The position numbers were made by a program, and so were the translations under genes. From assembly GCA_022826005.1 (NCBI GenBank), contig JAJDVT010000072.1:1-57429 (forward strand): a stretch of DNA of 57,429 nt, written 5' to 3'. The notes beneath the pieces are model-generated. The model was not told where the DNA came from. It saw only the letters and a program-made list of their open reading frames with translations, and searched no databases. Of this stretch, positions 1 to 57,429 are shown piece by piece. Source of the stretch: Gemmatimonadota bacterium. GTDB taxonomy: Bacteria > Gemmatimonadota > Gemmatimonadetes > Longimicrobiales > Gaopeijiaceae. How positions within the stretch are numbered: the first letter of the stretch is position 1; each line of letters begins with the position of its first letter.

Positions 1-1751
1 ACACCGGCCTGCACAGGTCGGTCAACGGCGGGCTCACCTTCGACCGGCTCTCCGGCTACGGGCACGTCGACCAGCACGCCATGTGGATCAACCCCGAAAA
101 CAGCGACCACATCATCCTGGGCAACGACGGATCGGTGGACATCAGCTACGACCAGGGCGAGACCTGGGAGTCGCTGCGGCGCTGGTCGGTCGGACAGCCG
201 TACCACGCGTCCGTGGACATGCGGCGCCCCTACTACGTCTGCACCGGCCTGCAGGACAACGGCAGCTGGTGCGGCCCGAGCGCCGTCCGGACCGGCAGCA
301 TCCTCAGCGAGGACTGGTACCGCGTCGGCGGCGGCGACGGCTTCTACACCGCGGTCGACCCCACCGACCACACCGTCGTCTACTACGAATCCCAGAACGG
401 CAACCTCGGCCGCCTCAGCCTGGAGACCGGCCAGGGAGGCAGCATCCGTCCCCGCGCGCCATCGCAAAACAACCCGAACACCAACATCGCGCCGGCCCCG
501 GAGCCCGGCACCCAGATCCGCTGGAACTGGAACACCCCGTTCGTCCTCTCGCCCCACAACCCGGAAGTGATCTACGCCGGCGGCAACCGCCTCTTCCGCT
601 CACTCAACCGGGGCCAGACCTGGACCATGAGCCCGGACCTCACGAAGAACATCGACCGGGACCAGGAAACGCTGATGGGGATGGCGAACTCGATGTCTCG
701 CTGCAACCGCATGGACCGTGGCGAGGAGTGCATCCTGTCGCGCAACGACGGTGTGAGCCGCTGGAGCACGATCGTCTCGGTCAGCGAGTCCTCGATCGTG
801 CCCGGCCTGCTGTGGGTCGGCACCGACGACGGCAACATCCAGGTCAGCCGGGACGGCGGGGCGACCTGGAGCGAGGTCAGCGGGAACATCCCGGGCGGCA
901 CCAGGCGCTACTACGTCTCGCGCGTCGAGGCCTCCCACCACGACGCCGCCACGGCCTACGCGTCGGTCGACGGCCACCGCAACGACGACCTGCGCCCCTA
1001 CGTCTACGTCACGCGCGACTACGGCGCGAGCTGGCAGGACATCGCGTCCAACCTGCCCGAGTACGGCAACGTCAACACCGTCCGCCAGGATCCGGTGAAC
1101 CCGCGCCTCCTCTACGCCGGCACCGAGTTCGGCTTCTTCGTCTCGCTCGACGAGGGGGGCAGTTGGGAGCGCTTCATGACAGGGCTGCCGGTGGTGCGGG
1201 TGGACGACGTGGTGGTGCACCCCAGGGACGCGGACCTCGTGCTCGCCACGCACGGCCGCAGCGTCCTGGTCGCCGACGACATCAGCCCCCTGCAGCAGTT
1301 CACCGAGACGGTCGCCGCCGAGGACGCGTTCCTTTTCGAGCCCCGCGACGCCGTGCTCTGGAGGCGCGACGTGCGGCGCTCCCGGTCGGTGACGGGCAAC
1401 AAGGTGCTGCAGGGCGACAACGCCCCGCCCGGAACAGCCATCCACTACTACCTCGCGGACGACGCTTCCGAAGTGGCGCTGTCGATCACCGACGTAATGA
1501 CCGGCGAGGTCTTCCGCGACCTGGACGCTTCCACGCAGGCGGGAATCCACCGCGTCCAGTGGAATCTCCGGGGGAACCCGCGGGAGCGGCAGGGCGGCGG
1601 TGGGTTCGGCGGAGGCGGTGGCGGTTTCCGGGGCCGCGGACAGGCTCCGATGGCCTCCGCGGGAGCCTACCGCGTAACACTTTCGGTTGACGGTCGTACA
1701 TTGGAGCAGATGGTCACCGTGCTGGAGGATGTCTGGCTCGACCAGAGGTAG
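1..1751 (+). CDS. BNR/sortilin-like beta-propeller protein, 5' truncated
   Basis: The frame is open from the window edge, so the N-terminus, including any signal peptide, is missing. The product is a WD40/YVTN/BNR-like repeat protein. Asp-box motifs (S/T-x-D-x-G-x-T/S-W) recur as SYDQGETW, SRDGGATW, TRDYGASW and SLDEGGSW, the hallmark of sialidase/VPS10-type propellers. After the propeller, the last ~150 residues carry a FlgD/Ig-like beta domain (LSITDVMTGEVFRDL, then GAYRVTLSVDG) interrupted by a Gly/Phe/Arg-rich linker. Members of this family in Gemmatimonadota and Acidobacteria are usually about 1000 residues long and secreted. No catalytic residues can be assigned, so 'glycosyl hydrolase', as such proteins are often named, would be unsupported. 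A strong hairpin follows the stop. Confidence 0.85.
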   Translation, partial: TGLHRSVNGGLTFDRLSGYGHVDQHAMWINPENSDHIILGNDGSVDISYDQGETWESLRRWSVGQPYHASVDMRRPYYVCTGLQDNGSWCGPSAVRTGSILSEDWYRVGGGDGFYTAVDPTDHTVVYYESQNGNLGRLSLETGQGGSIRPRAPSQNNPNTNIAPAPEPGTQIRWNWNTPFVLSPHNPEVIYAGGNRLFRSLNRGQTWTMSPDLTKNIDRDQETLMGMANSMSRCNRMDRGEECILSRNDGVSRWSTIVSVSESSIVPGLLWVGTDDGNIQVSRDGGATWSEVSGNIPGGTRRYYVSRVEASHHDAATAYASVDGHRNDDLRPYVYVTRDYGASWQDIASNLPEYGNVNTVRQDPVNPRLLYAGTEFGFFVSLDEGGSWERFMTGLPVVRVDDVVVHPRDADLVLATHGRSVLVADDISPLQQFTETVAAEDAFLFEPRDAVLWRRDVRRSRSVTGNKVLQGDNAPPGTAIHYYLADDASEVALSITDVMTGEVFRDLDASTQAGIHRVQWNLRGNPRERQGGGGFGGGGGGFRGRGQAPMASAGAYRVTLSVDGRTLEQMVTVLEDVWLDQR

Positions 1752-1782
1752 CGCGGCGCATCGAAGCGGCCACACGAGCCGG

Positions 1783-1822
1783 CGAGTGACCCGGATCCTC
1801 AGTCGAGGGTTCGGGTCACTCG
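1783..1822 (+). terminator. Long perfect-stem hairpin after the propeller gene
   Basis: An 18-bp stem (1783-1800 with 1805-1822, two G-T wobbles) closes a 4-nt loop, 31 bases after the stop codon. No T-run follows, so it may terminate in both directions or act as a processing or stability structure rather than as a classical intrinsic terminator. Confidence 0.6.
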
Positions 1823-1883
1823 TCGATTGACAACCGGATCATTTTGGGAGGTCATGTGTATTGAAACACGAACGTCAACAAAA

Positions 1884-1931
1884 GATATGACTAATATAAC
1901 ATACTCCAATATGACACGTGACCAATATAAC
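1884..1931. promoter_or_regulatory. Four-copy A-T-A-T-R-A-C operator-like repeat upstream of hipBA
   Basis: In an AT-rich leader unlike the surrounding DNA, the octamer (A/G)ATAT(A/G)AC occurs at 1884-1891, 1893-1900, 1908-1915 and 1924-1931 on the same strand. The position immediately upstream of a HipB-type repressor gene suggests an autoregulatory operator. The motif does not resemble the E. coli HipB palindrome, so this is inference. Confidence 0.4.
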
Positions 1932-2042
1932 AGTCTTGGATGCAGGAATACCGCCGTGGTGTTAGACTAGAACCAGCTTTTGATCCCTTGGCAGCCCATT
2001 CCCCATAATGCCAACAGATTTGATCGTCAACAGGATATTGTC

Positions 2043-2383
2043 ATGAGCCGCAGAAGCAAGATTACCCATTCGCCGCCCGCCGCAGTTGAGAACGCCTTGA
2101 AGCGGCTGGGCCGGAATATCCGAATCGCGAGGCTCCGGAGGCGCCTGCGCATTCAGGATGTCGCGGACCGCATCGGTACCTCAAGGTTCACCGTCGCCGA
2201 CCTGGAGAAGGGAAAGCCAGCACCTCGATCGCCGCCTATTTCGGCTCCCTGTGGGCGCTGGGCCTTCTCGATCATGTGGACAGTGTCGCCGACCCCGACC
2301 TCGACGAGGAAGGCAAGATACTGGAGAACGCACGCCGCCCCGGACAGGCATCGCGTCTGCGCCAGCTCGACAATGACTTCTGA
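2043..2383 (+). pseudogene. hipB: HipB-type HTH antitoxin, frameshifted
   Basis: The ATG at 2043 follows an AGGA and opens MSRRSKITHSP, leading into an XRE-type helix-turn-helix (LGRNIRIARLRRRLRIQDVA, then TVADLEKGKP). At about 2215-2222 the frame breaks. One base inserted there would continue into TSIAAYFGSLWALGLLDHVD and end at the TGA 2381-2383, a normal HipB C-terminus. As read, translation instead runs through into hipA, giving an artificial 549-residue fusion. HipB normally represses its own promoter and neutralises HipA. The lesion could be a real inactivating deletion or a sequencing error; without HipB a functional HipA would be toxic, which favours error or a compensating change. 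Confidence 0.75.
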
Positions 2384-3629
2384 CCGCGAGTGCTATGTTT
2401 GTCTGACTCTGCCCGGCCGAAGCGAACCGGTACTCGCAGGCCGCCTGCGGGTATTCCGGACATTTGAAGGTCCATCGCTTGGCCGGTTCGTCTACGGGCG
2501 CAGCTATCTGGATCGACCCGACGCGGTCGAACTCGATCCGGTTGAGTTGCGTCTCTCGCGCAGCGTGTACGAAACTGCGCGCAGGGACGGCATCTTCGGT
2601 GCCATTCGCGACTCCATGCCCGACTACTGGGGGCGACGCCTGATCGGGCTGGGCACCGGCCAGGCGGTCTTTCAGGAGATGGACTACCTGCTTGCCGGAC
2701 CGGACGACCGTGCGGGGGCGCTCGCCTTCAGCAGGGATACCCGCCTGCCCGAACCCCGGTGCACCTTCCACACAATCGCCGATCTGCCGGAGCTTCACGC
2801 CATTGCGGACCGGGTTGTCCTCGACGACGTGGAGGGCGGTGGGGACCGCAAAGGGCAGACCCGTGTGCCCGCCCGCTGCTGGACATCGATGGGCGGTGCA
2901 CGCCCCAAGGCTGTCGTCCAGCACAAGAACCATCTCTGGCTGGCGAAGCTCAACCGGCCGGACGATCGCTTCAATCATCCCCGGGTGGAGCATGGACTAC
3001 TCCGCCTCGCCCGTGTGTGCGGCCTGAGCTCGGCTCACAGCGAGGTCACCCGGGTCGGTGGCCGGGACGTTCTTCTGGTCCGCCGGTTCGACCGCCAATG
3101 GAACGGCACCGACTATCACCGCAGCCGCATGGTCAGCGGGCTCACGCTGCTCCAGGCGAACGATACACCTGTGGACCGCTGGCGCTGGTCCTACCTTGCT
3201 CTGGCCGACGAGGTCCGGCGGGTAAGCGCCAAGCCCTCGGAGGATCTGCTCGAGCTGTTCGGACGGATCTGTTTCAGCATCGCGGTCTCGAACCTCGATG
3301 ACTATCCCCGCAACCACGCGCTCGTGGCCAACGGCCGGCACTGGCGGCTGAGCCCCGCCTACGATCTCATGCCGGTGCCGGCGACCGAGCGCGAACAGCG
3401 CAACCTGGCCATGATTTGCGGCCCATCCGGCCGAACGGCCAGCAGGGCGAACGCGCTCGGGGGCGCCCACCGGTTCCTTCTTGAGCAGGAGCAGGCCGGG
3501 CCGGTCTTCGACCGGATTTCGGCAACGGTCCGCGCCACCTGGCGCACCACCATGCTCGAGTGCGGCGTCAGCCAGCGGGACTGCGACACCATCGCGCCAG
3601 CCTTCGTTCACAACGCGCCGGCGGAGTAG
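2373..3629 (+). CDS. hipA: HipA-type serine/threonine kinase toxin
   Basis: A 418-residue protein starting at the ATG 2373, which overlaps the end of hipB by 11 bases, the usual coupling in hipBA operons. Family signatures are GGARPKAVV near the nucleotide-binding region, LWLAKLNRPDD, and near residue 307 NLDDYPRNHAL followed by WRLSPAYDLMP. The Asp/Asn of that segment correspond to the catalytic and Mg-binding residues of HipA kinases. In E. coli, HipA phosphorylates glutamyl-tRNA synthetase and induces dormancy; the target here is unknown. Length fits the family. Confidence in the toxin call is high, but activity is uncertain because the antitoxin frame is broken. Confidence 0.88.
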   Translation: MTSDRECYVCLTLPGRSEPVLAGRLRVFRTFEGPSLGRFVYGRSYLDRPDAVELDPVELRLSRSVYETARRDGIFGAIRDSMPDYWGRRLIGLGTGQAVFQEMDYLLAGPDDRAGALAFSRDTRLPEPRCTFHTIADLPELHAIADRVVLDDVEGGGDRKGQTRVPARCWTSMGGARPKAVVQHKNHLWLAKLNRPDDRFNHPRVEHGLLRLARVCGLSSAHSEVTRVGGRDVLLVRRFDRQWNGTDYHRSRMVSGLTLLQANDTPVDRWRWSYLALADEVRRVSAKPSEDLLELFGRICFSIAVSNLDDYPRNHALVANGRHWRLSPAYDLMPVPATEREQRNLAMICGPSGRTASRANALGGAHRFLLEQEQAGPVFDRISATVRATWRTTMLECGVSQRDCDTIAPAFVHNAPAE

Positions 3630-3730
3630 TTCGCTCGGCGGCCTGCCCGGCGTCTGGTCCGCATTGGCGCAGCGAGTGCCGTGAACCGATATTGGCGATC
3701 CCTCTCCACCTCTCCGCGAAGGGACCGACC

Positions 3731-4270
3731 ATGACGACCGCAATCACCGCCCGAGTCGCTGTAACCGCCCTGCTCCTCGCCGGTGCCTGCGCGCCCGAGG
3801 CCGAGGCACCGGATCCGCCGGCCGAAACGCCCCACCCCGAAGAGGCCGCGGTTGTCGCCGCGGTCGAGCAGCTCTTCGAGGCCATGCGCACCGGCGACAG
3901 CGCGATGGCCCGGGCCGTATTCCACCCCGACGCCCGCCTCGGCCGCGCCGGCGAGGACGGCATCAGCTTTTCGTCCGCCGAGGGGTTCATCGGGATGATC
4001 GGGAGGCCCCGCGACGTGGTCTACGACGAGCCCATCTGGGACTGGACGGTGCAGATCGACGGCCGCCTCGCGCACATGTGGACCAAGTACGCCTTCTACC
4101 TGGGCGACGAGTTCTCGCACTGCGGCGAGGAGTCCTTCCAGCTCTACAGGAGCGACACCGGCTGGCAGATCACGCAGCTGATCGACACCATGCGCCGCGA
4201 GGACTGCTTCTACCCGCCCGGACGCGAGCCCGGTGCGGAGGAGGGCGCCGATCCCACGCCCGGGGTCTGA
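3731..4270 (+). CDS. NTF2-like (SnoaL/DUF4440-type) secreted protein
   Basis: A 179-residue protein. The start at 3731 gives MTTAITARVAVTALLLAGAC, a signal peptide with a plausible lipobox ending at Cys20. The mature part, after an Ala/Pro/Glu-rich linker, has the cone-shaped NTF2 fold pattern: an N-terminal helix (AAVVAAVEQLFEAMRTGDSA) and later strands DWTVQIDGRLAHMWTKYAFY and WQITQLIDTMRRE. Such domains in this phylum are often annotated as nuclear transport factor 2 family and have no fixed reaction. It lies 3 bases before the M28 peptidase start, so the two are probably co-transcribed. Confidence 0.75.
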   Translation: MTTAITARVAVTALLLAGACAPEAEAPDPPAETPHPEEAAVVAAVEQLFEAMRTGDSAMARAVFHPDARLGRAGEDGISFSSAEGFIGMIGRPRDVVYDEPIWDWTVQIDGRLAHMWTKYAFYLGDEFSHCGEESFQLYRSDTGWQITQLIDTMRREDCFYPPGREPGAEEGADPTPGV

Positions 4271-4273
4271 CCG

Positions 4274-6157
4274 GTGAGGCCGTCCCTCCTCGCCCTCGTC
4301 GCCCTGGCCGCTGTTCAGGCCTGCCTTCCCGAACCCGAACCGACCCGCACCGATCACGCGGCCCTGGCCGAGGAGGTGAAGGAGGCGATCACCACCGACG
4401 CGCTCATGACCTACTCCGCCGCGATCACGCGCCACGTGCGCCCGTCCGGCAGCCCCGGCGAGAACGCGGCGATCGACACCGTCGTGGCCGTGCTCGAGGC
4501 CGCCGGCGTCCCGGTCACGGTCCACGAACTCGACGCGTACGCCAGCGACCCCGTTATGGCTGCCGTCACCATCCCCGGCACGGACTTCGCCCCGCCAGCG
4601 ATCACCATGTCCTATTCGGCCTCGTCGGCGGGCACGGTCGGCGAGGTCGTCGACATGGGGGCGCTGCGCGACCTGCCGCGGCTCGAGGTCGGCACGGGGG
4701 AGCGCCTCGTCATCGAGGGCGAGGATTTCGGCGCCGACCTCCCCGACCTGAGCGGCAGGGTGGCCATCGTCGACGGCCAGCCGCGCAATGTGCCCACAAT
4801 CGTGCTGGAGCGCCTCGGCGCGGCGGCGGTCGTCTTCGTCAACCCCGAAGAGCGCCTCAACGAGCTGATCGTGACGTCGACGTGGGGCAGCCCGTCGCTG
4901 ATGAATCACCACCGGCTCCCGCGTGTTCCCGTGGCCCAGATCACGCGCAGCGCGGGAGAGGAGCTCCGCGCAAGGATGGCGGCCGGGCCGCTCGAGCTGC
5001 GCGTCGAGACCGAGGTCGCGACGGGGTGGAAGCCGATGCGGCTCGCCGTGGCTACGATCGCGCCGCCGCGCCCCGGGGACGCCCCGTTTGTGCTGCTCGG
5101 CGGCCACATCGACGGCTGGCACCACGGCGCCACCGACGAAGCCGCGTCGAACGCGGCGATGCTCGCGCTGGCGCTCGCCTTCCACGATGTGCGCGACCGG
5201 CTCCGCCACGCGCTGATGGTCGCGTGGTGGCCGGGCCACAGCAACGCGCGCTACGCCGGCTCGACCTGGTTCGCGGACGAGTTCTTCGCCGATCTGCGCA
5301 CGCGCGGGCTCGCGTACATGAACATCGACGGCGTCGGCCAGATCGGCGCAGCGCGCTTCGGCGCCACCGCGTCCGAGGCTTTCCGGGACTTCGCGGCCCG
5401 CGTGGTGATGGACGCCGAGGGCGCGGAGATCTCCCCGTCGCGGCCGGGGCGCAACTCCGACCAGGCCTTCAACGGCATCGGCCTCCCGCTGCTCCAGTTC
5501 AACCACACACGGCTCGCCGAGGACGGCGGCTACTGGTGGTGGCACACCCCCGACGACACCTTCGACAAGATCGACGCCGATGTCCTCAAGACCGACACCG
5601 ACCTCTACGCCGACGCCCTGGCCGAGATGCTGGCCGGTGAAGTCTACCCCGTGAGCGTGTCTGCCCAGGTCGAGGCGCTGGCCGCGGCGATCACAGCCCG
5701 GGAGGCGGCTTCGGGGGGCGCGCTGCAGCTGGAGGAGCACCTCGGCGACCGTATGAAACGCCTCCGGGACGCCGTGGCGAGGGTCGACGAACTTGCCGCG
5801 GACGGCGAAACGGACCCACTCGAGCAGCTGGCCGCACTGCGACCGTTACACCGCGTGATGTACGTCCCCCTGAACAACTACCACCCCGATCCGGGCATCA
5901 CACTGGGCCCCCTGCCCGGCCTGGTCCCGGCCCGGATCCTGTCCACGGAAGGTGCGGACGGTGACCGGCACGGCTTCGCGGCGCCGGTCCTCGCCCGCGA
6001 GCGCAACCGACTCATCGAGGCGATCGACGATGCCATCTTCGTCAGCACCTGGGTCACCCTGCTGGAGGATCTCGCCGACATGCGCGTGGCGGTAGACGGG
6101 CTAGTGGAGTACCAGCGGCAACGGGAGGAGGAGCAGGAGCAGGGGAACCCGCCGTGA
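4274..6157 (+). CDS. M28-family metallopeptidase-like lipoprotein with PA domain
   Basis: A 627-residue product read from a GTG start, with a short signal sequence and a candidate lipobox (LAAVQAC). A protease-associated domain spans roughly residues 110-230 (DLPDLSGRVAIVDG, AAAVVFVNPEERLNELI). The M28 catalytic core follows: GGHIDGWHHGATDEAASN near residue 275, AWWPGHSNARYAGSTW near 317, and a C-terminal HTPDDTFDKID near 423. In canonical M28 enzymes the second motif is a G-E-E carrying the general base and a zinc ligand. Here it reads G-H-S, and the D-N pair is D-E, so metal binding is altered or substrate choice differs. An exopeptidase role is likely but unproven. Confidence 0.85.
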   Translation: MRPSLLALVALAAVQACLPEPEPTRTDHAALAEEVKEAITTDALMTYSAAITRHVRPSGSPGENAAIDTVVAVLEAAGVPVTVHELDAYASDPVMAAVTIPGTDFAPPAITMSYSASSAGTVGEVVDMGALRDLPRLEVGTGERLVIEGEDFGADLPDLSGRVAIVDGQPRNVPTIVLERLGAAAVVFVNPEERLNELIVTSTWGSPSLMNHHRLPRVPVAQITRSAGEELRARMAAGPLELRVETEVATGWKPMRLAVATIAPPRPGDAPFVLLGGHIDGWHHGATDEAASNAAMLALALAFHDVRDRLRHALMVAWWPGHSNARYAGSTWFADEFFADLRTRGLAYMNIDGVGQIGAARFGATASEAFRDFAARVVMDAEGAEISPSRPGRNSDQAFNGIGLPLLQFNHTRLAEDGGYWWWHTPDDTFDKIDADVLKTDTDLYADALAEMLAGEVYPVSVSAQVEALAAAITAREAASGGALQLEEHLGDRMKRLRDAVARVDELAADGETDPLEQLAALRPLHRVMYVPLNNYHPDPGITLGPLPGLVPARILSTEGADGDRHGFAAPVLARERNRLIEAIDDAIFVSTWVTLLEDLADMRVAVDGLVEYQRQREEEQEQGNPP

Positions 6158-6221
6158 CCGGCAGCTACCCCCCACCGCGTTGGATTCGGCCCGCCAGTTC
6201 CGGGAAATGGCTCCGGTAGAA

Positions 6222-7457
6222 ATGACGAAGCGACTGTTCCCGGTCCCGCCGCTCCTTCGCCGTGCCCTCGCACCGGCGGCCGCGCTCTGCCTCGCGCTCG
6301 CGGGCTGCGGCGACCAGACCGGCGTCGAGCCGCAGGTCTCGCGCGTGCTCGTCTCGCCCGCCAGGGCCCTCCTCGTCGGCGTGGGCGACGGCATGTCGTT
6401 CTCGGTCACCACGCTCGGCCCGGATGGCGAGCCGGTCGACGCCCAGGTCACCTGGTCGACGGGCGATCCCGCCATCGCCACCGTCAGCACGCGGGGCTTC
6501 GTCACCTCGGTCGCGGCCGGAGTCACAGGCGTCACCGCCACCGCGGGCGGGGCCAGCGCCACCGCCGAACTGGAGGTGTACGTGCGGGAACGCATCACCC
6601 GCTACACGCCGGGGGCGAGCTACTTCGGGCGCAACGGCTACGTCGAGTACATCCCCGGCACCCTCCCCGTGGTGCTGGCCGCGACCCACGGCGGACTCCT
6701 GGACCCTGCCGAGATCCCCGACCGCTCCTACGGCGTCAGTCTGAACGACACCAACACCCTCGACCTCACCATGAAGATGCGCCAGGCGCTGATCGACCTG
6801 ACCGGACACGCGCCGCACACCATCGTTTCGCATCTGCGGCGCAGAAAGCTGGACGCCAACCGCGAGATCGTGGAGGCCGCGCAGGGCAATCCCTATGCCG
6901 AGCTGGCCTGGGAAGAGTTCCACGACTGGATCGTGACCGCACGGTCGATCGTCGCCGCCGACTTCGAAGGCGGCATGTTCTTCGACATCCACGGCCATGC
7001 TCACGACATCGCCCGCATCGAACTGGGGTACCTCCTGAGCGCCGACGAACTGAATCGCACCGACGCCGCGCTGGACGCGCTCGCCGTCGTCCGGCGCACC
7101 AGCATCCGCGAGATCGGGCGCACCACCCTGCTCCCCTTCTCCGAGGTCCTGCGCGGCGCCGTCTCCTTTGGCGGTCTGCTGCTCGCGGAGGAAGTGCCCT
7201 CAGTCCCGAGTCCCCGCGCGCCCGGTCCCGGGGACGCGCCCTACTGGCGGGGAGGCTACTGCACGCGCATCCACGGATCGCTGGCGGACGGCGAGGTGAT
7301 CAGCGGCATCCAGCTGGAGCACCACTACCCCGGCCTGCGCGACACGAACGAGAACCGGCAGATCTACGCGGAAAAGGTCGCGCGCGTGATCCGCAGGTAC
7401 ATGCTGGAGCACCTGGGGTTCTTCGAGCCGGCGGCCGACGTTGACGCCCGCCGCTGA
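6222..7457 (+). CDS. Big_2-domain lipoprotein with N-formylglutamate-amidohydrolase-like domain
   Basis: A 411-residue protein from the ATG 6222; ATG 6207 and a TTG at 6180 are alternatives. The signal peptide ends in a clear lipobox LALAGC. A bacterial Ig domain (VTWSTGDPAIATVSTRGFVT) covers about residues 30-115. The C-terminal ~290 residues resemble N-formylglutamate amidohydrolase and related zinc hydrolases: ATHGG near 153, KLDANREIVEA, and DIHGHAHD near 254 supply likely zinc-binding His residues, followed by YCTRIHGS and QLEHHYPGLRD. It probably hydrolyses an N-acyl or gamma-glutamyl-type substrate at the cell surface. The stop overlaps the next gene's TTG start, indicating coupling. 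Confidence 0.7.
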   Translation: MTKRLFPVPPLLRRALAPAAALCLALAGCGDQTGVEPQVSRVLVSPARALLVGVGDGMSFSVTTLGPDGEPVDAQVTWSTGDPAIATVSTRGFVTSVAAGVTGVTATAGGASATAELEVYVRERITRYTPGASYFGRNGYVEYIPGTLPVVLAATHGGLLDPAEIPDRSYGVSLNDTNTLDLTMKMRQALIDLTGHAPHTIVSHLRRRKLDANREIVEAAQGNPYAELAWEEFHDWIVTARSIVAADFEGGMFFDIHGHAHDIARIELGYLLSADELNRTDAALDALAVVRRTSIREIGRTTLLPFSEVLRGAVSFGGLLLAEEVPSVPSPRAPGPGDAPYWRGGYCTRIHGSLADGEVISGIQLEHHYPGLRDTNENRQIYAEKVARVIRRYMLEHLGFFEPAADVDARR

Positions 7458-8169
7458 CCTCCGGCGCCGCCTCGAGGCCGCCGCGGACCCGGACACGAAG
7501 GCGTGGTTCGAGAACTACCTCAAGCACGTCATCCCCTACCACGGCGTGAATACCCCGGCCGTCGCGAAGATCGTCACCGAATGGCGGCGCGCCCACGACC
7601 TCGGGAGCCTGCCCGACGGAGACCAGCTGTCCCTCGCCCGCTCGCTCATCGAAGGACGCTTCGCAGAGGAGAAGTTCGCAGGCACCCTCTACATCCAGAA
7701 GTACCTGCTGAAGCGGATGGACCCGGACCGGATCCTGGACGTGGCGGAAGGCCTCTTCACCGCCGGCGCGTTCCACGACTGGTCCACCAACGACTGGTTC
7801 AGCGTGCGGGTGCTGGGCCCCCTGATCACGCGGCACGGCGGGCCCGTCGCGCGGCGGATCGCGGGGTGGCGCGGCGCCCCGAACATGTGGCAGCGCCGCT
7901 CCTCGATCGTGCCGTTCCGCGCCGTCGTGCGGGACGAGGCCCACCACCCCACCATCGAAGCAACCATCGCCGTCCTGGTCACCGAGCGCGAGCGCTTCAT
8001 CCAGACCGGCATCGGCTGGGTGATCAGCGACCTGTCGAAGGCGCACCCGGAGGTGGCCGCCGCGCTGGTCGAGCGGCACTTCGCGGACCTGTCCCGGGAG
8101 GTCATCCGGCGGCATACGAAATACCTGCCGGGGCATGAGGGGTACAAGGCTGGCATCACGGGCCGGTAG
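7441..8169 (+). CDS. DNA alkylation repair protein, AlkD-type HEAT-repeat glycosylase
   Basis: A 242-residue protein, matching the ~235 residues of Bacillus AlkD, built from helical HEAT-like repeats. The features that line the AlkD DNA cleft are visible: W-STNDW near residue 112-117 (active-site Asp region), MWQRR near 148-152 (equivalent of the conserved Trp/Arg) and GIGWVISDLSK near 189. AlkD excises N3- and N7-alkylpurines without base flipping. The TTG start lies 17 bases inside the preceding lipoprotein gene; no better start is visible since KAWFENYLKHVIPYHGV begins shortly after. It is functionally unrelated to its upstream partner, so the coupling may be only positional. Confidence 0.85.
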   Translation: MTPAADLRRRLEAAADPDTKAWFENYLKHVIPYHGVNTPAVAKIVTEWRRAHDLGSLPDGDQLSLARSLIEGRFAEEKFAGTLYIQKYLLKRMDPDRILDVAEGLFTAGAFHDWSTNDWFSVRVLGPLITRHGGPVARRIAGWRGAPNMWQRRSSIVPFRAVVRDEAHHPTIEATIAVLVTERERFIQTGIGWVISDLSKAHPEVAAALVERHFADLSREVIRRHTKYLPGHEGYKAGITGR

Positions 8170-8172
8170 TAA

Positions 8173-8183
8173 TTACTTTGTAA
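8173..8183. promoter_or_regulatory. Small palindrome upstream of mazE
   Basis: TTAC-TTT-GTAA lies 3-13 bases before the antitoxin start in a short AT-rich patch. Its position would suit MazE(F) autoregulation or part of the promoter. It is weak evidence on its own. Confidence 0.25.
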
Positions 8184-8185
8184 GT

Positions 8186-8437
8186 ATGGACACGCGACTC
8201 ATCCAAATCGGGAACTCCAGAGGGGTTCGCATCCCCAAGGTGCTGATCAAGGCCGCTGCCCTTGAGGCGCCCTTGCGGTTCCGCGTGGTGAATTCCGGAC
8301 TCCTTATCGAGCGGACGACCGACCCGCGGGCCGGCTGGGAGGCCGCCGCGAAGGATCTGAACGATCGGGGGGAAACAGGCCTTCTTGACGAACCCGTGCC
8401 GACCGCCTTCGACGAGTCCGAATGGGAATGGGGGTAG
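8186..8437 (+). CDS. mazE: AbrB/MazE-type antitoxin
   Basis: An 83-residue protein starting at ATG 8186. The N-terminal 45 residues are a SpoVT/AbrB swapped-hairpin DNA-binding domain (LIQIGNSRGVRIPKVLIKAA matches the MazE consensus). The C-terminal half is acidic and Trp-rich (DEPVPTAFDESEWEWG), as expected for the segment that wraps around and inhibits MazF. The last 16 bases overlap mazF, giving the usual coupled order antitoxin-toxin. It would repress its own promoter with MazF as co-repressor. Confidence 0.88.
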   Translation: MDTRLIQIGNSRGVRIPKVLIKAAALEAPLRFRVVNSGLLIERTTDPRAGWEAAAKDLNDRGETGLLDEPVPTAFDESEWEWG

Positions 8438-8784
8438 AGGAACGCCGGCACCGGGAAGACGACGGACCTAGAAGAGGCGATGTATTCCTGGTGCTGCTGG
8501 ATCCGACCCGCGGATCGGAGATCAGGAAGGCCCGCCCCTGTCTCGTGGTATCGCCCGACGAATTGAATGTTCATCTGGGCACCTTCCTGGTCGCTCCGAT
8601 GACCACCGGGAGTTACGAGTACCCCTTCCGCGTGCCCTGCCGGTTCCAGGAGCGGGACGGTTTCGTCGTGGCGGACCAACTGCGCACCGTTGACCGCGTT
8701 CGCCTGGCGCGGCGTCTGGGCAGGCTGCCGCATTCCACGGTAGCTGAGGTCCTGAATGTGTTGCAGAGGATGTTCGCGCCGTAA
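8422..8784 (+). CDS. mazF: MazF/PemK-type endoribonuclease toxin
   Basis: A 120-residue protein. RRGDVFLVLLDPTRGSEIRK followed by RPCLVVSPDELN is the typical MazF N-terminus with the conserved Arg/Gly loop; VAPMTTGSYEYPFRVP and DGFVVADQLRTVDRVRL contain the conserved Thr and Asp-Gln residues of the active site. MazF toxins cut single-stranded RNA at short specific sequences. Length and order match chromosomal mazEF modules. The first ~15 residues (MGMGVEERRHREDDG) are variable and a slightly later start cannot be excluded. Confidence 0.9.
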   Translation: MGMGVEERRHREDDGPRRGDVFLVLLDPTRGSEIRKARPCLVVSPDELNVHLGTFLVAPMTTGSYEYPFRVPCRFQERDGFVVADQLRTVDRVRLARRLGRLPHSTVAEVLNVLQRMFAP

Positions 8785-8884
8785 CAGCAACCCTCCCCCC
8801 GCAGCCCCGTGTCCAATAGTTCAATTACGGCCCACAGACCACCATACGGCGCGCCGACCGCACCGTGACCAGGGAGACCGACCG

Positions 8885-10762
8885 ATGCGAATCCCCCGCC
8901 AACTCCTCACACTCCTCCCGCTTCTCGCCCTCACCCTCGCCGCAGCCGCCCCCGCTCGGGCACAGACCGGCACCGTCACCGGCGCGATCACCCACGCGGT
9001 GACCGGGCAGCCGATCATCGGGGCAGTGGTGTCCGTGGAGGGAACCGGCCTCACCACCCGGTCCGGCCCGGGTGGCCGCTACTCGATTGCAAACGCCCCG
9101 GCCGGGGAACAGCACCTGACCGTGACGAGGATCGGCTACCTCACGCAGCGGCGGCAGATCACGGTGACCTCGGGCAGCACCACGGTCGCCGACTTCGCGC
9201 TCATGGCGGGACAGGTGATCGCGGACTCGATTGCGGCGGAGCGGATGCGGCAGCAGGCCGAGCCCCGGCAGATCATGCTGCGGGCCGCCTCGTCCATCGC
9301 TGGAAGCCTTCCCGCGCCCCCCTACTTCAACACCGAATCCTACGCCAACATCGACGAGAACGACTTCAAGCTCGTCAGCGCCAACCCCCTCTCCACCTTC
9401 TCGATCGACGTGGACCGGGCGTCCTACGCAAACATCCGCCGCTTCCTCCAGGACGGCGAGCGGCCGCCGGTCGACGCGGTGCGCATCGAGGAGATGATCA
9501 ACTACTTCCCCTACGACTGGAGCCAGGTGAGGGGCGAGCACCCCTTCGCGGTCACCACCGAGGTATGGGAGGCCCCCTGGACGCCCGAGCACCGCCTGGT
9601 GCGGATCGGTCTGCACGCGCAGTCCATCGACACCGAGGACCTCCCGCCCAGCAACCTGGTCTTCCTGCTGGACGTGTCGGGCTCGATGAGTTCGCCCGAC
9701 AAGCTGCCGCTGCTCAAGAAGGCGTTCGCGCTGCTGGTCGACCAGCTGAGGGGGCAGGACCGGGTGGCGATCGTGGTGTACGCGGGGGCGGCGGGACTGG
9801 TGCTTCCGTCGACGCCGGGCAGCCGGAAGGATGAGATCGCGGCCGCGCTGGAGAAGCTCCGGGCGGGCGGCAGTACGGCCGGCGGCGCGGGGATCAAGCT
9901 CGCCTACGAGGTGGCCCGCAAGAATCACATCGACGGGGGCAACAACCGCGTGATCCTGGCCACCGACGGCGACTTCAACGTGGGCGCGTCGAGCGACGCC
10001 GAGATGGTCCGGCTGATCGAGAAGGAGCGCGAGAGCGGCACCTTCCTCACGGTGCTCGGCTTCGGTACCGGCAATCTGAAGGATTCCAAGATGGAACAGA
10101 TCGCCGACCACGGGAACGGCAACTTTGCGTACGTGGACGGGCTCCTGGAGGCGCGCAAGGTGCTGATCGAGGAGATGGGCGGCACGCTGCTGACCCTGGC
10201 GAAGGACGTCAAGCTCCAGATCGAGTTCAACCCGGCCCGCGCCGCCGGCTACCGCCTGATCGGCTACGAGAACCGGCTCCTGGCCGACGAGGACTTCAAC
10301 GACGACACGAAGGACGCGGGCGAGCTCGGCGCCGGCCACACCGTCACCGCGCTCTACGAGGTGGTGCCGGTGGGGGTCGATGTGCCGCGAGCCGTAGACG
10401 CACTGCGCTACCAGCCGCAGCCCGACGACCCGCCGCCCGCCGTCTTCGAGGGCGAACTGATGTACGTGAAGGTCCGCTACAAGGATCCCGACGGCACGAG
10501 GAGCAAGCTGCTCGAACAGCCCGTCGCCGACCGCGTCCGCTCGCCTTCGACCGACTTCCGCTTCGCGACCGCCGTGGCGGGCTTCGGCATGCTGCTGCGG
10601 GACTCCCCGCACGCGGGCGACCTGACGCTGAATGACGTCGTGCACCTCGCCGAACGGGGCAAGGGCGACGACCCGCGCGGCTACCGCGGCGAGTTCATCC
10701 GGCTGGTGGAGGCAACACGGGACCTGGGGCTGCTGAAGGAACGCACCGAAGGGGGCAGATAG
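8885..10762 (+). CDS. Secreted VWA protein, YfbK-type, with carboxypeptidase-regulatory-like domain (paralog 1)
   Basis: A 625-residue protein starting at ATG 8885 with a Sec signal peptide (cleavage after ...APARA, residue ~26). A CarboxypepD_reg-like beta domain (GTVTGAITHAVTGQPI, GGRYSIANAPAGEQHL) covers ~27-105. The YfbK-specific N-terminal VWA extension starts at FNTESYANIDENDF (~147). The VWA domain has an intact MIDAS DVSGSM at ~263, and a DUF3520-type C-terminal domain follows. These proteins bind divalent metal and partner ligands at the cell surface or periplasm; the ligand is unknown. It is the first of three tandem paralogs, with blocks such as IEEMGGTLLTLAKDVKLQ nearly identical among them. 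Confidence 0.9.
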   Translation: MRIPRQLLTLLPLLALTLAAAAPARAQTGTVTGAITHAVTGQPIIGAVVSVEGTGLTTRSGPGGRYSIANAPAGEQHLTVTRIGYLTQRRQITVTSGSTTVADFALMAGQVIADSIAAERMRQQAEPRQIMLRAASSIAGSLPAPPYFNTESYANIDENDFKLVSANPLSTFSIDVDRASYANIRRFLQDGERPPVDAVRIEEMINYFPYDWSQVRGEHPFAVTTEVWEAPWTPEHRLVRIGLHAQSIDTEDLPPSNLVFLLDVSGSMSSPDKLPLLKKAFALLVDQLRGQDRVAIVVYAGAAGLVLPSTPGSRKDEIAAALEKLRAGGSTAGGAGIKLAYEVARKNHIDGGNNRVILATDGDFNVGASSDAEMVRLIEKERESGTFLTVLGFGTGNLKDSKMEQIADHGNGNFAYVDGLLEARKVLIEEMGGTLLTLAKDVKLQIEFNPARAAGYRLIGYENRLLADEDFNDDTKDAGELGAGHTVTALYEVVPVGVDVPRAVDALRYQPQPDDPPPAVFEGELMYVKVRYKDPDGTRSKLLEQPVADRVRSPSTDFRFATAVAGFGMLLRDSPHAGDLTLNDVVHLAERGKGDDPRGYRGEFIRLVEATRDLGLLKERTEGGR

Positions 10763-10814
10763 CCCTCGGCGCGTGGCGCGGCCGTCCGAGGCGGCCGTTC
10801 GAACCGGGAGGGCG

Positions 10815-10870
10815 TCCGAATCGGACCCGTCCGGGACCTCTGTCCGAATCGGAACCTGTGGTGTATATAA
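10815..10870 (+). promoter_or_regulatory. Promoter region of VWA paralog 2 with duplicated palindrome
   Basis: The palindrome TCCGAATCGGA occurs twice, at 10815-10825 and 10843-10853 (28-base period, same face of the helix at about 2.7 turns). A TATATAAGG -10-like element follows at about 10863-10871. A related, more degenerate leader precedes the next transcript (about 13005-13085), including the shared block CATCAACCGGCGGCC/CATTAACCGGCGGCC. Confidence 0.45.
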
Positions 10871-10942
10871 GGTAAACGGTGCATAAGCATTAACCGGCGG
10901 CCCCACCCTGCCGGAGCCGCCTCACATCCCCAAGGAGGCTGC

Positions 10943-12985
10943 ATGAGATCAATCAGTGTTCGAACCGTTGGAATCGCAACCCTGTGCTCCCTGGCAGGCA
11001 TCGGCGCTGCGGTGGCGTTGGCAAAGATCGTCACCACTCCGGACGCGACAACCACCACGGCGACTCCGACCGGCCCGGGAGCCGCCGGCCAGGCAATCCC
11101 CAACCCCGCTTCATCCCTGGCCTGCCCCGGGGAGGTGATCTGGGGCGAGCCGCACAGCCCTCCGACGGGGCCTGTAGGCCAGATTGTGGGGCACGTCACC
11201 AACGCGCAGAGCGGGGTGGCGATCGAGAGCGTCCTGCTAACACTGGACGGCAATCAGACCCGCGTGCTGACCAACCCATCGGGACGCTACGCCGTTCCGT
11301 CCGTTCCTGTCGGCGAGCGCACCGTCACCGCCTCGATCCTGGGCTTCGCGGATCAGCAACGACAGGTGACGGTCTCGGAGGGCCAGACCGCGGTCGTAGA
11401 TTTCCCGTTGGAGCCGGGTGTGCTTCGGGTCGAGGACATCGTCGTCACCGGGGTGGCGCGTGGCATCCCCCAAGTCAAACTCCCGTTCACCGCCTACGAA
11501 GTGGACATCGCCAATCTGGCTGTGCCGGCACCCCCGAGCGGCACCGAGGGCTGGAACACCGAATCCTACGCCCCCATCAGCGAGAACCGGTTCCGGCGGG
11601 TCAGCGACGCGCCTCTCTCCACCTTCGCCATCGATGTGGACCGGGCGTCCTACGCCAACGTCCGCCGCTTCATCCAGGACGGCCAGCGGCCACCCCTCGA
11701 CGCGGTGCGCATCGAGGAGATGATCAACTACTTCGCCTACGAATGGGGCGATGTGCGCGGCGAGCACCCCTTCGCCGTGACCACCGAGGTGTCGCGGGCC
11801 CCCTGGACGCCCGAGCACCGCCTCGTCCGGATCGGACTCAACGCACCCACGGTGGATGAGCGGGACCTGCCGCCCAGCAACCTGGTCTTCCTGCTCGACG
11901 TGTCCGGCTCGATGGACGAACCGAACAAGCTGCCGCTCCTCCAGAGCGCCTTCGCGCTGCTGGCCGACCGCCTGAGACCCCAGGACCGTGTGACCGTGGT
12001 GACCTACTCCACACAAGTCTGCCTGGCGCTGGCTCCGACCACCGGCGACCGGAAGGGCGAGATCCTGGCACTGATCGAAAGTCTGCGTCCCGGCGGCGGC
12101 ACCGCGGGCGGACCGGCGCTGCAGCACGCGTACGACATCGCCCGCGAGCATCACATCGAAGGCGGCAACAACCGGATCATCCTGGCCACCGACGGGGACT
12201 TCAACATCGGTCCCGCCAGCAACGAGGCGATGGTGGAGTTGGTCGAGAGGGAACGCAAGGCCGGTACCCACCTGACCGTCCTCGGCTTCGGCACCGGCAA
12301 CCTGAAGGACTCCAAGATGGAGCAGATCGCCGACAACGGGAACGGCAACTTCCACTATGTCGACGGGCTGCTGGAAGCGCGCAAGGTGCTCATCGAGGAG
12401 ATGGGCGGAACGCTCCTGACGCTGGCGAAGGACGTGAAGCTCCAGGTCGAATTCAACCCGGCGCGGGTGGCCGGCTACCGCCTGATCGGCTACGAGAACC
12501 GGCTGCTCGCCGACGAGGACTTCAGCGACGACACGAAGGACGCGGGCGAACTCGGAGCCGGCCACACCGTCACTGCGTTGTACGAGGTCGTGCCGGCGGG
12601 GCTCGATGTGCCCCGTGCCGTCGACGCGCGGCGCTACCAGTCCGGGCCCGCCGACCCGCCGCCCGCCGTCTTCGAGGGCGAACTCATGTACGTGAAGGTC
12701 CGCTACAAGGACCCCGACGGCACGAGGAGCAAGCTGCTGGAGCAACCGGTCGCCGACCGCGTCCGCTCAGCCTCGACCGACCTGCGGTTCGCGAGCGCGG
12801 TCGCGGGCTTCGGCATGCTGCTGCGGGACTCGGAGCATGCGGGCGACCTCACGCTGAACGACGTGGTGCGGCTCGCCGAGAGGGGCAAGGGCAACGACCC
12901 GCGCGGCTACCGGGGCGAGTTCATCCGGCTGGTGGAGGCGACCCGGGACCTGGGGCTGCTGAAGGAACGCGGCGAAGGGGGCTGA
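10943..12985 (+). CDS. VWA protein, YfbK-type, with carboxypeptidase-regulatory-like domain (paralog 2)
   Basis: A 680-residue protein with a textbook Shine-Dalgarno (AAGGAGG, 7 bases before ATG). The N-terminus MRSISVRTVGIATLCSLAG is an uncleaved or weakly cleaved membrane anchor rather than a typical signal peptide, followed by a Thr/Pro-rich linker. The CarboxypepD_reg-like domain is at ~75-155 (GQIVGHVTNAQSGVAIESV). The YfbK extension begins at WNTESYAPISENRF, the VWA MIDAS DVSGSM is at ~318, and the DUF3520-type region follows. Compared with paralog 1 the VWA loop sequence differs (VTVVTYSTQVCLALAPTTGD versus an Ala/Gly-rich loop), so ligands may differ. Confidence 0.9.
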   Translation: MRSISVRTVGIATLCSLAGIGAAVALAKIVTTPDATTTTATPTGPGAAGQAIPNPASSLACPGEVIWGEPHSPPTGPVGQIVGHVTNAQSGVAIESVLLTLDGNQTRVLTNPSGRYAVPSVPVGERTVTASILGFADQQRQVTVSEGQTAVVDFPLEPGVLRVEDIVVTGVARGIPQVKLPFTAYEVDIANLAVPAPPSGTEGWNTESYAPISENRFRRVSDAPLSTFAIDVDRASYANVRRFIQDGQRPPLDAVRIEEMINYFAYEWGDVRGEHPFAVTTEVSRAPWTPEHRLVRIGLNAPTVDERDLPPSNLVFLLDVSGSMDEPNKLPLLQSAFALLADRLRPQDRVTVVTYSTQVCLALAPTTGDRKGEILALIESLRPGGGTAGGPALQHAYDIAREHHIEGGNNRIILATDGDFNIGPASNEAMVELVERERKAGTHLTVLGFGTGNLKDSKMEQIADNGNGNFHYVDGLLEARKVLIEEMGGTLLTLAKDVKLQVEFNPARVAGYRLIGYENRLLADEDFSDDTKDAGELGAGHTVTALYEVVPAGLDVPRAVDARRYQSGPADPPPAVFEGELMYVKVRYKDPDGTRSKLLEQPVADRVRSASTDLRFASAVAGFGMLLRDSEHAGDLTLNDVVRLAERGKGNDPRGYRGEFIRLVEATRDLGLLKERGEGG

Positions 12986-13121
12986 TCAACCCGCTGTGCC
13001 GGAGCGGCCAGTCGGACCGGAGGGCCGTCCCAACCGGAAACGGCGGGGTTTGGAATAGATAGTGCGTCAGCATCAACCGGCGGCCCGAACACCGAGCCGC
13101 CCAACACCGAAGGAGGTCGCT

Positions 13122-13547
13122 ATGCGACTCATCACTGTTCGAACCATCGCAGTCGCCACCCTCTGCGCCCTGGCGGGCATCGGCACCGCGGTAACGCTGG
13201 TCAAGGTCGGCACGGCGCCCGAAGTGCCGCCCGGCGCTGAGGCATCTCATGGCACGCTGACGGGCCAGGTCACCGACGTGGCAACCGGAATCGCGCTCGA
13301 GAACGCCGTGATCCTGCTGGAAGACGCCGGAATCGGCGCCGTCACCAACCGCAACGGTCGCTTCATGATCGCGAACGTGTCGGCTGGCAGACACACCGTA
13401 ACCATCAAGAACCTGGGCTATGCGGACCAGGAGCAGGAGGTGACGGTCGTCGGAGGCCTGCCGACGGTTGCCGATCTGGAGATGCGGATGGAGGTCATCA
13501 AGCTCGAGGACCTGGTCATATCCGTAGTGCTGCCCGGAAGGAGGTAG
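13122..13547 (+). CDS. Short carboxypeptidase-regulatory-like protein (truncated VWA paralog)
   Basis: A 141-residue protein with a strong AAGGAGG ribosome site. Its first 27 residues (MRLITVRTIAVATLCALAG...) are close to the start of VWA paralog 2, and it contains the same Ig-like regulatory domain (GTLTGQVTDVATGIALENAV, NGRFMIANVSAGRHTV), but it stops just where the paralog continues with VWA. It looks like a partial duplication that has retained a complete single domain, then ends in VVLPGRR. It lies 3 bases before paralog 3, whose ribosome-binding site overlaps its end, so the two are in one transcript. Confidence 0.8.
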   Translation: MRLITVRTIAVATLCALAGIGTAVTLVKVGTAPEVPPGAEASHGTLTGQVTDVATGIALENAVILLEDAGIGAVTNRNGRFMIANVSAGRHTVTIKNLGYADQEQEVTVVGGLPTVADLEMRMEVIKLEDLVISVVLPGRR

Positions 13548-13550
13548 TCC

Positions 13551-15443
13551 ATGAAAACCAGAACAATCGTTCGCAACGCGGCAACCGCCGCCATCGCGCT
13601 TCTGTTGCCGGGCTTCGCCGGCACGGCTCACGCCCAGCAGACAGGCACGATCACGGGCGTGGTCACCGACGCCGCCAACGGGCAGACGCTCGAATCCGCG
13701 CTGGTAACGCTGGACGGTGCGGAGGCCGGGGTGCTCACCAACACTCAGGGCCGCTACGAGCTGACCGGAGTGCCGGCCGGCGAACACACCGTGACCGTCG
13801 CACTTCTGGGCTACGAAAAGCAGGAGGTTCAGGTGACGGTCGTGGCCGGCCAGACCGCGGTGGCGGACATCGCGCTGACGGCGGGTGCGCTCAGGGTCCA
13901 GGACGTCATCGTCACGGGTGTGGCAAGGGGCATGGCCATGGCCCGGGTCGCCGGCGAATACGAGTACCGGCGCCCCTACAACACCGAGTCCTACGCCGAA
14001 ATCAACGAAAACGAGTTCAAGACCGTCGGCGAGGCCCCCCTCTCCACCTTCTCGATCGACGTGGACCGCGCGTCCTACGCCAATGTTCGTCGCTTCATCC
14101 AGGACGGCCAGCGGCCGCCGGTCGACGCGGTGCGCATCGAGGAGATGATCAACTACTTCCCGTACGCGTGGGGCGATGTGGCGGGTGAACACCCCTTCGC
14201 GGTCACCACCGAGGTGACGCAGGCCCCCTGGAAGCGCGAGCACAGGCTGGTGCGCATCGGGCTGCACGCCGAGTCGATCGACACCGAGGACCTTCCTCCC
14301 AGCAACCTGGTTTTCCTGCTGGACGTGTCGGGCTCGATGAGTTCCCAGGACAAGCTGCCGCTGCTGAAGAAGGCGTTCGCGCTGCTGGTCGACCAGTTGA
14401 GGGAGCAGGACCGGGTCGCGATCGTGGTGTATGCGGGGGCGGCGGGACTGGTGCTTTCGTCTACCCCGGGCAGCGAGAAGGAAGAGATCCTGGCCGCGCT
14501 CGACAAGCTCAATGCCGGTGGCAGCACGGCCGGCGGCGCGGGGATCAGGCTCGCGTACGACGTGGCGCGCAAGTACCACATGGACGGCGGAAACAACCGC
14601 GTGATCCTCGCCACCGACGGTGACTTCAACGTGGGCGCGTCGAGCGACGACGCGATGGTGAAGCTGATCGAGAAGGAGCGCGAGAGCGGCACCTTCCTCA
14701 GCGTGCTCGGCTTCGGCACCGGGAACCTGAAGGACTCCAAGATGGAGCAGATCGCCGACCACGGGAACGGCAACTTCGCCTATATCGACGGGCTGCTGGA
14801 GGCCCGCAAGGTGCTGGTGGAGGAGATGGGCGGCACGCTGCTGACGCTCGCCAAGGACGTCAAGCTCCAGGTCGAGTTCAACCCGGCTACTGTCTCCGGC
14901 TACCGGCTCATCGGGTACGAGAACCGGCTGCTCGCCGACGAGGACTTCAACGACGACACCAGGGACGCGGGGGAACTCGGCGCCGGGCACACGGTGACTG
15001 CGCTCTACGAGGTGGTGCCGGCGGGAGTGGCCATGCCGCGTCCGTCGGTGGATCCGCTGCGCTACCAGGTGCGGCAGCCGGCCGGGAACGAAGCGCCGCC
15101 GCCCAGCCGTTTCGAGGACGAGCTCATGTTCGTCAAGGTCCGCTACAAGGACCCCGACGGGGACAGGAGCAAGCTGCTCCAACACGCGGTCCTCGACCGC
15201 ACGGGGACGCCCTCGAACGACTTCCGGTTCGCGACCGCGGTGGCGGGCTTCGGAATGCTCCTGCGGGACTCGGAGCACGCCGGCACCTTCACGCTGGATG
15301 ACGTCGTGAGCCTGGCGGAGGGCAGCAGGGGAGACGACCCGCGCGGCTACCGCGGCGAGTTCATCCGGCTGGTGGAAGCGTCACGGGACCTCAAGCTGCT
15401 GGAGATGGAGGCCGAGGAGTTCCGGCCGGATCGCTGGCGGTAG
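13551..15443 (+). CDS. Secreted VWA protein, YfbK-type, with carboxypeptidase-regulatory-like domain (paralog 3)
   Basis: A 630-residue protein starting at ATG 13551 after GGAAGGAGG. A Sec signal peptide ends at ...AGTAHA. Domains follow in the same order as paralog 1: regulatory beta domain (GTITGVVTDAANGQTLESAL), YfbK extension (YNTESYAEINENEFK), VWA with DVSGSM at ~258, and C-terminal DUF3520-type region. In the VWA core it is closest to paralog 1 (LLKKAFALLVDQLR, VVYAGAAGLVL) but in the linker (GALRVQDVIVTGVARGM) it matches paralog 2, suggesting gene conversion or recombination inside the array. Confidence 0.9.
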   Translation: MKTRTIVRNAATAAIALLLPGFAGTAHAQQTGTITGVVTDAANGQTLESALVTLDGAEAGVLTNTQGRYELTGVPAGEHTVTVALLGYEKQEVQVTVVAGQTAVADIALTAGALRVQDVIVTGVARGMAMARVAGEYEYRRPYNTESYAEINENEFKTVGEAPLSTFSIDVDRASYANVRRFIQDGQRPPVDAVRIEEMINYFPYAWGDVAGEHPFAVTTEVTQAPWKREHRLVRIGLHAESIDTEDLPPSNLVFLLDVSGSMSSQDKLPLLKKAFALLVDQLREQDRVAIVVYAGAAGLVLSSTPGSEKEEILAALDKLNAGGSTAGGAGIRLAYDVARKYHMDGGNNRVILATDGDFNVGASSDDAMVKLIEKERESGTFLSVLGFGTGNLKDSKMEQIADHGNGNFAYIDGLLEARKVLVEEMGGTLLTLAKDVKLQVEFNPATVSGYRLIGYENRLLADEDFNDDTRDAGELGAGHTVTALYEVVPAGVAMPRPSVDPLRYQVRQPAGNEAPPPSRFEDELMFVKVRYKDPDGDRSKLLQHAVLDRTGTPSNDFRFATAVAGFGMLLRDSEHAGTFTLDDVVSLAEGSRGDDPRGYRGEFIRLVEASRDLKLLEMEAEEFRPDRWR

Positions 15444-15463
15444 CTTACCAGACCCTGCTGCGT

Positions 15464-15634
15464 TTGCACTCCGCAATCGTCGACCCGCGCTATGCGGAGG
15501 AAGACTGGAGGCGATACCTGTACGACCGGGTGGCCGAGTCGATCCGGGAGGACCTCAAGGAAGAGCTCGACTTCGCCGCCGTGGAGGCCGCGGTGGCGGA
15601 CGCGATGGCGTCAGCTTCCGGCCTGGACCATTAG
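15464..15634 (+). pseudogene. Short helical coding remnant after the VWA array
   Basis: From a TTG at 15464 (frame open further upstream through the end of paralog 3) the frame reads LHSAIVDPRYAEEDWRRYLY and then an acidic amphipathic helix (VAESIREDLKEELD) to a stop at 15632. Residue use looks like real coding sequence but no start with a ribosome site is visible. It is probably the C-terminal remnant of a lost gene. It overlaps, on the opposite strand, the tail of the broken Ig-like gene. Confidence 0.35.
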
Positions 15635-16115
15635 CCCTACTACGAAACCACTGCGCGCCGGCGGTGGCCTCGTACAGGTAGGCGAGCGCGCTTCGGGGAG
15701 TGATCACCAACACCACGGCGCGGTCGGTCGCGGTCCCGGCAGTCGCGTGGATCGTCGCCAACCCGTCCCCGGCAGCCCGTGCCAGCCCGGTGGCGTCCAC
15801 CGTCGCAACGGACGTGTCGCTACTCGACCAGGCAACCCAGTCGCCAGTCATGATCGCGCCGTTCTGGTCGCGCACCTCCGCGACCAGGCGAGCCGTGTCT
15901 CCGACCGCCCGCAGGGTGACCGAGTCGGGCGTTACGGAAATGCCGACCGGTCGCAGCGGGTCGACCGGGACCGTTCCCCCATCACCGCAGGCCAGCGCTG
16001 TGCAGGCCGCGACGGCGAGGGCTACAGCAGCCGGACGACTACCGCATGTCTCCGCAACGCGCTTGTGAAGCGATTCACAATCTGTCGCGGCCGAGGTGCG
16101 AGACCCGGGCTCCAT
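15555..16115 (-). pseudogene. Truncated Big_2-domain protein, probable remnant of an Ig-LRR lipoprotein
   Basis: Read from ATG 16115 on the reverse strand. A hydrophobic segment with Cys (AVALAVAACTALACGDGG) looks like a lipoprotein signal. A Big_2 Ig domain follows (VGISVTPDSVTLRAVGDTA, WSSSDTSVATVDATGLARA). It then reads ALAYLYEATAGAQW, which matches the segment that introduces leucine-rich repeats in many related secreted proteins (ALVALYEATDGPNW...). Directly after that Trp, at about 15648, the similarity stops and the frame runs out through Pro/Arg-rich sequence. The LRR part is therefore missing. The product, if made, would be the Ig domain only. Confidence 0.6.
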
Positions 16116-16153
16116 CGTCTTGCCATCTCCAACTCGGGGACGCTCCCGGTAGA

Positions 16154-17299
16154 CTACCCCCGCCCCGCCCAGGCCGCCAGCACCTCGGCCTCGAGCCCGG
16201 CGGGCAGCCCGGCGCGCATTCCGTCGCGCCGCTCTTGCGGCAGCGTGTTCCACCACTCCATCGTGGCGCGGGCCGTGTCGCCGAGCTGGCGGAAGGTCAG
16301 CCCGGCGGCCACCGCGGCGGCCACCGACACCTGGTTCATGCCAACCGATTCGCCCTCCGGCGGCACCCAGTTGGTCATGTGGCCCCACGGCCGGACCCCG
16401 TGCTCGGCCATGAATTCGGTCGACACCCACGTGAAGGTGGCGTCCGCTTCGAGCACCGCGCGGATCTCCTCCAGCATGGCGCCGAACTCCTGCACCTCGC
16501 CCGTGGCGTTGTAGGTGCCGCCGGTGCCTGGCGTCTCGACCAGCCGCACGATCCACTCGGACAGGTCGCGCGCGTCGATGTTCTGCACCGGATCCGTGGG
16601 CGAATTCGGGGCGAGCACCTCGCCGCCGCGCGCGACGCGGACCGGCCAGTAGGTCCAGCGGTCGGTGTTGTCGCCCGGCCCGACGATAAGCCCCGGACGG
16701 ACGTTGATCGCGCCGTCGCCGAACGCTTCCGTGTTGATCGCCTCGCAGCGCGCCTTCCCCGGCCCGTACTCGTTCTCCGCGTCCGGCGACGACAGCTGCC
16801 CCACCGGATAGCTCTCGTCGATCCCGACCGACGCGAAGTCCACGTACGCCGAAATGGACGATACGAACAGGTACCGGCCAACCTGGCCCTGCAGCAGATC
16901 GGTCGACATCGCCACCCAGCGCGGGATCGAGGCCGAATTGTCTATCACGGCGTCCCATTCGCGCCCCTCCAGCGCGCCCAGGTCGTCGTTGCGGTCGCCG
17001 ATCAGGTGCTCGACGCGCTCGAAGTAGTCGTGGAAGAAGGGCGGCTCGGTGCGGCCGCGGGTGAAGATCGACACCTCGTGGCCGCGGTCGAGCGCGTACT
17101 TGACCTGGTGCGGGCCGATGAAGCGGGTGCCGCCGAGGATGAGGATGCGCTGGGGGTCCGGCGGTCCGCCTGCGCTGCCGGGCATATCGCCGTCGCCGGG
17201 CGCCGCGCACGCCAGGGGGCCGAGGGCGCCGAGCGCACCGAGGGCGCCGCCTGCCCGGGCGGTCGTCTTCACGAATTCGCGTCTGGTCTGGTTGGTCAT
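16154..17299 (-). CDS. Tat-exported NAD(P)-dependent epimerase/dehydratase (extended SDR)
   Basis: A 381-residue protein. The N-terminus carries a twin-arginine signal (TRREFVKTTARAGGALGALG) followed by a Gly/Pro linker. The Rossmann nucleotide-binding motif GGTRFIGPHQV is at ~54-64 and the extended-SDR active-site region shows SSISAYVDF. RPGLIVGPGDNTDR and NIDARDLSEWIVRLVE are typical of NAD-dependent epimerase/dehydratase and isoflavone-reductase-like proteins. Export through Tat implies folding with its nucleotide cofactor in the cytoplasm first, as for Gfo/Idh-type exported oxidoreductases. The substrate is probably a sugar or similar, but this cannot be read from the sequence. Transcribed away from the HD gene. 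Confidence 0.85.
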   Translation of the reverse strand: MTNQTRREFVKTTARAGGALGALGALGPLACAAPGDGDMPGSAGGPPDPQRILILGGTRFIGPHQVKYALDRGHEVSIFTRGRTEPPFFHDYFERVEHLIGDRNDDLGALEGREWDAVIDNSASIPRWVAMSTDLLQGQVGRYLFVSSISAYVDFASVGIDESYPVGQLSSPDAENEYGPGKARCEAINTEAFGDGAINVRPGLIVGPGDNTDRWTYWPVRVARGGEVLAPNSPTDPVQNIDARDLSEWIVRLVETPGTGGTYNATGEVQEFGAMLEEIRAVLEADATFTWVSTEFMAEHGVRPWGHMTNWVPPEGESVGMNQVSVAAAVAAGLTFRQLGDTARATMEWWNTLPQERRDGMRAGLPAGLEAEVLAAWAGRG

Positions 17300-17555
17300 C
17301 GTAGTAGCCTCCAGAGGGTGACCGCCGGTGTGCGGATCGCCGGCATCCCGCCAGCCAACGTCCGCTCCGGTTCCGCGCGAGCATCGTACGCCGACCGGGG
17401 CGTCCGCGCCACTTGCCGGCGCGCGCCCTCACCCACCCCGTGCCACTTGCCCCGCGCCCCCCCGCGCCCTACTAGTGTCTCCAAGGATCCTCGGCTCCTG
17501 GCGCCGCCGGGATCGGTGGCGGGACGAGGCCGCCGACCCCTGCCCGGAGGTCAAA

Positions 17556-18368
17556 ATGGTGGAAGTCGATCGCAAGACCTTTCTCGCAACCATTCCCGCC
17601 GGTGCTCTCGCCGTCATGTCGCACGAAGACAAGGCGGAGGAGCTCGAGCACTACATGGAAGAGGAGCTGGACAAGAAGATCGCCGCGCGGCGAGGGGAGG
17701 CGGACGGGGAGGCCGGCTCCATCATCACCCTTGACGAACTCGAGCAGGAGCGGCGTGCGCCCCGCGGCACCGGCAATCTCTTCCGGCCGCGCGAGGACGA
17801 GTTTCCGCCGATGCCCGACAAGCCCACGCTCCTCGACTTCTTCCGGCTGCGCTTCGCCCCGGCCAACCACGTGCTGCAAAGCGCCACCCACGCGCTCAAC
17901 ACCGGCCAGCCCGAGCGGACCGTCATGGCCTGCCTGATGCACGACGTGGTCCTCAACCTGATCAAGGTCGACCACGGCTGGTGGGGCGCCCAGCTCGTCG
18001 AGCCCTACGTGGACGAACGCATCGCCTGGGGCATCCGCTACCACGCGGCGCTCCGCTTCTACCCGGACGAGGAGTACGGCTACGAGTATCCGGAGATGTA
18101 CAACCGCATCTTCGGGCACGACTACGTGCCGGAGCCGTACATCAAGGAGGCCTACGAGTACGCGCGCAAACACCGCTGGTACGCCGAGGCGCGGCTGATC
18201 ACTGTGAACGACACCTACGCGTTCCAGGACGACATGGACGTCGACATCGAGGTGTTTACCGACATCATCGGCCGGAACTTCAAGCAGCCGAAGGAGGGGC
18301 TGGGCTACGACAACAGCCCGGTCGCGCACATGTGGCGCACCATCGCGTTCCCGAACCGGCCGCTGTAG
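17556..18368 (+). CDS. HD-domain metal-dependent protein
   Basis: A 270-residue protein starting at ATG 17556 after CCCGGAGG. The spaced ligands of an HD superfamily site are visible: His in NHVLQSATHAL, the HD pair in CLMHDVVLN, His in VDHGWWGAQLV, His in RYHAALRFY, and Asp in TVNDTYAF. The extra His residues resemble di-iron HD oxygenases (PhnZ/MIOX-like) as well as phosphohydrolases, so both are possible. The first ~90 residues are acidic and helical (EDKAEELEHYMEEELDKKIA). It is divergent to the Tat-exported epimerase across a 256-base promoter region in which no other feature is obvious. Confidence 0.7.
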   Translation: MVEVDRKTFLATIPAGALAVMSHEDKAEELEHYMEEELDKKIAARRGEADGEAGSIITLDELEQERRAPRGTGNLFRPREDEFPPMPDKPTLLDFFRLRFAPANHVLQSATHALNTGQPERTVMACLMHDVVLNLIKVDHGWWGAQLVEPYVDERIAWGIRYHAALRFYPDEEYGYEYPEMYNRIFGHDYVPEPYIKEAYEYARKHRWYAEARLITVNDTYAFQDDMDVDIEVFTDIIGRNFKQPKEGLGYDNSPVAHMWRTIAFPNRPL

Positions 18369-18463
18369 GCGCGACGACCCGCCCGAGACACGCAAGCCGC
18401 CCGAGACGGCAACCGACCGGGACACCAAGGGACTCGACCGAGACACCAGGGGGAACCCACGCA

Positions 18464-20473
18464 ATGAGAACACGCAGCACGATCCGGTCCGCCACGCTTT
18501 TCGCGGCAACGATAGTCCTACTTGCGGCGATTGCCGTCCCGACCCCGCAACTCACCGCCCAGGAGGTCGTGCGCGTGGTGGTCACCCCCGCCTCGATCAC
18601 CCTCGAGGTGGGCGAGAAGGCGACGGTTTCGGCCACCGCCTACGACGCCGACGGCAACGTCGTCGAGGTGCCCTTCATGTATTTCTCGCGCGACGGGCGC
18701 GGCAGGCTGGCGGTCGACCGGTTCACGGGCGAGATCGAGGCCTTCAAGGGCGGGGAGTTCGAAGTGATCGCCCGCGCGCTGGGACCGACCAGGGTCAGCG
18801 GGACCATGGCCGCGACGGTCGCGTTCCCGCCGATCGACCGGGTGGAGATCTCGGAGCCGGGCGGGCGCTACTACACCGGCGTGACGATGCGCCACAAGGC
18901 GACGGTGTTCGACGAGGCGAACGACGAGCGCGATGCGCAGGTCACCTGGAGCACCTCCGACGAATCCGTGGCGACGGTCGACCGATTCGGAGTGTTCACC
19001 GCCCACAGGCCGGGCGAAGTCATGCTCGAAGCGGTCGCGGACGGCGTTGTTGGACGGATTACCTACCTGGTGGCCGAGAATCCGGTCACCGCGATGGCCG
19101 TCGAAGCCAGCCAGGCCCGCGGCCGGACGGGGGATGTCATCCACTTCACGCCGACGGCCTCCGACGCCGGCGGCTCCTCCGTCGACGACATCCCCATCAC
19201 CTTCTCGCTGATCTCCGACCCCGACGAGATCGCCACGGCCGATTTCCCACCCGCCGAAGTGGACCGGATGGGGCGCTTCGTGGCCTACAAGCCGGGCGTC
19301 TACACCGTGATGGCGAGCGTCCCCGGGCAGACCGCGCACGCGTCCGTGGAGATCCTGCCGCGGCACGTGGTCGAAGAGGTGCGGCTCGTGGGGCACGCCC
19401 CGGTGCGCAACGTGTCGACGTCGGACCTGTGGGTGTGGGAGGGGGTCGATGGGCGCGACTATGCGATTACGGGAACCCACAGCGGGTACGGCAGCACCTA
19501 TTGGTGGGATGTGACGGACCCCGCGCGCCCGGTGCTGACCGACTCGCTCATCGTGGACGCCCGGACGACCAACGATGTCAAGGTCTCCGAGGACGGCACC
19601 ATCTGCGTGATCTCGCGCGAGGGGGCGTCGAGCCGGCGAAACGGGATCGTGATCGTGGATTGCCGCGATCCCCGCAACATCGAGGTCATCTCCACCTACG
19701 ACGACGAGCTGACCGGCGGCGTGCACAACCTCTTCATCCATGACGGCCACGTGTATGCGGTGAACAACGGCATCCGCTTCGACGTGATCAACATCGAGGA
19801 TCCCGCGAATCCGCACCGCGTCGGCCGCTTCGAACTCGACACGCCCGGGCACGCGATCCACGACATCTGGATCGTGGACGGGATCGCGTACACGTCGAAC
19901 TGGGGCGACGGGGTGGCGGTAATCGACGTGGGCGGCGGAGACAGGGGCGGCAGCCCGTCGAATCCGGTCGAGATCGCGCGCTTCCGTGACATCGGCGGCG
20001 CCACCCACGCCGCGTTCCCGTACCGGAGCCCGACGGGCAGGTTCTACATCTTCATGGGCGACGAGATCGGGGCGCCCGCCTTCGACGGCCAGGAGGACGG
20101 CCGCACTCCGGAGTTCATGGACGGGTACATCCATGTGGTCGACTTCACCGACCCGGAAAACCCGGAGGAAGTGGCCCGATACGAAATCCCCGAGGCCGGT
20201 TCACACAATATGTGGATCGAGGACGACCGGCTCTACACGGCGTTCTACCAGGGCGGGCTGCGGGTGCTCGACATCTCCGGCGAACTGAAGGGGAACCTGT
20301 ACCACCAGGGACGCGAGATCGCGGTTTACAAGGCGTACGATCCGGATGGCGTCGTCGCGAACGCGCCCTTCACCTGGGGACCCCAGATGCATAAGGGCAA
20401 CCTCTTCTTCGCGGAGTACTTCTCGGGGATGTGGGCGGTGAAGCTGTTGCCGCGGAGGGTGCTGATTCCCTGA
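18464..20473 (+). CDS. Secreted Ig-like (Big_2) and LVIVD beta-propeller protein
   Basis: A 669-residue protein starting at ATG 18464, signal peptide ending ...TPQLTAQ. Three Big_2-like Ig domains follow (RVVVTPASITLEVGEKATVS, DAQVTWSTSDESVATVDRFG, and a third ending ASVEILPR, ~30-300). The C-terminal ~370 residues are LVIVD-type propeller blades (YWWDVTDPARPVLTDSL, FDVINIEDPANPHRVGRFEL, IHVVDFTDPENPEEVARYEI). Such proteins are surface or periplasmic with likely binding roles; no enzyme site is visible. Its stop TGA overlaps the ATG of the next propeller gene (TGATG), the start of a three-gene overlapping operon. Confidence 0.85.
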   Translation: MRTRSTIRSATLFAATIVLLAAIAVPTPQLTAQEVVRVVVTPASITLEVGEKATVSATAYDADGNVVEVPFMYFSRDGRGRLAVDRFTGEIEAFKGGEFEVIARALGPTRVSGTMAATVAFPPIDRVEISEPGGRYYTGVTMRHKATVFDEANDERDAQVTWSTSDESVATVDRFGVFTAHRPGEVMLEAVADGVVGRITYLVAENPVTAMAVEASQARGRTGDVIHFTPTASDAGGSSVDDIPITFSLISDPDEIATADFPPAEVDRMGRFVAYKPGVYTVMASVPGQTAHASVEILPRHVVEEVRLVGHAPVRNVSTSDLWVWEGVDGRDYAITGTHSGYGSTYWWDVTDPARPVLTDSLIVDARTTNDVKVSEDGTICVISREGASSRRNGIVIVDCRDPRNIEVISTYDDELTGGVHNLFIHDGHVYAVNNGIRFDVINIEDPANPHRVGRFELDTPGHAIHDIWIVDGIAYTSNWGDGVAVIDVGGGDRGGSPSNPVEIARFRDIGGATHAAFPYRSPTGRFYIFMGDEIGAPAFDGQEDGRTPEFMDGYIHVVDFTDPENPEEVARYEIPEAGSHNMWIEDDRLYTAFYQGGLRVLDISGELKGNLYHQGREIAVYKAYDPDGVVANAPFTWGPQMHKGNLFFAEYFSGMWAVKLLPRRVLIP

Positions 20474-21687
20474 TGGGCCGCCCATCCCGCTATTGCACCG
20501 CCCGCAGGCCCGACATCGGCCGATCCAGCCATTGCGTCGCCCGCCGGTCGGACATCGGCCGATCCAGCTATTGCACCGCCCGCGCGTTTGCATCGCTGGC
20601 GGCTGCGGCCTGGCTGGCCTTTCTCGCCATGGCCGCGTCCCATGATCGCGCCGAGGCGCAGTCCTACTGGGTCTACGTGGCGGCCGAATCGGAGGATGAA
20701 GTCGCGCTGATGCGCTACGACGCGGGCGGCGATCTGGTCGTCGCGAAGACGATTGTCACCGGGTGGCTGCCGGCCGAGATCGAGGCCCCGCACGGCCTCG
20801 CCATGGACCCGGCCGGGGAGTACTGGTACCTCACGCTGGGACACGGCTTTCCGAATGGCCGCCTGGTCAAATACGCCACCGGCGCGGACACGGTGGCCGG
20901 CGTCGCCGACCTCGGCCTCTTCCCCGCCACGATCGCCGTCCCGCCGCACGGCGCGGTGGCGCTCACCGTCAACGCCAACTTTCACGGCGACCACATCCCC
21001 TCGACCGTCACGATCGTCGATCTTGAGACCATGTTCCCGATCGCCGACGTGGTCACGTGCACCATGCCGCACGGCTCCCGCTTCAGCGCCGACGGCACGA
21101 AGCACTACTCGGCGTGCATGATGGACAACCAGCTCGTCGAGATCGACGGCGCCACCCTCGACGTCACCCGGCGCCTCGACCTGATCGCCAACAGGCCCGC
21201 GATGGCCCCCATGGAGGGCCATATGGCCATGGCGCCGCCCGGCGGAGAGAACTGTTCTCCCACCTGGACGACCCCGCACCCCGACGGCCGCCGCGTCTTC
21301 GTGCCGTGCAACAAGGGCGACGCAATCCTCGAGGTCGACCTGGAGGCGTGGCGCGTCATCCGCCGCATCGAGGCCCCGGGCGCGCCCTACAACCTGGACC
21401 TGACCCCGGACGGCACCAAGCTCCTCGCCACCCTCAAGAGCAGCGCCAAGCTGGGAATCTGGGATGTCGAAACGGGCAAACTCCTCCACATGATCGACTC
21501 CCTCATGCGCGTGACCCACGGCGTCATCGTGACGCCCGATGGCCGCTACGCCATCGTCACCGTCGAGGGCATCGGCGGCGACCCCGGGACGGTGGAGGTC
21601 ATCGAGATCGCGTCCGGCACCCGCGTGGCGTCCGCACAAATCGGCAAACAGGCCGGAGGAATAGCGCTATGGAAGATGGAAGGATGA
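20473..21687 (+). CDS. YVTN-type beta-propeller secreted protein with repeated N-terminal extension
   Basis: A 404-residue protein. The start at 20473 overlaps the previous stop. Before the signal peptide core (FASLAAAAWLAFLAMAAS...AEA) there is an unusual Arg/Cys-rich leader made of three 13-residue units of the form RSS(H/Y)C(V/T)ARR(S/P)DIG. The mature part has YVTN/WD40-like blades: PHGLAMDPAGEYWYLTLG, VEIDGATLDVTRRLDL, ILEVDLEAWRVIRRIEAPG, YNLDLTPDGTKLLATLKSS. It probably acts at the cell surface with the LVIVD protein encoded before it. A later start inside the third repeat would remove the leader, but no better ribosome site is seen. Confidence 0.8.
   Translation: MGRPSRYCTARRPDIGRSSHCVARRSDIGRSSYCTARAFASLAAAAWLAFLAMAASHDRAEAQSYWVYVAAESEDEVALMRYDAGGDLVVAKTIVTGWLPAEIEAPHGLAMDPAGEYWYLTLGHGFPNGRLVKYATGADTVAGVADLGLFPATIAVPPHGAVALTVNANFHGDHIPSTVTIVDLETMFPIADVVTCTMPHGSRFSADGTKHYSACMMDNQLVEIDGATLDVTRRLDLIANRPAMAPMEGHMAMAPPGGENCSPTWTTPHPDGRRVFVPCNKGDAILEVDLEAWRVIRRIEAPGAPYNLDLTPDGTKLLATLKSSAKLGIWDVETGKLLHMIDSLMRVTHGVIVTPDGRYAIVTVEGIGGDPGTVEVIEIASGTRVASAQIGKQAGGIALWKMEG
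20481..20585 (+). repeat. 39-bp tandem repeat, 2.7 copies, at a gene 5' end
   Basis: Units start at 20481, 20520 and 20559; the second and third share CCGATCCAGC(C/T)ATTGC then CGCCCGC. The period of 39 keeps the reading frame and encodes 13-residue units ahead of the signal peptide of the YVTN protein. Confidence 0.85.
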
Positions 21688-22823
21688 TCCGAGGGCGGGC
21701 CCATTCGAGCATGCCGGTGACCCGCCGTTTGCCGCGGAAATCGGCAGAGGCCCATTCGAGCATGCTGACGACCCACCGTTTGCCGCGGAAACCGGCGGCC
21801 CGTTCAAGCATGCCGGTGACCCGCCGTTTGCCGCGGAGGCTTGGCGTCCCTGGCTTCGCTGCCGTCGCCGTAGTCGCCGGTTTCGCATCCGCCTGCCAGC
21901 CCTCCCCTGGCACCGACGCCGCAGGCTCCACCACCACCGACAACATCCCCGGCTGGCAATGGACCGACGAGCAGGTCCTGGAGACCGTCAATGCGGTGCG
22001 TGCGGGGCGCAGTCTGCAGCCCGAGAGCTGGCCGGGCGGGGCGCGCGTCGCCGTCCTTCTCTCCTTCGATGTCGACAACGAGACCGTTCTCGGCCTCCGC
22101 CATGGCGACGCCACCGTCGGGTCCCTCTCGCAGGGGCAGTTCGGTGCGCGCGTCGCGCTTCCCCGCGTCGTCGACCTCCTCGACCGCGAAGGGATCCCCG
22201 CCTCGTTCTTCATCCCGGCGGTCAGCCTCGTCCTCGATCCGTCCCAGATAGACATCATCCAGGCCGCCGGGCACCACGAATTCGCCATTCACGGCTGGAT
22301 CCACGAGCTGAACTCCAGCCTTGAGGCCGACGTGGAACGCGCCCTCCTGCAGCGCGCCGTCGACTACATGACCGAGGTCACCGGCACGCGCCCGCTGGGC
22401 TACCGCGCCCCGTCGTGGAACTTCAGCCCCAACACGCTGGGCATCCTGCGCGAGATGGGGTTCCTCTACGACTCGTCGCTGATGGCCGACGACCGGCCGT
22501 ACGAGATCAACGCGCACGGCGAGCCTACCGGCATGATCGAGCTGCCGGTCGAGTGGATCCTCGACGACGCGCCGCTCTTCAACCCGCTCGGGACCCGCTA
22601 CTCGCCCCCGCGCGATGTGCTCCAGGTGTGGAAGGACGACTTCGACGGCGCCTACGCCGAGGGAACGATGTTCCTGCTGACCATGCACCCGCACGTCATC
22701 GGCCACCGGTCCCGGATCGTCGTCCTCGACGAGCTGATCCAGTACATCAAGGGACATGAGGATGTCTGGTTCGGCACCCACCTGGAGGCGGCGCAGTGGG
22801 TCAAGGAGCAGGCGGGGATGTAA
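21684..22823 (+). CDS. Polysaccharide deacetylase-like lipoprotein (NodB/CE4 fold)
   Basis: A start at 21684 (ATGA overlap with the previous stop) gives 379 residues. In-frame ATGs also occur in each of three 48-51-bp repeats, and the last (21810) gives an ordinary lipoprotein signal: MPVTRRLPRRLGVPGFAAVA ending at ASAC. The catalytic domain shows LLSFDVDNET (~125), with the catalytic/metal Asp pair, FAIHGWIHE (~200), with the His pair, and YRAPSWNFSP (~240): the CE4 motifs of the allantoinase/PuuE-like branch. It is expected to remove acetyl groups from a surface glycan, or act as a related amidase. It is last in the operon with two propeller proteins. Confidence 0.85.
   Translation: MIRGRAHSSMPVTRRLPRKSAEAHSSMLTTHRLPRKPAARSSMPVTRRLPRRLGVPGFAAVAVVAGFASACQPSPGTDAAGSTTTDNIPGWQWTDEQVLETVNAVRAGRSLQPESWPGGARVAVLLSFDVDNETVLGLRHGDATVGSLSQGQFGARVALPRVVDLLDREGIPASFFIPAVSLVLDPSQIDIIQAAGHHEFAIHGWIHELNSSLEADVERALLQRAVDYMTEVTGTRPLGYRAPSWNFSPNTLGILREMGFLYDSSLMADDRPYEINAHGEPTGMIELPVEWILDDAPLFNPLGTRYSPPRDVLQVWKDDFDGAYAEGTMFLLTMHPHVIGHRSRIVVLDELIQYIKGHEDVWFGTHLEAAQWVKEQAGM
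21700..21840 (+). repeat. 48-51-bp tandem repeat, 3 copies, each carrying a start codon
   Basis: Units begin at 21700, 21751 and 21799 (CCCATTCGAGCATG..., CCCATTCGAGCATG..., CCCGTTCAAGCATG...), each continuing ACCCRCCGTTTGCCGCGGA. Every unit contains an in-frame ATG and encodes HSSMPVTRRLPRK-like peptides preceding the deacetylase signal peptide. Confidence 0.85.
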
Positions 22824-23083
22824 GGTCAGAACTGCGGGCAGGCCTTCTTCGCGTACCGGGTCTCCACAAGGAACCGCTTCACTTCCGGCCAGTCCGGCTC
22901 GCGGGCGTCCGGTGGATGCAAAGCGTCTCACGCCGCAGCGGATTCCCGCATCTCGGCGGGCGTGAATCTCGGGGGACGCGAGGTACCCTTTTCGTCATCA
23001 GAAGATTGCTATTGTTGCCCTCAAAGTGATTTACGGTACGTGCATCCGTACAAGACCGCGCCGTTACGTCCGCCCTTGACCCG
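22824..23083. other. Intergenic region, possible degraded gene end
   Basis: This 260-base stretch holds no intact gene. On the reverse strand a short frame ending at 22826 reads REPDWPEVKRFLVETRYAKK and a few residues more before stopping, which looks like the C-terminus of a lost protein. An AT-richer patch lies at about 22990-23040. Confidence 0.3.
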
Positions 23084-23596
23084 TCAGTCCTCCTCCTCGA
23101 CCCCGTGCTCCTTGTACCAGCCCAGGTGCTTGCCGATGGGGATGCCAAGGAGCGGGCGCTGGACGACTGCGCCGGCCTTCTGCAGGCCCGTCGCGAGTCC
23201 GAAGTCGACGTAGTCCTTGCCGGCGTGAATCTCGATGACCTTGCCGTCCATCGCGGGGAACCGCTCAAGCAGGGCGTCCACCACGCGCTGGGACCAGGCG
23301 CGGCGCTCGGCGGCGGGGAGATCGCCGAGGTCCAGGTTGTACCAGGCGATTTGTGTGTCGGGCTCGAGCAGACCGTGCTTGGCGCTCAGGATGTACCAGG
23401 GCCTGCCGGCGACTGCGGCGTACTGCTCGGCGTACTTGCGCCTGCTCCGCCAAAGGGGGGATGCGTAGAGATCCCTCGCCTGCACGGGTTTGGCCCATTC
23501 GAGCTTCCCCTTGACGCAACCCACAAGGAGGACGTCCGGCGTCAACTGCCCATCGCTGTCGCTGCCGTCCCCTGACACCCCGTCGTTTCCCTGCAT
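23084..23596 (-). CDS. DUF6884-like protein
   Basis: A 170-residue protein from ATG 23596, preceded by GGAG at a normal distance. After a Gly/Ser/Asp-rich head, it reads DVLLVGCVKGKLEWAKPVQA, then DLYASPLWRSRRKYAEQY, WYILSAKHGLLEPDTQIAWY and a C-terminal IHAGKDYVDFGL; these are the conserved blocks of DUF6884, a domain of unknown biochemical role often met in phage and accessory contexts. It is convergent with the deacetylase operon and divergent from the multicopper oxidase. The ends of the gene show no mobile-element features. Confidence 0.7.
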   Translation of the reverse strand: MQGNDGVSGDGSDSDGQLTPDVLLVGCVKGKLEWAKPVQARDLYASPLWRSRRKYAEQYAAVAGRPWYILSAKHGLLEPDTQIAWYNLDLGDLPAAERRAWSQRVVDALLERFPAMDGKVIEIHAGKDYVDFGLATGLQKAGAVVQRPLLGIPIGKHLGWYKEHGVEEED

Positions 23597-23755
23597 GGAC
23601 TTGGCTCCATTGGCCGCTGGCCGTGAACGTTGGATACTATCTAAATAGCTTGACAGGGTTCCCGGGGCAAATCGGGGATGATGACGGGCCGCGCGTCGGG
23701 CATTGACCGCGCAGTGCCCCCGAGTGGAGCGAAGCATGAACCAGCGGATGCACGG

Positions 23756-26046
23756 ATGAAGGCGGGACTGGCCGGCGCGATCGCCGCGGCGATCTCCGTG
23801 TTCGCGGCCAGCGGGACAGGGCGGACCCCCCCCACCCCGCCCCCCACTGCGACGACCTCACGCCCACTCCCGGGGCCACGCTGCTCCCCTCCCGCGATCT
23901 GTACTGCCTCTTCCTCACGCCGAGGCACGGTCTCGAGTACATGTCGGGCCATCTCGAACTGCGGACGCCCCACACGCCCTTCGGGGTCGCGGTGAACGCC
24001 GCCGGCCACCATCTCTACGAGGGCATCCTCACCCTGGATGGACTGCCCGAGCCCGCGGCGCTGGGCGACTACCACCACATCGTCGCGTGGCTGGCCTCGC
24101 CCATCTTCGACACGATCGTCGCGCTCGGCCCCGTCGCCAACGGCACGCAGAGCCTCGGCGAGATCGGCCTCAACAAGTTCATGATCATCATCACGGCCGA
24201 GGAGCGCCTGGACGCCCCCGAGTGGGAGGGACGGCTGCTCCTGCGCGCGTCGTCGCCCTCTTCGCGAATGTCGCCGCCCGACATGCAGGAGTTCATGCTG
24301 GGAGCGATGGGGACGGAGCCGGGTGATGCGGGGATCCCCGGAGCTGCCCACGCACACATGCCCACGACCGCCGCCGCCCCCTGGCCCCACCCCCCCATGC
24401 TCCCCGGCCTGACCATGTTCCCCGCGCTGATGGCCCTCGACCCCCCCGCCGCCACCCCCTTCCTCCCCGGCGCGGCCACCGACCCCGCCACCCTCCCCCT
24501 CGCCCGCCCCCGCGACATCCTCCGCCTCGGCGACGGCGACGTCGTCGACCTCGAAGCCGGCCTCGTCCGCCGCCGCATCCACAGCCGCGACCACATCATG
24601 TACGGCTTCAACGGCCAGTATCCCGGACCGCTGCTGCACGTCCCGGAGGCGGCGACGATCACCGTCAACTTCACGAACTCGATCCCGTGGCCGACGACCA
24701 TCCACTGGCACGGCCTCCGCCTCGACAACGCGTCGGACGGCGTGCCCGGCGTCACCCAGGACCCCGTCGAGCCCGGCGAGACCTTCCGCTACACCGTCCA
24801 CTTCAAGGACCCGGGGGTGTATTGGTACCACCCGCATCACCGCGAGGACATCCTCAAGGACCTCGGCCTCTACGGGAACATGCTGGTCGAGCCGCGCGAG
24901 CCGGACTACTACGCCCCCGCCGACCGCGAGGAGTTCCTCATGCTCGACGACTTCCTGATGGCCGGCGACGCGCCCATGCCCTTCGGCACGGAGCGCTCGA
25001 CGCATGCCTTCATGGGACGCTTCGGGAACCTCTTCCTGGTCAACGGCGAGCCTGACTACGAACTGGAGGTGACCGCCGGCGAGGTCGTGCGGCTGTACCT
25101 GACGAATGTGAGCAACACGCGGACCTTCAACCTGTCGTTCGAGGGGGCCGCCGGGCGGGGTGACGCCGGGGCCGCGCCGCAGCACCCCCGCATCAAGGTC
25201 GTCGGCACCGACGTCGGGGCCTTCGAGCGTGAGGAGTGGGTGGAGAGCATCGTGCTGAGCCCCGCCGAGCGCTACATCGTGCATGTGCGCTTCGACGAGC
25301 CGGGCGAGTACAGACTTCTGAACCGTATCCAGGGTATCGATCATTTGGGCGGCACCTTCTTCCCCGAAACGGACACCATGGGGGTGGTGCGGGTCGCCGC
25401 CGCGAGGCCCGCGGATGCGGAAACATTTGGCGCGCCCGCTTCGGCCGGCGCACCCGCCATGGCCGCCACCCCCGCCTCCCTCGCCTTCGACACCCTCCGC
25501 ACCAACCTCCCCGCCGCCCGCGAGATCGCCCTCTACCGCGACCAGTTCGACCTCCCCATCGACCGCGAGCTCACCTTCACCCTGGAGACGACGGGCATCC
25601 CCTACATCGTCCAGCGGCTGATGCGCTTCGACTCGGCGTACTTCCACCCGGTGGAATGGAGTGGGACGATGCCGATGATGAACTGGAACTCGTCGTCGCA
25701 GGAGGTGCGCTGGATTGTACGGGATCCGGCGACAGGGGCCGAGAACATGGACATCGAGTGGGAATTCGAGGTGGGAGACATCGTCCGCATCCGGCTGCAC
25801 AACGAGCGGCGGTCGTTCCACGCCATGCAACACCCCTTCCACATCCACGGGCAGCGCTTCCTCGTGCTGGCGCGCAACGGCGTCCCGAACGAGAACCTGG
25901 CCTGGAAGGACACCGTGCTGCTCCCGGCCGGCACCACCACGGACATCCTGCTGGAGATCACCAACCCCGGCCGCTGGATGGCCCATTGTCACATCTCCGA
26001 GCACCTCGAAGCGGGCATGCGCATGCTGTTTACGGTCAATCCGTGA
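23756..26046 (+). CDS. Multicopper oxidase (laccase-like), frameshifted after the signal peptide
   Basis: The signal peptide MKAGLAGAIAAAISVFAASG starts at ATG 23756 but the oxidase lies in another frame. One extra C in the C-run 23826-23833 would join them into a ~763-residue protein. The mature part begins HCDDLTPTPGATLLPSRDLY, a lineage-specific ~140-residue N-terminal domain. Cupredoxin domains with all copper motifs follow: HWHG (~316), HPHH (~358), HPFHIHG (~693) and HCHISEHLEAGM (~743), with a Met axial-ligand position at the type-1 site. The enzyme would oxidise metals or phenols with reduction of O2 to water in the periplasm. The gap could be slippage (phase variation) or a sequencing error. 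The stop overlaps the next gene's GTG. Confidence 0.85.
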
Positions 26047-26867
26047 CGCCCGCGTCCGACTGGCGCGAAGCCCACCGCCAGGCCATCGAAGCCGGCCGCT
26101 CCACCTACATCGATCCCCGGACCGGCTTCCAGGTCTTCACCGAACTCGGGCTCAGGGCTCGCGGGCACTGCTGCGGCAGCGGGTGCCGCCACTGCCCCTA
26201 CCAGCATGAATCGATGGAGCTGGACAGCCGCGTCGCCGGCGCCCAGCAGCCCTCCTGGCTCACCGGCGCCGGGCCCTCCGACGATCCGGCCGATGTCCTC
26301 TTCTGGAGCGGCGGCAAGGACAGCTTCCTCTGCTACCGCGTGCTGACGCGAGAAGCCGTCCGCCCCGTCGTGCTCCTGACCACCTTCGACGCCGCAAGCC
26401 GCATCGTCGCCCACCAGGAGATCGGCGTGCGCCAGGTCGTCCGCCAGGCCGAGCACCTGGGGCTCCCGCTGCTCGGCGTTCCCCTGCACCCCGGCCACCC
26501 CTACGTCGACCGCATCCGCGAGGCGGTGGCGCTGGTCCCCGGCATCGCCCGCTTCGTCTTCGGCGACCTTCACCTGCGCCACATCCGCGAGTGGCGCGAC
26601 AAGGCATTCCGGGACCTCGCGGCCGAACGCGGCGCGACCCTCCACTTCCCCCTCTGGGGCGTTTCACCTGAAACGTTGATCGCGGATCTGGAGGCGAGCG
26701 GGGCCGTGTGCGAGGTCTCGGCTGTGACGGAACCGGCAGAGGACGTGATCGAGGTCGGCGAGCGGTTCGACCGGGCGATGATGACACGCCTGCCGGACGA
26801 AATCGACCCATTCGGGGAGAACGGGGAGTTTCACACGCTGGCGAAGGTGTGGGAGCGGCAGCAGTAG
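26043..26867 (+). CDS. DUF5522 / diphthine-ammonia-ligase-like (DUF71) fusion protein
   Basis: A 274-residue protein, GTG start overlapping the oxidase stop. Residues ~15-50 form a Cys-rich DUF5522-type module (YIDPRTGFQVFTELGLRARG, then CCGSGCRHCPY) with four or five Cys for metal binding. From ~80 an ATP-pyrophosphatase domain begins with the PP-loop FWSGGKDSFLCYR, followed by GVPLHPGHPYVDRI, FVFGDLHLRHIREWRDK and FPLWGVSPETLIADL, as in DUF71/ATP_bind_4 proteins. Eukaryotic and archaeal members amidate diphthine on EF-2, which bacteria lack, so the bacterial substrate is unknown. Confidence 0.8.
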   Translation: MTPASDWREAHRQAIEAGRSTYIDPRTGFQVFTELGLRARGHCCGSGCRHCPYQHESMELDSRVAGAQQPSWLTGAGPSDDPADVLFWSGGKDSFLCYRVLTREAVRPVVLLTTFDAASRIVAHQEIGVRQVVRQAEHLGLPLLGVPLHPGHPYVDRIREAVALVPGIARFVFGDLHLRHIREWRDKAFRDLAAERGATLHFPLWGVSPETLIADLEASGAVCEVSAVTEPAEDVIEVGERFDRAMMTRLPDEIDPFGENGEFHTLAKVWERQQ

Positions 26868-26984
26868 GGGGTGCTCTGGCGAATTGCGGCCTCACTGGCG
26901 AGAATCCTTGAGCCATCGATCCCTCGCGTGTGGTCGCGCCGGCCGCGCCAGCGCGCGCACGATATCATCAGGAGCAATCCGGAC

Positions 26985-28433
26985 ATGAGACCAGCCACCC
27001 TCCCCCCACGCGCCCTGCCCACCGCCGCTTTCACCCTGGGAGCAATCGCCGCCCTCGCCGCGTATCCCCCCACGGCAAGCGCCCAAAGGCCCGTCCCAGG
27101 CTCCGCAGCGGCCTCCTACGTGGCCGTGGACGCCGAAATCGTCGCGATGACCGGCGTCACCCTCATCGACGGCACCGGCGGGCCCGTCCAGCGCGGCCGC
27201 ACGATCGTGGTCGAGGGCAACCGCATCACCGCGGTGGGACCGGACGGCCGGGTGTCGATCCCGGGAGGCGCCTCGGTCATGGACCTGAGCGGCCACACCG
27301 TGATCCCGGGGCTGGTCGGGCTGCACAACCACCTCTACTACACCGCCGCGGGGGGGCGCGCCGCCCAGCTCACCTTCAGCGCCCCGCGCCTCTACCTGGG
27401 CAGCGGGGTCACCACCGTGCGCACGACGGGGAGCCGCCAGCCGTACGCGGAGATCAACCTGCGCGAGGAGATCGAGGCGGGGCGGGCGCCGGGGCCGCGC
27501 ATCCACATCACCGCGCCGTACATCACCGGGGGCAGCGGACTCACGGGGATGACGCTGCTCAACTCGCCCGAGCAGGCGCGCCGCTTCGTGCGCTACTGGG
27601 CCGCCGAGGGGGCGACGTGGCTGAAGGCGTACACCCAGATCCGCTCCGAGGACCTGGCCGCCGCGATCGACGAGGCCCACAAGCAGGGGATCAAGGTCAC
27701 CGGCCACATCTGCTCGGTCAGCTTCACCGAGGCCGTCGCGCTCGGGATCGACAACATCGAGCACGGCCTGCCGACGAACAGCGACTACTACCCCGGTCGC
27801 GGGAAGGACGAGTGCCCCCGGGACATCATGGCGCAGGCGCTCACGGTCGACGTGAACAGCCCCGAGGTCGCGCACACCTTCAGGACGATGATCGACGCGG
27901 GCGTCCCCATGACCTCCACGCTGGCCGTCTACGAGCTCTTCTTCCAGGGACGGCCGGTCCGCGACCAGCGCACCCTCGACGCGATGACCCCCGCCGTGCG
28001 GACCGACTACCTGGCCGACAAGGCGAGGCGGGACGAGGTCGGGCGGGATCCGGCGGGGCTGCTGAACGCCATCGCCTACGAGAAGGCCTTCTACGATGCC
28101 GGCGGCGTGCTGGCGGCCGGCGTCGATCCCACCGGCAACGGCGGCGCCCTGCCCGGCTACGGCGACCAGCGCAACTACGAGCTCCTCAGCGAGGGCGGCT
28201 TCGCTCCGGTCGACGCGATCAGGGTCCTGACCGCCAACGGCGCGCAGGTGCTCGGGGAAGACGACCTGGGGACCGTCGAGCGCGGCAAGATCGCCGACCT
28301 CGTCATCCTCAGCGGCGACCTGACCGCCGACCCGTCCGTGATCCGCAACGTGACGGTGGTATTCAAGGACGGAGTGGGCTACGATTCGCCCAGGATGCTT
28401 GAAGCCGTGCGGGGGCTCGTCGGAATCAGGTAA
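26985..28433 (+). CDS. Secreted amidohydrolase-family enzyme
   Basis: A 482-residue protein from ATG 26985 (AGGAG 10 bases upstream). The signal peptide ends ...PTASAQ. The composite amidohydrolase fold is clear: VTLIDGTGGPVQRGRTIVV, then DLSGHTVIPGLVGLHNHLY with the H-x-H zinc ligands (~113), VTGHICS (His), NIEHGLPT (His), AAGVDPTGNGG (Asp), and the closing DLGTVERGKIADLVILSGD. The Lys of WLKAYTQIR may be the carbamylated or bridging residue. Such exported members in this phylum are usually imidazolonepropionase/prolidase-like with unknown substrate. A 117-base spacer separates it from the previous gene. Confidence 0.88.
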   Translation: MRPATLPPRALPTAAFTLGAIAALAAYPPTASAQRPVPGSAAASYVAVDAEIVAMTGVTLIDGTGGPVQRGRTIVVEGNRITAVGPDGRVSIPGGASVMDLSGHTVIPGLVGLHNHLYYTAAGGRAAQLTFSAPRLYLGSGVTTVRTTGSRQPYAEINLREEIEAGRAPGPRIHITAPYITGGSGLTGMTLLNSPEQARRFVRYWAAEGATWLKAYTQIRSEDLAAAIDEAHKQGIKVTGHICSVSFTEAVALGIDNIEHGLPTNSDYYPGRGKDECPRDIMAQALTVDVNSPEVAHTFRTMIDAGVPMTSTLAVYELFFQGRPVRDQRTLDAMTPAVRTDYLADKARRDEVGRDPAGLLNAIAYEKAFYDAGGVLAAGVDPTGNGGALPGYGDQRNYELLSEGGFAPVDAIRVLTANGAQVLGEDDLGTVERGKIADLVILSGDLTADPSVIRNVTVVFKDGVGYDSPRMLEAVRGLVGIR

Positions 28434-28455
28434 CCCATCCACTGCAAGCCGGGGA

Positions 28456-30615
28456 ATGAGAGACATGTCGCGACCGAGACCGTTTCACCTTGTGACGTTC
28501 GCAGCAATCACGATCATGGCCGGGTGTGGGGGGGGAGACGGCAACGGGAACGGGCCGATCACACCGCCGACACAGCCCAACCAGGCTCCGCGGGCCGTCG
28601 GCAGCCTGGGCGAGCTGGAACTCCCGCTCCGCGAGACCGTCACGCAGGATGTCTCCGGCAACTTCAACGATCCGGACGGGGACCGGCTCACCTTCACCGC
28701 GACCTCCTCGGCCCCGGGCATCGCGGGTGCGCAGGCGAGCGATGCCAGCATCAACGTCACCGGCGTCGCACCCGGAACGGCGACCATCACGGTCACCGCC
28801 CGGGATCCCGGCGGCCTGACCGCCAGCCTGCAGCTCGGCGTCAGCGTCAACGGTCCCCCGGTGCTGACGGACTCGATCCCACGGCAGGTCCTGGACGAGG
28901 GCGCGAGCGCGACGGTGGACCTCGACGACCACTTCACCGACCCCGACGACGACGTGGTGAGCTACGGAGCGGAATCCTCGGACGCTTCGGTAGCGAGCGT
29001 GTCGGTCGAAGGCAGCTCCGCGACCATCACCGGCGTCTCCGCCGGCACCGCGACCGTGACCTTCACCTTGAGAGACGACTTCGGGCAGGAGGGCACCCAG
29101 GAAGTCGGCGTCACCGTCGAGGAGGCGAACCAGCCCCCGCAGGCGACCGACTCGATCCCCGCCCAGGAGCTGATGCCCGACGGCGAGGTCACCCTGGACC
29201 TCTCCGGCCACTTCACCGACCCGGACGACGACGCGCTCACCTACGCGGGGGAGACCTCGGACCCGGACGTCGCCACCGTCATGGTCGAGGGCAGCAACGC
29301 CACGATCACCGGCGTAGCGGCGGGCACAGCAACGATCACCTTCACCGCCAGCGACCCCGACGGGCTCTCGGCCGACCAGGAGGCCATGGTCACGGTCAAC
29401 ACCCCGCCGATGCCCGAGGGCACGATCGACGAGATCACGGTCGCGGTGGACGAATCGACCACCCTCGTCGTCTCCGGCTACTTCAGCGACGCCGACGGCG
29501 ACGCCCTCAGCTACGAGGCGACCAGCTCCGACGAGGACATCGCGACCACCTCGGCGGCGGACAGCACGGTGACGATCAACGGCCACGCCGCCGGAACGGC
29601 GACCCTCACGATCACGGCAACCGACCCGCGCGGCGCGTCGGCCATGCAGGAGGCCACCGTCGCCGTGAAGACCCCCCCCATGCCCGACAGCGTCCCCCCC
29701 ACGCACGACATGGTCGTAGGCAACCACGTCGAACTCGACTTCTCGACCTTCTTCACGGACGAGGACGGGGACGAGCTGACGTATACGGCGATGACGTCGG
29801 ACGCGGCGGTGGCGACAGCGTCCGTGGATGGAAGCGTGGTGACGACTACGGCGGCTGGGGAGATTGATGACTCGGTGGCGACGGTGGTGACGCTGACGGT
29901 GACGGCGACGGACCCGGCGGGGCTGTCGGCGGAGCAGGAGGCGATGGTGCGGGTGAATGCGGCGGAGTATGACACGTTGGCGGGAATCACGGTGTTGGAG
30001 GATGGGTCCATTTCGGCGTCGCTTGGTGGAGCCTCACTTACGCTGACCTTCTGCCTCCCGCTCGATGGCTTCTTCTTCGAACCTAACCAATACATCACCT
30101 CGCATTGGTCGGAGTGGCAGCGGGCAGCCGGTACGGGGTGGGTCACTGCGCCCGGCACCCATCAGGATGGTCGCATCTGTCCCATTACCCCCAGACTCGA
30201 TGAAATGCAGGACGGCACCTACAGAATGATCGGCCGTCTGACGTTCGTCACCGTCGATACCACCGACACTGGCGCTGCAGACCCTACGGACACCCTCAGT
30301 GTCGTAACCAGCACCCTGCGATCCCCCACGTTTGACCACACGGCAGAGAGCAGCCCAGCCCAGGACGCATCCTTCAGCAGCTTGCAGTCCGGCCTGTTGG
30401 ATGCCGCTCAGCCCAGCCGCACGTCACTCCGGTCCTTCGCGCTGCCCGGATCGCACTTCCGGACTCTCACGGCCGCGGAGCCACGAGCCGCGAGTCGCGT
30501 CGCCCAGGCGCACGCAAGCGTCCACGCGACCCTGCGCCCCCCCGCATTCACCCGATCACGGGGGATCGCGCATTGGCAGCTGCCATCACGGGGCAGGGTG
30601 CGGGAACCGACGTAG
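28456..30615 (+). CDS. Ig/cadherin-like repeat lipoprotein
   Basis: A 719-residue protein from ATG 28456 (28465 is an alternative). The lipobox TIMAGC gives a surface lipoprotein with a Gly/Asn/Pro linker. Five tandem Ig-like repeats of ~85-90 residues follow; each has FxDPDxDxLxY, SSDxxVAxV and ITGVxAGTATIT...DPxGL...VTV (for example HFTDPDDDALTY, YFSDADGDALSY). These are the same repeat family as in the giant adhesin at the right end of the window. From residue ~510 the sequence changes: a lower-GC C-terminal ~200 residues (VLEDGSISASLGGASLTLTF..., PLDGFFFEPNQY) of unknown fold ends the protein, close to the edge of the accessory island. Confidence 0.85.
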   Translation: MRDMSRPRPFHLVTFAAITIMAGCGGGDGNGNGPITPPTQPNQAPRAVGSLGELELPLRETVTQDVSGNFNDPDGDRLTFTATSSAPGIAGAQASDASINVTGVAPGTATITVTARDPGGLTASLQLGVSVNGPPVLTDSIPRQVLDEGASATVDLDDHFTDPDDDVVSYGAESSDASVASVSVEGSSATITGVSAGTATVTFTLRDDFGQEGTQEVGVTVEEANQPPQATDSIPAQELMPDGEVTLDLSGHFTDPDDDALTYAGETSDPDVATVMVEGSNATITGVAAGTATITFTASDPDGLSADQEAMVTVNTPPMPEGTIDEITVAVDESTTLVVSGYFSDADGDALSYEATSSDEDIATTSAADSTVTINGHAAGTATLTITATDPRGASAMQEATVAVKTPPMPDSVPPTHDMVVGNHVELDFSTFFTDEDGDELTYTAMTSDAAVATASVDGSVVTTTAAGEIDDSVATVVTLTVTATDPAGLSAEQEAMVRVNAAEYDTLAGITVLEDGSISASLGGASLTLTFCLPLDGFFFEPNQYITSHWSEWQRAAGTGWVTAPGTHQDGRICPITPRLDEMQDGTYRMIGRLTFVTVDTTDTGAADPTDTLSVVTSTLRSPTFDHTAESSPAQDASFSSLQSGLLDAAQPSRTSLRSFALPGSHFRTLTAAEPRAASRVAQAHASVHATLRPPAFTRSRGIAHWQLPSRGRVREPT

Positions 30616-30618
30616 GAA

Positions 30619-30652
30619 TGTCATGTCGACATGGCAGAATGTAAGGTCGACA
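30619..30652. promoter_or_regulatory. Inverted TGTCGAC motif and shared TGTCATGT...AATGTAA element
   Basis: TGTCGAC (30624-30630) and GTCGACA (30646-30652) form an inverted pair spaced by 15 bases. The same stretch matches 40406-40433 at 20 of 28 positions (TGTCATGTnnACnTnnCAnAATGTAA). It lies at the left edge of the accessory island, before the first small gene. Confidence 0.4.
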
Positions 30653-30735
30653 GGTGATTATGTACTTGATGCACACCGGGAGACCCGCTAGCTTGCTGGT
30701 GTTGACCGCATGTCAGACCATCAAGGAGGCGGAAG

Positions 30736-30969
30736 ATGAGGACCGATCAGAGCACATGGCACACCGAAGGGGCAGAGTATTTCCACTTCTGTCTGACCTG
30801 TGTGACAGGCAGGGAAGCGATGCAGGCGGATGCCCGCCAATGGGGAACCGGCGGGAAGCTGCCTTGTCGGGACTGTCAGGAGTTGCGCGAACATGGTGCC
30901 TGCTTGGACCTTGGGCAGGTCCATGCGGTCATGGACGACCCTTGGTCACCGGAGGAAGGGGATGCCTGA
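30736..30969 (+). CDS. Small Cys-rich zinc-ribbon-like protein
   Basis: A 77-residue protein with a strong ribosome site (AAGGAGG). Two Cys pairs, CLTCVTG and PCRDC, are spaced ~24 residues apart, consistent with a small zinc ribbon; a last Cys lies in GACLDLG. It is acidic at the C-terminus. No family is recognised. It is the first gene of the accessory island; its 3' end overlaps by 41 bases the convergent reverse-strand gene. Confidence 0.6.
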   Translation: MRTDQSTWHTEGAEYFHFCLTCVTGREAMQADARQWGTGGKLPCRDCQELREHGACLDLGQVHAVMDDPWSPEEGDA

Positions 30970-31240
30970 GCTTCAGCACCCACACCGGGGGCGTGATGTC
31001 GTCCGCGAAGAAGGCCCATTCCTTGAGGATTCGCGTGATAGGCCACCCGAGGCTCAGGGCAATGCCCGCCACCCGCAACCCTTCGCCGACGGGACCGCGG
31101 AACGAAATGTACGGGCCGGCCGACGAGTGTCCCGGTCCACCTTGGCACGACTCGATCGTGTCCACCCCGTGCTCACGCAGCACATCGACGTAGGGCTGGA
31201 TGTCCGGATCGAGCACGGTGTCGGAGGCCATCTCGGTCAC
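30929..31240 (-). CDS. Small conserved hypothetical protein
   Basis: A 103-residue protein. The GTG start at 31240 shares its bases with the stop of the upstream small gene (GTGA), which fixes this start. The sequence VDVLREHGVDTIESCQGGPG, then YISFRGPVGEGLRVAGIALS and ITRILKEWAF has a regular alpha/beta pattern and a conserved-looking E-S-C-Q-G-G motif seen in small proteins of phage and accessory regions. The function is unknown. It ends inside the convergent zinc-ribbon gene. Confidence 0.65.
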   Translation of the reverse strand: MTEMASDTVLDPDIQPYVDVLREHGVDTIESCQGGPGHSSAGPYISFRGPVGEGLRVAGIALSLGWPITRILKEWAFFADDITPPVWVLKLRHPLPPVTKGRP

Positions 31241-31398
31241 TTGGCATTGATCGAGGCGGTCCCGTTATGCTCGGCGACGACCCGATCGACCTCCTGCATG
31301 ACGCGCTTGGGGAAGACGGCCTCCATGATCTCGCGGTCGGTCTTCTGGGCGATGTTCCGAGGCACCTTCCGCCGCCGTTTCGTCTTTCGCCGCTTCAC
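31237..31398 (-). CDS. Small basic protein, 53 residues
   Basis: GTG start at 31398 preceded by GGGGAGGG at a good distance. The product begins VKRRKTKRRRKVPRNIAQKT and continues with an amphipathic helix (DREIMEAVFPKRVMQEVDRV), ending in AEHNGTASINAK. The strongly basic head suggests nucleic-acid contact. The TGA stop overlaps the GTG of the next reverse-strand gene, so the two are translationally coupled. Its 5' end faces the + strand gene at 31433, leaving a 34-base divergent spacer. Confidence 0.55.
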   Translation of the reverse strand: MKRRKTKRRRKVPRNIAQKTDREIMEAVFPKRVMQEVDRVVAEHNGTASINAK

Positions 31399-31432
31399 GC
31401 CACCCTCCCCATCCTTGAAAGGAACCGAATCA

Positions 31433-31669
31433 ATGCGTGAGTCACCCGGTCGCGAAGTCGTCTACGAAATCCTAGAGGTCGTCGCTCTAGCACCCAGAAA
31501 TCCTCATGATCCGTTGGGAGTAATACGACTTCGCACCGATCGGGGCTGGTATCGATTCTCGGCACAGAAGCAGGCGCTTCTCCTACTCGCTGGTAGATGT
31601 GTCGAGTTGGCGCACCACCTGCCGCCGCATGACGAGAATGATCCCGGGGAGCCGTCTGAGATGAACTAG
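31433..31669 (+). CDS. Small hypothetical protein, 78 residues
   Basis: Start at ATG 31433 after AAAGGA. The sequence REVVYEILEVVALAPRN, GVIRLRTDRGWYRFSAQKQA and LLLLAGRCVELAHHLPPHDE alternates strands and a helix and has balanced composition typical of a real small protein. It lies 11 bases before the transposase gene in the same direction, whose ribosome site (TAGGAG) overlaps its stop, so they are likely co-transcribed. No family recognised. Confidence 0.55.
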   Translation: MRESPGREVVYEILEVVALAPRNPHDPLGVIRLRTDRGWYRFSAQKQALLLLAGRCVELAHHLPPHDENDPGEPSEMN

Positions 31670-31680
31670 GAGAGTCAGCC

Positions 31681-32613
31681 ATGAAGAGAGTCAACCTCGT
31701 TTCGCTGTTGGACCAATACAATACGGATGATAAGTGCCGGGACGCCTTGGAGGCAATTCGATGGCCGGACGGCGTGGCCTGCACCCGGTGCGGGGACACG
31801 GAGGTGGACGAGGTGCCCAGCCGCAACCAGTGGCGCTGCCGGGGGTGCAAGTACCGCTTCAGCGTCATGGCCGGGACGATCATGCACCGCAGCCACCTGC
31901 CGCTTCGGAAGTGGTTCCTCGCCATCTACCTGATGTGCGAGTCGAAGAAGGGGATGAGCGCGAACCAACTCAAGCGGTCGCTCGGGTGCCAGTACAAGAC
32001 CGCGTGGTATCTCTGCCACCGCATCCGCGAGGCGATGGGCAACGACCCGTTCCACGGGCCGACCCTGTTCGGGGTGGTCGAAGTGGACGAGACGCTCGTC
32101 GGCGGCCGCGTCAAGGGCCGTGAGAACGCCCACAGCAACAAGCATTGGGTGGCCGGCGCGATCGAGCGGGGCGGCAAGGTGCGGATCGAGCGCATCCCGA
32201 ACGTCCGGAAGGACACGATTCAGGGATTCGTGAACCGCACCGTGAGCCCGGACGCGGAAGCCATCTACACCGACGAGTTGCGGTCCTACATCGGCGTCGA
32301 GACGGACACCAGACGCCACGAGACGGTGCGGCACAGCGAAGACGAGTGGGTGGTGGGCGACGTCCACACGAATAGTGTGGAGGGGGTGTGGAGCCTCTTC
32401 AAGCGTTCCATCGTGGGTTCGTTCCATAAGATGTCGCTCCGGCATTTGGACCGCTACCTCGACGAATTGGAGTGGCGGTTTAATAACCGCCAGAACCCCT
32501 ACATCTTCCGCGACACGCTGGCGCGGATCATGAACACCGATCCGCTGGAGTACGAAGACCTGATCGCGTCCGAGGACGTCGAACAGCCCGAGCCGAAGAC
32601 GGAGGCGGCATGA
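31681..32613 (+). CDS. IS1595/ISXO2-like DDE transposase
   Basis: A 310-residue protein. An N-terminal zinc ribbon (CTRCGD ~34, CRGCKYRFS ~57) is followed by HRSHLPLRKWFLAIYLM and the helix-turn-helix-like MSANQLKRSLGCQYKTAWYL. The ISXO2-type DDE domain has VEVDETLVGGR (~132, first Asp), IYTDELRSY (~196, second Asp) and NSVEGVWSLFKRSIVGSFHK (~231, Glu). Length and motif order are those of complete IS1595-family transposases. No terminal inverted repeats were found at either side, and the gene sits in an operon with small genes on both sides, so it may be a domesticated or passenger-bearing form rather than a simple IS. Confidence 0.88.
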   Translation: MKRVNLVSLLDQYNTDDKCRDALEAIRWPDGVACTRCGDTEVDEVPSRNQWRCRGCKYRFSVMAGTIMHRSHLPLRKWFLAIYLMCESKKGMSANQLKRSLGCQYKTAWYLCHRIREAMGNDPFHGPTLFGVVEVDETLVGGRVKGRENAHSNKHWVAGAIERGGKVRIERIPNVRKDTIQGFVNRTVSPDAEAIYTDELRSYIGVETDTRRHETVRHSEDEWVVGDVHTNSVEGVWSLFKRSIVGSFHKMSLRHLDRYLDELEWRFNNRQNPYIFRDTLARIMNTDPLEYEDLIASEDVEQPEPKTEAA

Positions 32614-32732
32614 GCAACCAGAAGAAGAACGACACCATTTGGGTGCTGGCCACCATCGCGTTCTTCCTGTTCTGTCTCGGGATGCGGATCTACTGGAACT
32701 GGACGATCAAAGGGAATCCGTTTACCGACTGA
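32610..32732 (+). CDS. 40-residue single-span membrane protein coupled to the transposase
   Basis: The ATG overlaps the transposase stop (ATGA). The product is MSNQKKNDT, then a hydrophobic segment (IWVLATIAFFLFCLGMRIYW), then NWTIKGNPFTD. It has a basic-polar head and one clear transmembrane helix. A stem-loop with a T/C-rich tail follows. No family recognised; it could be a holin-like, toxic or regulatory micro-protein. Confidence 0.6.
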   Translation: MSNQKKNDTIWVLATIAFFLFCLGMRIYWNWTIKGNPFTD

Positions 32733-32741
32733 AGGTGGCCC

Positions 32742-32780
32742 GGCCGGGAAGCTGTCGAGGGCTTTCCCGGCCTCTCTCTT
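32742..32780 (+). terminator. Stem-loop terminator with CTCTCTT tail
   Basis: GGCCGGGAAGC (32742-32752) pairs with GCTTTCCCGGCC (32761-32772, one bulged T), 8-nt loop, followed by TCTCTCTTACC. It closes the transposase/membrane-protein transcript. It resembles the hairpin at 33019-33048. Confidence 0.65.
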
Positions 32781-32826
32781 ACCACCGCGCCCGCGTTTGG
32801 GCGACGCCACCCCACAGGAGGAAGGA

Positions 32827-32988
32827 ATGGACCCCATGAGCACTGTAGACACCCTCCGTGCGCACCTGAAGCGCGCCGAGAAGACCCTCGCGTATGTCCA
32901 GACCACGGGCCGGGACAGCACGTCCTATGTGCTCGACGTGCTGGACGCCCGCAGACGGCTGGAGGAGGCCGTGAAGAAGGCAGCCTGA
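32827..32988 (+). CDS. Small helical protein, 53 residues
   Basis: Start at ATG 32827 behind AGGAGGAAGG; ATG 32836 is an alternative. The sequence STVDTLRAHLKRAEKTLAYV and YVLDVLDARRRLEEAVKKAA predicts two amphipathic helices forming a helical hairpin. It is flanked by a stem-loop on each side, so it is a monocistronic unit. No family recognised. Confidence 0.55.
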   Translation: MDPMSTVDTLRAHLKRAEKTLAYVQTTGRDSTSYVLDVLDARRRLEEAVKKAA

Positions 32989-33018
32989 CTCTCGGGGGTT
33001 GTTTCCCACCCCCCCCAA

Positions 33019-33057
33019 GGCCGGGGACGTGTCACAGCGTCTCCGGCCTCTCTCATG
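33019..33057 (+). terminator. Stem-loop terminator, sibling of the one at 32742
   Basis: GGCCGGGGACG (33019-33029) pairs with CGTCTCCGGCC (33038-33048) with one G-T wobble and an 8-nt loop, followed by TCTCTC. Stem ends and tail (GGCC...GGCCTCTCTC) match the 32742 hairpin. Confidence 0.6.
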
Positions 33058-33123
33058 GCCCCCCTGCTGGATAACGGGGTGCTGTTCACCGACCCCCAGG
33101 GTCACATCCATGGGAGGGATCCT

Positions 33124-33339
33124 ATGAGCAAGCAGGACAAAGCCGACACCGTCATAATCAGCCGGACTGAGTACGAGAACCTGCTAGCCAACCAAGAGAA
33201 ACTCAAGCATCTGGCGAGTGACTTTCGAGTTCGGCTTGAAGCTCACGGTGCTCAGATTCAAGCTCTGAGAGAGAAGCTATCGACTCAAGCCAAGAAAGCC
33301 ATTGGTGGTGGTCATTCTTGGCCGCCTTCTGAAAACTGA
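33124..33339 (+). CDS. Small coiled-coil protein, 71 residues
   Basis: Start at ATG 33124 after GGGAGGGA. DTVIISRTEYENLLANQEKL followed by DFRVRLEAHGAQIQALREKL predicts one long coiled coil. Its last 137 bases overlap the reverse-strand gene 33203-33616 in antisense. Both frames look protein-like, so one may be a shadow; the good ribosome site and short spacing after a terminator support this one. Confidence 0.45.
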   Translation: MSKQDKADTVIISRTEYENLLANQEKLKHLASDFRVRLEAHGAQIQALREKLSTQAKKAIGGGHSWPPSEN

Positions 33340-33616
33340 TCAGAAGGTTGATGAACCCTTCTCGCTCGTGATCGGAACGGGGGAAGTGCTGGTCCGCCAG
33401 ATCGTGAAACTTCCGGCCGTTGTCCAGCACACAGGGATCGTTCTGTAGCTTTCCGATGATTGCCGGTAGTCGGGCGTCAGCGACTTCGAGAAGCGTCATG
33501 TTCGTCTCTTTCGGTGACGTCGCTTCTTCCAGCGATTTCCGGTAGAAGGCGATGAGGAAGGCCATGGCCTTCAGTTCACCGAGGAAAGACTTGGTGGGTT
33601 GGAGATCGTTCGACAT
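33203..33616 (-). CDS. Helical hypothetical protein, 137 residues
   Basis: Start at ATG 33616 behind AAAGGAG. MSNDLQPTKSFLGELKAMAF begins a protein that is mostly helical, with ARLPAIIGKLQNDPCVLDNG and HDLADQHFPRSDHEREGFIN in the middle and a C-terminal coiled coil (LSELESEHRELQAELESHS). It is the last gene of the reverse operon that begins with the lipoprotein at 34973, 72 bases downstream of the membrane-protein gene. Unknown function. Confidence 0.65.
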   Translation of the reverse strand: MSNDLQPTKSFLGELKAMAFLIAFYRKSLEEATSPKETNMTLLEVADARLPAIIGKLQNDPCVLDNGRKFHDLADQHFPRSDHEREGFINLLISFQKAAKNDHHQWLSWLESIASLSELESEHRELQAELESHSPDA

Positions 33617-33688
33617 TTCTTGCTCCTTTCGGAATGTCGGATGTAGGCGGGTGTCTCGGTGGCAGCCGGGGCACCCGCCGCTTGGGTG

Positions 33689-33982
33689 TCAGTTCTTGAC
33701 TGTTCCGTCCGTTCGGGCCTCCGCGTCAACGACGCCAGCGGGTTCTGCGTCATCCTTCGTGCGCTGCTTTCGGTCTTGCCGAGCCAAGAGAAGAACCATG
33801 GCAAGAATCGCCGATGGATACAGGGAGGGCTCCACGCCGTCCACATGTGCGATCCACAGACCCGAAAACCAGTTGGTGAGGGCGAAGAGGATAACGGCCC
33901 ACCGCCCCCATTTGCCACACCAGCGCCGTGCCGCTTCCCACAGGAGGACGAAGAGGCCTGCGACCATGAGGAAGCCGATCAT
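33689..33982 (-). CDS. Small membrane protein, 97 residues
   Basis: The ATG overlaps the stop of the upstream gene (ATGA). MIGFLMVAGLFVLLWEAARR, WGRWAVILFALTNWFSGLWI and LYPSAILAMVLLLARQDRKQ give three hydrophobic spans, and a charged tail follows (TKDDAEPAGVVDAEARTDG). It is paired with the next small membrane protein and probably forms a complex with it. No family recognised. Confidence 0.65.
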   Translation of the reverse strand: MIGFLMVAGLFVLLWEAARRWCGKWGRWAVILFALTNWFSGLWIAHVDGVEPSLYPSAILAMVLLLARQDRKQRTKDDAEPAGVVDAEARTDGTVKN

Positions 33983-34233
33983 TTGGTGGCCTCTGCGGTC
34001 GGTGGAGCTACGTTCAGTCGGGTCAGGGACACCACGGCCGCAAGGGTGGAGATGGCCAAGGCATCACTGCCCCAGCCTTCGACCCATGCCTTCCAAGTCA
34101 CGATCCACAGCAGAACCGCCCAGCAGGTAACGGCGATCCGCCCGCCACTCCATCGGCGCAGGCACAGGCACGGGAGCACGATCGCCAAGGTGGCCAACAG
34201 CGCCTCGCCGAGCCAGAGGGCGTCGTTCGGCAT
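33979..34233 (-). CDS. Small membrane protein, 84 residues
   Basis: Starts 2 bases after the lipoprotein gene. Hydrophobic spans are ALLATLAIVLPCLCLRRW, IAVTCWAVLLWIVTWKAW and ALAISTLAAVVSLTRL, so it has about three spans and a short tail. Coupled by overlap to the 97-residue membrane protein. The order lipoprotein, two small membrane proteins, helical protein is reminiscent of lysis or secretion cassettes, but nothing sequence-specific supports a function. Confidence 0.65.
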   Translation of the reverse strand: MPNDALWLGEALLATLAIVLPCLCLRRWSGGRIAVTCWAVLLWIVTWKAWVEGWGSDALAISTLAAVVSLTRLNVAPPTAEATK

Positions 34234-34235
34234 TT

Positions 34236-34973
34236 CTAGGCTCCTTCCCGGGCGAATTCACAGTCCACACCGAGTCCGTACTCGATCCAGATCACCCCAC
34301 CGGGGACCGGCCGACCGTTCCAAGTGATCCCGTCCCTGACCCAAGGCCCTGCCCACCTCGCCACCGGGCACTCGGCATGACGTGTCCGGCAGTTGCGGAA
34401 CCGCCGCCAATCGCCCATGTCGTCACCGTTGTGCACAAAGCACTCCTGATCTTCCAGCAGCCGCGGATCAAGCGGGTCTGTGCTGAGATCGGCCGGCTTC
34501 TCCCACGGACAACTCACACCGACCTTCACCAGCCGGTAGTCGTAGTCGAACGGCCACACCGCCTCGGCGCCGGACCCGTCAACACCCTTCCACTCGCCAA
34601 ACGGCACCCGGCGCCACATGCCGACGATCGTGCAGCCGGCCCGCTCACGCGCGCATCCGGTGAACGTCTTCCAGGCCGACAGGTCGTTGCCTCGGCCGGG
34701 GAACACGCAGTCCGGTTCCGGCTGGATCGTGTTGTGAGTGCCTTCTGGCCCGGGCCATCCCGGCCCCGGTGCGTACCCGTACAGCCAGAACGCCTCATCC
34801 GCGTTCGAGGACAGCCCGACCAGCGATCGGAGCGACCGCATCGTGTCGGGGGCCTCCATCATGGCGATCACTTCGGCGTGCGCCGCCTCGCTCTGATCCG
34901 GCGCGGTCGAGTCGCAGCCAGCAACGAGCAATGCGAATAGAACGGGTGGGGTCATGGTCCTCATCATCGGCAA
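34236..34973 (-). CDS. Cys-rich lipoprotein, 245 residues
   Basis: GGGAG precedes the start. The signal MPMMRTMTPPVLFALLVAGC ends in a clear lipobox. The mature part carries about eight further Cys (DCVFP, TGCARERAGCT, VSCPWE, DQECF, RNCRTRHAECP, VDCEF), suggesting disulfides, and Trp-rich segments (WLYGYAPGPGWPGPEG, GMWRRVPFGEWKG). The double element WKTFTGCARERAGCTIV and WRRFRNCRTRHAECPVA is an internal repeat of ~110 residues. First gene of the reverse operon. No family recognised. Confidence 0.7.
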   Translation of the reverse strand: MPMMRTMTPPVLFALLVAGCDSTAPDQSEAAHAEVIAMMEAPDTMRSLRSLVGLSSNADEAFWLYGYAPGPGWPGPEGTHNTIQPEPDCVFPGRGNDLSAWKTFTGCARERAGCTIVGMWRRVPFGEWKGVDGSGAEAVWPFDYDYRLVKVGVSCPWEKPADLSTDPLDPRLLEDQECFVHNGDDMGDWRRFRNCRTRHAECPVARWAGPWVRDGITWNGRPVPGGVIWIEYGLGVDCEFAREGA

Positions 34974-35291
34974 CTCCCTGTGTCGTGGGTTGGCAATCCC
35001 CCCGACACACGGGGCACGGGTGTCGGGCCGTTTGCCAACTCCACGCGAGGAAGTACCGCGAGAGGTCCCGTCTATTCGGCCCCTGGGGCCGCCGGGAGCT
35101 ACCCGACGACCCCTTTCATGGGCCTGTTGTATTCAACGGGCGACCCGACATGGGCCTCCGTGGAGTTGGCAGGAGGGAAGGTGGGGGACGCTCCACCGTA
35201 GCGCAAGGGGTTTCGCTCCTTCATGAAGGGGCGAAACCCCCAATCCATAGGCGTATTTGACGCCACAGAGAGGAGGGAAGTACCATGCAGC
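34974..35291. promoter_or_regulatory. Structured divergent intergenic region
   Basis: This 318-base noncoding stretch separates two divergent operons of the island. It holds an 8-bp inverted repeat CCCGACAC/GTGTCGGG (35001-35008, 35020-35027), a 12-bp inverted repeat GCCAACTCCACG/CGTGGAGTTGGC (35034-35045, 35159-35170), and a 34-bp near-perfect palindrome (35207-35240). It must contain promoters for both sides and could encode a small RNA. Confidence 0.6.
35207..35240. repeat. 34-bp near-perfect palindrome
   Basis: A 15-bp stem with one G-T wobble and a CATG loop: left arm starts GGGGTTTCGC, right arm ends GCGAAACCCC. It lies 50 bases before the membrane-protein gene at 35292 and lacks a T-run, so a regulatory or protein-binding site is as likely as a terminator. 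Confidence 0.7.
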
Positions 35292-35780
35292 ATGGACATT
35301 CGACGAGCAGCACACACCGTAGCCTCCATAGTGGGAGGGGGTGCCTTCCTCTACGGTCTGGAGGTGCATATGTGGGGTGAAGACATTCCCCTATGGGTGT
35401 ACCTCGCTTTCTCCGCCTCCTGCGGTATGATCGCGTGGCGACTGGGCCGAAAGCCGGACCCCGACCGGGGCAAGACCTACTGGGAGAAGCGACTGCCGGA
35501 GCTGGAGGGGCTGATCGAAGTCTTGCGGGCGTGCGAGCCGCGCGAGACATTGGCCCCGAAGCACCAGATCGCGATACACAGACTCGCGCGTGACCTTGAC
35601 CGACTCGGGCTGGAGCATCCGCCAACAGACCGGGTGCCGCTGGCGCGTGACCCCGTGCTACGCCGGATCTGGGAGCATTGCAGCCCCTTTCCTCCTTCTG
35701 AGCCCGGCGCCGACCGCTGCTCAAGTCAAGCTCGGCGTCACGGGCGGATTAAACCTTGCTTCGGTGGACGTTTCGAGTGA
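35292..35780 (+). CDS. Membrane-anchored hypothetical protein with fused C-terminus
   Basis: ATG 35292 lies after GAGGAGGG. MDIRRAAHTVASIVGGGAFL and DIPLWVYLAFSASCGMIAWR are two membrane spans; a charged helical cytoplasmic domain follows (TYWEKRLPELEGLIEVLRAC, HQIAIHRLARDLDRLGLEHP). From about residue 125 the frame enters, out of register, the outer-membrane beta-barrel gene, and the residues become Arg/Ser/Pro-rich, so the natural C-terminus has probably been lost at the island junction near 35675. Confidence 0.55.
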   Translation: MDIRRAAHTVASIVGGGAFLYGLEVHMWGEDIPLWVYLAFSASCGMIAWRLGRKPDPDRGKTYWEKRLPELEGLIEVLRACEPRETLAPKHQIAIHRLARDLDRLGLEHPPTDRVPLARDPVLRRIWEHCSPFPPSEPGADRCSSQARRHGRIKPCFGGRFE

Positions 35781-36324
35781 ATCCGCCTTTGTCCCCGACT
35801 TCGAATCCGTCACGCGATTTTCGCTCGGTCTGTCGGCGACGATCCCCGTGTCCGAGACCTGGGGAGTTCAGCTGGCCGGCGGCTATTCCCAGAAGGGTGC
35901 GATGTCCGCATTCACCGAGGAGGGCGCGGACGTCGAATCAACGCTGAAGATGGACTACATCGAGCTGGCCGTGCTCGGAATGCTGAACCTCCCCCTGTCC
36001 GGTGAACGAGTGTCGGCACACCTCGTCGCCGGACCGGCGCTCGCCCTCGAGTCGTCCTGCGACGTGTCCGCCAAGGCAACCTTCATGGGAACCGATTTCG
36101 AAATCAACGAGGGCTGCGACGACGGCGACGTGATTGACCGATCAAACTTCGACTTGGGCCTGGCCGCAGGCGGCGGAATCGAGATCGGCCTGTCCGACGC
36201 GCTGGGCGTGTCGCTAGGCGTCCTCTACACTTTCGGACTCCTGGACATCGACAAGGAAGACAGCGACTCGCTGAAGCATCGGGTGCTGAGTGTGCGGGTC
36301 GGGTTGGTGTATTCGGTTGGGTGA
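35647..36324 (+). pseudogene. Outer-membrane beta-barrel protein, 5' end replaced
   Basis: The mature part is a typical small porin-family barrel: QVKLGVTGGLNLASVDVS, SLGLSATIPVSETWGVQLAG, GGYSQKGAMSAF, NFDLGLAAGGGIEIGLSDAL and a final strand VRVGLVYSVG, about 200 residues. Only the end of a signal peptide is present (AAPFLLLSPAPTAAQ). Upstream of it the frame has no basic signal head and no ribosome site; the nearest start is a GTG at 35647. The original start was probably lost when the island inserted. Paired Cys (SSCDVSA, EGCDDGD) flank a barrel loop. Confidence 0.6.
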
Positions 36325-36477
36325 GGAGGGTGGGCCTTGCTGCGGGCTAGTCGGGATCGTCGGGTCAGCGGCCTTCGCGCGGTCTCGACTCTTCGCGAGC
36401 GGATGCACGGATAGAGTGCGACTCTCGTCCACGTTACCGGTTCGGATCAAAGCGGCGGCCCACGAAGGAGGTCGCGA

Positions 36478-37059
36478 GTGAGCACGGCGCCGAAGCGGCC
36501 GGGGTACTACAGGGGTCGCCACTTCACCGAGTACGTCGATGAAGTCCGCAGCCTGAAGCGCGATGGTCGGTTGGAGGAGGCAGCTCGGCTGCTTCTGAAT
36601 CTCGTAGAGGCAACCGAAGCTGAGAGTCGCGCCACAGGCGATGGGGTCGCGCCGTGGTACTACGAGCATTTGGCAATCGTGTACCGGAAACAGAAGGATC
36701 CTGTGAACGAGAAGCGGCTCCTCGTGCGCTTCGCTGAACAGGTCCATGCCCCGGGCGCCGGCCCCGAGAAGCTGTTCAAACGCCTCTATGCCGTTGGCGT
36801 AACCGAAGCCGAACTGACGCGAATCGAAGCACGACAGGCGGCGAACCTGGAGGCCGCGGAAGAGTCGCGGATTGCGGTCGCCGAGAAGCGTGCCGAGGCG
36901 CTCGCCGACGAGTTGCAAGCTGCGGGGCTGATTAGAACGGAAGCCGGACGGGAGAAGGAGCGCCGCACCGCCAAGCGCCGCGGTCGCGGCTGCGCGGCGC
37001 TCGTCGTCATCTGGGCGTTCGCAGCCACCGTCCGGGTGACGGGGCTGAGTTGTGGGTGA
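36478..37059 (+). CDS. Helical hypothetical protein, 193 residues
   Basis: GTG start at 36478 behind GAAGGAGG. The N-terminal ~105 residues are a helical, TPR-like module (HFTEYVDEVRSLKRDGRLEE, LLNLVEATEAESRATGDGVA, WYYEHLAIVYRKQKDPVNEK) that I recognise as a type found in actinobacterial and phage-associated hypothetical proteins. A charged Ala/Glu-rich coiled coil and a C-terminal hydrophobic segment (GCAALVVIWAFAATVRV) follow. Function unknown. Confidence 0.65.
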   Translation: MSTAPKRPGYYRGRHFTEYVDEVRSLKRDGRLEEAARLLLNLVEATEAESRATGDGVAPWYYEHLAIVYRKQKDPVNEKRLLVRFAEQVHAPGAGPEKLFKRLYAVGVTEAELTRIEARQAANLEAAEESRIAVAEKRAEALADELQAAGLIRTEAGREKERRTAKRRGRGCAALVVIWAFAATVRVTGLSCG

Positions 37060-37127
37060 TCGTGTACCGGGAACAGGGATTGGCCTGTGGATGGCTGTCC
37101 GCCGGAGGCGCCGAGTTTGCCACCCCA

Positions 37128-37973
37128 TTAGCTTCCCCCAACTGATATGTCGACTTTACATTGCGTGATTCGGCGGTCCGCCGGGTCATACACGTGGAGT
37201 GGATAGCCAGCCCGATCAGGCTCGAATGACATCGCGTTGTAGACATGGCGGCCGTCAGTCAGGACGGCCCAGGTGTTGGCCACGAACGGCACCGTCCACG
37301 TCGCAACCTCGTCGGCGCGGATGGTCGTCAGGCGAAATCCCCGAATAACAAGAACCCAGCTGCACACCGCATACCTACCCCTCCACCACCCGAAACCGCA
37401 GGAAGACCAGCCAGTCCTCGTCCATCGCCCCCTGTCTCACGCCCCAGCCGACCGCACCCCGCATGGCCCCGTGTCTCAGGTCGTCCCTCTCGCGGCGCTC
37501 CTCCGCGGTCAGCGGCGGCCCTTCGACTTCGGAACGTACGATTCGATGGGTCTGCAACCATCGATGGAATGGACGGAAATATCGTATTCGGTCCCGAACA
37601 CCGCAGCCCATCCGCCTCGGCTGTTGCGCACAACCCAATACCCGGCTCCGAATGGCATCCCCTGGGGGAGGGGCATCGTCCCCCGGCTGGTCGGCAAGTG
37701 TAACAACATGCCGCAGTCCCGGTAGCGATCCAGCACCTGGGGATCCATCTCCGCATGGAGAGCATCGCCGGCCGCAAGCATGGCCCCGAAACACGCTGGC
37801 ACCAGCCACCGGACCAGCTTCTTCAATCGCTGCGCCAAGGGCCCCAGGAACAGCAAGAAGGCCGCATCGGTGAAAGTCTCAGGGCGCGCCATTGCCAGCC
37901 CTCGCAAGCGCATGCCATGTTCCAGAGAGAATCGGCCGGGTGCGGACGTCGTCATTGCGGCTCCCTGGTCCAT
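37128..37973 (-). pseudogene. Membrane-anchored hypothetical protein, broken by two frameshifts
   Basis: Reading from ATG 37973 (or 37955): MARPETFTDAAFLLFLGPLA and LVRWLVPACFGAMLAAGDAL form the anchor; then LDRYRDCGMLLHLPTSRGTM up to TEYDISVHSIDG at ~37560. The coding signal then continues in another frame, LQTHRIVRSEVEGPPLTAEE ... DEDWLVFLRFRVVEG (stop 37375), and again in a third frame, RYAVCSWVLVIRGFRLTTIR ... ADRRITQCKVDISVGGS (stop 37128). The pieces together make about 280 residues. Two indels in one gene argue for a real pseudogene. It is divergent from the propeller gene at 38017. Confidence 0.6.
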
Positions 37974-38016
37974 GGACTTTCAACGCTTGCAGGACCGGGG
38001 AGGTCCGCCTCTCGAA

Positions 38017-39276
38017 ATGAAAACGCCGCACTCGACCTTCCGCTGCCGTCTCTTCGTCACGCTTGCGATCCCCTTGCTGTCTCCAGTCCTCCATGCCCAG
38101 GACCGGCCCCTGACGTGGGACTTGCTGGAGGTTTGGCGCGTCGGCGGGTTGGATGCGCCGGAGTGGGCGCAGTTCACCCGGCCAGATGAAATGGCCTTTG
38201 ACGGGAGCGGCAACCTGTATGTGGTGGATGGCGCGGCGGTCCACATCGTCAAGGTCGGTCCGGACGGGCAACTGGTCATGACGATCGGCCGGGCCGGCCA
38301 GGGTCCGGGTGAGTTCAGGAGCCCCGACGGTGTGATGGTGTGGCGCGATGGCAGCTTCGCCGTGAACGACGGCGGCCGTGATGCTCTCCATCTCTTCCGT
38401 GCCGACGGGAGCTTCGAGCGCTCGGTGCGATGGACCGTGGCGACAGGGGAAGTGTTCGTGGATCTCAACTGGATGCGAACCATGCGCCCGGGCCCGCGTC
38501 CGGGCATCGTCTACGCCCAGGGCCTGGCGAACAGACACAGCAGCGTGATCGGGAGTGTAGCCGAGATGATGGGCATCGAATCGGAGGATGCCGCCGACGA
38601 GCGTACGATCGAGGCGCTCGATCTTTCCGGCGACGTCGTGACCGGGGAGGTGCTGGTGGAAGGGTGGCGACCTCCCCGCCCCGGGCTCACCGAAATCGAC
38701 CCCCGCGATAGCGAGAGCGTCTTGGCGGCCATGACCGAAGCGCCGCAGTTCGAGCCCACCCTTCGATGGGACGCGGTGCCCGGTGGGCTGATCGCCTATG
38801 CGGATTCGTCAACCTACAGAATCCGGATCGTCCGGGACGGCGTCACCGTCAACACGCTGACCCGCCCGATCGCACCCCTGCCGTTCACGCGCGGGATGGA
38901 GTCGGAGATGCGCGAGGGCATGCGTCGCGCAATGGAAGAATCGGAGGGGGACACCCCGGAGTATCGCAGACAGCTCCGCGAGCTCATCGAGAACATGACG
39001 TTCTACCCCGAGATCCCGGTCATCGAACGGATCCGCGTCGCCTGGGACGGCTCCGTGTGGGTCGAGCGCGCGGATTCGGAGTGGGACGTGGACCGCAAGA
39101 CTCTTCTGATCGATGTTTTCGATCCCGATGGCGACTACCGTGGCACGCTCGCCGCGGATGGGCCGGGAATGCCCGACGCGTTCGGACCGGACGGGCTGGC
39201 CGCCTACTGGGAGTTCGACGAAATGGACGTGCCGAGCATCGTTGTACGGAGACTGCCCCCGGCTCTGCAGTGGTGA
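38017..39276 (+). CDS. Secreted 6-bladed beta-propeller protein (paralog A)
   Basis: A 419-residue protein starting at ATG 38017 with a Sec signal peptide (ending ...SPVLHAQ). NHL-like blades are recognisable: EMAFDGSGNLYVVDGAAVHI, GRAGQGPGEFRSPDGVMVWR, DALHLFRADGSFERSVRW and, near the C-terminus, RVAWDGSVWVERADSEWDVD. The closing DAFGPDGLAAYWEFDEMDVP and VVRRLPPALQW are the signature end of this family and match the two paralogs at 44708 and 46734. A scaffold or binding role outside the cytoplasm is likely; no catalytic motif is visible. Confidence 0.85.
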   Translation: MKTPHSTFRCRLFVTLAIPLLSPVLHAQDRPLTWDLLEVWRVGGLDAPEWAQFTRPDEMAFDGSGNLYVVDGAAVHIVKVGPDGQLVMTIGRAGQGPGEFRSPDGVMVWRDGSFAVNDGGRDALHLFRADGSFERSVRWTVATGEVFVDLNWMRTMRPGPRPGIVYAQGLANRHSSVIGSVAEMMGIESEDAADERTIEALDLSGDVVTGEVLVEGWRPPRPGLTEIDPRDSESVLAAMTEAPQFEPTLRWDAVPGGLIAYADSSTYRIRIVRDGVTVNTLTRPIAPLPFTRGMESEMREGMRRAMEESEGDTPEYRRQLRELIENMTFYPEIPVIERIRVAWDGSVWVERADSEWDVDRKTLLIDVFDPDGDYRGTLAADGPGMPDAFGPDGLAAYWEFDEMDVPSIVVRRLPPALQW

Positions 39277-39313
39277 GTCAAGCGCTGACCCCCGCCTTCC
39301 CGCGCCGATAGTC

Positions 39314-40369
39314 ATGTACTCCCGATGCATGTATTGCACCAGGCCCCTCGGGGCCAACGAGGTCGTCGAGACCTTCCCCGTGGGCCGCCGACTCGCCTTC
39401 GACGCCGCGCGCGGGCGGCTGTGGGTCATCTGCACCAGGTGCGAGCGCTGGAACCTGACCCCGCTCGAGGAACGCTGGGAAGCGGTCGAGACCTGCGAGC
39501 GGATCTTTCGAGGCACCCGCGTCCGCGTGTCCACCGAGAACATCGGCATCGCGCGCCATCCGGAGGGCCTGAAGCTCGTCCGCATCGGCGAGCCCCTGCG
39601 CCCGGAGTTCGCGGCATGGCGCTACGGGGACCAGTTCGGACGGCGCAGGCGCAGGCACATCCTGTATGGGGCGGCCGGTGCGGTTGTCGTGGGGGGCGTC
39701 TACGTCGGCGGTTTCGCGGTCGGGCTTGTGACCCTGGGCTCGTTGGGCGTTGTCAATCTCCCGATCCAGATCGCCAACCTGTGGTCCGCGGCGCGCACCG
39801 TGGTCAAGCTGCACCCGGACGGCGGTCAAGTCATCAAGCTCAGGCTCATCGATCTCGACGGCACGCGCATCCAGCCCGCGGACGCAGAGCCCGGCTTCAA
39901 GATCCGGATCCGCAGGGGAAAGAAAGAGAAGCACAACAACACATGGTGGTTCGAGGGCACCGAGGCCCTCCGCTTTGCCGGGGCAATCCTCCCCAGGATG
40001 AACTACGCGGGGGGAGCCAAGCAGACCGTTCAGCGCGCGGTGGATCGGATCGAAGCCGCCGGACACCCGGAACGGTTCCTGCTCGACATCGCCGGGCTGA
40101 ACCTGTACCACGCCAGGTACGGCGAGCCGGGCTACATCAGCAAGATGCCGGATCCAACCCGGCTGGCCGTCGAAATGGCGCTCCACGAAGAGCAGGAACG
40201 ACGCGCGCTCGAAGGCGAACTGTGGCTGCTGGAGCGCGCCTGGAAGGAGGCGGAGAAGATCGCCGAGATTGCGGACAGCCTGCTCCTGCCGGAAGGTACC
40301 GAGGACTTCATCCGGGAGCACGGGGAGCGGCGGAGCGACGGCGGCCTCGAGCGACTGACGGAGACCTGA
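39314..40369 (+). CDS. Zinc-ribbon membrane protein, hypothetical
   Basis: A 351-residue protein from ATG 39314. An N-terminal zinc ribbon (CMYCTRPL near residue 5, CTRCERWNL near 40) is followed by a basic stretch (RRRRRHILYG) and a membrane segment (AAGAVVVGGVYVGGFAVGLV), then a soluble domain with KLRLIDLDGTRIQPADAEPG, TWWFEGTEALRFAGAILPRM and a C-terminal helix-rich region (ERRALEGELWLLERAWKEAE). No family name is known to me. A palindromic terminator follows 5 bases after the stop. Confidence 0.7.
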   Translation: MYSRCMYCTRPLGANEVVETFPVGRRLAFDAARGRLWVICTRCERWNLTPLEERWEAVETCERIFRGTRVRVSTENIGIARHPEGLKLVRIGEPLRPEFAAWRYGDQFGRRRRRHILYGAAGAVVVGGVYVGGFAVGLVTLGSLGVVNLPIQIANLWSAARTVVKLHPDGGQVIKLRLIDLDGTRIQPADAEPGFKIRIRRGKKEKHNNTWWFEGTEALRFAGAILPRMNYAGGAKQTVQRAVDRIEAAGHPERFLLDIAGLNLYHARYGEPGYISKMPDPTRLAVEMALHEEQERRALEGELWLLERAWKEAEKIAEIADSLLLPEGTEDFIREHGERRSDGGLERLTET

Positions 40370-40373
40370 CGAG

Positions 40374-40395
40374 ACGTTTCAGCTGAAACGTTTTT
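40374..40395 (+). terminator. Intrinsic terminator
   Basis: ACGTTTC-AGCT-GAAACGT is a perfect 7-bp stem with a 4-nt loop (fully palindromic over 18 bases), followed directly by TTTTC. It immediately follows the zinc-ribbon gene. Confidence 0.75.
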
Positions 40396-40405
40396 CGTGG
40401 CAAAC

Positions 40406-40433
40406 TGTCATGTTTACGTTACAAAATGTAACC
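40406..40433. promoter_or_regulatory. Second copy of the TGTCATGT...AATGTAA element
   Basis: Matches 30619-30646 at 20 of 28 positions. It also contains the palindrome GTTACAAAATGTAAC (40418-40432). The position, between a terminator and an ATPase fragment, suggests a promoter/operator remnant of an accessory gene. Confidence 0.35.
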
Positions 40434-40474
40434 TTCTCCGTACAATCCGGAATGCAACGGCACGGCGTGGAACT

Positions 40475-40845
40475 TCACGGCCCCCCGGTGGAATGGGAAG
40501 CACGTACAATCTCGGCAAGCGACAGGGGCAGCAGTTCCAGGCGGGCCATGTGGCCGGGCAGAGCCTCCTGGGCGCGCGCCGAGCGGAAGAGGTCCGCAGA
40601 GCCCGTGAGAAGGAACAGCCCCTTGCGCGGACCGCCGGGCACCGGCCCATCCGGCGACACACCGCCATGCAGGTCCGACGCCTCCTTGATGGCGGGCACG
40701 AGCCCGGGCACCTCCTGGAATTCGTCGAGCACGACAGCCTCATTGCCGAGGGACCTGACGAAACCGTGCGGGTCGCCGGCGGCAGCCGCCCGGACGGCGG
40801 GATCGTCCAGCGTCAGGTTGCCATTGGACGTGCAGGCCCATAGAT
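40475..40845 (-). pseudogene. AAA_14 / DUF4143-type ATPase fragment
   Basis: The reverse frame reads NLTLDDPAVRAAAAGDPHGF, EAVVLDEFQEVPGLVPAIKE, GLFLLTGSADLFRSARAQEA and MARLELLPLSLAEI. This is the central part of the AAA_14 domain (Walker B LDEFQ, sensor region LTGSA). The Walker A-containing N-terminus and the whole DUF4143 C-terminus are absent, so it is a ~120-residue relic. DUF4143 ATPases are common accessory genes of unknown role. Confidence 0.75.
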
Positions 40846-40936
40846 AGTGGCCTATGTCTGATGCTCCTTTACCATTCTGCCCTACACCCCTTTGCCATCC
40901 AATGATCCACACCCTTGGCCTCATAGGAGAGCCCCA

Positions 40937-42274
40937 ATGTCCCCCTTCGTCTCCCCCGTCATTGTCGTCCCCGGAATCACCGGCTCTGACCTCTTCGACC
41001 GGTACGAGCTGCCGCCCGAGGCAGTCTGGACGACCATGCGCAAGAAGCGCCACGACCGCATCACGTTGCACCCCGCCGACCAGCGCTACGAACTTCTCGA
41101 GCCCGCGCGGGTCAAGCCCGGTGGCCCATTCCCCCTTGTCTACGGAGAGCTGGTCGAAGAGCTGCGCGAAGGGCTCTCGGAAGACCACGCCGGACCTGTG
41201 CCGGTATACCCCTTCGGCTACGACTGGAGGATGCCGCTCGACCTGACGGAGGGGCAGCTGGATGCGTTCATCCAGGAAGTCATCGACCGCACCCTGCTGA
41301 TGCCGCTCTACCGCGGGGACTCCGACTTCGCGGCCAGCCCTTCGGTCTCGCTGATCGGGCACTCGATGGGCGGGCTGATCATCGCCGGGTACCTCGAGCG
41401 CTACACCGCGGCGCGGGTGGACAGGGTCGTCACCTTGGCGACGCCCTTCCAGGGATCCTGGGAGGCGGTCCTGAAGCTGACCACCGGGATCGGCGACGTC
41501 GGCGAGGACTCCGGCAAGGCCCGCGAACGCCACGCGGCGCGAATGACCCCCGCGCTGTACCACCTGCTCCCGAGCTACGGCGGCGGGCTCGACGTGGACG
41601 AGGGGCTGCAGGCGGACATCTTCCACCCGGGCACCTGGCAGCCCGGCGTCGTGCGGACGATCGAGCGCCAGGTCCGCGGCTGGGACGTCTCCGGCGCCGA
41701 ACTCTTCGCCGACATGCTGGGCGCTGCAAGGGCCCATCGGGACAGGATCGGGAAACTGGAGCTCGTGGCAGGCGCACCGACGGGCAACGGCAACCCCGCC
41801 GCCGCCGACGACGCGGCCGAGACCGGGTCCCCCTGGCTCTCCGCGGACCGCTGGCTGGCCATCGCCGGCGCCGACGACGAGACGCGGGTCGGCCTGCGGG
41901 TCCGCCGAGAAGATGACGGCACCCCCCGCTTCGACCTCCGCTCTGCCGAGCGCCGTAACCAGTGGAAAGCTGACGACGACGCGCTCCGCCTCAACTCCGG
42001 CGACGGCACCGTTCCCCTGGAGGGCGCGGCCGCCCCCTTCCTCGACGAATCACGCCTTGTCTGCGTCACCCCCCGCGACTTCGGCTACTGGGAACTCAAG
42101 GACCGCGCGCTCACCAGGCTCACCGGCCTGCACGGCCTGCTCCCCACCATGAACATGGTCCACCGGCGGAACTCCATAGGGCCGAATCACGGCAGGAAAT
42201 CACGTAAGTCTAACGAGGACTGCACGATCTGCGCTTCCTACCGTTGTACTGGACCTTGCTGGACCGTAGCGTGA
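40937..42274 (+). CDS. LCAT/PDAT-like alpha/beta hydrolase with altered C-terminus
   Basis: A 445-residue protein, ATG 40937 after TAGGAG. It opens with the family motif SPVIVVPGITGSDLFD (oxyanion region), YPFGYDWRMPLDLTEG, the nucleophile elbow SLIGHSMGGLIIAG (~140), and late in the protein LNSGDGTVPLEGAA (catalytic Asp) with a His in LHGLLPTMNMVHR. These match lecithin:cholesterol acyltransferase-like lipases/acyltransferases. There is no signal peptide. The last ~35 residues (from RRNSIGPNHGRKSRKS to the end) are unlike the family and coincide with a 65-bp repeat at 42184, so the gene has probably lost its native C-terminus. Confidence 0.8.
   Translation: MSPFVSPVIVVPGITGSDLFDRYELPPEAVWTTMRKKRHDRITLHPADQRYELLEPARVKPGGPFPLVYGELVEELREGLSEDHAGPVPVYPFGYDWRMPLDLTEGQLDAFIQEVIDRTLLMPLYRGDSDFAASPSVSLIGHSMGGLIIAGYLERYTAARVDRVVTLATPFQGSWEAVLKLTTGIGDVGEDSGKARERHAARMTPALYHLLPSYGGGLDVDEGLQADIFHPGTWQPGVVRTIERQVRGWDVSGAELFADMLGAARAHRDRIGKLELVAGAPTGNGNPAAADDAAETGSPWLSADRWLAIAGADDETRVGLRVRREDDGTPRFDLRSAERRNQWKADDDALRLNSGDGTVPLEGAAAPFLDESRLVCVTPRDFGYWELKDRALTRLTGLHGLLPTMNMVHRRNSIGPNHGRKSRKSNEDCTICASYRCTGPCWTVA
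42184..42247 (+). repeat. 65-bp repeat, copy 1
   Basis: About 65-70% identical over its length, in direct orientation, to 48676-48739, with shared GAATCACGG, TAAGT and CTGCACGATCTGC (42220-42232). The 18-base core GGACTGCACGATCTGCGC (42217-42234) also occurs exactly, inverted, at 48473-48490. It forms the aberrant 3' end of the hydrolase gene. Confidence 0.6.
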
Positions 42275-42579
42275 AAGTGGGAAAACCGGACCTGAATGGC
42301 GGGACTCTCACGCCCGCGCCGCCTCTTCGCCGAAGGTCCCGGAAGCCGACTTCTCGACCCCCGTCTCGGGAAGCCTGTTCGTCTGGCCGGATCAACGGGC
42401 CGACCTGCTGGAACGCCGTGCCGAGTTTCTCCAAGCAACCAGGTCCCGCAGCGACCGGCCGCCCGTTACCGTAACTATTGGCGCTGGCTAATGGACGAGG
42501 GGGCTGGAGACTGTTTCCGGTCGGTCCACGTACGCTTTGAGGGTAGGTACGCACCCTAGAAATCGCCTCAGATCGTATG
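42275..42579. other. Intergenic debris with a short coding remnant
   Basis: No intact gene. A + strand frame without start codon runs from about 42285 to a stop near 42488 and reads EADFSTPVSGSLFVWPDQRA followed by DLLERRAEFLQATRS and PPVTVTIGAG, which looks like real protein sequence. I do not recognise the family. The remainder up to the IS element is featureless. Confidence 0.35.
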
Positions 42580-42588
42580 TGGACGCCC

Positions 42589-42867
42589 CAAAGTGGGCAA
42601 GCGCGGATTCAGAACCGAGTTGGTGGCAGTTGGCCAAGTACTGTCGTATGTCCGGCCTCTTGATGCAGCGCTGTTTGGCTGCGGGCCCGTATGGTGTTCG
42701 TGAGATCGGATCCTAATCGACGATGCGGGCTCAAAGGCCCTTGATCTGAGTCTGGTTTTTCCGATCCCGTCTTGCCGACCGTTTGCCCTTACCCGTTCCT
42801 GCGTCTTGGTGCCCACACCTCCCCGACAGCTTCTTTGCTTTTCGCTTCTTCTCCTTCCTCCGCCCGG
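42589..42867 (-). ncRNA. Candidate bridge/seek RNA region of the IS element
   Basis: The ~280 bases between the transposase stop and the downstream inverted repeat contain no reading frame of note. In IS1111-group elements this side encodes the guide RNA with target- and donor-binding loops. I infer its presence from layout only; no loop could be assigned because the insertion-site flanks were not resolved. Confidence 0.35.
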
Positions 42868-43890
42868 TCAGGCGGCAGTTCGAACCCGGTAGGTCTCCTT
42901 GTTCGTCGTCAGTGCCCAGACCCTCCGCGCCGTTCTGTTGGCTAGCGCGACCGCCACCAGCATCTTCGGCTTGCGTGCCAACATCCCGGCCAGCCACGGA
43001 TCCGTGTTCCGGTCGTACCGGACCGCGTTCCCAACAACGGCCATGGCTCCCGAGATCAGGAGCCGCCTGAGATCGCGCTGGCCCATTTTCGAGATCGCGC
43101 CCAGCCTCGGTTTGCCTCCGGTGGTGTGCTGCCGAGGCACGAGACCGAGCCAAGCCGAGAAGTCGCGACCGCGCCGGAAGCTCTCCATCGGCGGTGCGAA
43201 GGCCTGCAACGCCATCGCGGTGACCGGTCCGATGCCCGGGATCGTCATCAGGCGCGCCGTTTCTTCGTCCTCCCGTGCCCTCGTCCGGAGTTCGCGGTCG
43301 AGCCCGTCGATCTTCTCGTCGAGTTCGTCGATCCGCCCGAGCAGCAGCCTGCCCAGCTCGACGACCGCCTCGGGCAGGCCACAGTCCCCGTCTTCGAGCA
43401 CCGCAGCCAACTGCCTGATCCGGGCAGTGCCCTGGGGAGCCACAACGCCGTACTCGGCGAGGTGGCCCCGAAGCGCGTTGATCATCTGCGTGCGCTGGCG
43501 CACCAGCAGGTCACGCGTGTGAAACAGCATCCCCTGCGCCTGCTGCGCCTCGGTCTTGACCGCCACGAAGTGCATGGTCGGCCGCTGCGCCGCTTCCGTG
43601 ATCGCCTCGGCGTCCGCCGTGTCGTTCTTGTGCCTCTTGACGAAGGGCTGCACGTAGATCGGTGGAACCAGCCTCACCTCGTGGCCGAGCGCCATGATCT
43701 CCCGGCCCCAGTAGTGGGCGCTGGCGCACGCCTCCATCGCCACCGTACACCCCGGTTGCGAGGCGAGAAACCTCAGCAGCTTCCCGCGGCTCAGCTTTCG
43801 GCGGAAGGCCACAGACCCGTCCGCCCTCGCCCCGTGTACCTGAAAGCTGCGCTTTGCCAGATCGATTCCGATGATGCTAACCTCTTCCAT
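42868..43890 (-). CDS. IS110-family transposase (DEDD)
   Basis: A complete 340-residue enzyme. The N-terminal RuvC-like DEDD domain shows SIIGIDLAKRSFQVHG (first Asp), CTVAMEACASAHYWG (Glu) and VKRHKNDTADAEAITEAAQR (Asp-Asp). A coiled linker follows (RIDELDEKIDGLDRELRTRA), then Transposase_20: TIPGIGPVTAMALQAF, DFSAWLGLVPRQHTTGGKPR, GAISKMGQRDLRRLLISGAM with the conserved Ser-type catalytic neighbourhood. These enzymes insert at sites chosen by an element-encoded structured RNA. There is no frameshift, so it may be active. Confidence 0.93.
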   Translation of the reverse strand: MEEVSIIGIDLAKRSFQVHGARADGSVAFRRKLSRGKLLRFLASQPGCTVAMEACASAHYWGREIMALGHEVRLVPPIYVQPFVKRHKNDTADAEAITEAAQRPTMHFVAVKTEAQQAQGMLFHTRDLLVRQRTQMINALRGHLAEYGVVAPQGTARIRQLAAVLEDGDCGLPEAVVELGRLLLGRIDELDEKIDGLDRELRTRAREDEETARLMTIPGIGPVTAMALQAFAPPMESFRRGRDFSAWLGLVPRQHTTGGKPRLGAISKMGQRDLRRLLISGAMAVVGNAVRYDRNTDPWLAGMLARKPKMLVAVALANRTARRVWALTTNKETYRVRTAA

Positions 43891-44066
43891 GTGGATGTCT
43901 CCTCCCTCAGATGGTCAGACCTCTCAAGGTCGCAATCGCTTCAGTACCATCATGGCACATCGCGATGCCGCCGGGAGGGGGCGTCCACTCCATCGACGAT
44001 CTCCGCTCCCCGAGGGGGTAGAGGTTGGCGGAAAGCGGGTCCGCAGTCGGGAGCGCCGCCATCGGA

Positions 44067-44096
44067 AACGAGGCGGGGGGCGCCCCCCGCCTCGTT
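44067..44096. repeat. 30-bp perfect palindrome
   Basis: Left arm AACGAGGCGGGGGGC is followed directly by its exact reverse complement. It lies 80 bases outside the IS inverted repeat, between the IS and the small secreted protein gene. It could be a terminator-like cruciform or a preferred target structure for the IS. Confidence 0.8.
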
Positions 44097-44273
44097 GAGC
44101 TTGCAGACCGGCGGTGGACCTGTAACCGGACATTCCATTTGCTACCGAAAGCTCCCGACAACGAAGTTGCCAAGGACCATGACCCCCGCTATTCTTCGGC
44201 TTCGTAGGCCGGACCGTTTCCAAGAGGGACCGGCGCACTGGGAGGAACACTCTAACGATTACGGTGGAACGAG

Positions 44274-44690
44274 ATGAAGAAGCTGTTCGCGAGTCTGGCG
44301 CGGGTGGTGTCTTTGGGCCTGATGACGGTGTTGATGGCAGGCGACGTGGCGATCGGCGCGGCATCGGCGTCGGTCGTACCCATGGTCGGCAGTTCGGTCA
44401 CGGGCGGTGCACCGCCGTGCGCAAGCATACTGCCGCGTGATGCCTCACCAGCACCTACGTCGCAGTTCGACGCGACACAGGCATCGAAAGACGGGGCGCT
44501 CGACGTAGGGAGCACTGATCTCTGGTGTTACGAAGCCTTCGGTCCGCCGCCGCCATTCGAGGATGGCGAGGGGTGCTTTACGTACCACTTCTGGTGCGTT
44601 ACGGACGATGGTGAAGTCGTTTTCTGGGGTCATATAGTCGTCTGCGAGGGGGACGAGATCCCCGGAGACGACATTTCCAACTCCAACTGA
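44274..44690 (+). CDS. Small secreted Cys-containing protein
   Basis: A 138-residue protein from ATG 44274. The signal peptide MKKLFASLARVVSLGLMTVL continues to ...AIGAASA. The mature part is acidic, with four or five Cys in WCYEAFGPPPPFEDGEGC, TYHFWCVTDDGEVVFWG and VVCEGDEIPGDD, suggesting disulfides in a small beta fold. It lies 17 bases before a propeller gene in the same direction, so it may be its partner. No family recognised. Confidence 0.7.
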   Translation: MKKLFASLARVVSLGLMTVLMAGDVAIGAASASVVPMVGSSVTGGAPPCASILPRDASPAPTSQFDATQASKDGALDVGSTDLWCYEAFGPPPPFEDGEGCFTYHFWCVTDDGEVVFWGHIVVCEGDEIPGDDISNSN

Positions 44691-44707
44691 GTCCAATAGT
44701 GTTGGTG

Positions 44708-46096
44708 ATGGATAGGTGGGCTAACAAGCCCATTCCCCGCAGTCTCCGCCTGACGGAAGCGCCTGTGAATACCAGTAACCTCCTCTGGGTCGTTCTGTCC
44801 CTCGGCTTTGCAAAGCTATTCGTGGTGCCGGGTCTGTCGGCCCAGAAGGTGGTCGAAGTCACAGGCGACGACCGACAGATCGATGCGGATTTCCCGGAGG
44901 TTTACCGGGTCGGGAGCCTTGACGGAGAGCCGTGGGAGACCTTCGGTCGGGTGGGCGCGGTGGCCTTCGACGCCCAAGGCAACCTCTATGTGTTCGACCA
45001 TGGTAGCGATCCCTTCTCCGATCTGCGGATTGTGGTGTTCGATGGTTCCGGCACCTTTCGGCACGAGTTTGGTTCCGCCGGCGAGGGGCCGGGGGAGTTC
45101 AACCGCGTGGGGAGCTACACAGTCATGCGCGACGGCGCCACCATCGTCGGTGACATGGGTCATGGCGCATACCAGATCTTCGATGCATCCGGTGCCTTCG
45201 TGCGGATGGTACGCCCGGCGACCGGCGCATCCCCCATGGGGTTCATGCAGCGGAGTATTGCCGTCTCCACACCGATTCAGCCCGATCCGCGCGGCGGCGC
45301 AGTCTACACGATACCCCCGGAGACAGGCTTCGGCGTCGGTGCGGTGGGAGTCGGTCGGTCGCAGCCGACAGAGCGACCCGTCGTCCGCATCGGACTCGGG
45401 GGTGAAGTCGTCCAAGCGGATACCGTTGCGCGAGGTTGGGTTCCGCCGCGCGATCAGGGGCAACGCCTCTTCACCGGTTCCTCCGGGATCACGGTTGAGG
45501 GGCGCAACGTCACCCCCGGCCGCACTTTGAGTGGACTCTCCAGGCCTTCCATCTTCGAGCCCGAACTCCTGTGGGGCATCCTGCCCGGAGGTGACCTTGT
45601 GTACTCCGACTCCTCAACCTACCTGTTGAGGGTCGTGTCGCCTGAAACCGGAGAGGTGGTGCGAGTCGTCACACGGCCTTTCGATCCCGAGCCTGTCACT
45701 CCGCAAATCCAGGAAGACTATAGAGAACAGCGCAGCGCGAGGCGAAGAGATCGCAGGAGCAGCGAGGCGGCTGCGCGCTCCTCGGCGAACTCGGGACCGG
45801 CGCGGGTCTCCCTTGCCCTCACGGAGGCGCCATTCTACCACGAAATCCCCGTCCTCCGGGAGTTGAGCACGACTTGGGAGGGCCGGATCTGGGTCATGCG
45901 CCAAGCAGGCGCGCTCCTGGGCGACGAGCCGATCGACGTGTTGACGGAGGAGGGCGAATACGTCGGCACGTTTCCCGCCGACGCGACCGCAATGCCAAAT
46001 GCCTTTGGGCCGAATGGCTTGGCCGCCTTCATTGAGCGTGGCGAGCACGACGTAGTGCGCGTGGTTGTGCGCCGATTGCCCGAGAAAGTGCGCTGA
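44708..46096 (+). CDS. Secreted 6-bladed beta-propeller protein (paralog B)
   Basis: A 462-residue protein; ATG 44708 is preferred over the upstream GTG 44699. The N-terminus has a polar head then a signal core (LLWVVLSLGFAKLFVVPGLS, cleavage near LSAQ). Blades: GAVAFDAQGNLYVFDHGSDP, GSAGEGPGEFNRVGSYTVMR, YQIFDASGAFVRMV, DLVYSDSSTYLLRVVSPETG. An Arg/Ser-rich insertion (REQRSARRRDRRSSEAAARS) interrupts the penultimate blade. It ends AFGPNGLAAFIERGEHDVVR, as in paralogs A and C. Confidence 0.85.
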   Translation: MDRWANKPIPRSLRLTEAPVNTSNLLWVVLSLGFAKLFVVPGLSAQKVVEVTGDDRQIDADFPEVYRVGSLDGEPWETFGRVGAVAFDAQGNLYVFDHGSDPFSDLRIVVFDGSGTFRHEFGSAGEGPGEFNRVGSYTVMRDGATIVGDMGHGAYQIFDASGAFVRMVRPATGASPMGFMQRSIAVSTPIQPDPRGGAVYTIPPETGFGVGAVGVGRSQPTERPVVRIGLGGEVVQADTVARGWVPPRDQGQRLFTGSSGITVEGRNVTPGRTLSGLSRPSIFEPELLWGILPGGDLVYSDSSTYLLRVVSPETGEVVRVVTRPFDPEPVTPQIQEDYREQRSARRRDRRSSEAAARSSANSGPARVSLALTEAPFYHEIPVLRELSTTWEGRIWVMRQAGALLGDEPIDVLTEEGEYVGTFPADATAMPNAFGPNGLAAFIERGEHDVVRVVVRRLPEKVR

Positions 46097-46733
46097 ATCC
46101 GGATTTCCAAAACGGAGTATCTGGCTGGCCGGAGAGCGGATGTCGAGAGCCTGACGTGCTGCGGCCTCTCGCGGCGGGATCGGAGGCCGCCTTCGGGCTC
46201 TTTCGAGGAGTTTCGGGTATTCTACGGGCCACAGAATCGCCTGAGAGCGACGACCGCCGATCCCCGAGGGGTACGGGCAGGGTGGAAACCGAGCCGCGCG
46301 GGACAACGCCGCCGACCGCCAAGCAGTGACGGGTCGGCCTGTTCGCCCTCGCCGTCCGTGAGGCTGGCGGCAAAGAGGCCGAGGAACTGGCCCGAGACGA
46401 TCCGGCCCAGCGCGTCTCGGGCGGCGATCGGGGAGGGTTCCGCGAGTGTCCGCGGGGGCTGGCTTGAACCACTGTTAGGTGGTTCAGCCAGCATACCCCG
46501 TGTATAACACGGAGGCTGACGAGGGGTGGCTCCCGCCCCCCTTCGATCCCCTGGGGTTGCCCGCGCCGTTGACGGCGCGGCGGACGGTCCGCCCGTTGCC
46601 CTTGGGCTGACTCTTCCAGTCTGCCCGTTTCGCGGTGACGTAGGTGCGCAATGCTGCGCCCCGGCGTACTTTGGTAACCGACGCCGGAGGGCGTCGAGTT
46701 CGGAACCCTCAACCCCAAAGCACTGCACGCTTC
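46097..46733. other. 637-base intergenic region with two palindromes
   Basis: No gene is supported; the long reverse-strand frames here are Arg/Pro/Ser-rich shadows. It holds a 13-bp-stem hairpin (46459-46491) and a close palindrome CCGTGTATAACACGG (46498-46512), probably a transcription end and/or regulator site ahead of the next propeller gene. Downstream of both propeller genes B and C there is short shared sequence (CCGGAGAG...CGGATG...TCGA). Confidence 0.5.
46459..46491. terminator. Strong hairpin between propeller genes
   Basis: CTGGC and TGAACCAC pair with GTGGTTCA and GCCAG (one bulged T), closing a 6-nt TGTTAG loop, 13 bp in all. No T-run follows. Confidence 0.5.
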
Positions 46734-47957
46734 ATGCACCGGATGGCAACACAGCGCGCCGAGCGCATCGCGGTGGGCTCGGCGGGCTTCATCACGGCGC
46801 TCGTAGCGGCGGCTCTTCCGCTCGCCGCGCAAGAGGTGATCGAACTTCCCGGCGAGGACCGCCTCCTCGACGCCGACTTCGAAGAGATCTACCGGCTGGG
46901 TGCGGCGGGTGGGCGTGGCTGGGAGACATTCGGCCGGGTCGCCAGCGTAGGCTTCGATGGTGCCGGCAACCTCTACATCCTCGACTCGGGCGCGGTGCGA
47001 ATCCATGTCGTCGACCAGCAGGGCAATCTGGTGCGGCAATTCATCGGGCAAGGCGAGGGTCCCGGCGAGTTCGGGGGCAACTACGCAGACGCGCTGGAGT
47101 TTGCCGTCATGCTGGACGGCAGTGTGGCCGTCTACGACATGGGACGAATGGGATTCGCCCTCTTCGACGCACAGGGCGAATTCGAACGCACGATCCCCCT
47201 TGGAGGCCCGCAGACGCACTTTCCGATGATCGGCGGCCTTCAGGCCTTCCCGGCATCGGAGCGGGTACTCGCCACCACCGAAGTCGGCTATCTGAGGAGG
47301 ACCGCGCCCGGTCCCGACGACGAATCGCAGGCACCCTCGTTCCGGTATGTCCTGTCCTACGGTTTGAGCGCCGATCAGGTCCGCGTCGATTCGGTCGCGG
47401 CGGGGTGGCGGCCTCAAGGCGATCCCGAGGCGTTCAAGCCCCGCCTCGCGGCGGGCGTGCTGCCCAACGGGGCAGTGGTGTACACCGACTCCTCTTCGTA
47501 CGCTATCAAGTTCGTGGTGCCTGGCGGTCGCGTTGACCGGATCCTGACCCGTCCGTTCCGGTCGCGCCGCGTGACGGAAGCCATGAAGGCCGCCGAGCTC
47601 AAGCGCCGGCTTGAGGGGCTTGGGGACGGCGGCGGCGATCCGATGCGGCAACGAATGATCGAATTCCGGCGCAGCCAGATCGAGGCGATGGAATTTTTCC
47701 ACGAGGTCCCCGTCGTCCTCGACCTGAAAACGAGTTGGGAAGGCACTATCTGGATTCGCCAACGGGGTGACGACGAGACGGAAGGCAGCCGGATCGACCT
47801 TGTTTCGTCGGAAGGCCGCTATCTGGGCACCTTCGCGCCCGACTCCACCGCGATGCCTTCGGCCTTCGGCCCAAACGGCCTCGCCGCCTTCGTAGAGACG
47901 GACGACTTGGACATATCCTACGTCGTGGTCAAGCGTCTGCCGGATGGGATGCGCTGA
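46734..47957 (+). CDS. Secreted 6-bladed beta-propeller protein (paralog C)
   Basis: A 407-residue protein; ATG 46734 or 46743 (MATQRAERIAVGSAGFITAL...) both give a signal peptide ending ALPLAAQ. Blades: ASVGFDGAGNLYILDSGAVR, GQGEGPGEFGGNYADALEF, GFALFDAQGEFERTIPLGG, GAVVYTDSSSYAIKFVVPGG. It ends SAFGPNGLAAFVETDDLDIS and VVVKRLPDGMR. It is the most compact of the three paralogs and shares with B the start of the mature protein (V-E-V-T-G-D-D-R-Q-I-D-A-D-F versus I-E-L-P-G-E-D-R-L-L-D-A-D-F). Confidence 0.87.
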   Translation: MHRMATQRAERIAVGSAGFITALVAAALPLAAQEVIELPGEDRLLDADFEEIYRLGAAGGRGWETFGRVASVGFDGAGNLYILDSGAVRIHVVDQQGNLVRQFIGQGEGPGEFGGNYADALEFAVMLDGSVAVYDMGRMGFALFDAQGEFERTIPLGGPQTHFPMIGGLQAFPASERVLATTEVGYLRRTAPGPDDESQAPSFRYVLSYGLSADQVRVDSVAAGWRPQGDPEAFKPRLAAGVLPNGAVVYTDSSSYAIKFVVPGGRVDRILTRPFRSRRVTEAMKAAELKRRLEGLGDGGGDPMRQRMIEFRRSQIEAMEFFHEVPVVLDLKTSWEGTIWIRQRGDDETEGSRIDLVSSEGRYLGTFAPDSTAMPSAFGPNGLAAFVETDDLDISYVVVKRLPDGMR

Positions 47958-48057
47958 TCCCCCACACGTATCCCAGAGAGCCGGTCGGGAGAGAACCGGA
48001 TGCTCCGGCATCTCGAAGCCGCGCTCGACAGAGCCTTCCCGCCAGGGATTGATGAGT

Positions 48058-48153
48058 CCCGGAGCGACCCCCGCCGCGGAGGTTGGGATGGAATGCACAT
48101 CCCGACCTCCGCAGATGCCACGGCAGGCATCGAAAAATGGGGGTCGCTCCGGG
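48058..48153. ncRNA. Candidate structured RNA or folded DNA element: three-way junction
   Basis: An outer stem of 15 perfect base pairs (48058-48072 with 48139-48153) encloses two hairpins: a 15-bp stem with one wobble and a 7-nt loop (48076-48090 with 48098-48112), and a 6-bp stem with a 6-nt loop (48114-48119 with 48126-48131). The joining segments are GCC, A and GAAAAAT. Such nested pairing is not explained by a coding gene or a simple terminator. Orientation is unknown because the pairing works on either strand. Confidence 0.6.
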
Positions 48154-48472
48154 CACGGCCCCCGGTTCCACTGCGGCGCAGCCGCCCCGGAGGCCGTGAT
48201 GCAACTGAAAGCCGGACAACGACATGCGCCGTCGCGGTCGTGCACTCCCGAACCGCGATTTCGCGCACATGCACGACCTCCTCACATGTGCGGTCCCCGC
48301 ACGGCCCCGGACCCGCGTTCAGAGTCCGAACAAACGTCTCCCCAAGTGTTCGTGCGCGCCACGCTCCTGTCGACCCCCGACAAAACGCCTACACCGTTCG
48401 TATCGCGACCAGCCGGACCTGTTGGACGACCTGCCACTGGTCAAACACCCCCTGCTCGGCGACATTTCGTTC

Positions 48473-48490
48473 GCGCAGATCGTGCAGTCC
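48473..48490 (-). repeat. Inverted 18-base repeat core
   Basis: GCGCAGATCGTGCAGTCC is the exact reverse complement of 42217-42234, and its inner 13 bases are the reverse complement of 48712-48724. It lies 22 bases upstream of the integrase arm's ATG. Confidence 0.6.
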
Positions 48491-48511
48491 ATCTTCGAAA
48501 GGAATCGAACG

Positions 48512-48739
48512 ATGGCACGCACGAGAAGAAGCCGCCGGAGCTACGGCGCCGGCGAGTGGGGCCGGAACCGCGTGAGGGTGTTCCCCGACGCCAAGACCGG
48601 CCTGTACCAGATGGAGTGGCGAGAGAACGGCCGCAGGGTCACCCGGTCGCTGGGACAGCGCTTCGCGAGTGACATGAATCACGGTAAGGAATCGTCTAAG
48701 TTCATACAGGGCTGCACGATCTGCCGTCCTTGCCGCTGA
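48512..48739 (+). pseudogene. Tyrosine integrase, N-terminal arm only
   Basis: ATG 48512 after AAAGGAA. MARTRRSRRSYGAGEWGRNR, VRVFPDAKTGLYQMEWREN and GRRVTRSLG are the arm-type DNA-binding start of integrases common in this phylum. After residue ~50 the similarity ends and the frame reads MNHGKESSKFIQGCTICRPC from the 65-bp repeat, then stops. The core-binding and catalytic (R-H-R-Y) domains are missing, so it cannot recombine DNA. Confidence 0.65.
48676..48739 (+). repeat. 65-bp repeat, copy 2
   Basis: Partner of 42184-42247; shared core CTGCACGATCTGC at 48712-48724. It forms the truncated 3' end of the integrase arm. Distance between copies is ~6.5 kb. Confidence 0.6.
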
Positions 48740-48810
48740 ACGATACTTGGAGCCGCGCCCCCGCGATTGAGGGATCGTCGGGGTCGATTGGCGGGAGAAT
48801 GCCGTGCCGT

Positions 48811-51800
48811 TCAGAACGTGAAGTCGAGTGCAAGTCTGAGTCCGAGATTGGAGTCTTGTCCGGGCATCCGGCTGCGTGACCCCTCGATCCCAAGCCGCAT
48901 GATCTGGCTGACGTGGTACCGGGTGCCGAACGACCAGGAGCGGGTCCGGCCGTCCGCCGATAGGCGGGTGTAGCTGTCGAGCGCGCCTTCGCCCGCGGGG
49001 TTCTTGAACCCGTAGCCGGCCTCGGCGTCGAGCCGCCAGTCCTGTCCCGTGGCGGGCGTCATTGCGTGGAACGTTCCGCCGTCCATGAGTCCGTGCATGC
49101 CGCTTCGGTCGCGCCCGTGCCCGGGGCTGACCGCGAGCCGGAACCCTTGGCCGCGTGTTCCGGGATCGAACGCGAGCCGCAGCGCGGCGCCCCATTCGCG
49201 GTGCCGGTTCGAGCCGAGGGCGAGCCTGCCCCTGAGGTCGAGGTCGAGTCCGCGGCCCGCGTAGCCGACCGAAGCGCCGGTCTCGGCACCCGCGCCCGTA
49301 TCGGCGTCGCCCGCGTCGTAGCGCGCTCCAGCCTGCGTGGCGAGCTTGAGGCCGCCGGAGGTCCAGGACGCTTCAAGCAGTGCGCGTGCGCGCGAGGCCG
49401 AGCCTTCGCGCTCGCCGCCGTCGGCGCGCATTCCGACGGTGAACGCGTCGCCGGTGAGCGCGAGTCCGAACGCGCCGCTGCGGGCGAGCGGAACGTTGAC
49501 GCCACCCGATAGCATGCGGAGCGAGGCGCCGGCGTCGCCTTGGCGGTCGTCGTGCCCGACATCTCCGCTTCCGTAGCCGGCCATGGCCCAGAGTCCGATC
49601 CCTGGCGACGGCTGGAGGAACAGGTAGGGATGCACGCTGTTCATCGCGTGGCCGAGCGAGCCGTCGATTGAGCCGCGTGAGTAGTCGAGGTCGCCGTCGC
49701 TGCGCATGAGCGACACTCCGAGGAGCGCGGAGGAGCCGATGCGGGCGTCGGCACCGACGGTGAGCGAGCGCATGCCCCCATCGTAGTCGATGCCGGGTTC
49801 GCCGCGGAACGATTGGGTCGCGCCTTCGGCCCAGAGCCCGAGCCGGAGCCATCCCTGGGCGGACTGCGGCCCCAAGCCGGTCGCGAACGAGACGCTCGGA
49901 AGCAGGCGTTCGGCCGCCTCCCGTCCGGTGGGCAGTGCGAACGACTCGGAGCGGCGCGCCATGTCGGCTGCCGAGGATGCGCCCAGCGGCAGGCCGGTGA
50001 GCGAGGCGAGAGAGCTCGCCGCGCGTCCGGTCCACTCCGCCGCGGAGCTGGGCGCGGATGTCTTGAAGCCCGCCGGTCCCGGCCGCATGACGGCGTCGAT
50101 GCGTGCCCCGATGGCCTGGCGCGCGCCTTCGGCCACGGCGCGTCCGAAGACGGCAAGGCCGAGGTCGAACGCCTCGTCCCGGAGCGCGCCGGCGTCCTGC
50201 GCCGCGATGTCAACGGTGGCGGAAGCGACGGCGCCCGCGCTCACGGCTTCGGGCAGCGTGCCGAACCCGAGCGCGAGCAGGCCGGGCACGGTCCCTGCCG
50301 GGACTTCGATCATGAACGTTGAAAGCGAATCGCCGGATACGAACACCACGGAGTCCGGGAAAACCGGCTCCGGGAAGGAGGCGTAAGTGGCCGTGATGGG
50401 CACGGCCACCCGCCGGTCGGCGGCGGGACTCACCCGCAGCGTGATCCCGGTCCCCGGCCCGCCCGCAACCGCCGAGTACTCGGCTTGGACGTATTCGACC
50501 TCAAGTTCGGTCGGCGATCCATCCTGGACGACGGATCCCGAAACCCGGTCTCCCGCGGCCGCCGTGACGACGATCCGCGTCGTCGCCGGAACGCCGACGG
50601 CCACACCTTCCGGAAGGTCGCCGAACCGGACCGCGAGGGTGTCGGCGGCCAAGAGGCCGGCGGTGCCGATGGCCAGACTGCTACTGCTCGCGCCGCTCTG
50701 GAACGTGACGATGTGCGTGCCGTCTCCGGCCACGACCTCGATCGCGAGCGTTGAGGAGGCCGCGGGCGACAGAAGGACGGCGACATCGGCGGATCCGCCC
50801 GCGGCGGCCGTGTAGCTGTCTGCGCCGAACGATACGACCGGCGTGGAGGCTCCGACGACCGCGATGGCCGCGCTCTCCGCGCGCTTGCCGGGCCCGTGGC
50901 CGTCGGTGTAGGTGAACACGGCGCGCAGGTACTTGCCCCGGTCCGCTTCGGTCGGGGTGTAGAAGCGCCTCGCCGCGCCCTGCACGATCATCGTCCACTG
51001 GGCGCCGTCGGACGACCGCTGCCAGCTCCGCATCTTGCTCCTCTCGACCGAGCGGTCCTGGTCCATCAGCGTCGCGGTCAGCCGCTCGCCCACGCGGGCC
51101 ACGTCCGCGCTCAGCGCGATCTTGCCCGGATCGTCCGCGTTCGTCACCCGGATCTTGACCGAGGCGGTGTCGGCAAGTTCCCCGTCGCTCGCCTCGACGA
51201 GCACGGTGAACAGCGTGTCCCCGCTCTCGTAGTCGAGGTCCGCGCCGTCGGCCACCGTGATCTGGCCGGTCGATTCACCGATCCCGAACAGGCCCTCGTC
51301 GTCGCCCGACAGGAACCCGTAGGACAGCGTGGGGCTGTCGGAGTCGGTCGCCGCCACCGGCGCGCCGACCTCCGTGCCGCCCGGCGAGTTCTCCGCGACC
51401 TCGCGCTCGTACGCGGCGGCGAACTTCGGAGCCGCGTTCGCGGGCAGCACCTTCACCGCCACGCTCACGGCCCGCTTGCCCGGCCCGTGGCCGTCGGTGT
51501 AGTCGAACACCGCCCGCAGCCACTTGCCCTCATCGAGCGCCACGGGGTTGTAGGTCCGGCCCGTGCCGATGTAGTTCCACGAGTTGCCGCCCGCCGAGCG
51601 CTGCCACCTGCGGCGCCTGCCCGCGTCCCGCACGCCGTCCTCGTCCATCAGCGTCGCGGTCGACTCGACGCCCACACGGGCCACATCCGGGCTCAGCGCG
51701 ACCTTGCCCGGATCGTCCGCGTCGGTCACCCGGATCTCGACCGAGGCCGTGTCGGCGAGCTCGCCGTCGCTCGCCTCGACGAGCACCGTGAACAGCGTGT

Positions 51801-54800
51801 CGCCGCTCTCGTAGTTCAGCGCCGCGTCCGCGGCCACCCTGATCCGGCCCGTCGCCGCGTTGATCCCGAACGGCGCGTCGTCCCCGCCGCCCACGACGTT
51901 GTAGGTCAGTTCGTCGCCGTCCTCGTCGGTGGCCGTCACGGGCTTCCCGACCCTCGCGCCGCCCGGCGAGTTCTCCGCGATCTCGCGCTCGTACGCGTCC
52001 GCGCCGAAGACGGGCGCCGCGTTCGCGGCCAGCACCTTGACCGCGTCGCTCACGGCGCGCTTGCCCGGCCCGTGGCGGTCGGAGTAGGTGAACACCACCC
52101 GCAGCCACTTGCCGGCGTCGCTCGTCACGGGGTTGTACATCCGGCCCGTCGCGATGTCGTTCCACGAGTTGCCGTTCCGCGAACGCTGCCACCGGCGCCT
52201 CCTGCTCGCGTTGCGCACGCCGTCCTCGTCGATCAGCGCCACGGTCATCTCGACGCCCACGCGGGCCGCCTCCGGGCTCAGCACGACCTTGCCGGGCTCG
52301 TCCGCGTTCGTCACCCGGATCTCGACCGGGGCCGTGGCCGCGAGTTCGCCGTCGCTGGCCTCGACGCTCACCGTGAACAGCGTGTCGCCGCTCTCGTAGT
52401 CCAGCGCCGCGCCCTCGGCCACCGTGATCCGGCCCGTGGCACCGTCGATCTCGAACGGAGCTTCGTCCCCGCCTGAGACGAAGCTGTACGTCAAGTCGTC
52501 GTCGTCATCGTCGGTGGCCGTCACGGGCTCTCCGACCGCTGTTCCCGCAGGCGAGTTCTCGGCCACCTCGCGTTCGTAGGCCTCCGCACCGAACGACGGC
52601 GCCCTGTTGGCCGCCTCGGTCGTACCCTCGCCCGGCTCCGACCACTCGCCCATGCCCTCCGGACTTTCCGCGCGCACCTGGACGTGGTATGCGGTTCCGC
52701 CCTCCAGCCCCGTGATCGTGTGCGTCAACACCGCGCCCAGGGTCGTCGGCGCCGTCCACTCGCCGTCCGCCCCGGCCCGGTACCGCAGATGGTAGCCGGT
52801 GATCTCCGGACCCTCGTTCGACGGGGCGCTCCACGACACCGCCACCTCCTCGGTGCCGCCCGTCACCGCCGGCGCGGCCGGCTTGCCCGGAGCGGGCACA
52901 TCCGTCACCTGGATCGTCACCGCCGCCGTGGCCGCCAGCGTCCCGTCACTCGCCCGGACGCTCAACGTGTAGACCGTCGTGCCGCCCTCGTAGTCCAGCG
53001 CGGCACCCTCGGCCACCGCGATCTGGCCGCTCGACGCGTCGATCTCGAAGGGTGCTTCGTCCCCACCCGAGACGAAGCTGTACGTCAACTCGTCGTCGTC
53101 ATCGTCGGCGGCCGTCACGGGCTCTCCGACCGCCGTTCCGGCCGGCGAGTTCTCGGCAACCGAGCGCTCGTAGGTCTTCGCGTCGAACGACGGCGCCTTG
53201 TTGGCCGTCTCGGCCGCACCTTCGCCGGACTCCGACCACGCGCCCGCGCCCTCCGGACTCTCCGCGCGCACTTGCACCTGGTAGGTGGCTCCGCCCTCCA
53301 GCCCCGTGATCGTGTGAGCGAGCACAACGCCCAGCGCCGACACGTCCGTCCACTCGCCACCGCTCTTCGCCCGGTACCGCAGATGGTAGACGGTGATCGC
53401 CGGCCCTTCGTTCGACGGCGCGCTCCACGACACCGCCACCTCCTCGGTGCCGCCGGTCACCGCCGGCGCGGCCGGCCTGCCCGGCGCGGGCACGTCCGTC
53501 ACCCGGATCGTCACCGCCGCCGTGGCCGTCAGCGTCCCGTCGCTCGCCTGGACGCTCACCGTGTAGACCGTCGTGCCGCCCTCGTAGTCGAGCGCGGCCC
53601 CCTCGGCAACCGCGATCTGGCCGGTCGTCGCGTCGATCTCGAATGGTGCTTCGCCGCCCGAGACGAAGCTGTACGTCAAGTCGTCGTCGTCATCGTCGGT
53701 GGCCGTCACGGGTTCTCCGACCGCTGTTCCGGCCACCGAGTTCTCGGCAATCGAGCGTTCGTAGGTCTGCGCATCGAACGACGGCGCCCTGTTGGCCGTC
53801 TTCGTCGTACCCTCGCCCGGCTCCGACCACTCGCCCGCGCCCTCCGAACTCTCCGCGCGCACCTGCACCTCGTACGTGGTGCCTGCATCGAGTCCGGCGA
53901 TCGTGTGCGTCACCACCGCGCCCAGCGCCGACACGTCCGTCCACTCGCCGTCCGCCTTCGCCCGGTAACGGAGATCGTAGTTCGCGATCTTCGGCCCCTC
54001 GTTCGACGGCGCGCTCCACGACACCGCCACCTCTCCGGTCCCGCCCGTCACCACCGGCGCATCCGGCCTGCCCGGAGCCGGCACGTCCGTCACGCGGATC
54101 GTCACCGCCGCCGTGTCCGCCAGCGCCCCGTCGCTCGCCCGGACGCTCACCGCGTAGGCCGTCGTGCCGCTCTCGTAGTCGAGCGCGGCCCCCTCGCCGA
54201 CCGCGATCTGGCCGGTCGCCGTGTCGATCTCGAACGGCACGCCGCCGCTGGAGACGAAGCTGTACGTCACGTCGTCGCCGTCCCTGTCCGACGCCGTCAC
54301 CGCCTCGCCCACGGCCGTCCCGGCCGCCGAGTTCTCCGCCACCTCCCGCTCGTACGCGTCGTCCTCGAACGACGGCGGCCCATTCGTCACCGTCACCCGG
54401 AACTGCTGGCTCGCGATCCCGCCGTCCCCGTCGTCCGCCCGCACCACCACCTCGGTGCTCCCCTTCGCCAAGCCCTCCACCGTCAGCTCCGCGCCCTCCA
54501 CCGACACGGCCACGATCGCCGTGTCGTCCGCGGCCGCCGTGTACTTGAGGGTGTCCCGGTCGAGGTCGTGGAACTTGTCCGTCAGCCCTACCGTGAAGCG
54601 TTTGCCCCCTGCGATCGTCCGCGGCGGGACCGCATTGATGACCACCGGCGCCCGGTTCGGAACCTCGACCTCGAACGCCTGCTCGGCCGTGCCGCCATGT
54701 CCGTCGTCCGCCGTCACGGTCACCTTCGCCGAACCGCGCGACACGCCGCGAAGCAGCACTTCGTCCCGGCTCGCGTCCACCGTCACGATGTCCCCGTCCG

Positions 54801-57429
54801 ACGAGGACGCCCGATACGTGAGAGCGTCTCCGTCCGGATCCTCGAACCCGCGCGAAACCCCGATCCACAACGCCTCACGCTTGTTCACCGTCCTGCGCCG
54901 GAGCGATCCCACCGCGTCAGGCGCGCGGTTCGGAACCGTCACCGCGAAGTGCTGACTCACCGATCCGCCGCGCCCGTCCCGCGCCGTGACCGTCACCCGC
55001 GTCCCGCCGCGCGACACCCCCGTCACCCTCACCTCGCTCCCGCTCACCGCGACCGTCGCGACCGTCTCGTCCGACGACTCGGCCTCGTAGCTCAGCGCGT
55101 CCTTGTCCGGGTCGCTGAAGCGGCCCGACACCTCGACCGCCGCCGTCTTGCCCGCCTCCACCGTCAGCGCCGGGATCGCGCTCTCGATCTTGGGCGGATC
55201 GTTCGCGGGGCCGACCGTCACCGTGAATTTCTGCGACACGGTTGCATCGTGCGTGTCGCGGGCCGTGACCGTCACCCGGGACTCGCCGGGGGACACGCCC
55301 GTCACCGTCACCTCGCTCCCGCTCACCTTCACCGTGGCGGCCGCCTCGCTCGAAGACTCGGCTTCGTACGTCAGCGCGTCCCCGTTCGGATCGCTGAAGT
55401 GCGCCGACACGTCCACGACCTTCGCGTCGCCCGCGCTGACCGTCAGCGCCGGAATCGCGCTCTCCACGTCCGGCGCCTGGTTCTCCACCGTCACCTGGAA
55501 CGTCTGCGACACGGTTGCATCGTGCGTGTCGCGCGCCGTGACCTTCACCCGGGATTCGCCGGGGGACACGCCCGTCACCGTGATCTCGCTTCCGTTCACC
55601 TTCACAGTCGCCGCCGCCTTCGACGACTCGGCATCGTACGTCAGCGCGTCTTCGTCCGGATCGCGGAAGCGGCTCGACACGTCCACCACCGCCGTCTTGC
55701 CCGCCGCCACCGTCAGCGCCGGAATCGCGCTCACCACCACCGGCTTCTCGTTCACGTCCGTCACCGAGATGGCCACGGCGCCTTCGGCGCTCGCGTCGCC
55801 GCCCGCTTCGCTCACCGTCAGCTTGAGCGCGTACGAAGCCTTCGTCTCGTGATCCAGCGTCTTCGCCACCGCGATCTTCGCGTCGTCGTCGCCGGTACCG
55901 GCCGCCGCAACCGCGAAGTCCGCCGCCCCGTCGCCCGACAGCGCGTAGCCGAGCGTGCCGCAGTCCCCCTTGGTCGTCACGCCCACCTTGCCGTCCACTC
56001 CGGCCCCGACACCCGTATCCTCGGGCACCGAAAGAGCCCCGCCCGACACCGTGACTACGCACGGCTCCGCCGGCTTCGGCTCCACCGTCACCGAAAAGAC
56101 CTGCGTCGCCTCCAGCCCCGCGCGGTCCCGCGCCGTGACCGTGACCGTCGCGCTCCCCGGCGCGACGCCCGTCAGCGTCACCGGACTCCCGCTCGCGTTC
56201 ACCGTCAGCCTGCCCGTCGCAGACGACTGCGACGTGAAGGTCAGCCGGTCCCCGGCGTCCTCGTCGGTGAAGTAGCCCGTTACGTCCACCGAACCCGGCC
56301 GCCCGACCCGGACCGTCTGCGCCGTGATCGTGCGATGCGGCTTCGGCGCCTCGTTCACGTCCGTCACCGAGATGTCCACGTCGCCCGCGCCGCTCGCCGT
56401 GCCGCCCACCTCGCTCACCGTCAGCGTCAGATCGTACGCGTCCCGGTCCTCGTGGTTCAGCGCGCCCTTCACCTTGATCTTGCCGTCGTCGTCGCTCGCG
56501 CTCGCCGCCGCAACCGAGAAATCGCCGGACCCCGTGCCCGACAGCGCATAGCTCAGCGTCCCGCAATCCCCCGTCGTCGTGACCCCCACCTTGCCGCCCA
56601 CTCCGTCGCCGACACGCGCGTTCTCGGGCACCGACAGAGCCCCGTTCGACACCGTGATCCCGCACGGCTTCGGCGCCGGCTCCACCGTGACCGGAAACGT
56701 CTGCGTCGCCGTCAGACCCGCGCGGTCCCGCGCCGTGACCGTGACCGTCGCGCTCCCCGCAGCAACGCCCGTCAGCGTCACCGGGCTCCCGCTCGCGTTC
56801 ACCGTCAGCTTGCCCGTCGCCGACGATTGCGCACTGAAGGTCAGCCGGTCCCCCGCGTCCTCGTCCGTGAAGTAGTTCGTCACATTCACCGAACCCGGCC
56901 GCCCGACCCGGACCTTCTGCACGGCAATCGTGCCCGTCGCCGTCGGCGCCTCGTTCACGTCCGTCACCGAGATGTCCACGTCGGCCGAGCCGCTCACCGA
57001 TCCCCAGCTCACCGTCAACTTCAGATCGTACGCGGCCCGCGCCTCGTGGTTCAGCCTCTTGGCCACCTTGATCCTCGCGTCGTCATTGCTCGCACCCGCC
57101 GCCGCAACCGAGAAATCCTCCCAGTCCGTGCCCGACAGCGCATAACGCAACGTCCCACAGTCCGACGCCTCCACGCTCACGTCGCTGCTCAACGCGGTGC
57201 CCACTCCCGCATTCTCGGCCACCCGCAAAGCGGCAGCCGACACTCTGATCTTGCAGTCCCGCGTAGGTTCGTAGACCTCGACGTCGAACTGCTGCGTCGC
57301 CGTCAGTCCGCCGGTGTCCTCCGCCGTAACCGTTACCCTCGCGCTCCCCGCCGCAACGCCCGTCAGCGTCACCGGGCTCCCGCTCGCGTTCACCGTCAGC
57401 CTGCCCGTCGCCGACGATCGCGCACTGAA
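48811..57429 (-). CDS. Giant autotransporter-like adhesin, C-terminal 2872 residues (5' end outside the window)
   Basis: The frame is open to the window edge. Domain order from there: (1) three ~200-residue units pairing a Cys-containing cadherin-like domain (FSVAAA, DLTLTVSEVGG, ISVTDVNEAP) with a Big-type Ig domain (YFTDEDAGDRLTF, VTLTGVA); (2) Ig-like repeats of ~91 residues (IPALTV, ESRVTVTARDTHDATVSQ) and relatives; (3) cadherin repeats (EREVAENSAAGTAVGEAVTA, DYESGTTAYAVSV) each followed by fibronectin III (VSWSAPSNEGP, GTTYEVQVRAES); (4) three ~193-residue units of cadherin plus a W-Q-R-S domain (ALIDEDGVRNASRRRRWQRS, KRAVSDAVKVL). The last ~350 residues are an outer-membrane barrel ending ALDFTF with terminal aromatic. 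It would be surface-displayed, probably for adhesion. Confidence 0.88.
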   Translation of the reverse strand, partial: FSARSSATGRLTVNASGSPVTLTGVAAGSARVTVTAEDTGGLTATQQFDVEVYEPTRDCKIRVSAAALRVAENAGVGTALSSDVSVEASDCGTLRYALSGTDWEDFSVAAAGASNDDARIKVAKRLNHEARAAYDLKLTVSWGSVSGSADVDISVTDVNEAPTATGTIAVQKVRVGRPGSVNVTNYFTDEDAGDRLTFSAQSSATGKLTVNASGSPVTLTGVAAGSATVTVTARDRAGLTATQTFPVTVEPAPKPCGITVSNGALSVPENARVGDGVGGKVGVTTTGDCGTLSYALSGTGSGDFSVAAASASDDDGKIKVKGALNHEDRDAYDLTLTVSEVGGTASGAGDVDISVTDVNEAPKPHRTITAQTVRVGRPGSVDVTGYFTDEDAGDRLTFTSQSSATGRLTVNASGSPVTLTGVAPGSATVTVTARDRAGLEATQVFSVTVEPKPAEPCVVTVSGGALSVPEDTGVGAGVDGKVGVTTKGDCGTLGYALSGDGAADFAVAAAGTGDDDAKIAVAKTLDHETKASYALKLTVSEAGGDASAEGAVAISVTDVNEKPVVVSAIPALTVAAGKTAVVDVSSRFRDPDEDALTYDAESSKAAATVKVNGSEITVTGVSPGESRVKVTARDTHDATVSQTFQVTVENQAPDVESAIPALTVSAGDAKVVDVSAHFSDPNGDALTYEAESSSEAAATVKVSGSEVTVTGVSPGESRVTVTARDTHDATVSQKFTVTVGPANDPPKIESAIPALTVEAGKTAAVEVSGRFSDPDKDALSYEAESSDETVATVAVSGSEVRVTGVSRGGTRVTVTARDGRGGSVSQHFAVTVPNRAPDAVGSLRRRTVNKREALWIGVSRGFEDPDGDALTYRASSSDGDIVTVDASRDEVLLRGVSRGSAKVTVTADDGHGGTAEQAFEVEVPNRAPVVINAVPPRTIAGGKRFTVGLTDKFHDLDRDTLKYTAAADDTAIVAVSVEGAELTVEGLAKGSTEVVVRADDGDGGIASQQFRVTVTNGPPSFEDDAYEREVAENSAAGTAVGEAVTASDRDGDDVTYSFVSSGGVPFEIDTATGQIAVGEGAALDYESGTTAYAVSVRASDGALADTAAVTIRVTDVPAPGRPDAPVVTGGTGEVAVSWSAPSNEGPKIANYDLRYRAKADGEWTDVSALGAVVTHTIAGLDAGTTYEVQVRAESSEGAGEWSEPGEGTTKTANRAPSFDAQTYERSIAENSVAGTAVGEPVTATDDDDDDLTYSFVSGGEAPFEIDATTGQIAVAEGAALDYEGGTTVYTVSVQASDGTLTATAAVTIRVTDVPAPGRPAAPAVTGGTEEVAVSWSAPSNEGPAITVYHLRYRAKSGGEWTDVSALGVVLAHTITGLEGGATYQVQVRAESPEGAGAWSESGEGAAETANKAPSFDAKTYERSVAENSPAGTAVGEPVTAADDDDDELTYSFVSGGDEAPFEIDASSGQIAVAEGAALDYEGGTTVYTLSVRASDGTLAATAAVTIQVTDVPAPGKPAAPAVTGGTEEVAVSWSAPSNEGPEITGYHLRYRAGADGEWTAPTTLGAVLTHTITGLEGGTAYHVQVRAESPEGMGEWSEPGEGTTEAANRAPSFGAEAYEREVAENSPAGTAVGEPVTATDDDDDDLTYSFVSGGDEAPFEIDGATGRITVAEGAALDYESGDTLFTVSVEASDGELAATAPVEIRVTNADEPGKVVLSPEAARVGVEMTVALIDEDGVRNASRRRRWQRSRNGNSWNDIATGRMYNPVTSDAGKWLRVVFTYSDRHGPGKRAVSDAVKVLAANAAPVFGADAYEREIAENSPGGARVGKPVTATDEDGDELTYNVVGGGDDAPFGINAATGRIRVAADAALNYESGDTLFTVLVEASDGELADTASVEIRVTDADDPGKVALSPDVARVGVESTATLMDEDGVRDAGRRRRWQRSAGGNSWNYIGTGRTYNPVALDEGKWLRAVFDYTDGHGPGKRAVSVAVKVLPANAAPKFAAAYEREVAENSPGGTEVGAPVAATDSDSPTLSYGFLSGDDEGLFGIGESTGQITVADGADLDYESGDTLFTVLVEASDGELADTASVKIRVTNADDPGKIALSADVARVGERLTATLMDQDRSVERSKMRSWQRSSDGAQWTMIVQGAARRFYTPTEADRGKYLRAVFTYTDGHGPGKRAESAAIAVVGASTPVVSFGADSYTAAAGGSADVAVLLSPAASSTLAIEVVAGDGTHIVTFQSGASSSSLAIGTAGLLAADTLAVRFGDLPEGVAVGVPATTRIVVTAAAGDRVSGSVVQDGSPTELEVEYVQAEYSAVAGGPGTGITLRVSPAADRRVAVPITATYASFPEPVFPDSVVFVSGDSLSTFMIEVPAGTVPGLLALGFGTLPEAVSAGAVASATVDIAAQDAGALRDEAFDLGLAVFGRAVAEGARQAIGARIDAVMRPGPAGFKTSAPSSAAEWTGRAASSLASLTGLPLGASSAADMARRSESFALPTGREAAERLLPSVSFATGLGPQSAQGWLRLGLWAEGATQSFRGEPGIDYDGGMRSLTVGADARIGSSALLGVSLMRSDGDLDYSRGSIDGSLGHAMNSVHPYLFLQPSPGIGLWAMAGYGSGDVGHDDRQGDAGASLRMLSGGVNVPLARSGAFGLALTGDAFTVGMRADGGEREGSASRARALLEASWTSGGLKLATQAGARYDAGDADTGAGAETGASVGYAGRGLDLDLRGRLALGSNRHREWGAALRLAFDPGTRGQGFRLAVSPGHGRDRSGMHGLMDGGTFHAMTPATGQDWRLDAEAGYGFKNPAGEGALDSYTRLSADGRTRSWSFGTRYHVSQIMRLGIEGSRSRMPGQDSNLGLRLALDFTF
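51127..52310 (-). repeat. In-frame ~580-bp coding repeat, three copies
   Basis: The segment GGATCGTCCGCG(T/G)(T/C)... and its flanks recur at about 51127, 51704 and 52288 with long runs of identity. The three units encode cadherin plus W-Q-R-S modules of the adhesin. Confidence 0.75.
52505..54300 (-). repeat. In-frame ~595-bp coding repeat, three to four copies
   Basis: Landmarks such as CGATCGTGTG recur at about 52710, 53307 and 53900. Each unit encodes one cadherin plus one fibronectin III module. Nearly identical stretches suggest recent duplication or conversion. Confidence 0.75.
55747..57393 (-). repeat. In-frame ~600-bp coding repeat, about three copies
   Basis: CTCGTTCACGTCCGTCACCG recurs at about 55747, 56350 and 56950, giving periods of 603 and 600 bases. 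The array may continue outside the window. Confidence 0.75.

Follow-up and report, generated by a model that had tools for sequence, protein, structure and literature searches.

The analysed window, a 57,429-nt stretch which is the whole of one contig (G000:C35) in a 4.85-Mb assembly, carries an insert of about 5 kb that is probably best explained overall as a truncated IS1595 element whose passenger operon has a mobile cis-regulatory leader RNA. The original prediction, made from the letters of this DNA, had described a low-GC accessory insert of roughly this size with many small open reading frames (ORFs), and this description was borne out: GC content was 62.6% in 30653–35675, lower than in the adjoining 10-kb stretches on the left (68.5%) and right (65.2%). 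The dip in GC is real, and weak on the right side.

Comparison with a genome lacking the island, which had been proposed as a check, was run across 23 congeneric genomes and produced an uninterrupted site in congener G010 (contig C29). There, homology to the left flank extends to 30505 and that to the beta-barrel gene starts again precisely at 35676, with only 172 bp, barrel start codon included, between the equivalents of these two positions. In a second congener, G008 (contig C4), the left flank matches the window to 30652 and then has a different continuation. Both comparisons identify the insert as an accessory island. Of its two predicted edges, the right one (35675) was exact, while the left one (30616) was off, the true left end being 30653. 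The element would have inserted directly after a gene for a Big-domain surface protein. Its ends, genes and stem-loops, together with the adjoining barrel gene, are as follows.

30653–30677, plus strand: left terminal inverted repeat, GGTGATTATGTACTTGATGCACACC
30736–30969, plus strand: passenger ORF, 77 aa, Cys-rich, without a Pfam or PHROG family (homologue in G008:C10; codon-position mismatches 11/11/32)
30929–31240, minus strand: passenger ORF, 103 aa, without a family (homologues in G008:C10 and G016:C81; codon-position mismatches 18/21/79)
31237–31398, minus strand: small basic protein, 53 aa, transposase companion (adjoins the transposase in six other copies)
31681–32613, plus strand: IS1595-family transposase, 310 aa (PF12762, 2.8e-35; PF12760, 1.6e-11; NCBIfam NF033547, 6.6e-60)
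32610–32732, plus strand: 40-aa ORF with a single transmembrane segment (93% identical DNA in G010:C71)
32742–32773, plus strand: stem-loop 1 (fold z -1.8; aligns with stem-loop 2)
32827–32988, plus strand: 53-aa helical ORF (three homologous copies; codon-position mismatches 5/5/18)
33018–33050, plus strand: stem-loop 2 (fold z -5.75)
33124–33339, plus strand: 71-aa ORF, N-terminus weakly T7 gp5.9-like (PF25708, 20 bits, cut-off 24.5); one weak relative
33203–33616, minus strand: 137-aa helical ORF (one weak relative in 121 genomes)
33689–33982, minus strand: 97-aa membrane ORF (reading frame and ribosome site; overlaps the next start)
33979–34233, minus strand: 84-aa membrane ORF (reading frame; no relatives in 121 genomes)
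34236–34967, minus strand: Cys-rich lipoprotein, 243 aa (66% identical protein in the G008 copy)
35292–35675, plus strand: gene for a transmembrane (TM) protein, 3'-truncated, located distally in the element
35675–35676: junction left by a deletion, joining element DNA to the beta-barrel gene (from a three-way comparison that included L026 and L025)
35676–36324, plus strand: outer-membrane beta-barrel gene without its first codons (PF13568, 1.7e-16; intact start in G010:C29)

The insert was filed, with near certainty, as a truncated, passenger-bearing member of the IS1595 family. Its transposase, a DDE enzyme with a zinc ribbon that had already been called IS1595-like, was recognised by both Pfam domains and by the NCBIfam model. 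The left terminal repeat recurs in identical but inverted form at the right end of an element in G008:C115 (26408–26432, minus strand), which interrupts a leucine-rich repeat (LRR) gene; the left end of an element in G010:C89 has a copy with a single mismatch. Ten relatives in the same bacterial family, the shortest of 1,159 bp with only a transposase and the longest of 6,370 bp, had matching terminal repeats along with target duplications of 8 bp that are perfect; passenger content differed between related elements. Likeness to IS1595 insertion sequences with passengers (NF033547, PF12762/PF12760) extends to the family and domains of the transposase, terminal repeats starting with GG, the carriage of passenger genes and, as seen in relatives of the window element, the 8-bp target duplications. 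The window copy differs in having no right end and in its unnamed passengers, among them a structured leader RNA; no description of such an RNA as an IS1595 passenger was found in the literature searched. The transposase (31681–32613) would mobilise everything between two terminal repeats beginning GGTGATTATGTACTTGAT.

Only the left terminal repeat is present in the window; the right repeat and right flank are deleted, while relatives keep both repeats. In the G008 copy, which is 96% identical to the window at DNA level over the distal TM protein gene, this ORF reaches the right terminal repeat, which follows after some 235 bp beyond the point equivalent to 35675. The window element breaks off inside the same gene, and the barrel gene adjoins it without extra bases. 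In G010 the barrel gene starts with ATGCGAACCGTCTCCTCACTC, and the homology of the window begins at 35676, about 23 nt into the coding sequence; the window gene misses its first 7 or 8 codons, the join falling at about codon 8, and a predicted ORF from GTG at 35590 crosses the join in frame. The earlier reading of a beta-barrel gene that lost its start was therefore correct. A later deletion would have taken the right ~235 bp of the element, its terminal repeat on that side and the first codons of the barrel gene that follows. Because its right end and right repeat are deleted, the window copy is probably immobile.

The short genes of the original prediction fared unevenly. Mismatches were concentrated at codon position 3 in seven ORFs (those of 77 and 103 aa, both of 53 aa, transposase, lipoprotein and TM protein), which backs them as genes, while the ORFs of 71, 137 and 84 aa, with zero or one weak relative each in 121 genomes, are putative genes called from their reading frames. 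As had been stated, the passengers have no recognised family: searches of Pfam, NCBIfam, PHROG and PADLOC returned none that was convincing. Structure prediction for the lipoprotein from two sequences gave a pLDDT of 35, too low for use. The two stem-loops are indeed siblings, sharing 36 identical columns when aligned; as terminators they were ruled out, no T-tail being present in the scan.

When the stretch that separates the lipoprotein gene from the forward membrane-protein gene was used as a query against congeners, dozens of short matches came up, several of which adjoin IS1595 transposases only ~40% identical. The aligned copies had a common core and a long helix, variable in sequence yet always paired. 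The covariance model of this RNA is called R1. The original prediction did not describe a structured RNA at 35018–35171 on the minus strand. Two features were placed here.

35018–35171, minus strand: structured RNA forming the leader of the lipoprotein operon (118.8 bits with model R1, E 1.7e-21; fold z -4.6)
35178–35206, minus strand: promoter-like TTGCGC-N17-CACCTT, its position matching the TTG-N-TANNNT motif of 26 of 65 copies

The RNA consists of a long variable helix (P1), a conserved internal loop, a capped hairpin (GGGUAGCUCCC) and a pseudoknot (GUCGGGY/RCCCGRC). RNAalifold gave -26 kcal/mol on the minus strand versus -7 on the opposite strand, and the minus strand was taken as that of the RNA in the window because of U-G pairs. 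When P1 strands were exchanged among 27 copies, own strands paired at -31.9 and swapped strands at -15.7 kcal/mol; across 64 non-redundant copies (mean identity 61%) the means were -30.8 and -12.9 kcal/mol, respectively, with 60 of the 64 beating every swap. The covariation score was 0.406 compared with 0.157 in shuffled alignments (0 of 500 shuffles), and the pseudoknot, which was left out of R1, was paired in 99.2% of cells, UG, UA and CG variants included. A structured 5'-leader RNA with covariation, by which riboswitches are also judged, is thus present, and we have hardly any doubt that the structure is real.

The TTG-N-TANNNT promoter motif stood at a fixed distance before P1 in 26/65 copies, as opposed to 1.1 in shuffles; the -10 of the promoter-like sequence in the window (CACCTT) is poor. 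Start codons lay mostly 27–60 nt downstream of the RNA, with ribosome sites present. Among 46 high-confidence cases, products encoded downstream were exported in 37, compared with 62 of 287 control ORFs taken from elsewhere in these loci (p = 1.5e-14; export called from a signal peptide or N-terminal membrane helix by a simple hydrophobicity and lipobox rule), and a lipobox was found in 18/46 against 13/287 (p = 7e-10). The remaining nine products were not exported. The downstream products are otherwise unrelated, with Ig-like, PEGA, TbpB-like, LRR, CsgG, CARDB and inverse-autotransporter domains each occurring in 1–3 of 41. Taken together, it is likely that the RNA is a leader of exported-protein genes that would act in cis.

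Within the bacterial family, R1 produced 79 matches in 27 of 121 genomes, and extension to 395 genomes of the phylum added eight genomes of a second family, leaving 363 without a match; this patchy distribution is as expected of mobile DNA. A strict pattern comprising the two core motifs (~23 fixed bases; ~0.4 chance matches estimated) recovered 85 stretches from 84,980 species genomes, all 85 of which match R1, nearly all at full length. They came from Gemmatimonadota, Acidobacteriota, Alpha- and Gammaproteobacteria, Nitrospirota, Nitrospinota, Binatia, Chloroflexota, Latescibacterota and others. Elements bounded by terminal repeats and 8-bp duplications enclosed the RNA in six copies within the family and in at least six in other phyla. 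IS1595 transposases were present in 20 of 80 RNA loci, and two or three loci had an IS1-like transposase instead, scoring under the curated cut-off. Many copies lay outside any recognised element, partly because contigs end nearby. The core was found in no viral contigs, and a blastn search for the RNA on plasmids returned none. Going by record titles, of which one is explicit, the RNA-bearing genomes are mostly sponge metagenome-assembled genomes (MAGs); from the title prefixes RHO, IRC, CAR and COS, which agree with the sponge species of PMC8163846, we infer the sponge hosts.

No Rfam family matched the leader RNA at the gathering cut-off. Identity with the integron attC site was rejected: attC has a layout opposite to that of the leader RNA, in which a variable outer helix encloses a conserved core. 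With riboswitches and protein-binding mRNA leaders the RNA has in common a conserved core, a pseudoknot, its leader position and a possible alternative pairing beside the ribosome site; it differs in that its genes share export and not a metabolic pathway. The closest known RNA was sRNA-Xcc1 (RF02221), 88 nt long and known from Northern mapping in Xanthomonas (PMC2996969); its model scored 23.2 bits on the window RNA, short of its gathering cut-off of 53. Its top two matches in the 121 genomes were nevertheless copies of the leader RNA (26.3 and 25.8 bits), with further copies at 23–24 bits, and five copies matched it on the same strand and in the same register (model positions 1–87). Both RNAs have an internal loop AAUACAA opposite GAAUA within a helix and an outer helix GNCGGG/CCCGGC, and both are carried by mobile gene cassettes. 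The leader RNA differs in its extra long variable P1, the GGGUAGCUCCC hairpin and the order of the pseudoknot, and in preceding exported-protein genes, whereas the gene behind sRNA-Xcc1, on an integron cassette that is widely shared, is symE (PMC12444791). On these sequence resemblances, the relationship was taken as a distant one and not as membership.

This kinship raises the question of whether the RNA works in trans as a free small RNA, as reported of sRNA-Xcc1, and merely sits beside surface genes: its only Rfam relative is a Northern-mapped sRNA, and the best matches to that family in the 121 genomes are its own copies. However, no terminator follows the RNA, start codons with ribosome sites stand ~30–60 nt further on, the genes there encode exported products far more often than controls do, and sRNA-Xcc1 too is followed, within its cassette, by symE, all of which makes a trans-acting RNA rather unlikely. 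It is much less probable still that the conserved element works as DNA, for example as a recombination or transposition site resembling an attC hairpin. Its frequent location within mobile elements and strongly palindromic character would suit such a site, but its many one-strand U-G pairs become A-C mismatches on the other strand, promoter and genes keep constantly to opposite sides of it, and the ends of the elements are located elsewhere, with ordinary terminal repeats.

The original prediction had likened the island to a phage satellite or integrative element, or else to an undescribed defence or lysis module. Of this interpretation, the accessory island was borne out. Several micro-genes and the sub-threshold gp5.9-like N-terminus speak for a satellite, but there is no integrase, replication or packaging gene, the IS1595 transposase is the only mobility gene, the ends are IS1595 terminal repeats, and the 103-aa protein and the lipoprotein, like the RNA core, had no relatives in viral contigs (IMG/VR for the two proteins); a satellite or other integrative element of this kind is extremely improbable. 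A reverse operon of a small lipoprotein and membrane proteins on a mobile element would fit superinfection exclusion or lysis by analogy only. Against this, the anti-phage defence models of PADLOC gave zero matches for ten proteins and PHROG offered nothing credible, and we consider a defence or lysis function very unlikely.

Under the preferred explanation, a truncated IS1595 element with a mobile leader RNA, the reverse operon (lipoprotein and membrane proteins) would be transcribed from its own promoter through the ~150-nt structured leader. In many copies RCCCGRC has an alternative partner in a hairpin just before the ribosome site, and its ability to pair with either this hairpin or GUCGGGY suggests a translational switch; the leader RNA showed neither a U-tailed terminator nor a ribosome site that is clearly occluded. 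The leader might thus switch translation of the lipoprotein gene between pseudoknot and hairpin folds in answer to a ligand or protein, a role for the two folds that we put forward tentatively. The unit of promoter, leader and gene would constitute a mobile, pre-regulated surface-protein cassette common to symbionts.

A passenger-bearing IS1595 element is in itself ordinary, and the leader RNA is the unusual part: an RNA of ~150 nt, its core and structure conserved across the groups named above, preceding otherwise unrelated surface-protein genes. It is conceivable, with the balance tilting slightly towards doubt, that exported-protein genes of unrelated symbiont phyla form one regulon, marked by an undescribed class of leader RNA that senses a ligand or protein, and that such pre-regulated cassettes are spread within sponge microbiomes by IS1595- and IS1-group transposons. 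The leader RNA would help in studying how surface display is controlled by symbionts from different phyla that live in one host, would offer a marker for mobile surface genes, and would make the orphan sRNA-Xcc1 part of a cis-leader family that can be tested.

A short palindrome encloses the insertion site of the IS1595-family element, both in the window (30618-30652) and in the locus L027 (~ 4240-4280); in genome G008, this palindrome reads TGTCATGTC...GACATGACA. It may represent a repeat or a terminator attracting insertion. In genome G005 (contig C225, 3279-3437), the left-flank gene runs straight into the beta-barrel gene's 3' portion, a junction created by a different deletion in the same place as that of the window. 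The window's own genome carries a second related-element fragment, located at a contig end (C139, 1-129) and 90% identical to window positions 32923-33060.

One related element (in L030, genome G010, contig C71) contains, at L030 positions 505-579, a gene for tRNA-Gly (63 bits) whose anticodon, ACC, is unusual. One tRNA-Ser gene and one tRNA-Leu gene lie near other close transposases (L051 and L056).

A near-perfect palindrome of 17 + 17 nt (GGGGTTTCGCTCCTTCA/TGAAGGGGCGAAACCCC) occupies window positions 35207-35240, between the two divergent genes, and abuts the -35 of the leader RNA promoter.

Elsewhere, cassettes with the leader RNA were located in elements with 8-bp duplications; the IS1-like transposases of two of these (L183 and L247) scored 60-75 bits, below the cut-off of 100.

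Leader-RNA cassettes in elements with 8-bp duplications
L183, 1616-4213, IS1-like transposase
L233, 713-3784
L247, 1563-5698, IS1-like transposase

Leader RNAs were also found in divergent pairs, each pair sharing one intergenic region (L123, 3610-4360; L128, 35-604; L124, 16069-16930), so that two surface genes would be driven outward from one spot.

Follow-up and report, generated by a model that had tools for sequence, protein, structure and literature searches.

The window analyzed here is a 57,429-nt stretch of DNA from a Gemmatimonadota bacterium. A gap between the stop codon (47957) of a 6-bladed β-propeller gene and the ATG (48512) of an integrase remnant contains a 96-nt three-way junction (3WJ, 48058–48153). 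The features of this region are as follows; the A-block, the 3WJ subtypes, and the cargo are described below.

Start 46644/46734, stop 47957, plus strand: 6-bladed β-propeller gene bordering the A-block (sub-threshold match to PF17170)
48033–48057, plus strand: cargo-side edge of the A-block (GAGCCTTCCCGCCAGGGATTGATGAGT region; motif in relatives, GGCCTTCC.GCA.GGATTG.TGG)
48058–48153, plus strand (the favored folded strand, "long hairpin first"): type-A 3WJ, from fold z-score, relatives, covariation, and mismatch bias
48058–48072 paired with 48139–48153: outer stem of the 3WJ
48076–48112: long hairpin of the 3WJ
48114–48131: short hairpin of the 3WJ
48154–48198, plus strand: second hairpin, adjoining the 3WJ (CACGGCCCCCGG..CCGGAGGCCGTG; plan conserved in relatives)
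48240–48292, plus strand: iteron/operator-like half-sites of the outer flank (GTGCAC at 48240; CGCACA at 48264–48269 and TGTGCG at 48287–48292, 23 bp apart)
48424–48511, plus strand: conserved leader directly upstream of the integrase start (blastn conservation across integrase paralogs)
48512–48661, plus strand: truncated tyrosine integrase, N-terminal ~50 codons (MARTRRSRRSYGAGEWGRNRVRVFPDAKTGLYQMEWRENGRRVTRSLG..; PF00589 family)

The integrase remnant is ~80% identical in amino acid sequence to residues 15–70 of an intact paralog (P0001, PF00589); homology to the intact paralogs ends at ~48651–48661, and the remainder of the gene is missing. The 3WJ is intergenic and lies beside a truncated integrase, in agreement with a sequence-only reading made earlier.

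Three further features of the window were observed. The propeller gene is one of 2 tandem genes for secreted 6-bladed propeller paralogs (44699–46096 and 46644–47957), which are ~66–68% identical in stretches. A perfect 30-bp palindrome (AACGAGGCGGGGGGCGCCCCCCGCCTCGTT), unconnected with the 3WJ, occupies an intergenic position at 44067–44096. The minus strand of 48811–57393 carries an ORF of 2,860 aa with, by inspection, many cadherin-like and fibronectin-like repeats, and close copies (79–89%) of its C-terminal segment occur elsewhere in its own and related genomes.

The fold and its family

Refolding of 48058–48153 reproduced the structure that the sequence-only reading had drawn, in which a perfect 15-bp outer stem (CCCGGAGCGACCCCC/GGGGGTCGCTCCGGG) encloses 2 inner arms, a 15-bp hairpin with a 7-nt loop and a 6-bp hairpin with a 6-nt loop; only GCC, A, and 7 nt at the junction are left unpaired in the centroid structure, again as first described. 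The minimum free energy is −77.1 kcal/mol, compared with −37.8 ± 3.8 kcal/mol for dinucleotide shuffles (z = −10.4; 0 of 200 shuffles reached the same value), and the opposite strand is nearly as stable (−72.7). A search for intrinsic terminators (a GC-rich hairpin followed by a T-run) was blank at the 3WJ on both strands. No tRNA or tmRNA was found in the window, which had no match in Rfam at the gathering threshold and only weak chance matches at a relaxed one.

The structure is not confined to the window. In the same genome, blastn detected 2 diverged copies (77–79%), both of which fold as a 3WJ and one of which lies upstream of an intact integrase abutting tRNA-Pro. A scan for the outer stem, together with covariance models, raised the count obtained by searching this genome to at least 16; the exact inverted pattern GACCCCC..GGGGGTC had no match there, being too strict. 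The copies fall into 2 subtypes. In subtype A, to which the window copy belongs, the long hairpin is GGTTGGGATG..CATCCCAACC and the short hairpin ATGCC..GGCAT; in subtype B, the long hairpin has a GTGTG/CACAC tip and the short hairpin is CCCTC..GAGGG. The model built from A finds B and the model built from B finds A, with identical orientation. The closing core AGCGACC/GGTCGCT is nearly invariant, and the arm sequences vary and covary. The second hairpin is common to the C58 and C131 copies and occupies the same position in other A-blocks.

When each sequence was folded singly with the outer stem held, the order outer stem, long hairpin, short hairpin appeared in 62 of 63 members (33/33 A and 29/30 B), an order that shuffles of the inner sequence give in 17–18%. 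Compensatory changes occur along the outer stem: the first pair is changed from G-C to C-G in 13 of the 33 A elements, the first 2 pairs are so changed in 5 of the 30 B elements, and the third pair is changed from G-C to T-A in 6 A and 8 B elements. The covariation score of this stem exceeded those of all 500 shuffles and of all slid controls. In MAFFT consensus folds of the complete A and B sets, the inner hairpins disappeared, as the arms shift in length; therefore, covariation of the inner helices was counted on an alignable subset of 13 A sequences and complemented by per-sequence folding. In this subset, all 3 helices were changed on both sides. Homologous copies near integrases and compensatory changes, by which the sequence-only reading had proposed to check the fold, were thus both found. 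We conclude that the window 3WJ is real, conserved, and apparently undescribed, and that it belongs to an undescribed family of ~90-base three-armed structures within integrase-carrying mobile DNA.

The mismatches inside the helices are unevenly distributed. Among 54 less redundant elements, G-T mismatches outnumber A-C mismatches by 16 to 4, and purine–purine mismatches outnumber pyrimidine–pyrimidine mismatches by 48 to 1 (the p-value of 0.01 is optimistic and indicative only, the sequences being related). This bias suggests that one defined strand, the plus strand in the window, is the folding one, and it fits a folded single strand of RNA or of DNA alike.

A palindromic, multicopy, intergenic sequence could also be a chance or inert MITE-like repeat travelling with the integrase. 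We consider this very improbable, given the covariation, the architecture common to 62 of 63 members, and the constant spacing to gene X described below. A MITE is further argued against by the ends of the structure, since homology runs 25 bp and ~140 bp past the 2 sides of the stem and no target-site duplication is found at the stem ends.

A cis-element of integrase-carrying mobile DNA

Besides the window remnant, the genome contains ~15 full-length and a dozen partial paralogs of the integrase. Conservation profiles of 80 loci resolved separate modules (a B-block, an A-block, and the integrase with ~100 bp) with unrelated DNA between them. Read in the sense of the integrase, an element runs from a reversed B through the cargo region to a forward A and the integrase, so that it can hold 2 inverted 3WJs that point away from the cargo region; the A-type 3WJ usually lies 270–410 bp ahead of the integrase. 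At the right end, the integrase is followed by 2 AGCGGGAATC-type repeats and then by the attachment core; this coincides in several loci with the 3′ half of tRNA-Pro or with the start of tRNA-Ile. An intact tRNA-Pro or tRNA-Ile gene was found 54–66 bp past the integrase stop in several of the 80 loci and in the C58 copy of the same genome. Site-specific attachment at tRNA genes is thus seen in relatives; in the window, the integrase copy is truncated. No convincing direct repeat of ≥12 nt was found between the integrase right end and the upstream DNA that could mark a left attachment site, and one locus (G010:C40) shares the right flank only.

Cross-genome homology begins sharply at 48033 of the window (query position 1434), where dozens of matches from the genus start, and the edge motif is kept on the inner side of both A and B. 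In six loci, B and A are separated by a conserved ~164-bp spacer; elsewhere, unrelated cargo, in many cases just one gene, occupies this interval. Cargo inserted ~105 bp from B encodes a relaxase, or β-barrel or small outer-membrane proteins. In the window, the propeller gene holds the cargo position and is a probable cargo of the element; a homolog in G011:C57 (locus L189) starts beside a B-type 3WJ, and another in G003:C12 adjoins an integrase. The only direct repeat flanking cargo was a marginal one of 20 bp in L080, and an apparent repeat around the cargo of L093 proved to be an overlap artifact.

Relatives of the window element carry mobilization genes. Some copies encode AlpA, a VirD4/TraD coupling protein (PF10412, 5.6e-9; PF10412/PF12696 in L097 and 6 homologs), a MobA/VirD2 relaxase (PF03432, 2.2e-13 in L083; homologs in L086, L143, and C75), or ArdC. 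TraD can occupy the cargo place and is the first gene after the 3WJ in all 6 TraD loci in which upstream DNA is present. A 3WJ of type B in C75 and of type A in L083 lies between divergent integrase and relaxase genes; no 3WJ was detectable in the relaxase-bearing loci L086 and L143. These data show that integrative elements with a tyrosine integrase and, in some copies, mobilization genes form a family, of which the 3WJ is one conserved cis-element.

Several other features were observed in these loci. Integrases often stand tail to tail, for example in L073 (589–1806, plus strand, and ~2019–3218, minus strand), and comparable pairs occur in other genomes. The arrangement looks as though a second element had inserted, in reverse orientation, into one and the same short, partly palindromic core (e.g., CTGCCATTTTGGCAG). 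A gene that by inspection encodes an IS110-type transposase (L137:2690–4045, minus strand) adjoins a B-type 3WJ. Upstream of a B-A-B-integrase array, a 929-aa protein (L127:1042–3831, plus strand) has on inspection the look of a type IIG restriction-modification enzyme and is possibly defense cargo. A 299-aa winged-helix-like protein (L145:4421–5317, plus strand), with no match in Pfam, NCBIfam, or PHROGs, is encoded beside ArdC in TraD-bearing elements.

The covariance model of A matches 20 of the 23 genomes of the window's genus, with up to 26 copies each, and one genome (G033) of a sister genus in the same family, which is also integrase-rich; it had no match in 66 other genomes of the family, order, and class. 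Many genomes of the genus have 11 to more than 30 integrase copies, and, in the genus and G033, the number of 3WJ copies tracks that of the integrase (Spearman 0.85 for the genus alone). The named relatives are mostly metagenome-assembled genomes labeled Gemmatimonadetes or Gemmatimonadota, including the BD2-11 clade and Longimicrobiales bins; some bins labeled Gammaproteobacteria or Acidobacteria could reflect horizontal transfer or mis-binning. From the bin names and the literature on the group, we read the hosts as mostly derived from sponges. Gene X was not found in plasmids or IMG/VR, nor the 3WJ pattern in IMG/VR. A literature search for sponge-symbiont integrase elements or 3WJ origins returned no description, an absence that is weak evidence.

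The position of the attachment core bears on one of the first proposals for the 3WJ, that of a folded single-strand recombination site. The core lies downstream of the integrase, so that the 3WJ is not the crossover site; no direct repeat links the two, and the recombination proposal was not upheld. An attP or attL site is likewise rejected, as the core and tRNA gene come after the integrase stop and the 3WJ lies upstream of the integrase, inside the element. The related suggestion that the 3WJ is the terminus of an unknown element holds in that it is part of such an integrase element and fails in that it is internal, away from the core.

A variant of the recombination proposal is an integron-like arrangement, in which A and B would be folded single strands and cassettes of one gene each would be captured in the interval between them. 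The adjacent tyrosine recombinase, the sharp cargo-side edge, and the exchange of the ~164-bp spacer for unrelated, often single-gene cargo between B and A would fit it, and the 3WJ resembles attC in being a folded hairpin site near such a recombinase. Integron attC sites have R and L boxes with GTT/AAC ends, an unpaired spacer, and extrahelical bases. By contrast, the sequence and alignments of the 3WJ show a perfect outer stem, no unpaired central spacer, no extrahelical bases, and no R or L boxes, and on these grounds attC was rejected; the integrase is not of the integron type and has its own core elsewhere, at tRNA genes. As the cargo also lacks reliable flanking repeats and the 3WJ is coupled better to X than to the integrase, an integron-like role is improbable.

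Gene X and the possible roles of the 3WJ

The closest partner of the 3WJ is an undescribed winged-helix gene of ~320 aa, which we designate X. An intact 3′ end and sufficient downstream DNA were available for 25 X genes, and in 24 of these a convergent A or B 3WJ follows ~167–197 bp past the X stop; L231 is the only intact X without one, and the larger apparent gap in L244 is due to a shortened match. In L100 and L080, X genes stand on both sides and face each other. The interval between X and the 3WJ holds the second hairpin and repeated half-sites of the TGTGCA/TGTGAA type, mostly as inverted pairs 22–25 bp apart. These half-sites number 48 in the A-block flanks, compared with 6.8 expected from shuffles, and 26 in the B-block flanks, compared with 7.5.

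X belongs to no family in Pfam, NCBIfam, or PHROGs. Its AlphaFold2 model (pLDDT 79 overall) predicts a MarR-like winged helix at the N terminus (Z up to 7.7); apart from this helix, fold searches of X gave only a weak match to a viral protein, gp146 of phage G (E = 2.6e-4). No HUH-type motif was seen in X. We take its winged-helix plan to be similar to that of Replic_Relax (PF13814); assignment to that family found no support, as X has no such Pfam match and a search of genomes from the genus did not detect the family.

A MarR-like fold, palindromic half-sites, and a 3WJ just ahead of TraD or relaxase start codons would suit a DNA operator, a cruciform, or another site that controls transcription of X and the cargo genes and takes no part in transfer. 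The conserved helices of a 90-nt 3WJ go far beyond the requirements of an operator, and strand-biased mismatch types are not expected from a double-stranded cruciform; this explanation is accordingly unlikely.

We tentatively favor a single-strand-folding origin or transfer module recognized by X. X would bind the half-sites that recur in the outer flank. Once transfer or rolling-circle-like replication has made the element single-stranded, the 3WJ would fold on one strand and serve as an origin-type site of the excised element (an oriT, or a single-strand or replication origin, possibly for second-strand synthesis). The mobile context, the coupling to X, the iteron-like half-sites, the retention of structure while sequence changes, and the mismatch bias all speak for such a site. 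X is absent from the window and the integrase is truncated, which indicates a decayed element; the window copy would be what is left after the loss of X and of most of the integrase. Against an origin stand the relaxase loci without a detectable 3WJ and the strand bias, which fits RNA equally well. Its main weaknesses are that X has a C-terminal domain without an assigned family and that A and B form an inverted pair; because they point opposite ways, any strand that is transferred can bear only one of them, a difficulty for a simple single-strand origin (sso) or oriT.

The main rival, which fits nearly as well and takes up the new small RNA proposed in the sequence-only reading, is a structured RNA: the "long hairpin first" strand would yield a small RNA or a leader, transcribed convergently to X, possibly as an antisense to the 3′ end of X, as an RNA partner of the X protein, or, where X is missing, as part of the leader of the integrase. 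The strand-biased mismatches, the orientation of the 3WJ, which follows X and not the whole element, and the compensatory changes around an invariant core stem agree with this explanation. On the other side, 47900–48560 contains no sigma70-type promoter and, as terminators, only weak matches on the minus strand (48531–48548), both being weak tests for this phylum; no Rfam family covers the structure, and in TraD elements transcription would need to start inside the 5′ region of TraD. An RNA is possible, if doubtful. In a bolder and rather unlikely version, X and the 3WJ as RNA would be the two parts of a new kind of ribonucleoprotein system of mobile elements, which would process DNA with the help of RNA or act as an addiction module; its half-sites would be element-specific, and 2 inverted units per element would flank a cargo dock.

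The favored origin-type site can be compared with known systems. Iteron-type replication origins combine repeated half-sites with winged-helix Rep proteins. The 3WJ flank similarly has half-sites ~23 bp apart beside a winged-helix protein gene; it differs in that X has no detectable Rep homology, the half-sites are few, and the 3WJ has no counterpart there. In ICEBs1, the origin sso1 is structured and orientation-specific and immediately follows the relaxase gene (PMC4595007). Like sso1 and rolling-circle sso sites, the 3WJ is intergenic, structured, fixed in orientation, and more conserved in structure than in sequence, and just as sso sites lie immediately downstream of a DNA-processing gene, the 3WJ lies past X, a putative DNA-processing gene (PMC4595007). 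Unlike sso1, to which it has no sequence match, the 3WJ is ~90 nt long with an invariant GCGACC stem, its partner X is not a known relaxase, and 2 inverted copies are possible per element. The oriT of SGI1, which spans 125 bp, is GC-rich with inverted repeats, and neighbors a tyrosine-recombinase-like relaxase, shares with the 3WJ the GC-richness, a length of ~100 bp, the inverted repeats, and a place by mobilization or tyrosine-recombinase-type genes (PMC6414798). The 3WJ is far more elaborate and is multicopy per genome, and any nic site or relaxase partner of it would be hypothetical. We class it as a candidate origin-type cis-element that integrative elements carry, and do not count it as an established oriT or sso.

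As the marker of a family of integrative elements with an undescribed partner protein, the 3WJ is of more interest than a hairpin on its own. Together, the structured cis-element and X, neither of which has a match in Pfam, NCBIfam, PHROGs, or Rfam, define an apparently undescribed family of high-copy integrative elements, and the 3WJ model and gene X provide a ready marker for finding them. If the 3WJ is an origin, the family would constitute a large natural alignment for the recognition of a folded single strand during DNA transfer in uncultured symbionts.
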